From a virus, in the IMG/VR virus record IMGVR_UViG_3300037963_001722, positions 1 through 37,190 of that record: 37,190 bases of DNA; one strand, 5' to 3'. Positions 1 to 37,190 of this stretch are shown piece after piece (within the stretch, counting starts at the first letter, position 1; each line of letters begins with the position of its first letter). A program made the position numbers and the translations under genes. The notes under the pieces were generated by a model. That model did no database searches. It saw only the letters and a list, made by a program, of their open reading frames with translations, and was not told the DNA's origin.

Positions 1-107
1 CGGCAATTTTCCAGAGGTAGAAAAATGACCATAAAAAAAATAATTGTTAAAATACTTGTGTATGTCAGTTGCGTTTTGTAGTATTGAAAATGTAATATAA
101 AAACAAT
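1..107 (+). repeat. Direct repeat A, copy 1 (promoter-leader cassette)
   Basis: Bases 1-90 are identical to 36121-36210; after two mismatches the match continues to about 107. It carries a promoter and the leader of the gene at 106. The second copy precedes the gene at 36234, whose protein is unrelated, so the repeat is regulatory and not a gene duplication. The window begins exactly at the repeat, so its true left border is not visible. Confidence 0.9.
55..86 (+). promoter_or_regulatory. Early promoter P1 with TGTCAGTTG box
   Basis: CTTG at 55-58, a 20-base gap, then TAGTATTG at 79-86 fits the Bacteroidota promoter pattern (TTTG at -33, TAnnTTTG at -7). The box TGTCAGTTG lies at 63-71 inside the spacer. 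Transcription would start about 14 bases before the ATG at 106. Identical in repeat copy 2. Inferred from motif and position only. Confidence 0.55.
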
Positions 108-366
108 GAATAATAAATATATATTTCGAACAAGACAAACTTACAAGGGAATAACAGTACCTGAAAAAGTTTGGATTACATTTTTAAATAATGGTTTCCA
201 AAAAGAGTGGATACCATTAACAGATTGGCAAGGAAATCAATTATTTTGGAGTGATGAATTAATAGACCAAATTAAAAAAATCGCTGGAGAAAAATTTGGA
301 GCTCCATTTGGATTGTCGCCATGCTCACAAAAAAAGTTAGGCAATGCCTGTATAGATAACTTTTAA
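106..366 (+). CDS. Small early protein, 86 aa, unknown
   Basis: No family recognised. The product is a soluble 86-residue protein rich in Trp and Lys with no membrane segment, and with two Cys in its C-terminal 15 residues. The ATG follows AAAACA, the usual start context here, and lies about 20 bases after promoter P1, so it is probably the first gene of an early transcript with the gene at 376. Gene status is supported by promoter spacing and tight packing with its neighbour; function is unknown. Confidence 0.7.
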   Translation: MNNKYIFRTRQTYKGITVPEKVWITFLNNGFQKEWIPLTDWQGNQLFWSDELIDQIKKIAGEKFGAPFGLSPCSQKKLGNACIDNF

Positions 367-375
367 ACAATAAAT

Positions 376-831
376 ATGAAAACAGATATAAAAAATAAAA
401 CAGAAATAATAATCTCAACAATAGAACACTCAGAAAAAATGAGACAGGGCGTTGGAAGTTGGGGAAATGGATATTTAGAAATACCAAAAGAACATTTTGC
501 ATATGATTATTTAATGAACCACATTGATGGTGCTTGGGGGTTTATAGGCACTTTTTGTGATGAAGAAATAACTTATCATCATCACACAGAAACAGGATTT
601 AAAATTGGTTTTGATACCCTACATGGTTACAACAATGAAAGCCATGATGAGCAATATGTTTTATCTAAATGTAACCAAATTAAGGATTATTTGAATAGTT
701 CTGAGATTAAGAAACAGATTATAGATTCAATGGAACATGAAATAGAAATGTATAAGTTTAAAATAAAAAAAACTAAGGTAAAAGTAAGACAATTAAAAAA
801 AGAATTCTATGATGAAACACTTAAAAAATAA
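376..831 (+). CDS. Early protein, 151 aa, unknown
   Basis: Second gene of the P1 transcript, ten bases after the previous stop. The N-terminal two thirds look globular, with aromatic residues and an unusual YHHH stretch near residue 67. The last ~50 residues are highly charged (KIKKTKVKVRQLKK) and predicted helical, possibly coiled coil or nucleic-acid binding. A terminator follows directly at 857-895, so P1 appears to drive a two-gene operon. No family recognised. Confidence 0.75.
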   Translation: MKTDIKNKTEIIISTIEHSEKMRQGVGSWGNGYLEIPKEHFAYDYLMNHIDGAWGFIGTFCDEEITYHHHTETGFKIGFDTLHGYNNESHDEQYVLSKCNQIKDYLNSSEIKKQIIDSMEHEIEMYKFKIKKTKVKVRQLKKEFYDETLKK

Positions 832-856
832 CTAAATTCAATACATAAATTTAATA

Positions 857-895
857 CCCCTATGAATTCAATAGTAATTTAATAGGGGTTTTTTT
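857..895 (+). terminator. Rho-independent terminator with decamer repeats
   Basis: CCCCTAT (857-863) pairs with ATAGGGG (882-888), followed by T7 (889-895). It ends the operon of the genes at 106 and 376. The loop and stem are built from AATTCAATAG and AATTTAATAG decamers, which recur at other terminators in this window. Confidence 0.85.
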
Positions 896-953
896 ATGCC
901 TTTTTGTGATTGGGAATTTTTGCAAAGTTATACAAAAATAAATTAATATTTGT

Positions 954-984
954 TTTGTCAGTTGGAATTAATTTTGTAATATTG
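954..984 (+). promoter_or_regulatory. Early promoter P2 with TGTCAGTTG box
   Basis: TTTG (954-957), 19 bases, TAATATTG (977-984); the TGTCAGTTG box is at 956-964. The downstream leader closely resembles that following the promoter at 32830, up to the ATG at 1039. It would drive the run of small genes 1039-2143. Confidence 0.65.
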
Positions 985-1038
985 TCTTCAAGTTCATTGA
1001 CATACTGTAAAACAAAGTACAATTAAATAACAATTATT

Positions 1039-1206
1039 ATGAAAGTAAATATCAAAGGCCTTCATAGAATTAGCTGGATGAATTATTGGTCTGGCGTTTA
1101 TGCCGTTTCACCTTTTATTGTTCAGGAGGACATGATTAAACAGGGTTTGAAATGGTATGAAATGAATGAAAGCCAAATAATCAAATTTATAGAAAACAAT
1201 TATTAA
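1039..1206 (+). CDS. Small early protein, 55 aa, unknown
   Basis: The ATG follows the leader CAATTATT that also precedes the genes at 1475 and 32913. The 55-residue product begins MKVNIKGLHR and contains WMNYWSGVYAV, so it is aromatic-rich with a short amphipathic C-terminal helix. It is the first gene after promoter P2. No family recognised; the conserved leader and a frame filling the gap support it as a real gene. Confidence 0.6.
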   Translation: MKVNIKGLHRISWMNYWSGVYAVSPFIVQEDMIKQGLKWYEMNESQIIKFIENNY

Positions 1207-1220
1207 TTAAAAACAATAAA

Positions 1221-1463
1221 ATGGAAAAACAAATTTTAAAAGTAATTAATTCAGATACTCACGCAATTTATCAAGCATACACAGAGGAACATATTAAAAA
1301 CATGTCTGGTAAAAGTGTTTTTCACGAAGGCACTAAATGGGCAAAAAATAGGCAACATTTATTAAAATGTTATAAAGCCGAAGGGGACTTCAACCCCTAC
1401 CATATTTGGTTTAATAATAAATCAAAAGCATTGAGAGTAAAAAAATTAATTTCTAAACTATAA
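1221..1463 (+). CDS. Small early protein, 80 aa, unknown
   Basis: An 80-residue soluble basic protein, 14 bases after the previous stop, with ATG after AAAACAATAAA. It contains KNRQHLLKCYKAEGDFNPYH and a lysine-rich C-terminus. Part of the P2 operon. No domain recognised and no membrane segment. Probably a host-takeover type early protein by position alone. Confidence 0.65.
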   Translation: MEKQILKVINSDTHAIYQAYTEEHIKNMSGKSVFHEGTKWAKNRQHLLKCYKAEGDFNPYHIWFNNKSKALRVKKLISKL

Positions 1464-1474
1464 AAACAATTATT

Positions 1475-1657
1475 ATGACTGTTAAAGAATATTATACAGC
1501 TATTAAAAATGGTGCTATCGTCTGGCACACCATGAATTTTGAAACAGAACAAAAAGCCAGAGAATTTATATATAAAATACAAGACAGGTACACAACAGAA
1601 TTAATTTTTGTTGAAAATGGTTTTGTAGTTGAATATAAAAAAAAGACGCAATTATGA
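1475..1657 (+). CDS. Small early protein, 60 aa, unknown
   Basis: The 60-residue product starts MTVKEYYTAIKNGAIVWHTM and ends in a lysine-rich tail. The ATG sits in the AAAAACAATTATT context used repeatedly in this genome. Its stop overlaps the ATG of the next gene (ATGA), indicating translational coupling. Function unknown. Confidence 0.6.
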   Translation: MTVKEYYTAIKNGAIVWHTMNFETEQKAREFIYKIQDRYTTELIFVENGFVVEYKKKTQL

Positions 1658-1770
1658 AAACAATAAAAACAATTATAGAAAAAATCATTTTAAATGATAC
1701 ATTCATAAAATTATTTGTCTATTTAATGGCAGTAATTTTTGTGATATTTTTCTCAATAGAAATAAATTAA
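1654..1770 (+). CDS. Tiny single-span membrane peptide, 38 aa
   Basis: This short frame starts at an ATGA overlap with the previous gene. The 38-residue product has a charged N-terminus (MKTIKTIIEK) and a hydrophobic stretch (residues ~20-34, LFVYLMAVIFVIFF) long enough to cross the membrane once. Such peptides are common in phage early regions and may modify host envelope functions; no specific role can be assigned. Confidence 0.5.
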   Translation: MKTIKTIIEKIILNDTFIKLFVYLMAVIFVIFFSIEIN

Positions 1771-1774
1771 AACA

Positions 1775-2077
1775 ATGGAAATACACGAAATAAACATCTC
1801 AGACATTAAAAATTATAGAAAATTTAATATTTATTATATAAGTCCAACAAATACTTTAGGCGCAAGGGTTAAAATCACCGAGCCCAAAAGATATTACAAG
1901 GACAAAACAAAATCAATATTTTTGTCATACGATTATGAAATAGGAGAAACTGGCCAGCAGGCATTAAACCATTTAATTAAATTAGGTTTTAATCCAGTTG
2001 CAAGATGCTCAGAGTTTAATTTCTACACGATATTATGTGACAACTGGGCTGATGAATTCTTAGAACTAAAACAATAA
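1775..2077 (+). CDS. Small early protein, 100 aa, unknown
   Basis: A 100-residue soluble protein, four bases after the previous stop with ATG after AAAACA. The sequence alternates strand-like segments (FNIYYISPTNTLGARVKI) with a helix (GQQALNHLIKLGF) and an acidic C-terminus, suggesting a small alpha/beta fold. Fifth frame of the P2 operon. No family recognised. Confidence 0.65.
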   Translation: MEIHEINISDIKNYRKFNIYYISPTNTLGARVKITEPKRYYKDKTKSIFLSYDYEIGETGQQALNHLIKLGFNPVARCSEFNFYTILCDNWADEFLELKQ

Positions 2078-2080
2078 ACC

Positions 2081-2143
2081 ATGATAGAACTACTGACAGT
2101 CGTTATGTTCTTGACATTCATTTACATAATCCTAACCTACTAA
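2081..2143 (+). CDS. Very short hydrophobic peptide, 20 aa
   Basis: The frame encodes MIELLTVVMFLTFIYIILTY, almost entirely hydrophobic, starting three bases after the previous stop and ending just before a strong terminator. It could be a membrane micropeptide or only the 3' leader of the terminator. Kept because position and composition are suggestive; low confidence. Confidence 0.3.
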   Translation: MIELLTVVMFLTFIYIILTY

Positions 2144-2146
2144 ACT

Positions 2147-2169
2147 AAAGGGCTTCGGCCCTTTTTTTT
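2147..2169 (+). terminator. Rho-independent terminator with UUCG loop
   Basis: AAAGGGC, a TTCG tetraloop and GCCC are followed by T8. The C(UUCG)G tetraloop is exceptionally stable. It ends the small-gene operon that begins at 1039. Confidence 0.93.
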
Positions 2170-2185
2170 ATGTCTTGATTCAAAC

Positions 2186-2217
2186 AATTTAACATAATTA
2201 AAGTTATGGTTCATTTT
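2186..2217. repeat. Direct repeat C, copy 1 (32 bp)
   Basis: Matches 35964-35995 at 30 of 32 positions. Each copy lies 15-20 bases beyond a strong terminator. The segment AACATAA...TTATGGTT is an imperfect inverted repeat, so a protein-binding site is possible. Confidence 0.8.
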
Positions 2218-2304
2218 ATTAATTTATATTAATCTTTACAGGGTCTTAATTAATTTTATAATCATAGCTGAAAAAATTTAAATTGTTGATAATCAGTTGA
2301 AAAA

Positions 2305-2455
2305 GATTAATTAAATATATTTTTTTTATTTTATGGCCTACAAATACAAAGAATAATCAATTCTAAGGCCTATTACATTCAATTTAATGGCCTATAAATT
2401 CAATTTAATGGTATTACCCCACAAATAATCTAAAAGGCCTTAAATGGCCTTAAAT
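2305..2455. other. Candidate replication origin or iteron-like control region
   Basis: An AT-only stretch (around 2305-2333) is followed by GGCCTA at 2335, 2367 and 2389, TTCAATTTAATGG at 2378-2390 and 2399-2411 (21 bases apart) and a tandem GGCCTTAAAT pair at 2436-2455. An AT-rich unwinding tract beside direct repeats is the usual form of an iteron origin. This is inference from layout; a regulator-binding region is an alternative. Confidence 0.35.
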
Positions 2456-2579
2456 AAAGGGTACTCTGTGCAAATGCAAGCCTATATTGGATATTACTCA
2501 ACTCTCTATACAGACTATAGTTTGCACCTGACAGTTTGCAGTTATCAATAAATTCAATACCTTAGGCAATTCAATAGGT

Positions 2580-2780
2580 ATGGAAAAATATGATGCAATA
2601 TCTTGGTGTATAAAAAATGGAATAAAGGTTTACGCTGTGCCAAGAGACGCTAAACAATACTTTGTTGAAGTAGATAACAATGGTAATATTACTCGTAGTC
2701 CTAAAACATATGGAAAAAAACAATGGAGTGATAAGGTTTATGAAATATACCTGTACTATTATAAGAAATATTCCAAATGA
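2580..2780 (+). CDS. Small protein, 66 aa, unknown
   Basis: A 66-residue basic, tyrosine-rich protein (MEKYDAISWCIKNGIKVYAV at the N-terminus). It sits alone between the repeat-rich non-coding region and the operator array at 2811. Its ATG lies in a potential hairpin, ATACCT (2557-2562) pairing with AGGTAT (2576-2581), which could mask the start. No family recognised; its isolation beside control regions makes a regulatory role possible but unproven. Confidence 0.6.
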   Translation: MEKYDAISWCIKNGIKVYAVPRDAKQYFVEVDNNGNITRSPKTYGKKQWSDKVYEIYLYYYKKYSK

Positions 2781-2810
2781 CATATAGTCAGTATATATAT
2801 ATTATATATA

Positions 2811-2861
2811 TATTACATAGTGTAATATTATACATAGTGTAATATATTACATGGTGTAATA
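2811..2861. promoter_or_regulatory. Three tandem 17-bp palindromic operators (late side)
   Basis: Three abutting 17-bp units at 2811-2827, 2828-2844 and 2845-2861. Units 1 and 3 have perfect 7-base arms TATTACA/TGTAATA around a 3-base centre (TAG or TGG); unit 2 has TACA/TGTA arms around TAG. The 17-base period is exact. The same core recurs only at 25808-25873. They lie upstream of the tail/head gene block starting at 2947. Confidence 0.8.
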
Positions 2862-2946
2862 CTAAATATATATAATACTATTAATATGACAAACAGACAT
2901 ATGGAATAGTTGAGATACAATATTAACAATAATTATTAATTATAAT

Positions 2947-3657
2947 ATGGCTAAGAAATTTATAGAATTAGAAGTACCGCAAACGCTAAATGATATAACG
3001 CTTGAGCAGTACCAAAAATATATGAAAGTCATGGATGCTCATAAGGACGCAGAACAAACTGATGAGCTAACAAACTTTCTAAACATGAAACTTGTTGAAA
3101 TATTTTGCAACATAAGCCTTGCAGAAGTAGATAAGATTTCTGTAAGAGGTTTTGATAAAGTATTAGAAATATTAAATAAAGCTTTTAGTGAAAAACCTAA
3201 ATTAATTAGAAGGTTTAAGCTTGAAGGTGTAGATATGGGATTCATACCAAAACTTGATGATATTTCATTAGGAGAATATATTGATGTAGAAACTAATATT
3301 TCTAATTGGCAAAAAATGCACGTAGCAATGTCTGTTTTATATAGGCCAGTAAATTTTAAGCTTGGTGATAAATACGGCATAGCACCATATGAAGCAAAAG
3401 AAGAAATACAACTAATAATGAAAAATATGCCAATGGATGTGGTTTTAAGTTCAATGCTTTTTTTTTGCGATTTAGGGAAAACATTGTTGACAGCTATACC
3501 GAAATATATACCAAAGAATCTGACCAAAGAGAATTTGCAAACTCTAGAGACGTATTTGGAAAAAAATGGGGATGGTATCAATCAATTTATGCACTCGCTA
3601 AAGGTGATGTACTTAAAATCGAGAATGTTACAAAACTACCACTTTACCAATGTTTAA
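2947..3657 (+). CDS. Tail assembly chaperone (gpG-like, zero-frame product)
   Basis: A 236-residue mostly helical protein, first of the morphogenesis block and 86 bases after the operator array. The PKLDDISLGEYIDVE and MPMDVVLSSMLFFCDLGK segments resemble tail assembly chaperones of Bacteroidota phages as I remember them. Strong support comes from the overlapping -1 frame, which continues into a natural-looking C-terminal domain, as in lambda G/GT. Such chaperones coat the tape measure during tail-tube polymerisation. Two slippery sites lie in the gene: T_TTT_TTT (3459-3465) and A_AAA_AAT (3561-3567). Confidence 0.65.
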   Translation: MAKKFIELEVPQTLNDITLEQYQKYMKVMDAHKDAEQTDELTNFLNMKLVEIFCNISLAEVDKISVRGFDKVLEILNKAFSEKPKLIRRFKLEGVDMGFIPKLDDISLGEYIDVETNISNWQKMHVAMSVLYRPVNFKLGDKYGIAPYEAKEEIQLIMKNMPMDVVLSSMLFFCDLGKTLLTAIPKYIPKNLTKENLQTLETYLEKNGDGINQFMHSLKVMYLKSRMLQNYHFTNV

Positions 3658-3728
3658 ATTATTTAGCATTTGAAAAAGAAAAAATACAAATAGAACAAGA
3701 AGAAATAAATAAAGCTTACAAAGTATGA
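3465..3728 (+). CDS. -1 frame extension of tail chaperone (gpT-like)
   Basis: This frame has no credible start of its own (TTG, no leader), overlaps the gpG-like gene by 193 bases and runs to the next gene. Its conserved-looking part begins at WGWYQSIYALAKGDVLKI, directly after the A_AAA_AAT heptamer at 3561-3567. Slippage there would give a fusion of about 260 residues (about 207 from gpG plus 53 here). Slippage at T_TTT_TTT would yield the same length with a different middle. It is therefore probably expressed only as a frameshift fusion. Its stop overlaps the next ATG (ATGA). Confidence 0.6.
   Translation: MRFRENIVDSYTEIYTKESDQREFANSRDVFGKKWGWYQSIYALAKGDVLKIENVTKLPLYQCLNYLAFEKEKIQIEQEEINKAYKV
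3561..3567 (+). other. Candidate -1 frameshift slippery heptamer A_AAA_AAT
   Basis: In the gpG frame the codons are GAA AAA AAT; shifting back one base re-pairs both tRNAs on AAA AAA, the standard X_XXY_YYZ pattern. The -1 frame then reads TGG GGA TGG. I did not confirm a downstream stimulatory structure. Confidence 0.55.
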
Positions 3729-4216
3729 CAACATTTTATGACATTATAGACAAAATGAAAACTTATCTTCAAGGTAACAATAATATAAACACGGTTACCT
3801 TTGGTGATTTATTTGAGGTTGACTTAGCAAAACAAACTATATTTCCTTTGGCACACATAATCGTAAACAGTTGTACTTTTCAAGAGCATGTTGTTAGATT
3901 TAATATGCAAATTATTTGTATGGATATTGTGCAAGATTCAAAAGAAGACCTAAAAGACCAAACTAACTATTTTCATGATATTACAAATAAACAAGATGTA
4001 CTCAATACAATGTTTTTTGTTGTCAATGGATTGCAAAGTGCATTAAGAAGGGGTGAGATGTATAGTGATTTATTTCAAATAGATTCTGACTTTGATGCAC
4101 AAATGTTTGAAGATAGATTTGAAAACTTACTTGCTGGATGGTCTTTGACGTTAGATGTCATTGTTCCAAACAATCAAATATCAGATATTAATTCTAACGG
4201 TCAAACTGCTTGCTAA
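3725..4216 (+). CDS. Tail terminator/completion-like protein
   Basis: A 163-residue protein whose ATG overlaps the preceding stop. The N-terminus looks like a small alpha/beta fold: a helix (YDIIDKMKTYLQG), then strands around FPLAHIIVNSCTFQEHVVRFNMQIICMD. Size, fold and its place beside a gp10-like gene fit the tail terminator/completion group that caps the tail tube, but sequence identity is not diagnostic. Several Bacteroidota phages carry a similar protein here, from memory. It is translationally coupled to its neighbours (ATGA before, TAATG after). Confidence 0.5.
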   Translation: MTTFYDIIDKMKTYLQGNNNINTVTFGDLFEVDLAKQTIFPLAHIIVNSCTFQEHVVRFNMQIICMDIVQDSKEDLKDQTNYFHDITNKQDVLNTMFFVVNGLQSALRRGEMYSDLFQIDSDFDAQMFEDRFENLLAGWSLTLDVIVPNNQISDINSNGQTAC

Positions 4217-4764
4217 TGAGTTTTAAATTAAAAAATACAGAAATATTCTTAACTAATTACTCACAAAAATTAATTAGACTAGCACAAGCAAGAATTAACA
4301 AACCTTTTAACAGAACATACAAATCTGGCAGAACTATTACAGCACCGTTGAATTCTTCTGGTAATCTTAGAGAAAGTATTAAGTTGAATAAAAAAGTTGT
4401 AAGAGGTGGTGATTTTTTTCAGTTTAATATTACAGGCAACAGTTATGGGGAAAAAATTGATGAAGGTACAAAAGCTGGTACAAACGTAAAAGTAAATGAT
4501 ATTGTAAGTTGGATAAACAGGAAACCTGTTACTCTTGATTCTATAAAAAATAAAAACAGAGTTGCTAATTTAATTGCACAAAAAATAAATAGAGAAGGTA
4601 TAAAACCAGTACCATTTTTAACAAACCTAGTAAATAAAGAGGTTGATAGTATTATTGGGGTTACACCAAATATATTAACTGATATAAGTGAAAACTTAGA
4701 TGAATTTATGCAAATGTTAGGTTACTCTAAAACTGGACAAACATTTAAAAGAATAGAAAAATAA
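4216..4764 (+). CDS. HK97 gp10-like tail completion protein
   Basis: A 182-residue basic protein; ATG at 4216 shares its A with the preceding TAA (TAATG). The central motif YGEKIDEGTKAGTNVKV, preceded by an SGNLRESI helix and followed by a C-terminal PVPFLTNLVNKEVDSI helix, is the pattern of HK97-gp10-type proteins that join head and tail. A longer frame starting at TTG 4210 exists, but the ATG is better placed. Confidence rests on motif order and neighbourhood. Confidence 0.6.
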   Translation: MSFKLKNTEIFLTNYSQKLIRLAQARINKPFNRTYKSGRTITAPLNSSGNLRESIKLNKKVVRGGDFFQFNITGNSYGEKIDEGTKAGTNVKVNDIVSWINRKPVTLDSIKNKNRVANLIAQKINREGIKPVPFLTNLVNKEVDSIIGVTPNILTDISENLDEFMQMLGYSKTGQTFKRIEK

Positions 4765-4765
4765 C

Positions 4766-6127
4766 ATGTCAACAATAATAAACACAAGAAGTCCTTTTTA
4801 TTTAAAAGTATCAGATAAAGATTTAAGTAGTGTAAAGTTACAATTATATATTTGGACAGGATTACACGCATCAAGAACAAATGCTTACTTAAGATACACA
4901 ATTAGTAAAGACCAAAAATTAGATGAATTAGATAGGGGTACTACTTCGGCCACTACAGCAAACAAACTTGTTGATAGTACACAAAATTTTAGCTCTACAG
5001 TACAGGTTGGTAGTTTTGTTAAAAACACAACAGACAATACGACAGCTTCAGTTACAGCTATTGATAGTAATACTACCTTATCTCTAAGTTCTGATATTAT
5101 GGCATCAGGAAAAAATTATATTATATATGCAAAACCTTATGTTGTTTTTGAATTAGCAGAACTTGCAAGAGATTATATAGAAACAGAATATAACAACTAT
5201 GCAACAGATACTATATGGATTGATGCAGATATAACTATGTTCAACGCTTCTGGCAATATAATACAAGTAAGTGGACAAAATATTGTTACAAATACATTTT
5301 TAGGTATTGATGGTTATGGTTACTTTGAAGACGGAGTAAATCCAAGAACTACAACTACACCAATGGTTTTACAATCGAACACTTCAGAAGTTTATTATTT
5401 TGATGGTCAAGATATAAAAATACCAATATTCGCTGAAGCCTTGCCACTTGTAACATTGACAAGTTCAGCAGGTTCAAATATAAACTGGGAAGCAGCAAAT
5501 GACTTTTGGGAAACTAACGATAGTACATGGGGTTCAGGTTCAACACCTATACAAATTGCAGACAATGGTAACACAAACCAAAAAATACAATATGTAATAA
5601 TTGAAGATACACAGTTACTTGCTGATGGTGATACAGTAACATTTGACACATCTGTATCTGGATATACTGACAAAGTAATAACATTAAGGAAAGTAGAAGA
5701 ATGTAAATTCAGTCCACTAAATATTATATTCTATAATAAATTTGGTGCACTACAAAATATATGGTATTTCAAAAAATCATTTACAGATATAAATATAAGA
5801 AGTGAGAAATTTAAGAATAATATACTTGATATTGAAAATAGTGGCGCAACACCATCTTACGCATTATCAAAACATCAGGAAAAGAAATTTATGGCAAACG
5901 GTAAGGAATCTCTTACTGTAAATAGCGGTTATTACCCTGAAGCCTATAATGAAGTTGTTAGACAAAAAATGTTAGCAGAACAAGTTTGGGTTGACGATAT
6001 AACTAAAGTTTTACCTATTAATCTAAAATCAAATAGCCTTAGATTTAAAAAATCAGTAAATGATAAACTTATAACATATACAGTACAATTCGATTATGCC
6101 TTTGATAAAATAAATAATATTTTATAA
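4766..6127 (+). CDS. Large tail structural protein with duplicated insert domain
   Basis: A 453-residue, beta-rich structural protein of uncertain position in the virion. Residues ~58-120 form an insert (from GTTSATTANKLVDS to SSDIMASGKNYII) that recurs at residues ~653-716 of the next protein. Around it, an N-terminal strand region and the C-terminal segment with EECKFSPLNIIFYNKFGALQ look continuous, so the insert may have been placed into an older protein. Located between tail-completion genes and the tape measure, so a distal-tail or tail-tip role is likely. Its stop overlaps the next ATG (TAATG). Confidence 0.6.
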   Translation: MSTIINTRSPFYLKVSDKDLSSVKLQLYIWTGLHASRTNAYLRYTISKDQKLDELDRGTTSATTANKLVDSTQNFSSTVQVGSFVKNTTDNTTASVTAIDSNTTLSLSSDIMASGKNYIIYAKPYVVFELAELARDYIETEYNNYATDTIWIDADITMFNASGNIIQVSGQNIVTNTFLGIDGYGYFEDGVNPRTTTTPMVLQSNTSEVYYFDGQDIKIPIFAEALPLVTLTSSAGSNINWEAANDFWETNDSTWGSGSTPIQIADNGNTNQKIQYVIIEDTQLLADGDTVTFDTSVSGYTDKVITLRKVEECKFSPLNIIFYNKFGALQNIWYFKKSFTDINIRSEKFKNNILDIENSGATPSYALSKHQEKKFMANGKESLTVNSGYYPEAYNEVVRQKMLAEQVWVDDITKVLPINLKSNSLRFKKSVNDKLITYTVQFDYAFDKINNIL

Positions 6128-8574
6128 TGCAAAAAATAGTTTTATATATAAAAAACTCTGATGGTGATTTTCAGAGGTTAGATATGTTTGATGATGAAAC
6201 TATAACACTTACACAAAAAATACAAGATGTTAAAGATATTGCTAAAATATTTATGGATTTTAGTCAAACCTTTACTATACCAGCATCAAGAGAAAATAAT
6301 AAAATATTTCAACATTGGTATAAATATGAAATAGATAATGGTTTTGATGCAAGAACTAGAAAAGATGCTATCATGGAAATGGACTTCAATCCGTTTAAAA
6401 GAGGTAAAATATCTTTGGAGAATGTAAAACTTAAAGATAACAAACCATTTGCATATACTGTAATTTTTTATGGTAACACTATTAATCTAAAAGATTTGCT
6501 TGGTGATGATGAGCTTTCTGATTTACCACAGCTTGATGATTTAACACATGACTATTCAAGTACAAATGTTAAAACAGGATTACAAAGTGGATTGTCCTCA
6601 GGTAAAATTATATACCCACTAATAGGTCATACAAAAAGATTTTATTATGATAGTGCTGAATCTACACCACAATATAGCGGAAACTTGTATTTCAATACTA
6701 CACAAAATAATATTGGTTTAGCCTTTGATGATTTAAAACCAGCAGTAAAATGTTTAACAATAATTGAAGCTATAGAAAATAAATATACAATAGCAAATGG
6801 TTATCCAAGTAGTTTGACATTTACTAGAGATTTTTTTGGCACAACTCCTTTTTCTAATTTATATATGTGGTTGTCAAGAAATAAAGGGCCTGTTGGTGGA
6901 GATGAAAACCAAGAAGAAACATTAACAAGAATATGTAATAACTGGACTAAAATATCAGGGCCACTCGGATTTAATGTTGATAATGATACTTGGACTTTTA
7001 CAGTTGAAAATAGTAATAGAAGTTATAAGGGTGTTATAACTGTTAATACAGCAGGTGCAAACCAAAGTATTCCTTTTAGAATAAAAGCTATTGATTATGT
7101 TAGTGGAGATACATTAGCGCAAACATCTTTAGAAGCTAGCGCAAGTAGAACTTTAACTTTTGAAGTTGCTGCACAATTTCAACCTAGAAACTTTCAGGTT
7201 AAATGGATTATTGAATCTAACACAGCAATATCTTTTACGCCAAGCATAGAATTAACAGAATTTATAGTTGACCCTTTTACAGGAACACCTACAGGCTCTA
7301 ATGTATCAGTATTTAATGTTGGTGGTGGTTCAGGTAGTGCAATATCTACAGTAAGTGAAATTATAATTACACAAAATACACCAAAAATAAAAGTAATAGA
7401 TTTTTTAAGTGGTTTATTTAAGATGTTTAATTTAACAGCGTTTTTTATAGATGATGTTGGGGATGCTGAGTTTGGCAAGATTTCTGTAGATACATTAGAC
7501 AATTTTTACGCCGATAGAGTTAACAATCCATCTGGAGGTGAATTTAATATTACTAAATTTGTTGATACAACAACTGCACAAGTTAATAGGGCATTTGAAT
7601 TTAGTGAAATTAATTTTAAATATTCAGAGCCTAAAACACTTTTATCAATAAATCATCAAGAGCAATTTAATGATATTTTTGGAAATGAAATAGTTAGACC
7701 TACTAACATTGATAGAGGTACTACATATGATGTTGAAGTTCCTTTTGAGCACATGAAGTTTGAAAGAATATTTGATGATAACAAAACAAATTCAAGCCCT
7801 TATTCAGCAGTAACCTCACCACAGGCTTTTGTAACTGATATATTATGGGGTTATTCTGCTGCAGGTGAATTTACATCTGATACTGATGTAACACCTAATA
7901 CAGGAAACTATGAACCAGTTTTGACAGCACCACTTGTTTTTTATGGTATTCAAGAAACAGGTATTGCTAGTGATAAAGGAATAAAATGGATTTCAGATGG
8001 CACACCAGTTTCTATAACACAATATTACAGACCAAGTAACACTAATGTTAGAGGTAGTAACCAAAGCAATCCAGAAGATACAGGAACTACTACAAGTGCA
8101 GCAACTAATAAATTAATTCAAACAGGGCAGAACTTTGTTGCTACGGTTAGTATAGGAGATGTTGTTTTAAACACAACAGATAATACAAGCACTACAGTTA
8201 CTGCTGTTGATAGTAACACGCAATTGACACTAAGCTCGGATATAATGTCTAGTAGTGAATCTTTTGTAATTATAAGGCCACCAGCTTTTACAATAAATTT
8301 TGATAATGAAATAGATGAGTGGAATTTAATTGATTATTTAGGTACAACTAACTCATTATTTAAAAAGTTTTATCAAACATATATAAATGAAGTATTCAAC
8401 GAAAAGAAAAGATTATACATTTTAAAAGCATATTTAAGCACAGATATACTTGCTAACTTTAGATTAAATGATGAGTTTGTAATACAAGACCGCACCTTTC
8501 GTATTAATTCTATAGAGACTAACTTTAAAACAGAAGTATCAAATTTAGAACTATTAAATAAATTAGAATCATGA
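6127..8574 (+). CDS. Baseplate/tail-hub-like structural protein
   Basis: 815 residues, the second largest protein here. The N-terminal region contains DFSQTFTIPASRENNKIFQH, a signature I associate with tail-tip or baseplate proteins of Bacteroidota phages. The middle is beta-rich with an N/T/S-rich stretch; residues ~653-716 repeat the insert of the previous protein; the C-terminus (NFRLNDEFVIQDRTFRIN) resembles a compact hub or tube-contacting fold. Probable role is forming the tail tip that binds the fibre. The ATG overlaps the previous stop, and the stop overlaps the next ATG. Precise function uncertain. Confidence 0.6.
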   Translation: MQKIVLYIKNSDGDFQRLDMFDDETITLTQKIQDVKDIAKIFMDFSQTFTIPASRENNKIFQHWYKYEIDNGFDARTRKDAIMEMDFNPFKRGKISLENVKLKDNKPFAYTVIFYGNTINLKDLLGDDELSDLPQLDDLTHDYSSTNVKTGLQSGLSSGKIIYPLIGHTKRFYYDSAESTPQYSGNLYFNTTQNNIGLAFDDLKPAVKCLTIIEAIENKYTIANGYPSSLTFTRDFFGTTPFSNLYMWLSRNKGPVGGDENQEETLTRICNNWTKISGPLGFNVDNDTWTFTVENSNRSYKGVITVNTAGANQSIPFRIKAIDYVSGDTLAQTSLEASASRTLTFEVAAQFQPRNFQVKWIIESNTAISFTPSIELTEFIVDPFTGTPTGSNVSVFNVGGGSGSAISTVSEIIITQNTPKIKVIDFLSGLFKMFNLTAFFIDDVGDAEFGKISVDTLDNFYADRVNNPSGGEFNITKFVDTTTAQVNRAFEFSEINFKYSEPKTLLSINHQEQFNDIFGNEIVRPTNIDRGTTYDVEVPFEHMKFERIFDDNKTNSSPYSAVTSPQAFVTDILWGYSAAGEFTSDTDVTPNTGNYEPVLTAPLVFYGIQETGIASDKGIKWISDGTPVSITQYYRPSNTNVRGSNQSNPEDTGTTTSAATNKLIQTGQNFVATVSIGDVVLNTTDNTSTTVTAVDSNTQLTLSSDIMSSSESFVIIRPPAFTINFDNEIDEWNLIDYLGTTNSLFKKFYQTYINEVFNEKKRLYILKAYLSTDILANFRLNDEFVIQDRTFRINSIETNFKTEVSNLELLNKLES

Positions 8575-8717
8575 TAAAAAACATAATTGACTTATTGAAC
8601 GCATCTGATTGGTATGGTGAAGATGAACTTATAGAGATAGCCAAAGGTAAATACAAAGCTGTTAGTAACTACAAAGAAATGAAAGAACAATTAAAAAGGT
8701 TAAGACATGGCAACTAA
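8571..8717 (+). CDS. Small coupled protein, 48 aa, before tape measure
   Basis: The frame begins at an ATGA overlap with the stop of the 815-residue protein and ends 11 bases inside the tape-measure gene. The 48-residue product (MIKNIIDLLNASDWYGEDEL at the N-terminus, then Lys-rich helices) is helical and soluble. The tight overlaps at both ends support a translated gene, perhaps a tail assembly helper. No family recognised. Confidence 0.55.
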   Translation: MIKNIIDLLNASDWYGEDELIEIAKGKYKAVSNYKEMKEQLKRLRHGN

Positions 8718-10413
8718 AAAGATATTAATTCAAATACAAGTTGGTGCTAAAGATGCTAATATAGCTATATCTAAAGTAGAGAAATCATTACAGGGTTTAT
8801 CTAATGCCCAAATGAAAGTAGTTGATACTACAAAAAAAGCAAGAACACAATCAGGTTTAAATAACGCAATACTTTTAGAAACTGGACGTTTAGCTTCTGA
8901 TGCTTCATTTGGTTTTACAGCGATTGCAAACAACTTATCACAAGTTATTACATTATTCCAATCATTTGCTCGTACAAATGGAGGTTTTATAAAATCTATA
9001 GGATTACTTCTAAAACAATTAATTGGGCCAGCAGGTGTCTTAATTGCAATACAATTATTAATTTCTTTTGGCGATAAAATTGTTAAGTTCTTCAAGGGTT
9101 CTGCTAGTGCGGCAGAAGAAGAAAAAAAACGTTTAGAAGAATTAAATGAAGAATTAAGAAAAAATATAGAATTAAGAACACAACAACTATCACAATTAAG
9201 GCAAACATTTAATATAATGACCTCACAAATTACTATGGATGCCTTAGGTAATATAAGCAAAATGATTGTAGCAACACAAGAAGATTTGCTTGAGTTGTCA
9301 GATAGATTTAAAGAAGCTGGTATTAAAAATGCCGACATTTTAAGAGATGAAGAACTTTCTCTAGAAAGAAGAACAGAAATAGCTAAGACTATGCTAGAGA
9401 TATTTGAAATTGAAACAAATTTAAAAGGATTAAGAAAAGCCTTTGATGAAAAAACAAGAGAAGCAGATATAAAAGGCGCAAAAGAAATCGCAGATTTGAT
9501 TAGAAAAAATCAGTTTGATAGGTTTAATCTAGAAAAGAAACTCTCTGAGTTAATAGAAAAAACAAAAATAGATAGAGACAAAAACATTAAAACATTTGCA
9601 GAAATGACTGGTTTTGAAGCTACAAAATTATTTGAGTTTATAGAAAAAAATGAAAAGAATCTTGATTTAGTTTTAGAAAGGATATTTGCTAATAGAGGTA
9701 AAAAGTCATTAGAAGCAACAATGCAAGAAATTGCTCTAGCAATAATGGCAGAAGAAGAACTTACAAAAGCTGGTAAAAAAAGTAGCGAAGAATTTGCAAA
9801 ATTTGGTGAAAAATTTATTGCTATAGAAAAAGCTATGACTGCTGGTAAACGTGTAGAATCTGATACTAGAAAAAGAATTGACAAAGTAAACGCAAGGAGT
9901 CTTACAGAATTTGGTGTAGCTCTTAGAAATTTATCTTTTCTAGGAGACGAATTTCGTATTGCATCTATTATAGCTGAAAAAGCAGCTAAAATATCTGAAA
10001 TAATAGTAGAGACAAAAGCATCTAACGCAAAAATAAGCGCAATTACATCAGTTCAAGCTGCATTAGGTATTCCAGGCGCTCAATTAAGAGGTAAGGTTCT
10101 CAAAACTAAAAATACTATATCTTCAGCCATAAATATTGCAGCAATAATAGCACAAGCGGCTACAGGTATAGCAGCGATTAAAAATAAGTCAAGCTTAGGG
10201 TCTGGCGGAATAGGTGGTGGTTCTGATGCTGGCGTTGGTGGTATAGTTGAAGCACCAGATTTTAATGTTGTAGGCGCAAGTGAAACATCACAACTAGCTA
10301 CATCATTAGCTGGTGTAACTGGAAGACCAATACAAGCTTTTGTTGTTGGCAAACAAGTAACAACACAACAAGAACTTGATAGAAATATTACAACAACAGC
10401 AAGAATTAATTAA
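8707..10413 (+). CDS. Tape measure protein
   Basis: 568 residues, strongly helical. A basic N-terminus (MATKKILIQIQVGAKDANIA) is followed by a hydrophobic stretch near residues ~95-130 (LLKQLIGPAGVLIAIQLLISFG), long coiled-coil segments rich in Glu/Lys (about 135-400), a second Ala/Ile-rich segment (IAAIIAQAATGIAAIK), then a Gly-rich linker. The end, QAFVVGKQVTTQQELDRN, is a recurrent C-terminus of tape measures in Bacteroidota phages. It sets tail length and occupies the tube lumen; being short, it implies a short tail. The start overlaps the 48-residue gene. Confidence 0.85.
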   Translation: MATKKILIQIQVGAKDANIAISKVEKSLQGLSNAQMKVVDTTKKARTQSGLNNAILLETGRLASDASFGFTAIANNLSQVITLFQSFARTNGGFIKSIGLLLKQLIGPAGVLIAIQLLISFGDKIVKFFKGSASAAEEEKKRLEELNEELRKNIELRTQQLSQLRQTFNIMTSQITMDALGNISKMIVATQEDLLELSDRFKEAGIKNADILRDEELSLERRTEIAKTMLEIFEIETNLKGLRKAFDEKTREADIKGAKEIADLIRKNQFDRFNLEKKLSELIEKTKIDRDKNIKTFAEMTGFEATKLFEFIEKNEKNLDLVLERIFANRGKKSLEATMQEIALAIMAEEELTKAGKKSSEEFAKFGEKFIAIEKAMTAGKRVESDTRKRIDKVNARSLTEFGVALRNLSFLGDEFRIASIIAEKAAKISEIIVETKASNAKISAITSVQAALGIPGAQLRGKVLKTKNTISSAINIAAIIAQAATGIAAIKNKSSLGSGGIGGGSDAGVGGIVEAPDFNVVGASETSQLATSLAGVTGRPIQAFVVGKQVTTQQELDRNITTTARIN

Positions 10414-10414
10414 T

Positions 10415-10429
10415 TATATATAAATCTAA
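10415..10429 (+). promoter_or_regulatory. Shared late leader motif TATATATAAATCTAA
   Basis: This 15-mer directly precedes the ATG at 10431. It is identical at 12161-12175 and differs at one base at 22140-22154, each time before a late gene. It may be a late promoter element or an A/T-rich translation leader; the sequence alone cannot decide. Confidence 0.45.
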
Positions 10430-10430
10430 T

Positions 10431-11996
10431 ATGAAAATTATTGAACTACTTATTGACGAAGAACAACTAATGTCTGGCATAGAAGCTATATCTATTGTAG
10501 ATAGACCAGCTATTGAAGAAAACTTTATTGCTTTATCTAAACAAGAACAAATTAAATTAGCTGAAGTAGATAATGATAAGAGAATACTTATTGGCCCAGC
10601 ACTAATACCTAATAAAAATATATTAAGGTCAAACGGTGATGAAGAATATTATATATACTTTTCTGAAGATACTGTAAGACAGGCTTCACAATTATTTCTA
10701 ATGAGAGGTAATCAAAATAAATCTACACTAGAACATCAAGCACAATTACACGGATTATCAGTTGTTGAATCTTGGATTATAGATGATGCCAATATGGATA
10801 AATCTAAAAAATATGGTTTTGATTTACCTACAGGAACATGGATGGTAACTATGAAAGTAAACAATGATGCTGTTTGGAATGAATATGTAAAAACAGGTTT
10901 AGTAAAAGGTTTCTCTATAGAGGGATATTTTACAGATAAAATTGATATGTCTAAACTAAATTCAGTTGATGATGAAGAAGAAGCAAAAGAAATATTATTA
11001 GAGATAGCCAATTCAATACTAGATAATAAGTATGAATTAAAAACATATGGTGATTATGGTAGTGGTGTAAGGAACAATGCCAAAAGAGGTATTGAACTAA
11101 ATAAAAAAGTAAATAATAAATGCGCTACTAGCGTTGGTAAAGTAAGAGCACAGCAATTAGCAAGAGGAGAAAAACTTTCTGTATCAACAATAAAAAGGAT
11201 GTATTCATATTTAAGTCGAGCAGAAACATATTATGACCCTAACGACAGTAAAGCATGTGGAACTATATCATATTTATTATGGGGTGGTAAATCTGGTCTT
11301 GCTTGGTCAAGAGGTAAACTAAAAGAATTAGGAGAATTAAAATTATCTTCTATGGTTATTGACAAAGATTTCGCTATTATTGATGATAGACTTGCTTATT
11401 CTTCTAAGGAGAAGGCAGAAGAAATGGCAAAGAACATTGGTTGTAAAGGACATCATGTACATGAATATGAAGGTAAGTCTTGGTTTATGCCATGTGAAAA
11501 ACATATACAAGATGAAGAACTTGTTTATGGTAAATGCCCAGAAGGATTTAAAAAAGTATATGGTAAATGTGTTAAACTAGCAGAAGTTGGGCCTAGAGGT
11601 GGTATAAGAAAAAGCCCTAAAGCACCAGCTTCAGGAACACCAAATAAAAATCCAAAAGGTAAAGGAACTGCAAAAGGTGATGCTTCTGGTAAAAGAGGTG
11701 CAAAAGTATCTGCAAAAGACAGGGCATCTTTGCAAAAAAAAGCTGATGATTTTAACAAAAGATATAAAGAAAAATTAGGTTATGGTATTACAGTAGGCAT
11801 GCTTGCATCTGTATTCCAAAGAGGACTTGGTGCATTTAACACAAGTCATTCTCCTAATGTTAAATCACCTTCACAATGGGCACACGCAAGAGTCAACGCA
11901 TTTATGTATCTTGTAAGAAATGGAAGACCACAAAATGCAAAATACACAACTGATTATGATTTGTTGCCAGCTAAACACCCTAAAAGTAAAAAATGA
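10431..11996 (+). CDS. Head maturation protease (XkdF-like) fused to DUF5824-like domain
   Basis: 521 residues, multi-domain. Residues ~1-165 match the XkdF-type phage serine protease pattern: GIEAISIVDRPAIEENFI, LIGPALIPNKNI, an EHQ segment and a late VKGFSIEGYF. Residues ~195-305 form a second domain (KNN/NNAKRGIELN, SYLSRAETYYD, GTISYLLWGGKSGLAW). Then comes a short Cys/His region with two CxK segments, a basic linker with GPRGGIRKSP, and a C-terminal domain (YGITVGMLASVFQRGLGAF, LVRNGRP) I associate with DUF5824. It sits before a scaffold and the major capsid gene, as expected for a maturation protease. Catalytic residues were not assigned. Confidence 0.7.
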   Translation: MKIIELLIDEEQLMSGIEAISIVDRPAIEENFIALSKQEQIKLAEVDNDKRILIGPALIPNKNILRSNGDEEYYIYFSEDTVRQASQLFLMRGNQNKSTLEHQAQLHGLSVVESWIIDDANMDKSKKYGFDLPTGTWMVTMKVNNDAVWNEYVKTGLVKGFSIEGYFTDKIDMSKLNSVDDEEEAKEILLEIANSILDNKYELKTYGDYGSGVRNNAKRGIELNKKVNNKCATSVGKVRAQQLARGEKLSVSTIKRMYSYLSRAETYYDPNDSKACGTISYLLWGGKSGLAWSRGKLKELGELKLSSMVIDKDFAIIDDRLAYSSKEKAEEMAKNIGCKGHHVHEYEGKSWFMPCEKHIQDEELVYGKCPEGFKKVYGKCVKLAEVGPRGGIRKSPKAPASGTPNKNPKGKGTAKGDASGKRGAKVSAKDRASLQKKADDFNKRYKEKLGYGITVGMLASVFQRGLGAFNTSHSPNVKSPSQWAHARVNAFMYLVRNGRPQNAKYTTDYDLLPAKHPKSKK

Positions 11997-12130
11997 GAAA
12001 GTCAAAAGAAACCGTTGGTAGAAACGTACCTAAAAATAGTCGCAGAGGTTGTCTTTGTAAAGATGGCAAAACATACTCTATAAAATGTTGTGATGGTACT
12101 CTGAGAGCTCAGGGTATTGGTAAAGTGTAA
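11993..12130 (+). CDS. Cysteine-rich small protein, 45 aa
   Basis: The frame starts at an ATGA overlap with the protease stop. The 45-residue product contains RRGCLCKDGKTYSIKCCDG and ends RAQGIGKV. The CxC and CC pairs suggest zinc binding or disulfides. From memory the C-C...CCDG...QGIG pattern recurs as a tiny conserved protein in flavobacterial phages. Role unknown; placed between head genes, so possibly virion-associated. Confidence 0.7.
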   Translation: MRKSKETVGRNVPKNSRRGCLCKDGKTYSIKCCDGTLRAQGIGKV

Positions 12131-12160
12131 AATCTAACACTTTATTTTCAGTTTATTATA

Positions 12161-12175
12161 TATATATAAATCTAA
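12161..12175 (+). promoter_or_regulatory. Shared late leader motif, copy 2
   Basis: TATATATAAATCTAA, identical to 10415-10429, nine bases upstream of the scaffold ATG at 12185, in a 54-base gap that would suit a promoter for the capsid genes. Confidence 0.45.
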
Positions 12176-12184
12176 ACTTAAGTT

Positions 12185-12715
12185 ATGGAAAAGAATAAAG
12201 CTACATTAATATTAAAAGATATTATGGAAAAATTATCTTTAATAAAAAAAGAAGAACTTTCTCAAGAAGAAGTTGCAGAACAAATTCAAGAGGAAGCTGA
12301 TATGTCTTTGAAGCTTACTGAAGAAGCGGTAAATGAAGAAGTACATTTAGAAGAAGTAAAACCTGAGGAAGAAGTTATTGAAGAAGTACAAGAAGAAGTA
12401 CAACTTGAAGAACAAGAATCTGAAGTGATTGCTGAAGAAGAAAATGTTGAACTTGACGAAGAAAAATACGTTACAAGAGAACAATATCAAAAAGACATGG
12501 CTTCAATTAAAAGTATGATTGATGACATGAAACTAAGATATGAAGACGAAAAGGTTTCTATGTCTAAGGAAATAGAAAAATTGTCTGCAGAACCTGCAGC
12601 CGAGCCTATTCAACATAATTCAGAAGATAATTTCGAGCCTAAATTTAAGTTTGCTCGAGATAGAAGAAAATCAACTCTTGATAGAGTTATGGAAAACTTA
12701 ATTAATAATAAATAA
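12185..12715 (+). CDS. Scaffolding-like acidic coiled-coil protein
   Basis: 176 residues, very acidic between residues ~25 and 100 (repeats of EEV and EVQLEEQE), then a coiled coil (YQKDMASIKSMIDDMKLRYE) and a basic C-terminus (FARDRRKSTLDRVM). This profile, its size and its position just before the decoration and major capsid genes fit a capsid scaffolding protein, with the basic tail contacting capsid subunits. Identity is by character, not by homology. Confidence 0.7.
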   Translation: MEKNKATLILKDIMEKLSLIKKEELSQEEVAEQIQEEADMSLKLTEEAVNEEVHLEEVKPEEEVIEEVQEEVQLEEQESEVIAEEENVELDEEKYVTREQYQKDMASIKSMIDDMKLRYEDEKVSMSKEIEKLSAEPAAEPIQHNSEDNFEPKFKFARDRRKSTLDRVMENLINNK

Positions 12716-12731
12716 ATAAATAATAATAATT

Positions 12732-13148
12732 ATGGCAGTATTAGAACACGTTAGTGATGATGTAATGAGAATGTTTGATGACTATGAAACAGTTACAGCA
12801 ACAGGCTCATTAAATCTATCAGATTCTGGAAAAGTATTTAGAATTTCTGGAACAGGTTATACATTAACTTTACCTGCACCTACAGCAGGATGGAAAGCAA
12901 AATTTGTTGTGGCAGCAGCATTTTCAACGGACTTCGTAGTACAATCACCAGCAGACAATAGAGATACTATTAACGGTGGTGTTATGGTAAACGGTGCAAT
13001 CGTTGAAGCTGACGCAGTAGATAGAGTAACATTTGAAGATGATGCAGAAAGTATCGGTGATTACATTGAGATACATTCTGATGGCACAAGCTATTTCCTA
13101 TGGGGAAATGGTAACGCAGCTTCATCAATTTCAGTTGGAGAATTATAA
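12732..13148 (+). CDS. Head decoration-like beta protein
   Basis: 138 residues, beta-rich and acidic, with short strands (GKVFRISGTGYTLTLPAP, GWKAKFVVAAAF). It lies between scaffold and capsid, 16 bases after one and 25 before the other, the usual slot for a capsid stabiliser or spike. No signal peptide. An alternative is a minor capsid component. Assignment rests on position and fold character. Confidence 0.55.
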   Translation: MAVLEHVSDDVMRMFDDYETVTATGSLNLSDSGKVFRISGTGYTLTLPAPTAGWKAKFVVAAAFSTDFVVQSPADNRDTINGGVMVNGAIVEADAVDRVTFEDDAESIGDYIEIHSDGTSYFLWGNGNAASSISVGEL

Positions 13149-13173
13149 TAATTAAATAAATAGAATAAAAGAT

Positions 13174-14076
13174 ATGGCGACTACAACTTCGATAACAACT
13201 ACTTATGCAGGCGAATTTGCTGGTGAGTATATAGCAGCAGCTCTACTAAGTGGTGTAACATTATCACAAGGAGGGGTTTCAATTAAACCCAATATTAAAT
13301 TTAAAGAAGTGATTAAAAAGCTATCAATGAATGACATCTTAAAAGATGCTTCTTGCGACTTTAATCCAACTTCAAATGTAACATTAACAGAAAGAATCTT
13401 ACAACCAGAAGAATTCCAAGTGAACCTTCAGTTATGTAAAAAAGACTTCAGACAAGACTGGGATGCACAATCTATGGGCTTTAGCCAATATGATAATCTT
13501 CCTAAAAAATTCTCTGATTTCTTAATTGCACAGGTTGCAGCTAAAGTAGCTCAAAAAGTTGAGCAAAACATTTGGCAAGGTGCAACTGCAAATAACGGTG
13601 AGTTTAATGGATTTCAAGCATTACTTGCAGCAGACGGAGACGTTGTTGACGTTGCAGCAGTAGGTGGTGGTTTAACTTCAGGTAACATTATTGCAGAACT
13701 ATCAAAAGTAGTTGATGCAATCCCATCAGCAGTTTATGGTAAAGAAGATGTTAATATTTACATTCCATCAAGTGCAGCTAAACTATATGTACAAGCACAA
13801 GCGGCTTTAGGATATAGAGAGCTTTACAACGTTGGAAAAACAGAAATGAACTTTCAAGGTATTCCACTATTTACAGCGCCTGGACTAGGTGATAACAAAA
13901 TGGTTGCTGCAGAATCTTCTAACTTATTCTTTGGTACTGGTCTATTAAACGACTGGCAAGAAGTTAAGTTAATTGATATGGCAGACATTGACGGAAGTCA
14001 AAACGTAAGAGTGGTACTAAGAGGAAGTGCTGGTGTACAGCATGGAATTGGAAGTGATATAGTATTATACTCGTAA
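13174..14076 (+). CDS. Major capsid protein (HK97-fold type)
   Basis: 300 residues with the features of a small HK97-fold capsid protein: a long beta/alpha N-terminus, KKFSDFLIAQVAAKVAQKVE as the spine-helix candidate, a central AKLYVQAQAALGY region and a C-terminal HGIGSDIVLYS strand. It lies after scaffold and decoration genes and is followed by its own strong terminator, as expected for a highly expressed gene. No prohead cleavage site was assigned. Forms the icosahedral shell. Confidence 0.8.
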   Translation: MATTTSITTTYAGEFAGEYIAAALLSGVTLSQGGVSIKPNIKFKEVIKKLSMNDILKDASCDFNPTSNVTLTERILQPEEFQVNLQLCKKDFRQDWDAQSMGFSQYDNLPKKFSDFLIAQVAAKVAQKVEQNIWQGATANNGEFNGFQALLAADGDVVDVAAVGGGLTSGNIIAELSKVVDAIPSAVYGKEDVNIYIPSSAAKLYVQAQAALGYRELYNVGKTEMNFQGIPLFTAPGLGDNKMVAAESSNLFFGTGLLNDWQEVKLIDMADIDGSQNVRVVLRGSAGVQHGIGSDIVLYS

Positions 14077-14094
14077 TCATAGTTTAACATAAAG

Positions 14095-14133
14095 AAAGGT
14101 AGGTGGGGTATATGCCTACTTACCTTTTTTTTT
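14095..14133 (+). terminator. Terminator after the major capsid gene
   Basis: AAAGGTA (14095-14101) pairs with TACCTTT (14121-14127), with further G-C and G-T pairs inside, followed by T9 (14125-14133). It separates capsid and tail-tube transcripts. Confidence 0.85.
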
Positions 14134-14148
14134 AATAATAATAATAAT

Positions 14149-14712
14149 ATGGCATGTAATTTAACACTAGGTAGAAAAGAACCATGTAAAGACGTTGTTG
14201 GCGGTATTAAAGCTGTTTACTTTGCTGACTTCGGTACTTTCTCTACACTTGCTTATGATAACACAGACACAGATGTAATTGACACATTAGGAAGTAATTT
14301 GACGGTTAGACAATATGATGTAAAAGGTAACTCATCTTTTGAGCAAAATATTACTGCATCAAGAGAAAATGGTACTACATTTTTTGAGCAAACACTAAAT
14401 TTAACACTTCACAAACTTACAAAAGAAGACAATAAAGAATTGAAACTTATGGCTTATGGGAGACCACATGTCATTGTTGAAGATTATAATAAAAATTGTT
14501 TTGTAATGGGATTAGAAAATGGTGCTGATGTTTCTGGTGGTACAATAGTAACAGGTGCTGCAATGGGAGATTTAAGTGGATATACACTTACTTTAACTGG
14601 TATGGAAAAAGTGCCAGCTAATTTCATACAGAAAACAGCAGCTACTGAATCTGTAGCTACTACACTTACAAACGCAGGTATAAGCACGATAACAGCAGGT
14701 ACAAATTCTTAA
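14149..14712 (+). CDS. Major tail tube protein
   Basis: 187 residues, beta-rich. An N-terminal strand region is followed by YDVKGNSSFEQNITASRENG, a helix-strand block (FFEQTLNLTLHKLTKEDNKEL) and a C-terminal GYTLTLTGMEKVPANF strand; the last is typical of tail-tube proteins. It lies between two terminators, which suits very high expression. The tube would be a stack of hexamers filled by the tape measure. It is unusual that it lies between the capsid and portal genes. Confidence 0.65.
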   Translation: MACNLTLGRKEPCKDVVGGIKAVYFADFGTFSTLAYDNTDTDVIDTLGSNLTVRQYDVKGNSSFEQNITASRENGTTFFEQTLNLTLHKLTKEDNKELKLMAYGRPHVIVEDYNKNCFVMGLENGADVSGGTIVTGAAMGDLSGYTLTLTGMEKVPANFIQKTAATESVATTLTNAGISTITAGTNS

Positions 14713-14732
14713 TTAGAATTTACACAATTATT

Positions 14733-14762
14733 AAAAGGGGTTCTATTAGTTCCCCTTTTTTT
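14733..14762 (+). terminator. Terminator after the tail tube gene
   Basis: AAAAGGGG (14733-14740), an 11-base loop, CCCC (14752-14755) and T7. With the terminator at 14095 it brackets the tail-tube gene. Confidence 0.9.
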
Positions 14763-14798
14763 ATATAAACAAATTAAATATTATTTGTTATTTATAAT

Positions 14799-15134
14799 AT
14801 GGTAATACTTACTACAGCTACTAGCGGCCAGACTTTTAAGATAATTCCTAGAAGTGCTGTTGCATCACCTACATTTGAACTACTTGATAAATCAACAAGA
14901 GTCAGTTCAAACGTTGGTATTAGTGTAAGCAATTCAAATGGTTATATGACTATAACAGGTTTTTTTAGTTTAAAAGAAGGTAGGTTTTATACATTTAAAG
15001 TAAAAGACGGTACGTCAATTATATACAGGGGTGCTATTTTTTGTACAGACCAAACTAATTTTAATATATTTGATGTACATTCTGGAGATTATACTACAGA
15101 AAACTCTTACGATAATGACTTTGTAATATTATGA
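14799..15134 (+). CDS. Small virion-associated protein, 111 aa
   Basis: A 111-residue beta-rich protein (TFKIIPRSAVASPTFELL near the start; FFSLKEGRFYTFKVKDG; IIYRGAIFCTDQ). I recall similar proteins upstream of portal genes in flavobacterial phages, but no function is established. The stop overlaps the portal ATG (ATGA). Likely structural by location. Confidence 0.6.
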   Translation: MVILTTATSGQTFKIIPRSAVASPTFELLDKSTRVSSNVGISVSNSNGYMTITGFFSLKEGRFYTFKVKDGTSIIYRGAIFCTDQTNFNIFDVHSGDYTTENSYDNDFVIL

Positions 15135-16351
15135 CAAAAAAAAGAATTAACACTAAAATAAAAAACAATGGAGAAATCCATGTTGTCAATCTTGATTCAT
15201 ACACGAGACCAGAGGTTGTAGAACATTACAACAAAGAATATGTTGAGTATGGAGATGACAATGACTATTTCCAATATTTGATTGACAGATATAATGGTTC
15301 TCCTACAAATAATGCAGCTATAAACGGAATATCAGAAATGATATATGGTAAAGGATTAGAAGCTGTAGATAATGAAGATAAGCCCAAAGAATACGAAGAA
15401 ATGAAAAGTTTGTTTGAAAAACACACTATGAAAAAAATATGTTATGACTATAAAATGATGGGTCAAGCTGCGCTTCAAATAATCTATTCTAAGGACAGAA
15501 AAAAGATTGTGCAAGTAGAACATATAGCTGTTGAGTCGTTAAGAGCAGAGAAGGCAGGAAAAGACGGTATAATCAAAGGTTATTACTACGCCAAAGATTG
15601 GAAAGAAGTTAAATCATCAACCAAGCTTAGAAGAATACCTGCTTTTGGATATAGTAACTCTGGATTAGAAATATTATATATTAAACCATATAAAGCTGGT
15701 TTTTATTATTATGCACCTGTTGGTTATCAAGGTGGTTTACAATACGCAGAATTAGAAGAAGAAATAGCTAACTATCATATAAATAATATACAAAATGGTT
15801 TAGCACCAAGCATGTTAATTAACTTTAATAATGGTGTTCCATCAGACGAACAAAGAGAAAGAATTGAAATGAGAATAAAAGAAAAATTTAGCGGTAGCAC
15901 AAATGCTGGCCGATTTATTTTAGCTTTTAATGATAGTAAAGAATTAGCTGCTAACATTGAGCCAGTAATTTTATCTGATGCTCATGAGCAGTATAAGTTT
16001 TTATCTGATGAATCTATGAGAAAAGTTATGGTATCTCACAGAATTGTATCACCTATGTTAGTTGGTATAAAAGATAATACTGGATTAGGAAATAATGCTG
16101 AAGAATTACAAACAGCTTCTATACTTATGGATAATACAGTTATTAGACCAATGCAGGTAACAATACTTGATGAGTTAGAAAAGATATTAGAATATAATAA
16201 TATTGAATTAGATATATACTTTAAAACACTACAACCCTTAGAATTTACAGACTTGACTAATGCACTTACAGACGCTGAAATTGAAAAAGAAACTGGTATA
16301 AAAAAGGAAGAAGAACAAGAACAAGATGTTGAACAAGAAATAGAAGAATAA
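15131..16351 (+). CDS. Portal protein
   Basis: 406 residues. The N-terminal GDDNDYFQYLIDRYNGSPTN block, the GISEMIYGKGLE segment, a central beta region, and a C-terminal helix region including HRIVSPMLVGIKDNTGLGNN are characteristic of portal proteins in Bacteroidota phages. The C-terminus is Glu/Gln-rich and probably disordered. As a ring in one capsid vertex it serves as the DNA channel and docking site for terminase and connectors. Unusually it follows the capsid gene here and is far from terminase at 31561. Confidence 0.85.
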   Translation: MTKKRINTKIKNNGEIHVVNLDSYTRPEVVEHYNKEYVEYGDDNDYFQYLIDRYNGSPTNNAAINGISEMIYGKGLEAVDNEDKPKEYEEMKSLFEKHTMKKICYDYKMMGQAALQIIYSKDRKKIVQVEHIAVESLRAEKAGKDGIIKGYYYAKDWKEVKSSTKLRRIPAFGYSNSGLEILYIKPYKAGFYYYAPVGYQGGLQYAELEEEIANYHINNIQNGLAPSMLINFNNGVPSDEQRERIEMRIKEKFSGSTNAGRFILAFNDSKELAANIEPVILSDAHEQYKFLSDESMRKVMVSHRIVSPMLVGIKDNTGLGNNAEELQTASILMDNTVIRPMQVTILDELEKILEYNNIELDIYFKTLQPLEFTDLTNALTDAEIEKETGIKKEEEQEQDVEQEIEE

Positions 16352-16860
16352 TGGCAAAAGCACTATTTATAAGAAGAAGTGATATAGTAAAAAATACAGC
16401 GTTGAACGCTAATGTTGACACAGATAAGTTTATACAATTTATTGAGTTAGCACAAGAAATACACATACAGAATTTTCTTGGTACTGATTTGTATGATAAA
16501 ATTAGTAATGACATTTTAGGCACAGGTGGTGCATCCTTAAGTGGTAACTATCTTACACTTGTAAATGATTTTATACAACCTATGTTAATTCATTATGCTA
16601 TGGTAGAATATTTACCTTTTGCCAGTTATAGTATAGCTAATGGCGGTGTTTTTAAACATCAATCTGAGAACTCACAGATAGTTAGTAAAGAAGAAGTAGA
16701 TTATTTAGTTCAAAAGGAAAGGGAATATGCAGAATATTACACACAAAGATTTATAGATTATATGAGTTTTAATCAATCTTTGTTTCCAGAATATACTAGC
16801 AATTCAAATGATGACATATACCCTGATAAAGACGCTTTATTTCAAGGGTGGGTACTTTAG
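16351..16860 (+). CDS. Head-tail connector-like protein (DUF6712 type)
   Basis: 169 residues, helical, starting at a TAATG overlap with the portal stop. It contains FIELAQEIHIQNFLGTDLYD and a helix pair ending at YYTQRFIDYMSFNQ; the early segments resemble the DUF6712 connector-like family. Directly after portal is the usual place for the adaptor protein joining head and tail. The C-terminus ends in a flexible acidic tail. Confidence 0.65.
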   Translation: MAKALFIRRSDIVKNTALNANVDTDKFIQFIELAQEIHIQNFLGTDLYDKISNDILGTGGASLSGNYLTLVNDFIQPMLIHYAMVEYLPFASYSIANGGVFKHQSENSQIVSKEEVDYLVQKEREYAEYYTQRFIDYMSFNQSLFPEYTSNSNDDIYPDKDALFQGWVL

Positions 16861-16940
16861 ATAAAAAGAAGACATATAAGCCAAAAAAAGGCAATGTAAA
16901 AAAATTAATAATCTATTTAAAAAAGAAAGGAACTAAATAG
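16848..16940 (+). CDS. Possible tiny basic protein, 30 aa
   Basis: A GTG-initiated frame overlaps the connector gene end and encodes MGTLDKKKTYKPKKGNVKKL plus ten residues, extremely Lys-rich. It fills the gap before the tail fibre gene. Similar Lys-rich short peptides occur at this spot in related phages from memory, but the start is weak. It may instead be non-coding leader. Confidence 0.35.
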   Translation: MGTLDKKKTYKPKKGNVKKLIIYLKKKGTK

Positions 16941-16942
16941 TT

Positions 16943-19900
16943 ATGGCTACACTTTCAGGTAATAAAATAAAAGACACTTATCAATCGTTAATTAAATTAA
17001 CGGATAACGGAAACTTAACTACAGGCGCAAAAAGGATAACAGATGGTTTCGGTAACAATAGCCCATTATTTTTATCTACAACACAAATAGGAGTAGGTGT
17101 AACACCGACTGTACAATTTCATGCTTCAGGTGATGGTAAGTTTGGTGGCAATCTAACAGTAATAGGTAATTTAATTGTAGAGGGAAGTTTAACAACTGTA
17201 GGAACAGATACACTTACAGTAAAAGACCCTCTTATTGTTTTAGCTAATAATAACACATCTTCAGACGCTGTAGATATAGGTTTTTATGGTAAATATCGCC
17301 CTAGTAGTACAACGTTGTTTGCAGGACTATTTAGAGATGCTGGTGATGATAAATTTAAACTATTTAAGTCGTTACAGGTTGAACCTACAACTACAGTAAA
17401 CACAAGCGGTACAGGTTATGCGGCTGCTACTCTAGTTGCAGATGTAGAAGGAACATTAACAGGTGTTATAGCTTCTACTACTACAGCAACAACACAAAGT
17501 CAAAATAATAATAGCACAAAGGTTGCTACAACAGCTTATGTTGATACAGCAGGTAACGCATTTTTACCATTAGCAGGAGGTACTATGTCTGGTAATATTG
17601 CTATGGGTAGTAATAATATATCAGGTGGAGGTACTTTTACAGCTACTACTTTTAGTGGTCAATTATCTGGAACAATAAGTTCTGCTACTACTGCAACCAC
17701 ACAAAGTCAAGGAGACGATTCTACCAAAGTCGCAACAACAGCTTATGTAGATGCTGCTGTAACGGCTGAAGATTTAGATATAGCTGGTGATAGCGGAACA
17801 GGTTCAGTTGATTTAAATTCACAAACATTTACTATAGCTGGTGGTACTAATGTAACAACATCCGTAAGTAATCAAACAGTTACAATAAACGCAACTGGTG
17901 CTGTTGATGGTAGTGGTACTGCTAATGATGTAGTAATGTGGTCTGACAGTGATACACTGACAGACGCACCTATTGCAATAAGTGGTAACAATGCAACTTT
18001 TGCAGGTGCAGTTACAGGAACAAGTTTTTCGGCAACAGGTGGATTTTTAAATGGCTCAAATGGTGGTATAAGAATACACACATCAGGTACTAAATTCTTT
18101 AATGTTACAGCAGCAAATGCAGCTAGAGATAATATTATGGATATTGGTGCTTCAGATGCAAGGTTTAAAGATTTATTTTTAGGAGGCTCAATATCTTCTG
18201 GTACAATCGCAAGTGGTGATATAACTATTGAAGATACAAACCCAAATTTAACTTTATCGGATACCTCAACAACAAATTTAATACACGAAATAAAATCATC
18301 AAGTGATAATTTAAGATTTTCAGCAGACACAAATGATGTGGATGCAGGTACAAAAATTGAGTTTTATACAGACGGTGTTGAAAGGTTAGAAATTAATAGT
18401 TCGAGTGCAGATTTTGCAGGTAATGTAACAGGTGGTAATGCTACATTTACAAATTTAACAATTAGTGCTACCGAAAAATTAAGATTTGATGGCGCAGGTG
18501 GTCATACTTATATTGAAGAAGACTCAAATGATACTTTAATTTTTGCAACAGGTGGCACAACAAGATTAACTCTGGATGCTAACGCAACTTTTGCAGGTAA
18601 TGTTACAGGTACATCAGCTCAATTTATAGACACAAGTAATCCTGATGGTGGTAGTGGTGCTGGTGAAGGCGGTTCATTAACTGTAGAAGGCAGGAGAGAT
18701 GGTACAGCTAATTTAATATCATTAAGAGCAAGAGATGCTTCTGCGCCAACAGTAGCTTTACCTAATGGTCAAGGTGGATTAATAAGATGGCAAGGGTTTG
18801 ATGGAAGTGATTTTGCACAAATGGGTGCTATAGCTGTAGTAGCAGATGGTCAAGCTGTAGCTAATAATGATGCGCCTAGTAAAATGATTTTTTATACAGT
18901 TGCTGATGGTGGTGAAGCTTTAACAACAGCTCTTACATTAGATAAATCACAAAATGCAACTTTTGCAGGGGAAGTATTAGTACCAAGCGGAGATTTTATA
19001 TCTTGGGGAACTTCAGGACACTCTGCTATAGAAGGAAGCACGGTTAGTAACAGCCTAAAATTAAGAACAAACAACACGGTTGCTTTAACATTAGATTCAT
19101 CACAAGACGCAACTTTTGCAGGTTTTGTAAAAGCACCATTTTTTACAAGTGATGGTGGTAGAGGATTTAAACAAGATAGCGTTGCTTTTGTAAGTACATA
19201 TTCAAATGGTAATGATGCTAATGCTGCTAATGATATTGGTTCTACTTCAAACAAATGGAGAGATGCTTATTTTAGTGGTCAAGTAAATTCTGCAACTATA
19301 TCAACAACAGGAAATGCAACTTTTGCAGGTAATATTACAATATCTAAAGATGTTCCAGTTATATTTTTAACAGATACAAATTCTGATTCTGATTATTCTA
19401 TAAAAAACAATGATGGTGTTTTTGACATAAGGGATGAAACTAATGGTACAAACAGGTTAAGAATTGGTAGTGATGGTACTGTTAATATTTATAATGACAC
19501 AACTTTTGCTGGTGATGTAATTATTGAAAATAGTTCAGGTGCTACACTAAATATTAATACTGCTTTAGGTGCGGCAGATTCTAAAATTTTATTGCACGAG
19601 GGTAGTACAGCTAGTCCAGCTAATGGTGCATCTATAAGATATGATGGTGCTAATAATTTATTTAAAATTGGGGTTGGAACAAATGTAGATACAACAAGAT
19701 TGACAATAGCAAGAGATACTGGTGGTGTAGGAATTGGAGTAACACCTTTCGCACATAATTTAGGAACATCTGTAAATGTTGATTTATTAGGCAATGGTGG
19801 TATATGGGGTTATGCTGGTGCAACTTATGTAAATTCAAATGCTTACTATGATAGTGGGTGGAAATATAAATCAAATGGTACGGCGGCAGCTTTACAAGTA

Positions 19901-21586
19901 GGCGGCAGTAGTCAAATATTAACTTTTAGACAAGCGGCAAGCGGCACAGCAGATGGCGCTATAACGTATACTGAAGCTTTTAGAGTACATACTAATGGTA
20001 ACGTAGGAATCGGAGAATCAAGCCCTGAAAGTATTTTACACATAAAAGACACAAATGCAGAGATAAGAGTTGCAACTGCTGCTGATGGACAAACAGCAAG
20101 AATAGCATTAACTGAAGATGCAGATGGTGATACTCACGGAGGGTATATGCAATATGTAGGAAATGGTGATACTTTAAGATTAGGAATTATTAATGCAGGA
20201 ACAAATACTGATGTTATTACAATGCAAGATAATTTTAATGTAGGAATTGGAACAACTTCACCTGATACACTTTTAAATTTAGAAGGGGCAGCAGATACAT
20301 CTATAATTACCTTAGGATGTACTAAAAATGATGCTAGTTGGAGTGGAGAAAGAATTGGTGGTATAAACTTTTATTCAGCAGATGGCTCTGGTTCTGGTGC
20401 AGGTGTTAGAGGTTCTATAAATTATATAGCGACTTCAACTTCTGGTGGGTCAACAGCAATGACTTTTAAAACTGGTGATAATTCGGAAGCTATGCGAATT
20501 GCTAATGGTGGAAGTGTAGGAATCGGTACAACTTCGCCAAATGAAAAACTTACGATATCTGGAAATGTAAATATTACAGGAACAGGCGGTTATTTAAGAT
20601 GGAACTCTGGCGATATGGCTATAGTAAATGCAGGTAGTTATGCTATGGCTTTCCAAACTTATACAGGTGCTGCATTAACAGAAAAAATGCGTATAGACAG
20701 CTCTGGTCGAGTAGGCATTGGAACAGATTCGCCTTCATCACCTTTAATGATTGCAGGTAGTGGGGCAGATGGGACTGCTATGCTAAGATTAGAGGGTACA
20801 GCAGGAACTCAAACTTTTAACTGGATTTCATCTGTTGTTTATCCTAATATGACAGCAGATAAAACTATAATAAAGTTATTTGGTCAAGCACAATCAACAA
20901 ATAATCAAGCGTGGATAGGATTCAAATATGCGGGTTCAGGTTCTACAAGCAATCAATTAACTTTTGGTTTTTATGCTAATAACTTTTTATTTAACATTAA
21001 AGCTACTGGAAATGTTGGAATTGGAACTGAATCGCCTGATTCTTATAATTCAAGAGGTAGGAATTTAGTAGTCAATTCATCAGGAGATACTGGTATTACT
21101 ATAGCCGCAGGAACTTCAAATAGTAGCACTTTACTATTTGCAGATGGAACAGGTGGTACTGCTGGATATAGAGGGGTTATTGAGTATGACCATAGCGGAG
21201 ATTTTATGGCTTTTACTACTGCAGCTACAGTAAGGATGAAATTGGATTCGGCTGGAACACTTACTGTCTCAGATGACTTAGTTGCTTTTGGTTCACCTTC
21301 AGATAAAAAGTTAAAAGAAAATATAAAACCTATTGAATCAGCTTTAGATAAAGTGAGTAAATTACAAGGTGTAACATTTGATTGGAAAAAATCTGACAGC
21401 ATATTAGACATAAAAGAAGATGTCGGTTTTATAGCTCAAGATGTGCAAAAAGTAATGCCAGAACTAGTAAGAGAAAATGAAAACGGTATGCTTTCTATGA
21501 GACATCAAGGTATTGCACCAATATTACTTGAAGCAATAAAAGAGTTAAAAGCAGAAGTTGAAGAACTAAAAAAACAAATTAAGTAA
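16943..21586 (+). CDS. Long tail fibre with C-terminal S74 chaperone
   Basis: 1547 residues, the largest gene. The N-terminus (MATLSGNKIKDTYQSLIKLT) probably attaches to the tail tip. A long shaft follows with recurrent NATFAG units and, in the second half, five VGIG-x-x-SP units (VGIGESSP, VGIGTTSP and relatives). The last ~97 residues are an S74-type intramolecular chaperone: SDKKLKENIKPIESALDKVS, GFIAQDVQKVMPELV, then a trailing coiled coil. Ser1453 and Lys1458 match the catalytic dyad of this family, which trimerises the fibre and then cuts itself off. It would recognise the host surface. Starts two bases after a TAG. Confidence 0.85.
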   Translation: MATLSGNKIKDTYQSLIKLTDNGNLTTGAKRITDGFGNNSPLFLSTTQIGVGVTPTVQFHASGDGKFGGNLTVIGNLIVEGSLTTVGTDTLTVKDPLIVLANNNTSSDAVDIGFYGKYRPSSTTLFAGLFRDAGDDKFKLFKSLQVEPTTTVNTSGTGYAAATLVADVEGTLTGVIASTTTATTQSQNNNSTKVATTAYVDTAGNAFLPLAGGTMSGNIAMGSNNISGGGTFTATTFSGQLSGTISSATTATTQSQGDDSTKVATTAYVDAAVTAEDLDIAGDSGTGSVDLNSQTFTIAGGTNVTTSVSNQTVTINATGAVDGSGTANDVVMWSDSDTLTDAPIAISGNNATFAGAVTGTSFSATGGFLNGSNGGIRIHTSGTKFFNVTAANAARDNIMDIGASDARFKDLFLGGSISSGTIASGDITIEDTNPNLTLSDTSTTNLIHEIKSSSDNLRFSADTNDVDAGTKIEFYTDGVERLEINSSSADFAGNVTGGNATFTNLTISATEKLRFDGAGGHTYIEEDSNDTLIFATGGTTRLTLDANATFAGNVTGTSAQFIDTSNPDGGSGAGEGGSLTVEGRRDGTANLISLRARDASAPTVALPNGQGGLIRWQGFDGSDFAQMGAIAVVADGQAVANNDAPSKMIFYTVADGGEALTTALTLDKSQNATFAGEVLVPSGDFISWGTSGHSAIEGSTVSNSLKLRTNNTVALTLDSSQDATFAGFVKAPFFTSDGGRGFKQDSVAFVSTYSNGNDANAANDIGSTSNKWRDAYFSGQVNSATISTTGNATFAGNITISKDVPVIFLTDTNSDSDYSIKNNDGVFDIRDETNGTNRLRIGSDGTVNIYNDTTFAGDVIIENSSGATLNINTALGAADSKILLHEGSTASPANGASIRYDGANNLFKIGVGTNVDTTRLTIARDTGGVGIGVTPFAHNLGTSVNVDLLGNGGIWGYAGATYVNSNAYYDSGWKYKSNGTAAALQVGGSSQILTFRQAASGTADGAITYTEAFRVHTNGNVGIGESSPESILHIKDTNAEIRVATAADGQTARIALTEDADGDTHGGYMQYVGNGDTLRLGIINAGTNTDVITMQDNFNVGIGTTSPDTLLNLEGAADTSIITLGCTKNDASWSGERIGGINFYSADGSGSGAGVRGSINYIATSTSGGSTAMTFKTGDNSEAMRIANGGSVGIGTTSPNEKLTISGNVNITGTGGYLRWNSGDMAIVNAGSYAMAFQTYTGAALTEKMRIDSSGRVGIGTDSPSSPLMIAGSGADGTAMLRLEGTAGTQTFNWISSVVYPNMTADKTIIKLFGQAQSTNNQAWIGFKYAGSGSTSNQLTFGFYANNFLFNIKATGNVGIGTESPDSYNSRGRNLVVNSSGDTGITIAAGTSNSSTLLFADGTGGTAGYRGVIEYDHSGDFMAFTTAATVRMKLDSAGTLTVSDDLVAFGSPSDKKLKENIKPIESALDKVSKLQGVTFDWKKSDSILDIKEDVGFIAQDVQKVMPELVRENENGMLSMRHQGIAPILLEAIKELKAEVEELKKQIK

Positions 21587-22110
21587 TGGCAGTACCAAGT
21601 AGCGGTGAATTAAGTATGAATAAAATAGCTAGAGAAAGAAAAGGCTTTGGTTATAATTCTGCATCAAATGTAACATCACCAATATTTATGTCAGATATAT
21701 CAAGATTATCAGGTGGTAATTCTAGTGGTTCTGGTACAAGTTACCCAGCAGTAAACACACTAAATCCTGTAAACAATAGACCTGATGGTTCAAACCCTTT
21801 ACAGATGGGTGAGTTTTACAGTTATGACCAAAATATATCTAGAGCTGCATTTCAATTTATATTTAGTGCCAGTTCATCTAACGATTCTTGTGCTGCTGGT
21901 TTACCTGACGGAACAGTATATTATCATACTGACGGAAATAATCAATATCCAAGTGCCTTGAATGGCACTTTTCAAGCATATACTACTGCAACAGGTTTTA
22001 CTGCTGTAGCTACTGGTTTTTATCAAGTTTTTGATACAAACGGAATATCAACTAATAAGTTTATACAGGTAGGTAGTAATGGCTCTATAATAGGCGGTGG
22101 TAATTGTTAA
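21586..22110 (+). CDS. Fibre-associated protein, 174 aa
   Basis: The ATG overlaps the fibre stop. The N-terminus (MAVPSSGELSMNKIARERKG) resembles the attachment segment of tail appendage proteins, followed by a Ser/Gly-rich linker and a C-terminal beta domain with two Cys (near residues 104 and 174). Such modules are common on phage tips and may add host-binding ability. Function is inferred from position and composition. Confidence 0.6.
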   Translation: MAVPSSGELSMNKIARERKGFGYNSASNVTSPIFMSDISRLSGGNSSGSGTSYPAVNTLNPVNNRPDGSNPLQMGEFYSYDQNISRAAFQFIFSASSSNDSCAAGLPDGTVYYHTDGNNQYPSALNGTFQAYTTATGFTAVATGFYQVFDTNGISTNKFIQVGSNGSIIGGGNC

Positions 22111-22139
22111 ACAATACAAAAAGATAGTTTTTAGTTATT

Positions 22140-22154
22140 TATATATAAATTTAA
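22140..22154 (+). promoter_or_regulatory. Shared late leader motif, copy 3
   Basis: TATATATAAATTTAA differs by one base from 10415-10429 and 12161-12175. It lies ten bases before the ATG at 22164 in a 53-base gap. Confidence 0.4.
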
Positions 22155-22163
22155 TTTAATATT

Positions 22164-22484
22164 ATGGCAAAAGATAAAATAAGTTATAGCTGGCATATAA
22201 ATGCCCTTGACGCAAGAATCAAAGAAGACAAACACGATAATGTTATTTACAATGTACATTGGTCTTATAATGCCAATAAAGCAGATTATAATGCAAATTT
22301 AATAGGTACATTTTACGTAGAGTATGACAAAGATAATTTTATAGATTATGATAAATTAAAAAAATCAGATGTTGTTTCTTGGTTAGAAGCTGGATTAGAT
22401 GTAGAAAGCATGAAAAGCAATTTATCTAATCAAATTGGCATACAAGAAAAACCAGTTGATATTGTTTTGCGACCTGAGTGGTAA
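22164..22484 (+). CDS. Conserved small phage protein, 106 aa
   Basis: The N-terminal SYSWHINALDARIKED and NVIYNVHWSYNAN motifs resemble a small protein family often found near phage tail and lysis genes; I believe it is annotated as DUF7936, but I could not check. It is soluble with no membrane segment. It follows the fibre genes and the shared leader motif. Role unknown. Confidence 0.65.
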   Translation: MAKDKISYSWHINALDARIKEDKHDNVIYNVHWSYNANKADYNANLIGTFYVEYDKDNFIDYDKLKKSDVVSWLEAGLDVESMKSNLSNQIGIQEKPVDIVLRPEW

Positions 22485-22519
22485 TTTATTATATTTGATA
22501 TATAATTAAATTTAATACT

Positions 22520-22750
22520 ATGAATAAAATAACAGAATCAGAATTAGAATCATTAAAACAAGTACAACAAAAATTTGCAGCAATAAAGCATGATTTAGGA
22601 ACTATGGTAATTAGAGAACAAGAGTTGTTAAAGGCAAACGAAATGGTTGTAGAAGAAAATACTAAATTAGTTGAAGGTTTACAAGAAAAATATGGTAAAG
22701 TAAATATTAATTTAGAAGATGGTTCTTATGAAGAAATAAAAGAAGAATAA
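22520..22750 (+). CDS. Small coiled-coil protein, 76 aa
   Basis: Acidic, helical and leucine-rich (ESLKQVQQKFAAIKHDLG, EQELLKANEMVVEENTKL), so predicted coiled coil over most of its length, ending EDGSYEEIKEE. Similar short helical proteins are often found next to lysis genes. It lies one base before the next gene's leader. Function not assigned. Confidence 0.6.
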   Translation: MNKITESELESLKQVQQKFAAIKHDLGTMVIREQELLKANEMVVEENTKLVEGLQEKYGKVNINLEDGSYEEIKEE

Positions 22751-22751
22751 A

Positions 22752-23039
22752 ATGGGAAAACCAAGTGAAATAGGAGAGGACACTAAGCTAACTTTAGATT
22801 TAAAAACAATAGGAATAGTAATAACTGGTGCGGTATCACTTGCTGGACTTTATTTTACATTGACTGCTGAGATAGAGCTAGCGAAAGAATTGCCAAAACC
22901 AGAATTAACTAGAACCGAATATGATTTAAAAGACCAGTTAATTAGAGAAACTATCGAAAATACAGCAGAACAAGTACAGGAAAACTCAGAAAAACTAGAT
23001 AAAATAGATGAGAAATTATATGAAATTATACAGAAATGA
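22752..23039 (+). CDS. Single-span membrane protein with coiled-coil tail, possible holin or accessory
   Basis: 95 residues. One strong hydrophobic segment at about residues 20-38 (TIGIVITGAVSLAGLYFTL) is followed by a charged helical tail with coiled-coil character (ENTAEQVQENSEKLDKIDEK). Topology suits a membrane-anchored lysis accessory or spanin-like subunit, but not a classic holin. The stop overlaps the next ATG. Confidence 0.55.
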   Translation: MGKPSEIGEDTKLTLDLKTIGIVITGAVSLAGLYFTLTAEIELAKELPKPELTRTEYDLKDQLIRETIENTAEQVQENSEKLDKIDEKLYEIIQK

Positions 23040-23371
23040 AACAGATATTTGCCCTAATTGCACTATTTGTATTTGCAATAGCTAGTTCACAAGATTATAC
23101 TGTACTACACATAAACAGCTCTTGGAACTTTCGTAACGACTATAAAGATTTAAATAAAATAAAGGGTGCAAAAATTGTAAAAGCTTTGTTAGAAGAACAA
23201 AAACAATCTGTAAGGACACAAATAAAATCTGTACCAGTTATATTTATTTATAGAGACAGAAGTCTAATAGGCCGTTGGGATGCTGGTATATCATTATCTA
23301 TAAAAGCACCTGTACAAGAAATGCAAGATGTTATAGATAAAAGTAGATATACAAGAGTAGCTACTAATTAA
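23036..23371 (+). CDS. Secreted thioredoxin-fold-like protein
   Basis: 111 residues with a clear signal peptide (MKQIFALIALFVFAIASSQD; likely cleavage after AIASS). The mature part reads TVLHINSSWNFRNDY, then a helix, then QIKSVPVIFIYRDRSLIGRW; the W-x-x-R start, SVP before a strand and the later helix suggest a thioredoxin-like fold, but no CxxC active site is present. It is probably exported to the periplasm late in infection. A secreted protein between lysis genes might modify the envelope. Family and function unproven. Confidence 0.6.
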   Translation: MKQIFALIALFVFAIASSQDYTVLHINSSWNFRNDYKDLNKIKGAKIVKALLEEQKQSVRTQIKSVPVIFIYRDRSLIGRWDAGISLSIKAPVQEMQDVIDKSRYTRVATN

Positions 23372-23377
23372 TAAAGT

Positions 23378-23842
23378 ATGATTAGTCAACATATATCAGA
23401 GAAAGAAGCAACTAAAAGTGTTACAGCTCTTAGATTAGGTATTGATAATACCCCTAATGGGGATTCTTTAAGTAACATGAAGCTTATAGCAGAAAAGATA
23501 TTTGAACCACTTAGGGATTGGGTTGGTGGCCCAATAAAGATAAACTCTTTTTATAGGTCTATTGCTTTAAATGAATCTATAGGCGGCTCGTCCAAATCAC
23601 AACATTGTCAAGGTAGGGCAATGGATATTGATGATGTATATGGTCATAAAACAAACAAAGAAATGTTTGAATGGATTAGAGATAATTTAGACTATGACCA
23701 GATGATTTGGGAATTTGGTAATGAGGATAATCCTGATTGGGTACATGTAAGCTATGTAAGTGAAGATAAAAACAGAAACAGAATACTTAAGGCTGTTCGT
23801 GATGATGGTAAAACAAAATATATAAATATTACAAATGCCTGA
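23378..23842 (+). CDS. Endolysin, M15-type peptidase
   Basis: 154 residues with the M15 (D-Ala-D-Ala carboxypeptidase/L-Ala-D-Glu endopeptidase type) pattern: INSFYRSIALNESIGG, SQHCQGRAMDID (His76 and Asp83 as zinc ligands) and WVHVS (His123 as third ligand, with Asp120 nearby as a catalytic candidate). It would cut peptidoglycan cross-links to release phage. No signal peptide, so it needs a holin, which follows with an eight-base overlap. Confidence 0.85.
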   Translation: MISQHISEKEATKSVTALRLGIDNTPNGDSLSNMKLIAEKIFEPLRDWVGGPIKINSFYRSIALNESIGGSSKSQHCQGRAMDIDDVYGHKTNKEMFEWIRDNLDYDQMIWEFGNEDNPDWVHVSYVSEDKNRNRILKAVRDDGKTKYINITNA

Positions 23843-24293
23843 TAAAAAGAAATTTAAAGATACTACTGTTGGCAAATTATTATTTGGTGCAGCTTCTGTT
23901 GTAAGCCCACAGTTAGGTGCTGTTTTAAACGGTGTTACATCACCGAAAGAAGCAATAGCAGAGATAGGTAAAGCAAAAATATCTACAGGAGATAAAATTA
24001 AATTACAACAACTTATATATGAGCAACAAAATAAAGAAATGGAATCTATTACAAGTAGATGGCAAGCTGATGCGGCTAGTGATAGCTGGCTTAGTAAAAA
24101 TGTTCGCCCTCTTGTTCTTGTGTGGTGTATTGTGGTATTTAGTTTTGCTGGTATATTTGATAGCATTGAGTCGATACCTTTCCATATAAATGAAGTATGG
24201 AATGACACATTTGAGAAAGTCATGATGGCTTGTGTACTTGCATATTTTGGTGGTAGAACAGCAGAAAAATCTACAAGTATATTTAAAAGATAA
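23835..24293 (+). CDS. Holin of the 3TM-type family
   Basis: 152 residues overlapping the endolysin by eight bases. It has a charged N-terminal region, a first hydrophobic segment (LVLVWCIVVFSFAGIF, residues ~96-111) after SWLSKNVRP, and a second (MMACVLAYFGGRTAEK). The SWLSKNVRP...VLAYFGGR pattern matches phage holin-type proteins I recall. It would form the membrane lesion that lets the M15 endolysin reach the wall. Topology of a third span is uncertain. Confidence 0.75.
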   Translation: MPDKKKFKDTTVGKLLFGAASVVSPQLGAVLNGVTSPKEAIAEIGKAKISTGDKIKLQQLIYEQQNKEMESITSRWQADAASDSWLSKNVRPLVLVWCIVVFSFAGIFDSIESIPFHINEVWNDTFEKVMMACVLAYFGGRTAEKSTSIFKR

Positions 24294-24427
24294 TGGCTAG
24301 GCGTAAAGAGGTTACTACTTATAAATCTAAATCACGCAAAAGAAAAGGCATACACGCAAAAACAAAATCAAGTAAAGTTAAGCACAGTAAAAATTATAAA
24401 AAAAGATATAAAGGACAGGGTAAATAA
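24293..24427 (+). CDS. Small very basic protein, 44 aa
   Basis: The ATG overlaps the holin stop (TAATG). The product (MARRKEVTTYKSKSRKRKGI onward, ending KKRYKGQGK) is more than a third Lys/Arg. Similar tiny basic proteins ending with a GQG motif recur in Bacteroidota phages in my memory, possibly DNA- or RNA-binding. The hairpin at 24408-24447 overlaps its 3' end. Function unknown. Confidence 0.65.
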   Translation: MARRKEVTTYKSKSRKRKGIHAKTKSSKVKHSKNYKKRYKGQGK

Positions 24428-24447
24428 ACATTATTTATGTCCTTTAT
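24408..24447 (+). terminator. 10-bp hairpin at the end of the late operon
   Basis: ATAAAGGACA (24408-24417) and TGTCCTTTAT (24438-24447) are a perfect 10-base-pair arm with a 20-base loop. No good T run follows, so it may be a weak terminator, an attenuator or a 3' end stabiliser for the lysis operon. Confidence 0.55.
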
Positions 24448-24490
24448 GAATTTAATAGGTATTTTTTACTATCTTTATGAATTCAATAGG
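24442..24490. repeat. Decamer-containing direct repeat pair
   Basis: CTTTATGAATTTAATAGG at 24442-24459 and CTTTATGAATTCAATAGG at 24473-24490 match at 17 of 18 bases and are 31 bases apart, about three helical turns. They contain the AATTYAATAG decamer found at other intergenic terminators. Confidence 0.75.
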
Positions 24491-24533
24491 GTGTTATTAT
24501 ATATCCATTGATTTCTTTGTTTTCATTGTTTGA

Positions 24534-24567
24534 AAGGGGTAGCTGAAAATTGTTACCCTTTTTTTTT
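24534..24567 (+). terminator. Terminator before the replication region
   Basis: AAGGGGTA (24534-24541) pairs with TACCCTT (24554-24560) with one bulge, then T9. It stops late transcription before the ERF gene. Confidence 0.8.
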
Positions 24568-24594
24568 GCATCTGACATTTTTTGTATATATTAG
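24565..24594 (+). promoter_or_regulatory. Possible promoter of the ERF operon
   Basis: TTTG at 24565-24568, 18 bases, TATATTAG at 24587-24594 roughly fits the Bacteroidota promoter form. The ATG at 24599 is about five bases on, which would imply a nearly leaderless transcript. Weak evidence. Confidence 0.3.
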
Positions 24595-24598
24595 CACC

Positions 24599-25180
24599 AT
24601 GAAAAATCTACAAAGTAAATTGGTGGCTATTCAAACGAGTTTGAAAGCACCTAAAAATCAAAGGAACAGTTTTGGTAATTACAATTATAGAAGTTGTGAA
24701 GACATTTTAGAAGCAGTAAAACCACTACTAAAAAAAGAAGGTTTATTGTTGACAATATCTGATTTTATTAACAATGACCCTTTATATGTTGTGGCTACTG
24801 TTACTATAAGTGATGGCACAGATACTATAAGTGTTACTGCACAAGCTGGTATTGACCCTAGTAAAAAGGGTATGGACATAGCTCAATGTTTTGGTGCATC
24901 ATCTAGTTATGCTAGAAAGTACGCTTTAAACGGCTTATTTTTGATAGATGACACTAAGGATGCTGATGCAACTAATAATCACTCTAAGAGCACGAAAACA
25001 GGCTCTAATTGGACGCAAACAACTACTCAAACGCTAGATGCTGAAAAAGAGTGGTTGCCAAAAACAGGCAAGTATTTTGACAATGCAAAAAAAGCTGTAA
25101 AAGAAAATAGAATAACAATAGCTGATGTCAGAAAAAAATACAAAGTAAGTAAAGAAGTCGAAAAATTATTAACAAGTTAA
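24599..25180 (+). CDS. erf: ERF-family ssDNA annealing protein
   Basis: 193 residues from ATG 24599; a longer frame begins at TTG 24530 but would cross a terminator, so the internal ATG is chosen. The ERF signature is clear: NSFGNYNYRSCEDILEAVKP at the N-terminus, then a beta core, GMDIAQCFGASSSYARKYAL and NGLFLIDDTKDAD. ERF proteins anneal complementary single strands in phage recombination. The C-terminal region after residue ~125 is a low-complexity Ser/Thr linker, then a small helical domain. First gene of the replication block. Confidence 0.9.
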   Translation: MKNLQSKLVAIQTSLKAPKNQRNSFGNYNYRSCEDILEAVKPLLKKEGLLLTISDFINNDPLYVVATVTISDGTDTISVTAQAGIDPSKKGMDIAQCFGASSSYARKYALNGLFLIDDTKDADATNNHSKSTKTGSNWTQTTTQTLDAEKEWLPKTGKYFDNAKKAVKENRITIADVRKKYKVSKEVEKLLTS

Positions 25181-25184
25181 ATAT

Positions 25185-25430
25185 ATGAACGAAAAAAAGT
25201 ATGTAGGTTCTGGAAGACAAGTAAAGAACTACGATTTAATAAATTTTACAATAGCTGAAGACAAGACAAAAGATTCTTGGATTGAGTATAATGGAAGGAA
25301 GTTTTTAAAACTTAGTATTGGCAAGAAAAAAGAAGTTGACCAATATGGTAAAACTCACACAGTTTGGATTGATGAGTATGTGCCAGAGCAAAAAACAGAG
25401 AGTAAACCAGAAACCGATTTACCATTCTAA
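25185..25430 (+). CDS. SSB-like protein with DLPF acidic tip
   Basis: 81 residues beginning MNEKKYVGSGRQVKNYDLIN. The strand pattern and the C-terminal ETDLPF resemble the acidic protein-interaction tip (DIPF/DLPF) of single-strand DNA-binding proteins. It is shorter than bacterial SSB and its core is not a clear match, so this is a small SSB-like protein or a short OB-type variant. Its position between ERF and a helicase gene supports a replication or recombination role. Confidence 0.55.
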   Translation: MNEKKYVGSGRQVKNYDLINFTIAEDKTKDSWIEYNGRKFLKLSIGKKKEVDQYGKTHTVWIDEYVPEQKTESKPETDLPF

Positions 25431-25440
25431 ATAAACAATC

Positions 25441-25504
25441 ATAAGCACCCAGTTATTACATGGTTTCATAATAATAGCTTTTTACAATTTGACTGGGTGT
25501 TTGT
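25441..25504 (+). other. Long hairpin between SSB-like and winged-helix genes
   Basis: ATAAGCACCCAGT (25441-25453) can pair with ACTGGGTGTTTGT (25492-25504): 13 base pairs including two G-T. The 38-base loop holds TATTACATGG, identical to the left half of the third operator at 2845. Only a weak T run follows, so attenuation or RNA-level control is as likely as termination. Confidence 0.6.
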
Positions 25505-25516
25505 GGTTTTAAAACT

Positions 25517-25810
25517 ATGAATAACAAATACTTAAATATTAATTTAAATTTTATGAATACTAATTTAACAATACCAGAAACTGTTGTTTTATCTTATATT
25601 GAAGGTTTAACCAGAAAAAAAGGTTTTTGCTATGCTTCAAATAAATCTATTTGTGGCGCATTAAAAATGAACGATAGAACTTTATACAGGGTACTAAACA
25701 AATTAGAAGACAAAGAATATATAAAAAGAGTAACTAAAAGTGTAGGCAATGGTGGTAAAGAAAGAAAGATTTATGTAAGTCCAGATGTCAAGCTTGTCAG
25801 TTCCTTGTAA
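25517..25810 (+). CDS. Winged-helix DNA-binding protein (replication or regulator)
   Basis: 97 residues. Residues ~18-80 carry a helix-turn-helix with wing: IPETVVLSYIEGLTRKKG, ASNKSICGALKMNDRTLYRV, KLEDKEYIKRVTKSVGNGGK. This resembles phage replisome organiser or regulatory winged-helix proteins. It directly precedes the operator array of the primase-helicase gene, and the first operator overlaps its stop codon. A half-site copy lies in the hairpin before its start. It is the best candidate for binding the operators; an internal ATG at 25553 is a possible alternative start. Confidence 0.65.
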   Translation: MNNKYLNINLNFMNTNLTIPETVVLSYIEGLTRKKGFCYASNKSICGALKMNDRTLYRVLNKLEDKEYIKRVTKSVGNGGKERKIYVSPDVKLVSSL

Positions 25811-25873
25811 TACATAGTGTAATATATAATATATATATATAATACATAGTGTATTATAATACATAGTGTAAAC
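25808..25873. promoter_or_regulatory. Three palindromic operators before the primase-helicase
   Basis: Cores TACA-TAG-TGTA at 25811-25821, 25843-25853 and 25860-25870. Centres of the last two are 17 bases apart, as in the array at 2811-2861; the first is 32 bases upstream of the second. The first unit overlaps the stop of the winged-helix gene; the last ends just before the ATG at 25875. The site could block transcription or, as RNA hairpins, translation. Confidence 0.75.
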
Positions 25874-25874
25874 A

Positions 25875-27605
25875 ATGATACAAGAATTCAAAAATATATC
25901 TATATATCCTAAGGGTAATAGAACACAACAAAAGGTCATTTGCCCTAATTGTTACAAAATTGGCAAAAAACATTATAAAGATTTGTGTCTAAGTATTAAC
26001 TTAGATACAGGTCTTTTTAATTGCCATAAATGTAGTTGGAAAGGATGTGTAAAACCAAAAGATAATTTTATGCCTACAAAACAATATACAAAACCACAGA
26101 AAAATAATCTACAAAAGATAAACAACAAAGGTTTAGAGTTTTTACATAAACGAGGTATAACAAAAGATGTAATACAGGCAAACAAAATTATAAGTACAAA
26201 AGATGGCAATAGTATTGTATTTCCATATTTCAAAGACAATGAACTGATAAACTATAAAACTAGAGGTTTAGTAAAAAAAACATTTACACAAAGTAAAGAT
26301 AGTTTGCCAATTATATATAATTACGATAGAGTAAAAAACGAAAAGCTAATAATTATATGCGAAGGAGAAATGGATTCGTTAAGTTGGGAAGTAGCTGGTA
26401 TTACTTGGCATACTTCTGTAAACATGGGTGCACCAAATATAAAAGATAAAAACTTAGATAAAAAATTAGAATGTATATCTAATTGTTACGAAGTATTTGA
26501 ACAGGCCGAAAGAGTTTATATTGCAACAGATAATGATGACAATGGCAGATATTTAGAAGATGAATTAGTTAGAAGATTTGGCGCAGAAAAATGTAAGATA
26601 GTAAGTTTAAAACCATATAAAGATGCAAATGAGGTTTTATTAAAAGAAGGCATAGAATCATTAAAGCAAAGAGTAAGAGATGCTCATGACCCTAAGTTAG
26701 AGGGTATATTTTCTATTGACGATATATACGATAGTATGATTGATGGTTATAGGAACGGTCAAGAAAGGGGTACTACGACTCACATAGATTCAATAGATAA
26801 TGCTTGGACTTGGAGAATAGGAGAAGTAAATATTTGGACTGGTTATCAAAACGAAGGCAAGAGTATGTTTCTAGGACAATTAGCTTTACTAAAAGCTTTT
26901 CATGATGGTTGGAAGTTTGGTGTATTTAGCCCAGAGAATATGCCTATAAATGATTTCTATAGTGATTTAATAGAATCATATATTGGCAAAAGCGCAGACC
27001 CTTTTTATGCCAATAACTATATGACTGAGAAAGATTTTAAGGAAGGTTTAGAGTTTATGAAAAAACACTTCTTTGTTATATATCCAAAAAAAAGTTATAA
27101 ATTAGACGATATCTTTGACAGAGCTAAATTTTTAGTTAAGACAAAAGGTATTCGTTCTTTGATAATAGACCCTTACAACACTATCCAACACAGGATGCAA
27201 AAAGGTGAAAGAGAAGATTTATATATATCTCGTTTTATGAGTGAACTAAAAAGGTTTGCAGTAGAGAATAAAATTTCTGTACATTTAGTTGCACACCAAG
27301 TTACACCACAAAAAGATGACAACAACAGATATTATAAACCAGATGTAAATAGAATTAAAGGTGGTGGTACTTTTGCTGATAAATGCGATAATTGTCTATT
27401 TATATGGAGACCAAATAGAGCTGTTGACTTTAGCGATACTAGAGTTATATTTGGCAGTCAAAAGATAAAAAAACAAAAATTAGTTGGTTATCCACAAGAG
27501 ATAGCTGGTATAACATACGACAGGAAGTCAAGCCGATATTATTTTAACAATCAAACCCCTTTTGTTGAAATAGATAAATATAGGTGCGACTTAAAGCAAG
27601 AGTAG
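25875..27605 (+). CDS. Bifunctional primase-helicase (T7 gp4-like)
   Basis: 576 residues. A zinc-binding domain has Cys23, Cys26, Cys50 and Cys53 (CPNC and CHKC). A Toprim domain follows: IICEGEMDSL and VYIATDNDDNGR carry its acidic residues. A RecA-type helicase domain has a Walker A-like TGYQNEGKSMF, a Walker B-like RSLIIDPYNT and a later GGGTFADKCDN segment. This is the architecture of phage primase-helicase fusions, which unwind the fork and make primers. The start follows the operator array with little leader space. Confidence high. Confidence 0.92.
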   Translation: MIQEFKNISIYPKGNRTQQKVICPNCYKIGKKHYKDLCLSINLDTGLFNCHKCSWKGCVKPKDNFMPTKQYTKPQKNNLQKINNKGLEFLHKRGITKDVIQANKIISTKDGNSIVFPYFKDNELINYKTRGLVKKTFTQSKDSLPIIYNYDRVKNEKLIIICEGEMDSLSWEVAGITWHTSVNMGAPNIKDKNLDKKLECISNCYEVFEQAERVYIATDNDDNGRYLEDELVRRFGAEKCKIVSLKPYKDANEVLLKEGIESLKQRVRDAHDPKLEGIFSIDDIYDSMIDGYRNGQERGTTTHIDSIDNAWTWRIGEVNIWTGYQNEGKSMFLGQLALLKAFHDGWKFGVFSPENMPINDFYSDLIESYIGKSADPFYANNYMTEKDFKEGLEFMKKHFFVIYPKKSYKLDDIFDRAKFLVKTKGIRSLIIDPYNTIQHRMQKGEREDLYISRFMSELKRFAVENKISVHLVAHQVTPQKDDNNRYYKPDVNRIKGGGTFADKCDNCLFIWRPNRAVDFSDTRVIFGSQKIKKQKLVGYPQEIAGITYDRKSSRYYFNNQTPFVEIDKYRCDLKQE

Positions 27606-27871
27606 ATAGTAACCAAAAAAAAATAGTTTCTGAACTAAGGAAGATAGGTTGTAGTATATTACATACTCATCAACTTGGCAAAGGTGCACCAGATATTATT
27701 GTTGGTTACAATGGAAACAATTATTTAATAGAAATCAAAGATGGTAGCAAAACATTATCTCAACAGAGACTTACTAAAGATGAATTACAATTTCAATCTA
27801 ATTGGAAGGGCTCATACTTTGTTTGTAATTCTGTTGAACAAATTAAAGAGATATTGCTTTGTGAATTGTGA
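27584..27871 (+). CDS. VRR-NUC domain nuclease
   Basis: 95 residues, starting at GTG 27584 (22-base overlap with the primase-helicase). GKGAPDIIVG, then YLIEIKDGSKTLS, followed by TKDELQFQ is the VRR-NUC nuclease pattern, with Asp37, Glu50 and Lys52 as the metal-binding triad. Phage VRR-NUC proteins of this size act on DNA junctions or replication intermediates. The start is inferred because no nearby ATG gives the full domain. Confidence 0.85.
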   Translation: MRLKARVDSNQKKIVSELRKIGCSILHTHQLGKGAPDIIVGYNGNNYLIEIKDGSKTLSQQRLTKDELQFQSNWKGSYFVCNSVEQIKEILLCEL

Positions 27872-28439
27872 GATACTTGACATACTATCCAACAAACACC
27901 AAGATTGGTTTAACATGGCAAAAAGCTTTGGTTTGTCAAATGATGATGCAAACGAAATAGTACAAGAAATGTATATTAGAATTTATGATTATACAAAAGA
28001 CATAAAAAAGATTATGTACAATAAAACAGAAGTCAATACTTTTTACATATACATAACATTAAGAAACTTATACTATAGTAATTTTGCCAAGTATGGCAAG
28101 AGTATAAAAACTAAAAAAATATTTTTATTTACAGAAATGGATGACAATTCAATAAAGAAAGTTTATAATAATTATTTTGAGGATTATGAATCATATATGC
28201 AAACTGTATCTAAAAAAAAGAGTTTAGATAAGCTACATGAAAAAATAGAACAAACTATTGATAGTTGGTACTGGTACGACAAAAAACTAACTAAGTTATA
28301 TTTTGATAGTGGCATGAGCATGAGAGATTTAAGCAAGGAGACAAAGATAAGTTTAAGTTCAATATTTAATACATTAACAAATGCAAAAGAAAAAATTAGA
28401 CAAAACACAAAAGAAGAATACAAAAAATACAAAAGCTAG
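27861..28439 (+). CDS. Sigma-factor-like small protein
   Basis: 192 residues from GTG 27861, overlapping the nuclease; longer upstream starts would run far into that gene. LSNDDANEIVQEMYIRIYDY resembles the region-2 helix of sigma-70-like proteins. Near the C-terminus, LYFDSGMSMRDLSKETKISL is a helix-turn-helix of the region-4 type. Such proteins are common in flavobacterial phages, from memory, and could redirect host RNA polymerase to phage late promoters. Divergent from bacterial sigma factors; DNA-binding but not necessarily sigma activity is likely. Confidence 0.6.
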   Translation: MNCEILDILSNKHQDWFNMAKSFGLSNDDANEIVQEMYIRIYDYTKDIKKIMYNKTEVNTFYIYITLRNLYYSNFAKYGKSIKTKKIFLFTEMDDNSIKKVYNNYFEDYESYMQTVSKKKSLDKLHEKIEQTIDSWYWYDKKLTKLYFDSGMSMRDLSKETKISLSSIFNTLTNAKEKIRQNTKEEYKKYKS

Positions 28440-28788
28440 AGGTTTAGGAGATACTGTTGAAAAGGTATTTAAAAAGACTGGAGTTGACAAAGTAGCTAAG
28501 TTTATATTAGGTGAAGACTGTGGCTGTGATAAACGCAGAGATGTACTGAATCGTTTGTTTCCGTATAACAAACCAGAATGTCTTAATGAAGATGAATTTA
28601 ATTATTTAGACAATTACTTTAAAAATGTTAAGAATGTAGTAACCTCAGAAACACAAAAAGAATTATTAGTTATTTATAATAGAGTATTTAAAGATAATAT
28701 GCAACCTACAAGTTGTGGCAGTTGTTTTAAAAATGAACTACATGATAAATTGCAAAGGGTATATTTAGAATACTTAAAAGAAAATTAA
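28381..28788 (+). CDS. Cysteine-containing conserved protein, 135 aa
   Basis: The start lies 59 bases inside the sigma-like gene. A basic N-terminus is followed by ARGLGDTVEKVFKKTGVDKV, then CGCDKRRDVLNRLFPYNKPE, and a C-terminal SCGSCFKNELHDKL. The CxC and CxxC clusters could bind zinc. From memory this family is frequent in flavobacterial phages but has no known function. The stop shares a base with the next ATG. Confidence 0.65.
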   Translation: MQKKKLDKTQKKNTKNTKARGLGDTVEKVFKKTGVDKVAKFILGEDCGCDKRRDVLNRLFPYNKPECLNEDEFNYLDNYFKNVKNVVTSETQKELLVIYNRVFKDNMQPTSCGSCFKNELHDKLQRVYLEYLKEN

Positions 28789-29195
28789 TGACAGAAAAAG
28801 TCAGCTTAATTAGAAACAGAAATAAAGTAAAACAAGTTATTGATTTTACTGGTGTACAAAACGGAAACATGCACCCATCAGACATTGATGCTGTTTTAGA
28901 GTTTGACAACGAGATATTAATTTTAATTGAGGTTAAATATAAATTTAATTCAATACCTACAGGGCAAAGATTATTGTTAGAGAGAATTTGCGATTCTTGG
29001 CATACAGGTAAATCTCTTGTTCTTAAAGTTGAGCATGAATTTAATTCAGATGATACAAACATACCCTTAGAGGAATGTTGGGTTACTGGTGTTTATTATG
29101 ATAAAAAATGGATTTATTATAATGACAAAGTTAGTTTTGTAACTTATATAAATGCTTTAGGTAGGAAATGGAATTGTGAAAAATGTAAATTTTAA
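28788..29195 (+). CDS. PD-(D/E)XK-type nuclease-like protein
   Basis: 135 residues. HPSDIDAVLEFDNEILILIEVKYK gives the restriction-endonuclease-like order (Asp32/Asp34, Glu48, Lys50), followed by a helix with GQRLLLERICDSWHTGKS. A trailing CEKC near the end may bind zinc. It is likely a DNA nuclease of phage recombination or repair, but the core triad is only inferred. One of three nuclease-like genes in this block. Confidence 0.65.
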   Translation: MTEKVSLIRNRNKVKQVIDFTGVQNGNMHPSDIDAVLEFDNEILILIEVKYKFNSIPTGQRLLLERICDSWHTGKSLVLKVEHEFNSDDTNIPLEECWVTGVYYDKKWIYYNDKVSFVTYINALGRKWNCEKCKF

Positions 29196-29197
29196 AT

Positions 29198-29356
29198 ATG
29201 CCACTTATAAAACCAAAACAATATGAAACTAAGGATTCTTTTCTAAATAGATTCATGAACAATGCAAAAATGATTTCTGAATATCCAGATAACAAACAAA
29301 GATATGCAGTTGCAAATGACATTTGGAGAAAGAGATTTAGTAGATATATAAAATAA
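29198..29356 (+). CDS. Small protein, 52 aa, with phage-recurrent motif
   Basis: The frame begins two bases after the previous stop. The product reads MPLIKPKQYETKDSFLNRFM, then YPDNKQRYAVANDIWRKRF. The motif around PDNKQRYAVANDIW recurs in phage proteins near protease and nuclease genes in my memory. Soluble and basic; function unknown. Confidence 0.6.
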   Translation: MPLIKPKQYETKDSFLNRFMNNAKMISEYPDNKQRYAVANDIWRKRFSRYIK

Positions 29357-29385
29357 TTTTATATATTTGTTCTGAACAAAGAACA

Positions 29386-29628
29386 ATGAAAACACTTTTT
29401 AAGCTATTGATGGCTATACTTCTGTTTGGTTGCGAAGATAACTGCGACCTTAGTCATTATCCTTCACCCCCTTATTCAGAGCCCTATCATGTTGAGTATA
29501 GTGATGGTTGGGTAAAATACATTTATGTATGTTACAATGGTAGCTACAATGAGATTATAACATATCAAGTAGTTGGTGGTTGTTGGGAAGCATTAAGAAG
29601 TACACAATATAATATAAACTGTAATTAA
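29386..29628 (+). CDS. Predicted lipoprotein, 80 aa
   Basis: The N-terminus MKTLFKLLMAILLFGC is a signal peptide with lipobox LFGC, so Cys16 would be lipidated. The mature part is Tyr-rich with several Cys (CDLS, VCYNGSY, GGCW), which suggests disulfides and export. Phage lipoproteins often block superinfection at the envelope; that role is inference. It interrupts a run of DNA-metabolism genes. The ATG follows a 29-base gap. Confidence 0.65.
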   Translation: MKTLFKLLMAILLFGCEDNCDLSHYPSPPYSEPYHVEYSDGWVKYIYVCYNGSYNEIITYQVVGGCWEALRSTQYNINCN

Positions 29629-29629
29629 T

Positions 29630-30403
29630 ATGAAAGATTTTATAACAACATTAGATGGTGAGTTTTGGAACAGACAAGAACTAATTGAGAAAGCTAGAGA
29701 AGATAAATTTTATTATGGTTACTTGGCAAAAGCTTGTTTATCAAGTAGTTCAGTATCTAAACTTCTTAAATCACCAAGAGAGTATCTCATGAGTTTTGAT
29801 TTGCCTACAGAATCGACTGCATTATCAGAAGGTTATTTATTTCATGCTTCTATACTAGAGCAAGATAAATTTAATGAGTGTTTATTTTTAGATGTTGCTA
29901 CAAAAAATAATAAAGAATATAAATTAGCTAAACAGGAAAGGTGGGATGTATTTACTATCAAAGAAAGAGACAATGCTCTAAGATTAAGAGATAGATTTTA
30001 TAATTGTAAAGAAGCATCAGATTTTATATTGAACGCAGAGTTTGAAGTGCCAGAAATAAATAATGTTTTAAATCATCCATTTAGAGGTAAGGCAGATATA
30101 TTAGGAGAATGTTTGGTAGATTTAAAAAGTACGGCAAACATACATAAATTTAAGCATAGTGCTTATATGTATAATTATGATAGCCAAGCGTACATTTATT
30201 GTAATTTATTTGGCAAAACATATAAAGATTACAGATTTGTTGTAATAGATAAAAGCCCTACAAATGAGATTGGCATATATGATATAAGTCAAGACTTTTA
30301 TTACAGGGGAGAACAAAAAGTAGAACAAGCAATCAAAGTATATGAAACTTTTATTAAAAATGAATTTGACCTAAATGATTATTTAATAGAAGATACTTTG
30401 TAA
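29630..30403 (+). CDS. RecB-like PD-(D/E)XK exonuclease
   Basis: 257 residues. LSSSSVSKLLKSPREYLMSF, then TALSEGYLFHASILEQ (His72), then RGKADILGECLVDLKST give the order of the RecB-type exonuclease fold, with Asp156, Asp164 and Lys166 as active-site candidates. It fits the phage exonuclease that pairs with the ERF annealing protein (24599) in a two-part recombination system. A Tyr-rich helix YNYDSQAYIYCN follows the active site. One base after the lipoprotein stop. Confidence 0.85.
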   Translation: MKDFITTLDGEFWNRQELIEKAREDKFYYGYLAKACLSSSSVSKLLKSPREYLMSFDLPTESTALSEGYLFHASILEQDKFNECLFLDVATKNNKEYKLAKQERWDVFTIKERDNALRLRDRFYNCKEASDFILNAEFEVPEINNVLNHPFRGKADILGECLVDLKSTANIHKFKHSAYMYNYDSQAYIYCNLFGKTYKDYRFVVIDKSPTNEIGIYDISQDFYYRGEQKVEQAIKVYETFIKNEFDLNDYLIEDTL

Positions 30404-30618
30404 TGAATGAATTATATTTAGAAGAAAAAGAATGTTATAGAGATACTATGCTTTGCTTAGAAACAAATATATCTACTTTATCAGATGTTTATTTTGTTTT
30501 ACAATATTATGAACATGAAGAACATTATGAGTGTTGTAGTGGAATTATGAGAGCTATAAACGATTATAAAAAAACTATAACAATAGGTGGCGTACATAGT
30601 CGTCATACAATATTATAA
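30403..30618 (+). CDS. Small protein, 71 aa, unknown
   Basis: The ATG shares a base with the exonuclease stop and the stop shares a base with the next ATG, so it is a coupled gene. The product is acidic and helical with a CC pair (YECCSGIMRAIN) and a C-terminal VHSRHTIL. No family recognised. Context suggests replication or recombination accessory. Confidence 0.55.
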   Translation: MNELYLEEKECYRDTMLCLETNISTLSDVYFVLQYYEHEEHYECCSGIMRAINDYKKTITIGGVHSRHTIL

Positions 30619-30953
30619 TGAAGCTAAAAAAACAACCTACAAGCAGTATATATATATATTGCAATGGTGTTAAGATAAGTAAAGATGAGTTTTTAATTAT
30701 GTCTAAGAATTTAAAACAAAAAGAAAGAGACATAGAGTATTACGAAAACTATAAAAAAAGTTTATGCCAGTTTATTATAACTAATAGCTGTTATGTTGCT
30801 AATGGTAAATATCATGGTAGAGTACACTTAAAACATGCAGATATGTTAAATTTGTTAAAAGAGATACAAAGATTAGAAATATTAATTTATGAAATTAAAA
30901 ATGGAAAACAAGTACAGAAAACTACTACAAAAAGAACAGCCAAATTTATATGA
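30618..30953 (+). CDS. Small protein, 111 aa, unknown
   Basis: A Lys-rich 111-residue protein, coupled to its upstream neighbour by TAATG. It contains YCNGVKISKDEFLIM and a helical stretch (HADMLNLLKEIQRLEILIYE). Its 3' end overlaps the DUF1599 gene by 65 bases. No recognised domain. Confidence 0.55.
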   Translation: MKLKKQPTSSIYIYCNGVKISKDEFLIMSKNLKQKERDIEYYENYKKSLCQFIITNSCYVANGKYHGRVHLKHADMLNLLKEIQRLEILIYEIKNGKQVQKTTTKRTAKFI

Positions 30954-31239
30954 CAATTATGAATCTATTATGCTTGAACAGTTTGAATTGTTCTGTAAAA
31001 AGCAATTAGATTATGGTAGTAGTAATATAAGCACAGGTGCAAACTTAGAAACTGAAGAAGGTAAAGTTTTTGCATTAACAGGATTATGGTTTAGAATGAA
31101 TGATAAAATAAGCAGATGGAAAAATCTAATTATGAAAAAAAGAAAAGCTAACAACGAATCACTTGTAGATAGTTTTATGGACTTAGGTAACTATTCTATT
31201 ATAGCACAATTAGTAAGTAAAGGTTTATGGACGAAATAA
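30889..31239 (+). CDS. DUF1599-type nucleotide-modification-associated protein
   Basis: 116 residues; ATG at 30889 or 30901. LDYGSSNISTG, ALTGLWFRMNDKISRWKNL and NESLVDSFMDLGNYSIIAQL match DUF1599 (nucleotide modification associated domain 1). Members sit next to nucleotide-metabolism genes in phages; no base-modifying enzyme is obvious here, so the role is unclear. It overlaps the small terminase gene. Confidence 0.75.
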   Translation: MKLKMENKYRKLLQKEQPNLYDNYESIMLEQFELFCKKQLDYGSSNISTGANLETEEGKVFALTGLWFRMNDKISRWKNLIMKKRKANNESLVDSFMDLGNYSIIAQLVSKGLWTK

Positions 31240-31586
31240 AGAAAAAAGATGGTCGTAGAAATAATGGTGCTATAAAAGGTATATCAAGAGGTCAGGGCCG
31301 AAAACCTAAGGCACAAGAAAAAAAGATAAGTAGCTTTGCTTTACAATCAATGAAAAAAGTATTTGGAAGTGAGGAGAAAGCTTGGTTAGAACTTGGTAAG
31401 ATGGCAAAAGAAAGTTTCCCTCATATGAGATTACTTTGGGAATATAAGTATGGTAAACCAAAAGAAAGCAAAGAACTTGATGTTAAAACAGAAGTTAATA
31501 TTCCTGTAATAAACTTCTTAGATAAAGACACTACTATTGATATTGAACATAACGAAGTAGATGAAAAACCTAAACCTAAACAATAA
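31227..31586 (+). CDS. Terminase small subunit-like
   Basis: 119 residues: basic N-terminus (KDGRRNNGAIKGISRGQGR), then a helical core (FALQSMKKVFGSEEKAWLEL, MAKESFPHMRLLWEYKYG) and an acidic C-terminus ending DEKPKPKQ. It directly precedes TerL, overlapping it by 26 bases, which is the expected slot for the DNA-recognising subunit. HTH not clearly visible; assignment is by neighbourhood and character. Confidence 0.65.
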   Translation: MDEIKKKDGRRNNGAIKGISRGQGRKPKAQEKKISSFALQSMKKVFGSEEKAWLELGKMAKESFPHMRLLWEYKYGKPKESKELDVKTEVNIPVINFLDKDTTIDIEHNEVDEKPKPKQ

Positions 31587-32775
31587 ATACCAAACTCTAT
31601 TCAATTCAAAGGATAGATACTTTGTAATTACAGGTGGTCGTGGAAGTGGTAAATCATTTGCAGTTAATACCTTTTTAGTATTATTAACATACGAAGCTGG
31701 ACATAGAATATTGTTTACTCGATTTACAATGACTTCAGCAGGTATGTCTATTATACCAGAGTTTATAGAAAAGATTGAACTTATGGGAATAGGAGAGCAA
31801 TTCACAATAACTAAAACAGAAATCATTAATAATTTAACAGGCAGTTCAATATACTTTAGTGGTATCAGAACAAGTAGTGGAGACCAAACTGCAAAACTAA
31901 AATCTATACAAGGTGTATCTACATTTGTATTAGACGAAGCAGAGGAGTTAACTGATGAGGAAAGCTTTGATAAAATTGATTTTAGTATTAGAGCAAAGAA
32001 TGTAACAAACAGATGTATATTAATTCTAAACCCCACTACAAAAGAGAACTGGATATATCAAAGGTTTTTTCAGAACAGAGGAATTCCAGATGGTTTTAAT
32101 GGAACTAAGAATAATATAACATACATACATACAACATACTTAGACAATTTAACACACCTTTCTAAATCTTTTGTTAAACAGATTGATGATATGAAAATAA
32201 GAAGGCCAGAGAAATATAAACATCAGATTATGGGTGGTTGGTTACAAAGAGCAGAAGGAGTTATATTTACTCATTGGAATATAGGTAAATTCAATACCCA
32301 AATAGATTCAATATATGGTTTAGATTTTGGTTTTAGTGTTGACCCCTCAGCTTTAGTTGAAGTTGCGATTGATAAAGTTAGAAAAATTATTTGGTTAAAA
32401 GAACATTTTTATAAAACAGGATTAACAACAAGTCAAATATATGATTTATCAATTCGATACGCTGGTAAGAATTTAATAGTATGTGATAATTCTGAGCCAA
32501 GACTAATATCTGAATTAAAATCAAAAGGGTTAAATGTTGTGCCAACAATAAAAAGAAAAGGAAGCATATTAACAGGAATTAGTTTAATGCAAGACCACCA
32601 AATGATTGTTGATAGTAGTAGTATAAATTTAATCCGTGAATTTAATAATTACTCATGGAAACTATCTGGCTCTATTCCACACGATTCCAACAACCATTTG
32701 TGCGACTCCTCCAGATATGCAATTCAATATTTACTTACTCGTTCTGTACCACACGGAAGTTATTTTGTAAAATAA
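31561..32775 (+). CDS. terL: Terminase large subunit
   Basis: 404 residues. The ATPase has Walker A GGRGSGKS (residues 25-32) and Walker B FVLDEAEEL (Asp125-Glu126), with ILNPTTKENW coupling motif. The nuclease half begins GLDFGFSVDPSALVE, then VCDNSEP and a later HDSNNHLCDSSRYA giving the RNase H-like acidic residues. This is the Terminase_3 type motor that packages DNA. Portal lies at 15131, far away. Overlaps the small subunit by 26 bases. Confidence 0.93.
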   Translation: MKNLNLNNKYQTLFNSKDRYFVITGGRGSGKSFAVNTFLVLLTYEAGHRILFTRFTMTSAGMSIIPEFIEKIELMGIGEQFTITKTEIINNLTGSSIYFSGIRTSSGDQTAKLKSIQGVSTFVLDEAEELTDEESFDKIDFSIRAKNVTNRCILILNPTTKENWIYQRFFQNRGIPDGFNGTKNNITYIHTTYLDNLTHLSKSFVKQIDDMKIRRPEKYKHQIMGGWLQRAEGVIFTHWNIGKFNTQIDSIYGLDFGFSVDPSALVEVAIDKVRKIIWLKEHFYKTGLTTSQIYDLSIRYAGKNLIVCDNSEPRLISELKSKGLNVVPTIKRKGSILTGISLMQDHQMIVDSSSINLIREFNNYSWKLSGSIPHDSNNHLCDSSRYAIQYLLTRSVPHGSYFVK

Positions 32776-32829
32776 CAGAATGTTATATTTATAACAAAAA
32801 ACATAAATTTTGTTAAATAACTAACATTA

Positions 32830-32860
32830 TTTGTCAGTTGGAATATTTATTACTATATTG
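32830..32860 (+). promoter_or_regulatory. Early promoter P3 with TGTCAGTTG box
   Basis: TTTG (32830-32833), 19 bases, CTATATTG (32853-32860), with TGTCAGTTG at 32832-32840. The following leader to the ATG at 32913 strongly resembles that of P2 (954-1041): both have AGTTCATTGA and an ACAATTATT start context. Confidence 0.65.
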
Positions 32861-32912
32861 AATGCAGTTCATTGAAATATCGAAAACAAAGTATAATTTA
32901 AAAACAATTATT

Positions 32913-33149
32913 ATGGAAATAACATTTTGGAAAAACAATAAGATTGACCAAGAATATAAAATCAATGTCAATACTATTGTAACAGAATTTATTAAAAGCA
33001 AATATCAAACAGAAGATTGGTTAAACTACCCATTTGAAAGGCGTTTGAATATGTTTTTAATGGATATAAATTATGGTTCTTATGAACCATTTACAAATAA
33101 AGAATGGCAAAAAATAGCTGAAGCATACATTAACATAAAGAAAATTTAA
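32913..33149 (+). CDS. Small early protein, 78 aa, unknown
   Basis: ATG 32913 is chosen because it has the leader shared with the gene at 1039; the longer frame from 32862 would start inside that leader. The product (MEITFWKNNKIDQEYKINVN at the N-terminus) is acidic-to-basic with an aromatic-rich centre (NYPFERRLNMFLMDINYGSY). No family recognised. First gene after P3. Confidence 0.65.
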   Translation: MEITFWKNNKIDQEYKINVNTIVTEFIKSKYQTEDWLNYPFERRLNMFLMDINYGSYEPFTNKEWQKIAEAYINIKKI

Positions 33150-33152
33150 AAT

Positions 33153-33278
33153 ATGAAAAAACAAATTAAGAAAACAATAGAACATTACGACAAGAACAGA
33201 TACTTTCATAGTTCTGATTTTGATTGGATAATGAAAAAAAACATAGAATTAATAAACAATAAAACAAAGAAAAAATGA
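33153..33278 (+). CDS. Tiny basic protein, 41 aa
   Basis: A Lys-rich 41-residue frame (MKKQIKKTIEHYDKNRYFHS at the N-terminus) begins three bases after the previous stop and ends with an ATGA overlap into the next gene. Gene status rests on tight packing. Function unknown. Confidence 0.5.
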   Translation: MKKQIKKTIEHYDKNRYFHSSDFDWIMKKNIELINNKTKKK

Positions 33279-33484
33279 AAATAGAATTAATAAAAGACGA
33301 AAACAAAAATATAACAGGATATAAATTAATTCCTGAAACTAAATCAGAGAAATATCAAATTAATGAAATTAGAAATTGGTATTTTTTTCATACAGTCAAA
33401 TATGATGGAAGGGAGGGAGGTTGCTCAGAATTTGCTGGAAGTTTAAGGTTTAAATTTAAAAAACTTGAATTGTCAGAAATATAA
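33275..33484 (+). CDS. Small early protein, 69 aa, unknown
   Basis: A 69-residue basic protein with NKNITGYKLIPETKSEKYQI and a central YFFHTVKYDGREGGCSEF. The start is coupled to the previous gene (ATGA). No family recognised; the strand-like segments suggest a small beta fold. Confidence 0.6.
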   Translation: MKIELIKDENKNITGYKLIPETKSEKYQINEIRNWYFFHTVKYDGREGGCSEFAGSLRFKFKKLELSEI

Positions 33485-33506
33485 TAAACAATAAAACAAA
33501 GAAAAA

Positions 33507-33674
33507 ATGAGACCAATGAGACAAATAGGGGAGATGATTAGAAAGTTTTTTACCTCTAAGACAACAAACTATTGGATTTGTGTTCCATCAAAAATGGATA
33601 ATCACAGACAAAAAGATATGTTCATTATGGACACTATAAGTTTTTTACAAGATAAAATAAAAATTAAGGAATGA
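33507..33674 (+). CDS. Small protein, 55 aa, unknown
   Basis: A 55-residue basic frame (MRPMRQIGEMIRKFFTSKTT at the N-terminus, then NYWICVPSKM) with ATG after AAAGAAAAA, a leader like that of the previous gene. Its stop overlaps the next ATG (ATGA). No domain recognised. Confidence 0.5.
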   Translation: MRPMRQIGEMIRKFFTSKTTNYWICVPSKMDNHRQKDMFIMDTISFLQDKIKIKE

Positions 33675-33841
33675 CAGGACAATCAGATTTAATAAGAATA
33701 GAAATTACACACCTAAGGCAGTTGTTAAACAATGCAACAACAAAGAACATTGAATATGAAAACAGGATAAAAGAGTTGGAAGCTAAAATTGATGTTTACC
33801 ATAAAAACTTAGAGAGTGAGTACAGGCAATCTAAAAGATGA
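33671..33841 (+). CDS. Small helical protein, 56 aa
   Basis: An ATGA-coupled frame. The product (MTGQSDLIRIEITHLRQLLN, then helices with NRIKELEAKI) has coiled-coil spacing throughout, suggesting oligomerisation. The next gene begins with another ATGA overlap. Function unknown. Confidence 0.5.
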   Translation: MTGQSDLIRIEITHLRQLLNNATTKNIEYENRIKELEAKIDVYHKNLESEYRQSKR

Positions 33842-33957
33842 GTATTGTTATATTTTTATTATTAAGGAAAAAGATACATTTCCTTATATCAAGAAATTCA
33901 ATACCAATAGAAGTGTTGAATGGACTATTAAACAATATAGCAGAAACAGAGATATAG
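33838..33957 (+). CDS. Tiny hydrophobic-start peptide, 39 aa
   Basis: ATGA overlap with the previous gene. The N-terminus MSIVIFLLLRKKIHFLISRN is a short hydrophobic stretch followed by basic residues, perhaps membrane-associated. The remainder is polar. Low-to-moderate confidence as a gene. Confidence 0.4.
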   Translation: MSIVIFLLLRKKIHFLISRNSIPIEVLNGLLNNIAETEI

Positions 33958-33982
33958 AATATATGAATTTAATATAATAATT

Positions 33983-34261
33983 ATGAAAACAAAAGAAAGT
34001 AAAAATGTAATAGATAAAATAAGGTTTGAGGGCAAAACAAGACATGAAGCTTTATGTGAATTGTACAATACATTATCAAACGAGGATTTTATGCACCTAA
34101 TTAATATGGCACAAAGTAGGTTGTTCATTTGGAATCCCCATGATAAAACTTGTTATGATTTAGACATGGAAGTTCCTTGTTGTCCAAATGGCGCAGAAAT
34201 ACAAATTAATATACAAGAGGATGGATTTAAATTTAAACCTATGGTAAGTAAAGAAAAATAA
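33983..34261 (+). CDS. Small early protein, 92 aa, unknown
   Basis: 92 residues: MKTKESKNVIDKIRFEGKTR, a helical part (HEALCELYNTLSNEDFMHLI), then a Cys-containing strand region (CYDLDMEVPCCPNGAEIQIN). The four Cys in the protein, including a CC pair, might bind metal. Its stop codon is part of the candidate RNA's first helix. No family recognised. Confidence 0.6.
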   Translation: MKTKESKNVIDKIRFEGKTRHEALCELYNTLSNEDFMHLINMAQSRLFIWNPHDKTCYDLDMEVPCCPNGAEIQINIQEDGFKFKPMVSKEK

Positions 34262-34380
34262 TGTAGGGTCTAAGTTTGGAAGGCACTAAATTGGTAAGAC
34301 CAGAAAGACAGGATAAACAGATAAAAGAGTGTAAGTCCAATGTGCATCTCTAACATTCCAGTCCTGTCCGCCCTACATTA
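34259..34380 (+). ncRNA. Candidate structured RNA between gene 33983 and a terminator
   Basis: TAATGTAGGG (34259-34268) pairs perfectly with CCCTACATTA (34371-34380), ten base pairs. Nested inside, GACAGGA (34307-34313) pairs with TCCTGTC (34362-34368). A weaker helix AGAG/CTCT (34326-34329 with 34348-34351) lies within. The segment is much richer in G/C than its surroundings, has no coding frame of its own and is followed by a terminator at 34407. A tRNA fold was tried and fails (no T-arm). The identity is open. Confidence 0.5.
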
Positions 34381-34406
34381 AAATATTTATGTGAGTTGTT
34401 TTTATT

Positions 34407-34502
34407 CCCCTGTTACCTTTGATGTATAAATGTGAAGTTCAAGTGTAAATTTAATACACTTATCTGTGAATTTAATACATGAATTTAACAGGGGTTTTTT
34501 TT
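34407..34502 (+). terminator. Long nested terminator with decamers
   Basis: CCCCTGTTA (34407-34415) pairs with TAACAGGGG (34486-34494) then T8. Its loop contains a second hairpin, AAGTGTA (34441-34447) with TACACTT (34455-34461), and AATTTAATAC decamers at 34448 and 34469. It closes the transcript with the candidate RNA. Confidence 0.8.
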
Positions 34503-34542
34503 GTGCATAATCCAACCTATAAATATAATAAAAAAATAATTA

Positions 34543-34572
34543 TTTGTCAGTTGCAAAATAAATCGTATATTG
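34543..34572 (+). promoter_or_regulatory. Early promoter P4 with TGTCAGTTG box
   Basis: TTTG (34543-34546), 18 bases, GTATATTG (34565-34572); TGTCAGTTG box at 34545-34553. The ATG at 34596 follows about 24 bases later. Confidence 0.6.
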
Positions 34573-34595
34573 TGCTAAATTTAAAAACTATTAAT

Positions 34596-34802
34596 ATGAA
34601 AACAAAAGTAGAAACAGAAAGATACTTTAGTAAAAAAGGTATTATCATTATGATTCGTGATGGAAACAAAATGGTATCTGCAATCTTTAAGGATAAAAAG
34701 AATGCTGATAAGTTCAACAGAAACAATCCATCAGATGTAAAAAAACTTTTACAATTAGTAAAGAAAACTAAATTCCCAAAAGCTATTGATGAAAAGGCAT
34801 AG
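34596..34802 (+). CDS. Small early protein, 68 aa, unknown
   Basis: ATG 34596 is chosen over the longer frame at 34479, which would start inside the terminator. The 68-residue product is strongly basic (KDKKNADKFNRNNPSDVKKL, then LVKKTKFPKAIDEKA), possibly nucleic-acid binding. The leader TTAAAAACTATTAAT recurs before the next gene. First gene after P4. Confidence 0.65.
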   Translation: MKTKVETERYFSKKGIIIMIRDGNKMVSAIFKDKKNADKFNRNNPSDVKKLLQLVKKTKFPKAIDEKA

Positions 34803-34836
34803 AATAGAAAAAAACATAATTTAAAAAACTATTAAT

Positions 34837-35328
34837 ATGAAAACAAAAGAAAAAACATATACAGAATTCACACCGATTGGTAAAACATATTGGAATGATG
34901 AGGGCGTTTATCAAACCGAGTTTGACGAACTTTATAAATATCTCGTTCCTAATTGTGGAGATGCACCCACTATTCAAGGCGAACTTTTAAGAGTAATATC
35001 TCGATTGAATTATGACTACTTTAACAATGGTAATTGTAATGTTCAAGGGGTTATTTTTGATAATGATGGTATTTATGAGGAGGAAGTTGTAATTACTGAG
35101 TATTATCAAAGAATGATTGACTTTTTAAAATACTACTCAAATGCCAAAGATGAAGTAAAAAAATTAGAGTTCTTTCTTAAAAGCTACCATCATTACGCAC
35201 AACCCTCATTATTTAATGACACAAATCAGCAATTATATACAAGATTGATTGATAAAGTAATGCAACAAATATTAACTGATGGCAAAGATGCTAACAAACC
35301 TAATCCTGAATTTAATGAAAAGGTATAG
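34837..35328 (+). CDS. Conserved-looking phage protein, 163 aa
   Basis: 163 residues. The segment YWNDEGVYQTEFDELYKYLV, then PTIQGELLRVISRLNYDYFN followed by a GNCN turn, reminds me of a small family of uncharacterised proteins seen in phages, but no role is established. The C-terminal part is helical with a DANKPNPEF tail. It has the same leader as the gene at 34596. Its end overlaps the next gene by 14 bases. Confidence 0.65.
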   Translation: MKTKEKTYTEFTPIGKTYWNDEGVYQTEFDELYKYLVPNCGDAPTIQGELLRVISRLNYDYFNNGNCNVQGVIFDNDGIYEEEVVITEYYQRMIDFLKYYSNAKDEVKKLEFFLKSYHHYAQPSLFNDTNQQLYTRLIDKVMQQILTDGKDANKPNPEFNEKV

Positions 35329-35563
35329 AATAGAAAAAAAGTTCACAACATACAAAGGTGTAAAATTAAGCTCAGACACAATATCTTATTTAGAAAATAC
35401 TTCACTTGAAAAAATAAGAGAAAGGGCAGAGGATTTAAAATTTAAATCTTGGTGTCCTGTTGCAATGGTAAATGATAGCGAGAAATTACGCAAAGACATG
35501 AAGGTGGCAAGTGAAATGCTCTTTGCATTTATTGAACATAAAAAATTAAATAAAGAATTATAA
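35315..35563 (+). CDS. Small early protein, 82 aa, unknown
   Basis: ATG 35315 is preferred to a TTG further upstream because it gives MKRYRIEKKFTTYKGVKLSS with 14 bases of overlap with the previous gene. The product is basic and helical (SLEKIRERAEDLKFKSWCPV). Its stop overlaps the next ATG (TAATG). Unknown function. Confidence 0.55.
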   Translation: MKRYRIEKKFTTYKGVKLSSDTISYLENTSLEKIRERAEDLKFKSWCPVAMVNDSEKLRKDMKVASEMLFAFIEHKKLNKEL

Positions 35564-35697
35564 TGCACAGAATAGAAAAAAACATAATGCACAATATTAG
35601 AAAAAAGAGAGAGGAACGAAAATTAAAAATGAGAATTGACAAATTTCGTGATGACATGGAGAGAGAAATAAAACACAGAATAAATAAATCTAAATAA
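35563..35697 (+). CDS. Small very charged protein, 44 aa
   Basis: A 44-residue frame coupled to the previous gene by TAATG. MHRIEKNIMHNIRKKREERK and the rest are Arg/Lys/Glu-rich helices, possibly nucleic-acid binding. It begins with RIEK, as in the previous gene near its start, because a GAATAGAAAAAAA segment is repeated. Function unknown. Confidence 0.5.
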   Translation: MHRIEKNIMHNIRKKREERKLKMRIDKFRDDMEREIKHRINKSK

Positions 35698-35705
35698 TAA
35701 AAACT

Positions 35706-35888
35706 ATGGAAAAAATAACATGGATAACAAATTTTAAATCGGATGACAGTTTACTAATTGAGAATAGATACCGAATCTTTTCAGATGGTTGCGTATATGA
35801 TACAAAAGAAGGGAAAGATATACCAGAGCGTATTTTTAAATTACGAGACGAGATAATTAAAAATGCTAAAGATGTGCCTTATTTTTAA
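35706..35888 (+). CDS. Small early protein, 60 aa, unknown
   Basis: 60 residues: MEKITWITNFKSDDSLLIEN, then YRIFSDGCVYDTKEGKDIPE and a basic helix. The ATG lies eight bases after the preceding stop, following AAAAACT. A strong terminator follows (35921). Last gene of the P4 transcript. No family recognised. Confidence 0.6.
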   Translation: MEKITWITNFKSDDSLLIENRYRIFSDGCVYDTKEGKDIPERIFKLRDEIIKNAKDVPYF

Positions 35889-35920
35889 ATTAGTTAAAAC
35901 AAGTCATTAACAATAAATTA

Positions 35921-35950
35921 AGGGGGTCAATCAAGACCCTCTTTTTTTTT
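35921..35950 (+). terminator. Terminator after gene 35706
   Basis: AGGGGGTC pairs with GACCCTCT around an AATCAA loop (eight pairs, one G-T), followed by a T run to 35950. Closes the P4 transcript. Confidence 0.92.
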
Positions 35951-35963
35951 GTGCCTGTTTTAT

Positions 35964-35995
35964 AATTTAACATAATATAAGTTATGGTTCATTTT
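35964..35995. repeat. Direct repeat C, copy 2 (32 bp)
   Basis: Matches 2186-2217 at 30 of 32 positions, and again sits just beyond a strong terminator. Confidence 0.8.
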
Positions 35996-36120
35996 TATAA
36001 TTTAATATTGTACATTTTCGTAATATTCCCACATGCCAAATAAGGCCCTTTTTAGCTTGATAGAGCGACTTTCTATGCTCTGTAATATACTACTATCAAA
36101 ACTTTGTGAAAGTAGAAATA

Positions 36121-36227
36121 CGGCAATTTTCCAGAGGTAGAAAAATGACCATAAAAAAAATAATTGTTAAAATACTTGTGTATGTCAGTTGCGTTTTGTA
36201 GTATTGAAAACATAATATAAAAACAAT
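36121..36227 (+). repeat. Direct repeat A, copy 2
   Basis: Bases 36121-36210 are identical to 1-90; then two mismatches and a further match to about 36227. It carries the same promoter as copy 1 and leads the gene at 36234. Confidence 0.9.
36175..36206 (+). promoter_or_regulatory. Early promoter P5 (identical to P1)
   Basis: CTTG (36175-36178), 20 bases, TAGTATTG (36199-36206), with TGTCAGTTG at 36183-36191; the same as P1 at the left end. Confidence 0.55.
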
Positions 36228-36233
36228 AAAATT

Positions 36234-36662
36234 ATGGGAAATTTAAGTTATTGTCGATTCGAAAATACTTCGGGTGACTTAATCGATTGTCAAGAAGCAA
36301 TCGAGAACGGGCAAATGTCTGTTGACATGAGCGATAATGAACGCGAGGGTTTAGAAATTATTCTAAATTGTTGCGAAGAAATCTATCACATGAGTGATGA
36401 GATAAGGGACGCTTTAAAGCGTTGGGACGATAATGATGAGCAAATGAAAAGAGAGGAAAGAGAATATCAAGAGGAATTAGAAAGAGAGAAAAGATTGGCA
36501 GAAGAGGAAAGACAAGCTAATTTGACTGATGAAGAAATAGAGACAGAAAACACGGCTGATGACATTAAAAAAATTGTGTTAAAAGTGCTTTCTGGTTGCC
36601 CTGAAACTTCTAGTCCACAATACAAATTATTAAACAATTTAAAACAATTAAAATATGAGTAG
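36234..36662 (+). CDS. Phage protein with SYCRFENT start, 142 aa
   Basis: 142 residues beginning MGNLSYCRFENTSGDLIDCQ, a start shared by a small group of phage proteins as I recall. The middle is helical with several Cys (LNCCEEIYHM), then a long acidic/basic coiled coil (EREYQEELEREKRLAEEERQ). Strongly charged; function unknown. Behind promoter P5. Overlaps the next gene by eight bases. Confidence 0.65.
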   Translation: MGNLSYCRFENTSGDLIDCQEAIENGQMSVDMSDNEREGLEIILNCCEEIYHMSDEIRDALKRWDDNDEQMKREEREYQEELEREKRLAEEERQANLTDEEIETENTADDIKKIVLKVLSGCPETSSPQYKLLNNLKQLKYE

Positions 36663-36885
36663 AGAAATAACATTATCAGACATTGGTAATGATGTACATA
36701 ACAAAAAAGGTTATTATTGGAGATTGTCAGAATATCTTGAAAAATTTGAATTGTTAGATGATGACGACACAAATGAATTGTGTTGCAGAATCGAAGCATT
36801 CATTGACCAAGAAATCGAGGAAATTAGATTGGAAAATCCAGAAAAATATGATGAGGAACATGTAGATTACAGATACCCATTTTGA
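36655..36885 (+). CDS. Small acidic protein, 76 aa
   Basis: 76 residues, acidic (EKFELLDDDDTNELCCRIEA; ends VDYRYPF). The ATG overlaps the previous gene by eight bases. A terminator follows at 36909. Acidic early proteins can mimic DNA, but no evidence points there. No family recognised. Confidence 0.6.
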   Translation: MSREITLSDIGNDVHNKKGYYWRLSEYLEKFELLDDDDTNELCCRIEAFIDQEIEEIRLENPEKYDEEHVDYRYPF

Positions 36886-36908
36886 TAAATTCAATACATA
36901 AATTTAAT

Positions 36909-36938
36909 ACCCCTTTGTTAATTCAATGGGGTTTTTTT
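36909..36938 (+). terminator. Terminator after gene 36655
   Basis: ACCCC (36909-36913) pairs with GGGGT (36928-36932), followed by T7. Part of repeat B copy 2. Confidence 0.75.
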
Positions 36939-36996
36939 ATGCCTTTTTGTGATTGGGAATTTTTGCAAAGGTATATAAAAATAAATTAATATTTGT

Positions 36997-37027
36997 TTTG
37001 TCAGGTGCAATAATTATCGTAATATTG
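36997..37027 (+). promoter_or_regulatory. Early promoter P6 with TGTCAGGTG box
   Basis: TTTG (36997-37000), 19 bases, TAATATTG (37020-37027); box TGTCAGGTG (36999-37007) has one change from the consensus. Drives the partial gene at 37049. Confidence 0.6.
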
Positions 37028-37048
37028 TTATAAATTAAAATTAAAAAC

Positions 37049-37190
37049 ATGGAAAAAAACACAATGAAAATAAAAGCATTTAACAACGCTGAGATAATAT
37101 CTTTAAACATAATGGGAGATTTAAAAGAAATCGACAACATCTCATTATCAAAAAAAGAGTTTGATTTACTTTACACAACAGTAATAAAAA
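37049..37190 (+). CDS. Partial small gene cut by the window end
   Basis: The ATG (after TTAAAAAC) starts MEKNTMKIKAFNNAEIISLN and stays open through 47 codons to the last base. It follows promoter P6. Joined to the window start in a circle it would meet a stop after about six more codons, but circularity cannot be shown. No family recognised. Confidence 0.5.
   Translation, partial: MEKNTMKIKAFNNAEIISLNIMGDLKEIDNISLSKKEFDLLYTTVIK

Follow-up and report, generated by a model that had tools for sequence, protein, structure and literature searches.

The same short repeat is arrayed at two distant places in a phage genome, once ahead of the virion genes and once ahead of the gene for a primase-helicase. 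What are the two arrays for? The genome is IMG/VR record IMGVR_UViG_3300037963_001722, and 'the window' in what follows is the whole stretch that was analysed, positions 1 to 37 190 of that record. Because both places change their sign together in related phages, the pattern agrees better with a single protein marking the starts of replication, and perhaps later blocking copying, than with a simple switch that turns genes on and off. No described origin or regulator for this group of phages was found in the literature searched.

The two arrays

Array A (2811-2861) consists of three abutting TACA-n3-TGTA units on the plus strand with a pitch of exactly 17 bp: unit 1 (2811..2827, TATTACATAGTGTAATA), unit 2 (2828..2844, TTATACATAGTGTAATA) and unit 3 (2845..2861, TATTACATGGTGTAATA). 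In units 1 and 3 the arms TATTACA/TGTAATA pair perfectly; the outer arms of unit 2 are imperfect (TTATACA...TGTAATA, 5/7 pairs). Array B (25808-25873) also has three units on the plus strand, at a pitch of 32 and then 17 bp. Bases 1-3 of its unit 1 (25808..25824, TAATACATAGTGTAATA) are the stop codon of the upstream winged-helix gene. An A+T-only spacer (25825..25839, no strand assigned), a candidate unwinding element, separates it from unit 2 (25840..25856, TAATACATAGTGTATTA), and unit 3 (25857..25873, TAATACATAGTGTAAAC) leaves 1 bp before the ATG of the primase-helicase gene.

The core ACATRGTGT occurs six times in the 37 190 bases, three times in each array and in one orientation throughout. 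The looser pattern TACA-n3-TGTA has three additional single copies in the window, at 5586, 21363 and 31907. Three TACA-n3-TGTA within 60 bp were found in none of 300 dinucleotide shuffles of the whole window and in none of 20 000 shuffles of each local A+T-rich array region; the clusters are not a product of chance.

In 93 units taken from relatives, pairing at the three outer arm positions is no more frequent than independence predicts (observed versus expected 65 vs 66.6, 64 vs 64.2 and 55 vs 52.9), so the conserved element is the core TACATAGTGTA, not the 17-bp palindrome. The palindrome is kept only in an 11-bp core, and the outer arms are just A+T. Compensatory change in the outer arms had been suspected from the sequences of relatives and was ruled out by the same counts.

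The preliminary description of this DNA had reported abutting units repeating at exactly 17 bases at 2811-2861, before the late block, with a second site before the primase-helicase, and the unit and gene coordinates bear this out. Its statement that the core appears at only one other place is correct for ACATRGTGT but too strict for TACA-n3-TGTA, with its three extra single copies. Likewise, the arms TATTACA/TGTAATA that it gave for the units describe units 1 and 3 but not unit 2, and they are not kept in relatives.

Genomic setting

All genes lie on one strand, and the GC skew of the window is monotonic, without an origin signal. The late operon, with virion genes followed by endolysin and holin, runs from 2947 to ~24290. 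Its first gene (2947..3657, plus strand), for a 236-aa protein of phrog_32199, is conserved downstream of array A. Directly before array A, at 2580-2780, a 66-aa protein (phrog_5945) is encoded that has the same position in relatives.

A terminator-like hairpin and an early promoter lie before the replication operon, whose order is ERF recombinase, SSB-like protein, winged-helix protein, array B, primase-helicase, nuclease and sigma-like protein, all on the plus strand. The ERF single-strand annealing recombinase at its head (24599..25180) had its start re-placed at ATG 24599. The small protein that follows (25185..25430) had no family match in profile searches, and its suggested SSB role comes from the SSB-like acidic C-terminal tip of its sequence (...ETDLPF) only. 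The 97-aa winged-helix protein (25517..25810, HTH_36) is the proposed reader of both arrays, and the primase-helicase (25875..27605, Toprim and DnaB_C) is proposed to be loaded at array B. The nuclease (27584..27871) matches the phrog_93 endonuclease and, weakly, a Holliday junction resolvase. The sigma-factor-like protein (27822..28439) shares 24% identity over 107 aa with P12024L_35, annotated as sigma-70 region 2, and is a candidate late transcription factor. Further early genes, an exonuclease and the terminase (31561-32775, ~7 kb from array A) come after it. Rfam and tRNA scans were empty.

In the collection searched, the nearest named phage by primase-helicase is a Tenacibaculum phage (49% identity) and the nearest by late gene are Nonlabens phages (31%), so the host is likely a marine flavobacterium. 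Bacterial genomes searched with the winged-helix protein and the primase-helicase for a prophage or host yielded no relatives.

Conservation and joint change of motif

A primase search of IMG/VR returned 80 loci. All relatives of ~72% identity or more carry array B between the winged-helix and primase genes, and the core was present in 27/27 relative records searched. Array A was found upstream of the same late gene in ~20 of the 27 core-bearing records, with 3 to ~8 units at a pitch of 16-17 bp and at a distance of ~10-14.4 kb from array B. The preliminary description had staked its proposal on conservation of the arrays in related phages, and in these IMG/VR relatives both loci are conserved.

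The order winged-helix gene, array B, primase-helicase is kept in nearly all relatives. At loci L069 and L084 genes are inserted between the winged-helix gene and the primase; in L069 (genome G031) array B stays by the primase, with the winged-helix gene ~1 kb off. L016, L025 and L045 have the first array B unit in the opposite orientation, which argues for recognition of double-stranded DNA, not RNA. In the G039/G040 sub-clade no clear repeat or iterons were evident at array B. Tenacibaculum phage JQ, Nonlabens phage P12024L and Flavobacterium phage tooticki6-1 have no such array pair, and JQ has a longer protein in the winged-helix position.

The motif falls into classes, TACATAGTGTA, TACATAGAGTA, TACAATGTA and GTTACAAGTAAC, and within a lineage it is the same at both loci. 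TACATAGAGTA stands at both loci in G009, TACAATGTA in G028, G030, G034 and G036, and GTTACAAGTAAC in G031. A fifth, A+T-only motif, TATA-n-AGT-n-ATA, was found in G033 at the two loci only. A scan for clusters of strict palindromes overlooked the arrays of most relatives, and shared k-mers were used instead. Comparing array A of each of 13 genomes with array B of every genome by shared 8-mers gave a block-diagonal matrix in which four motif classes stand apart. In an all-pairs scan of 100-bp bins within genomes, with no loci preselected and with end repeats and similar duplications set aside, A-B was the top pair in eight genomes (the window itself (WIN), G003, G008, G009, G012, G017, G030 and G031). 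Since the arrays change motif jointly between lineages, a single trans-acting reader for the two is almost certain.

The ends of the records share sequence in G003, G008, G017, G036 and G039, and for this reason these genomes, of ~33-35 kb, are probably circular or circularly permuted.

Duplex stability

Duplex stability was computed with nearest-neighbour energies for all 100-bp windows of each genome. The arrays are the least stable DNA of the 37 190-nt window: the 100-bp window ranked first starts at 2791 (array A) and the one ranked second at 25807 (array B). The arrays also rank 1 and 2 in 5/10 relatives (G009, G030, G031, G033 and G036), and in G003, G008, G012, G017 and G039 both are among the six least stable 100-bp windows. 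This softness holds even in G033 and G039, where the repeat is hard to see. Adjoining array A is an A+T-rich stretch (2790..2812, no strand assigned), a candidate unwinding element whose TATTATATATATA part hardly varies among 20 relatives. Low predicted stability at both arrays fits the look of origin unwinding elements, and strong promoters could yield a weaker version of it.

The winged-helix protein

In PHROG the winged-helix protein mainly matches replication initiators and helicase loaders, with a best E-value of 5e-12 for the initiators, and a tblastn search of 50 697 phage records with this protein matched mainly annotated replication proteins. Its structure was predicted with a pLDDT of 85. 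The nearest solved structures are 4pql and 4pt7 ('Structure of initiator', an initiator N-terminal domain; Z ~10), and matches of this type span the whole chain (rmsd 3.5, ~16% identity). Similar viral structures include replisome organizers. MarR, SarX and MepR regulators trail closely at Z ~9, and for that reason the predicted fold by itself would not separate an initiator from a repressor. Profile matches among solved chains are mostly PadR/MarR regulators; they also include, marginally (E 0.49), TubR (4asn), a small winged-helix centromere binder.

By its sequence the protein resembles the DNA-binding portion of phage replication initiators, and it is the best candidate for the reader of both arrays. 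Compared with initiators of the lambda O and DnaD type, it has the N-terminal winged-helix DNA-binding domain but lacks the C-terminal domain that recruits a helicase or loader: in all relatives the chain stops ~10-20 residues past the wing. The residues ahead of RT in the recognition helix vary (MND, LNE, IKD, VSE, LSD). A strict link between recognition helix and motif class is suggestive, and we do not claim it; L063-L065 have IND without the TACATAGTGTA motif.

Flanking elements and promoters

A dyad element E, TGnCA-n6-CAGTTGG, has copies that face outward on both sides of array A. E1 (CTGACTATATGTCATTTGGAATA; 2769..2791, minus strand), an inverted copy of E2, lies on the left flank, and such a copy is found ahead of array A in several clades. 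E2 (2886..2908, plus strand) is made up of the dyad and a CAGTTGGA-like box, then a conserved TACAA, and is a candidate for the -33 region of a late promoter. Every clade except G031 has it on the far side of array A, with TACAA or a similar box next in most clades, and the CAGTTGGA ... TACAA element stands some 25-60 bp or more past the array. G033 and G039 have a third copy of E, to the left of array B. Element E may belong to a promoter or may bind a second factor. E1 was also considered as a leftward promoter and rejected, there being no consistent -7 box beyond coding constraint.

The early promoter consensus of the phage is TTTTGTCAGTTGGAAATA...TATATTTG, and in the light of it E2 is a candidate late promoter, for which the sigma-like protein would perhaps be the factor. 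The consensus precedes many small genes (at 64, 957, 32833, 34546, 36184 and ~36990), in relatives too, and its -33 part is far longer than the usual Bacteroidota TTG. An exact 90-bp repeat of leader and promoter, at 1-90 and 36121-36210, stands ahead of two unrelated small genes, and a second similar module, of terminator and promoter, is found at ~845-1000 and 36895-37040.

Close relatives retain, at the DNA level, the phage's -33 box GTCAGTT[GC] a short way ahead of array B; the -7 box TATATTTG is absent at the distance expected from it. GTCAG boxes adjoin both arrays, with no full early promoter at either.

A probable two-site origin

We give a probability of roughly 0.55 to the reading that the arrays are iterons bound by a 97-aa minimal initiator, in a two-site origin like that of phage SPP1. 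It draws on features observed by computation: the arrays, their conservation at two loci, their joint change of motif, the A+T softness and the initiator-like neighbour. Origin iterons with unwinding regions suit the pattern at least as well as operators do, given the initiator-like protein, the position of array B without room for a promoter and DNA predicted to be the most easily melted of the window, and the arrays are more probably such iterons than plain operators. Points that count against an origin are the GC skew, although with all genes on one strand, the lack of evident iterons at array B in G039/G040, and the ~1 kb that separates the winged-helix gene from the primase in G031.

We infer binding, melting, helicase loading and fork blocking as follows. 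An initiator reduced to its DNA-binding domain, the winged-helix protein, would bind both arrays. Array B, between the initiator and primase-helicase genes, would be the main replication origin, where the bound initiator would melt the adjoining A+T-only DNA and aid loading of the primase-helicase. Array A would be a second origin-like site heading the late operon, standing to array B as oriR to oriL. It may fire late; alternatively, once bound, it may act as a roadblock that turns theta replication into recombination-dependent synthesis of concatemers, for which the phage's annealing recombinase and nucleases would be available.

In SPP1 one initiator (gp38) binds both oriL, in its own gene, and oriR, in the late region, ~12-13 kb apart; each has direct repeats and an A+T-rich unwinding element, and the initiator at oriR is thought to stall forks, triggering concatemer synthesis by recombination proteins (PMC6316719, PMC3485210). 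The likeness extends to two distant arrays of one repeat, one near the initiator gene and one in the late region, to an A+T-rich region at each array (here from predicted duplex stability, ranks 1 and 2), and to an initiator gene at one array followed by a helicase gene. The accessory set is also present, with an annealing recombinase, a nuclease and an exonuclease for concatemer formation. Unlike SPP1, this phage has a candidate initiator that is only a winged-helix domain of 97 aa, a fused primase-helicase with no helicase loader (gp39-like) among the identified genes, repeats that are short quasi-palindromes at a 16-17-bp pitch, and an array B that follows the initiator gene instead of lying within it.

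Other systems can be compared as well. In lambda the O initiator gene lies beside a helicase-loading gene, and tandem quasi-palindromic ori iterons and an A+T-rich stretch are found at the initiator gene. The initiator-type DNA-binding domain, the tandem quasi-palindromic repeats and the A+T-rich stretch recur here, whereas lambda has one array, inside O, and O has a C-terminal partner-binding domain that is absent here. Satellite phage P4 has a repeat in common at two cis sites, ori and crr, which are bound by a winged-helix initiator that works with a primase-helicase; in P4, however, one polypeptide combines the DNA-binding and primase-helicase parts, and its helicase belongs to another family. 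PDB entries 4pql, 4pt7 and 5kbj, which we take to be N-terminal domains of RepA_N-type plasmid initiators, represent the nearest solved fold over the whole chain, but at ~16% identity and with a winged-helix fold common to many repressors (Z ~9), so that no function is implied.

Alternative explanations

Transcription operators are a serious alternative: the winged-helix protein, or another phage regulator, would repress or time the primase-helicase and the late operon. Repressor-operator arrays of the lambda CI type are tandem dyad sites of short pitch ahead of an operon, as is array A, which directly precedes the late operon with the conserved promoter-like element beyond it. E2 shortly after array A and GTCAGTT shortly before array B are placed as operators predict and tell against the origin reading, as does the missing C-terminal helicase-recruiting domain of lambda O and gp38-type initiators; the fold is also near the MarR, SarX and MepR repressors. 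Yet the 1 bp between the last array B unit and the ATG leaves no room for a promoter, so no promoter follows array B, and the -7 box is not at the expected spacing from GTCAGTT. Unit number (3 to ~8) and spacing from E2 differ greatly between relatives, a variation ill suited to a classical operator or activator. The winged-helix gene itself, unlike that of a CI-type regulator, is not preceded by an array of these sites, and the sequence relatives of the protein are replication initiators. The preliminary description had one regulator governing structural and replication genes; the single reader is strongly supported by the joint motif switch, and the operator role stays conjectural beside the initiator-like protein, the lack of promoter room at array B and the softness of both arrays. 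The late-promoter-like element next to array A is the chief argument for a transcriptional role there.

Such a role could be combined with the origin, array B being the origin and array A an operator that couples late expression to replication. Array B does lie inside the replication operon between initiator and helicase, array A lies by the late-promoter-like element, and self-regulating initiators are known, for example F plasmid RepE (PMC13028717). We regard this division as less likely, array A being as soft as B, with at least as many units, and resembling a second origin. Coating of the repeats by the winged-helix protein as a centromere-like site, or as a start site for terminase, would accord with the marginal TubR match; it is much less credible, with no TubZ or ParA partner among the proteins searched, a terminase gene ~7 kb from array A, and array B beside the helicase left unexplained. 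RNA hairpins in 5' leaders, in place of protein sites, were also considered. The units are able to form short stem-loops, and all six in the window share one orientation, but the outer arms show no covariation, some relatives have a flipped first unit, and there is no Rfam match, making hairpins the least credible explanation.

Implications

The comparisons point to arrays that are real, conserved and common to one regulator. If they form a two-site origin, they provide a testable origin for a widespread group of uncultured phages, probably of marine Bacteroidota, and a possible link between replication and late expression in the same group. A more doubtful proposition is that these uncultured phages use a bare winged-helix domain as a minimal initiator for a pair of origins 10-14 kb apart. 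One of the pair would also lie at the late promoter, replication and the late switch would thereby share a sign, and that sign would have been replaced at both places, in step with the protein, several times. The matched variants of protein and site, in five motif classes at both loci, are a natural data set on joint change of specificity. If the origin reading is true, the two-origin design of SPP1 would also occur in phages unrelated to it, run by an initiator that is much smaller.
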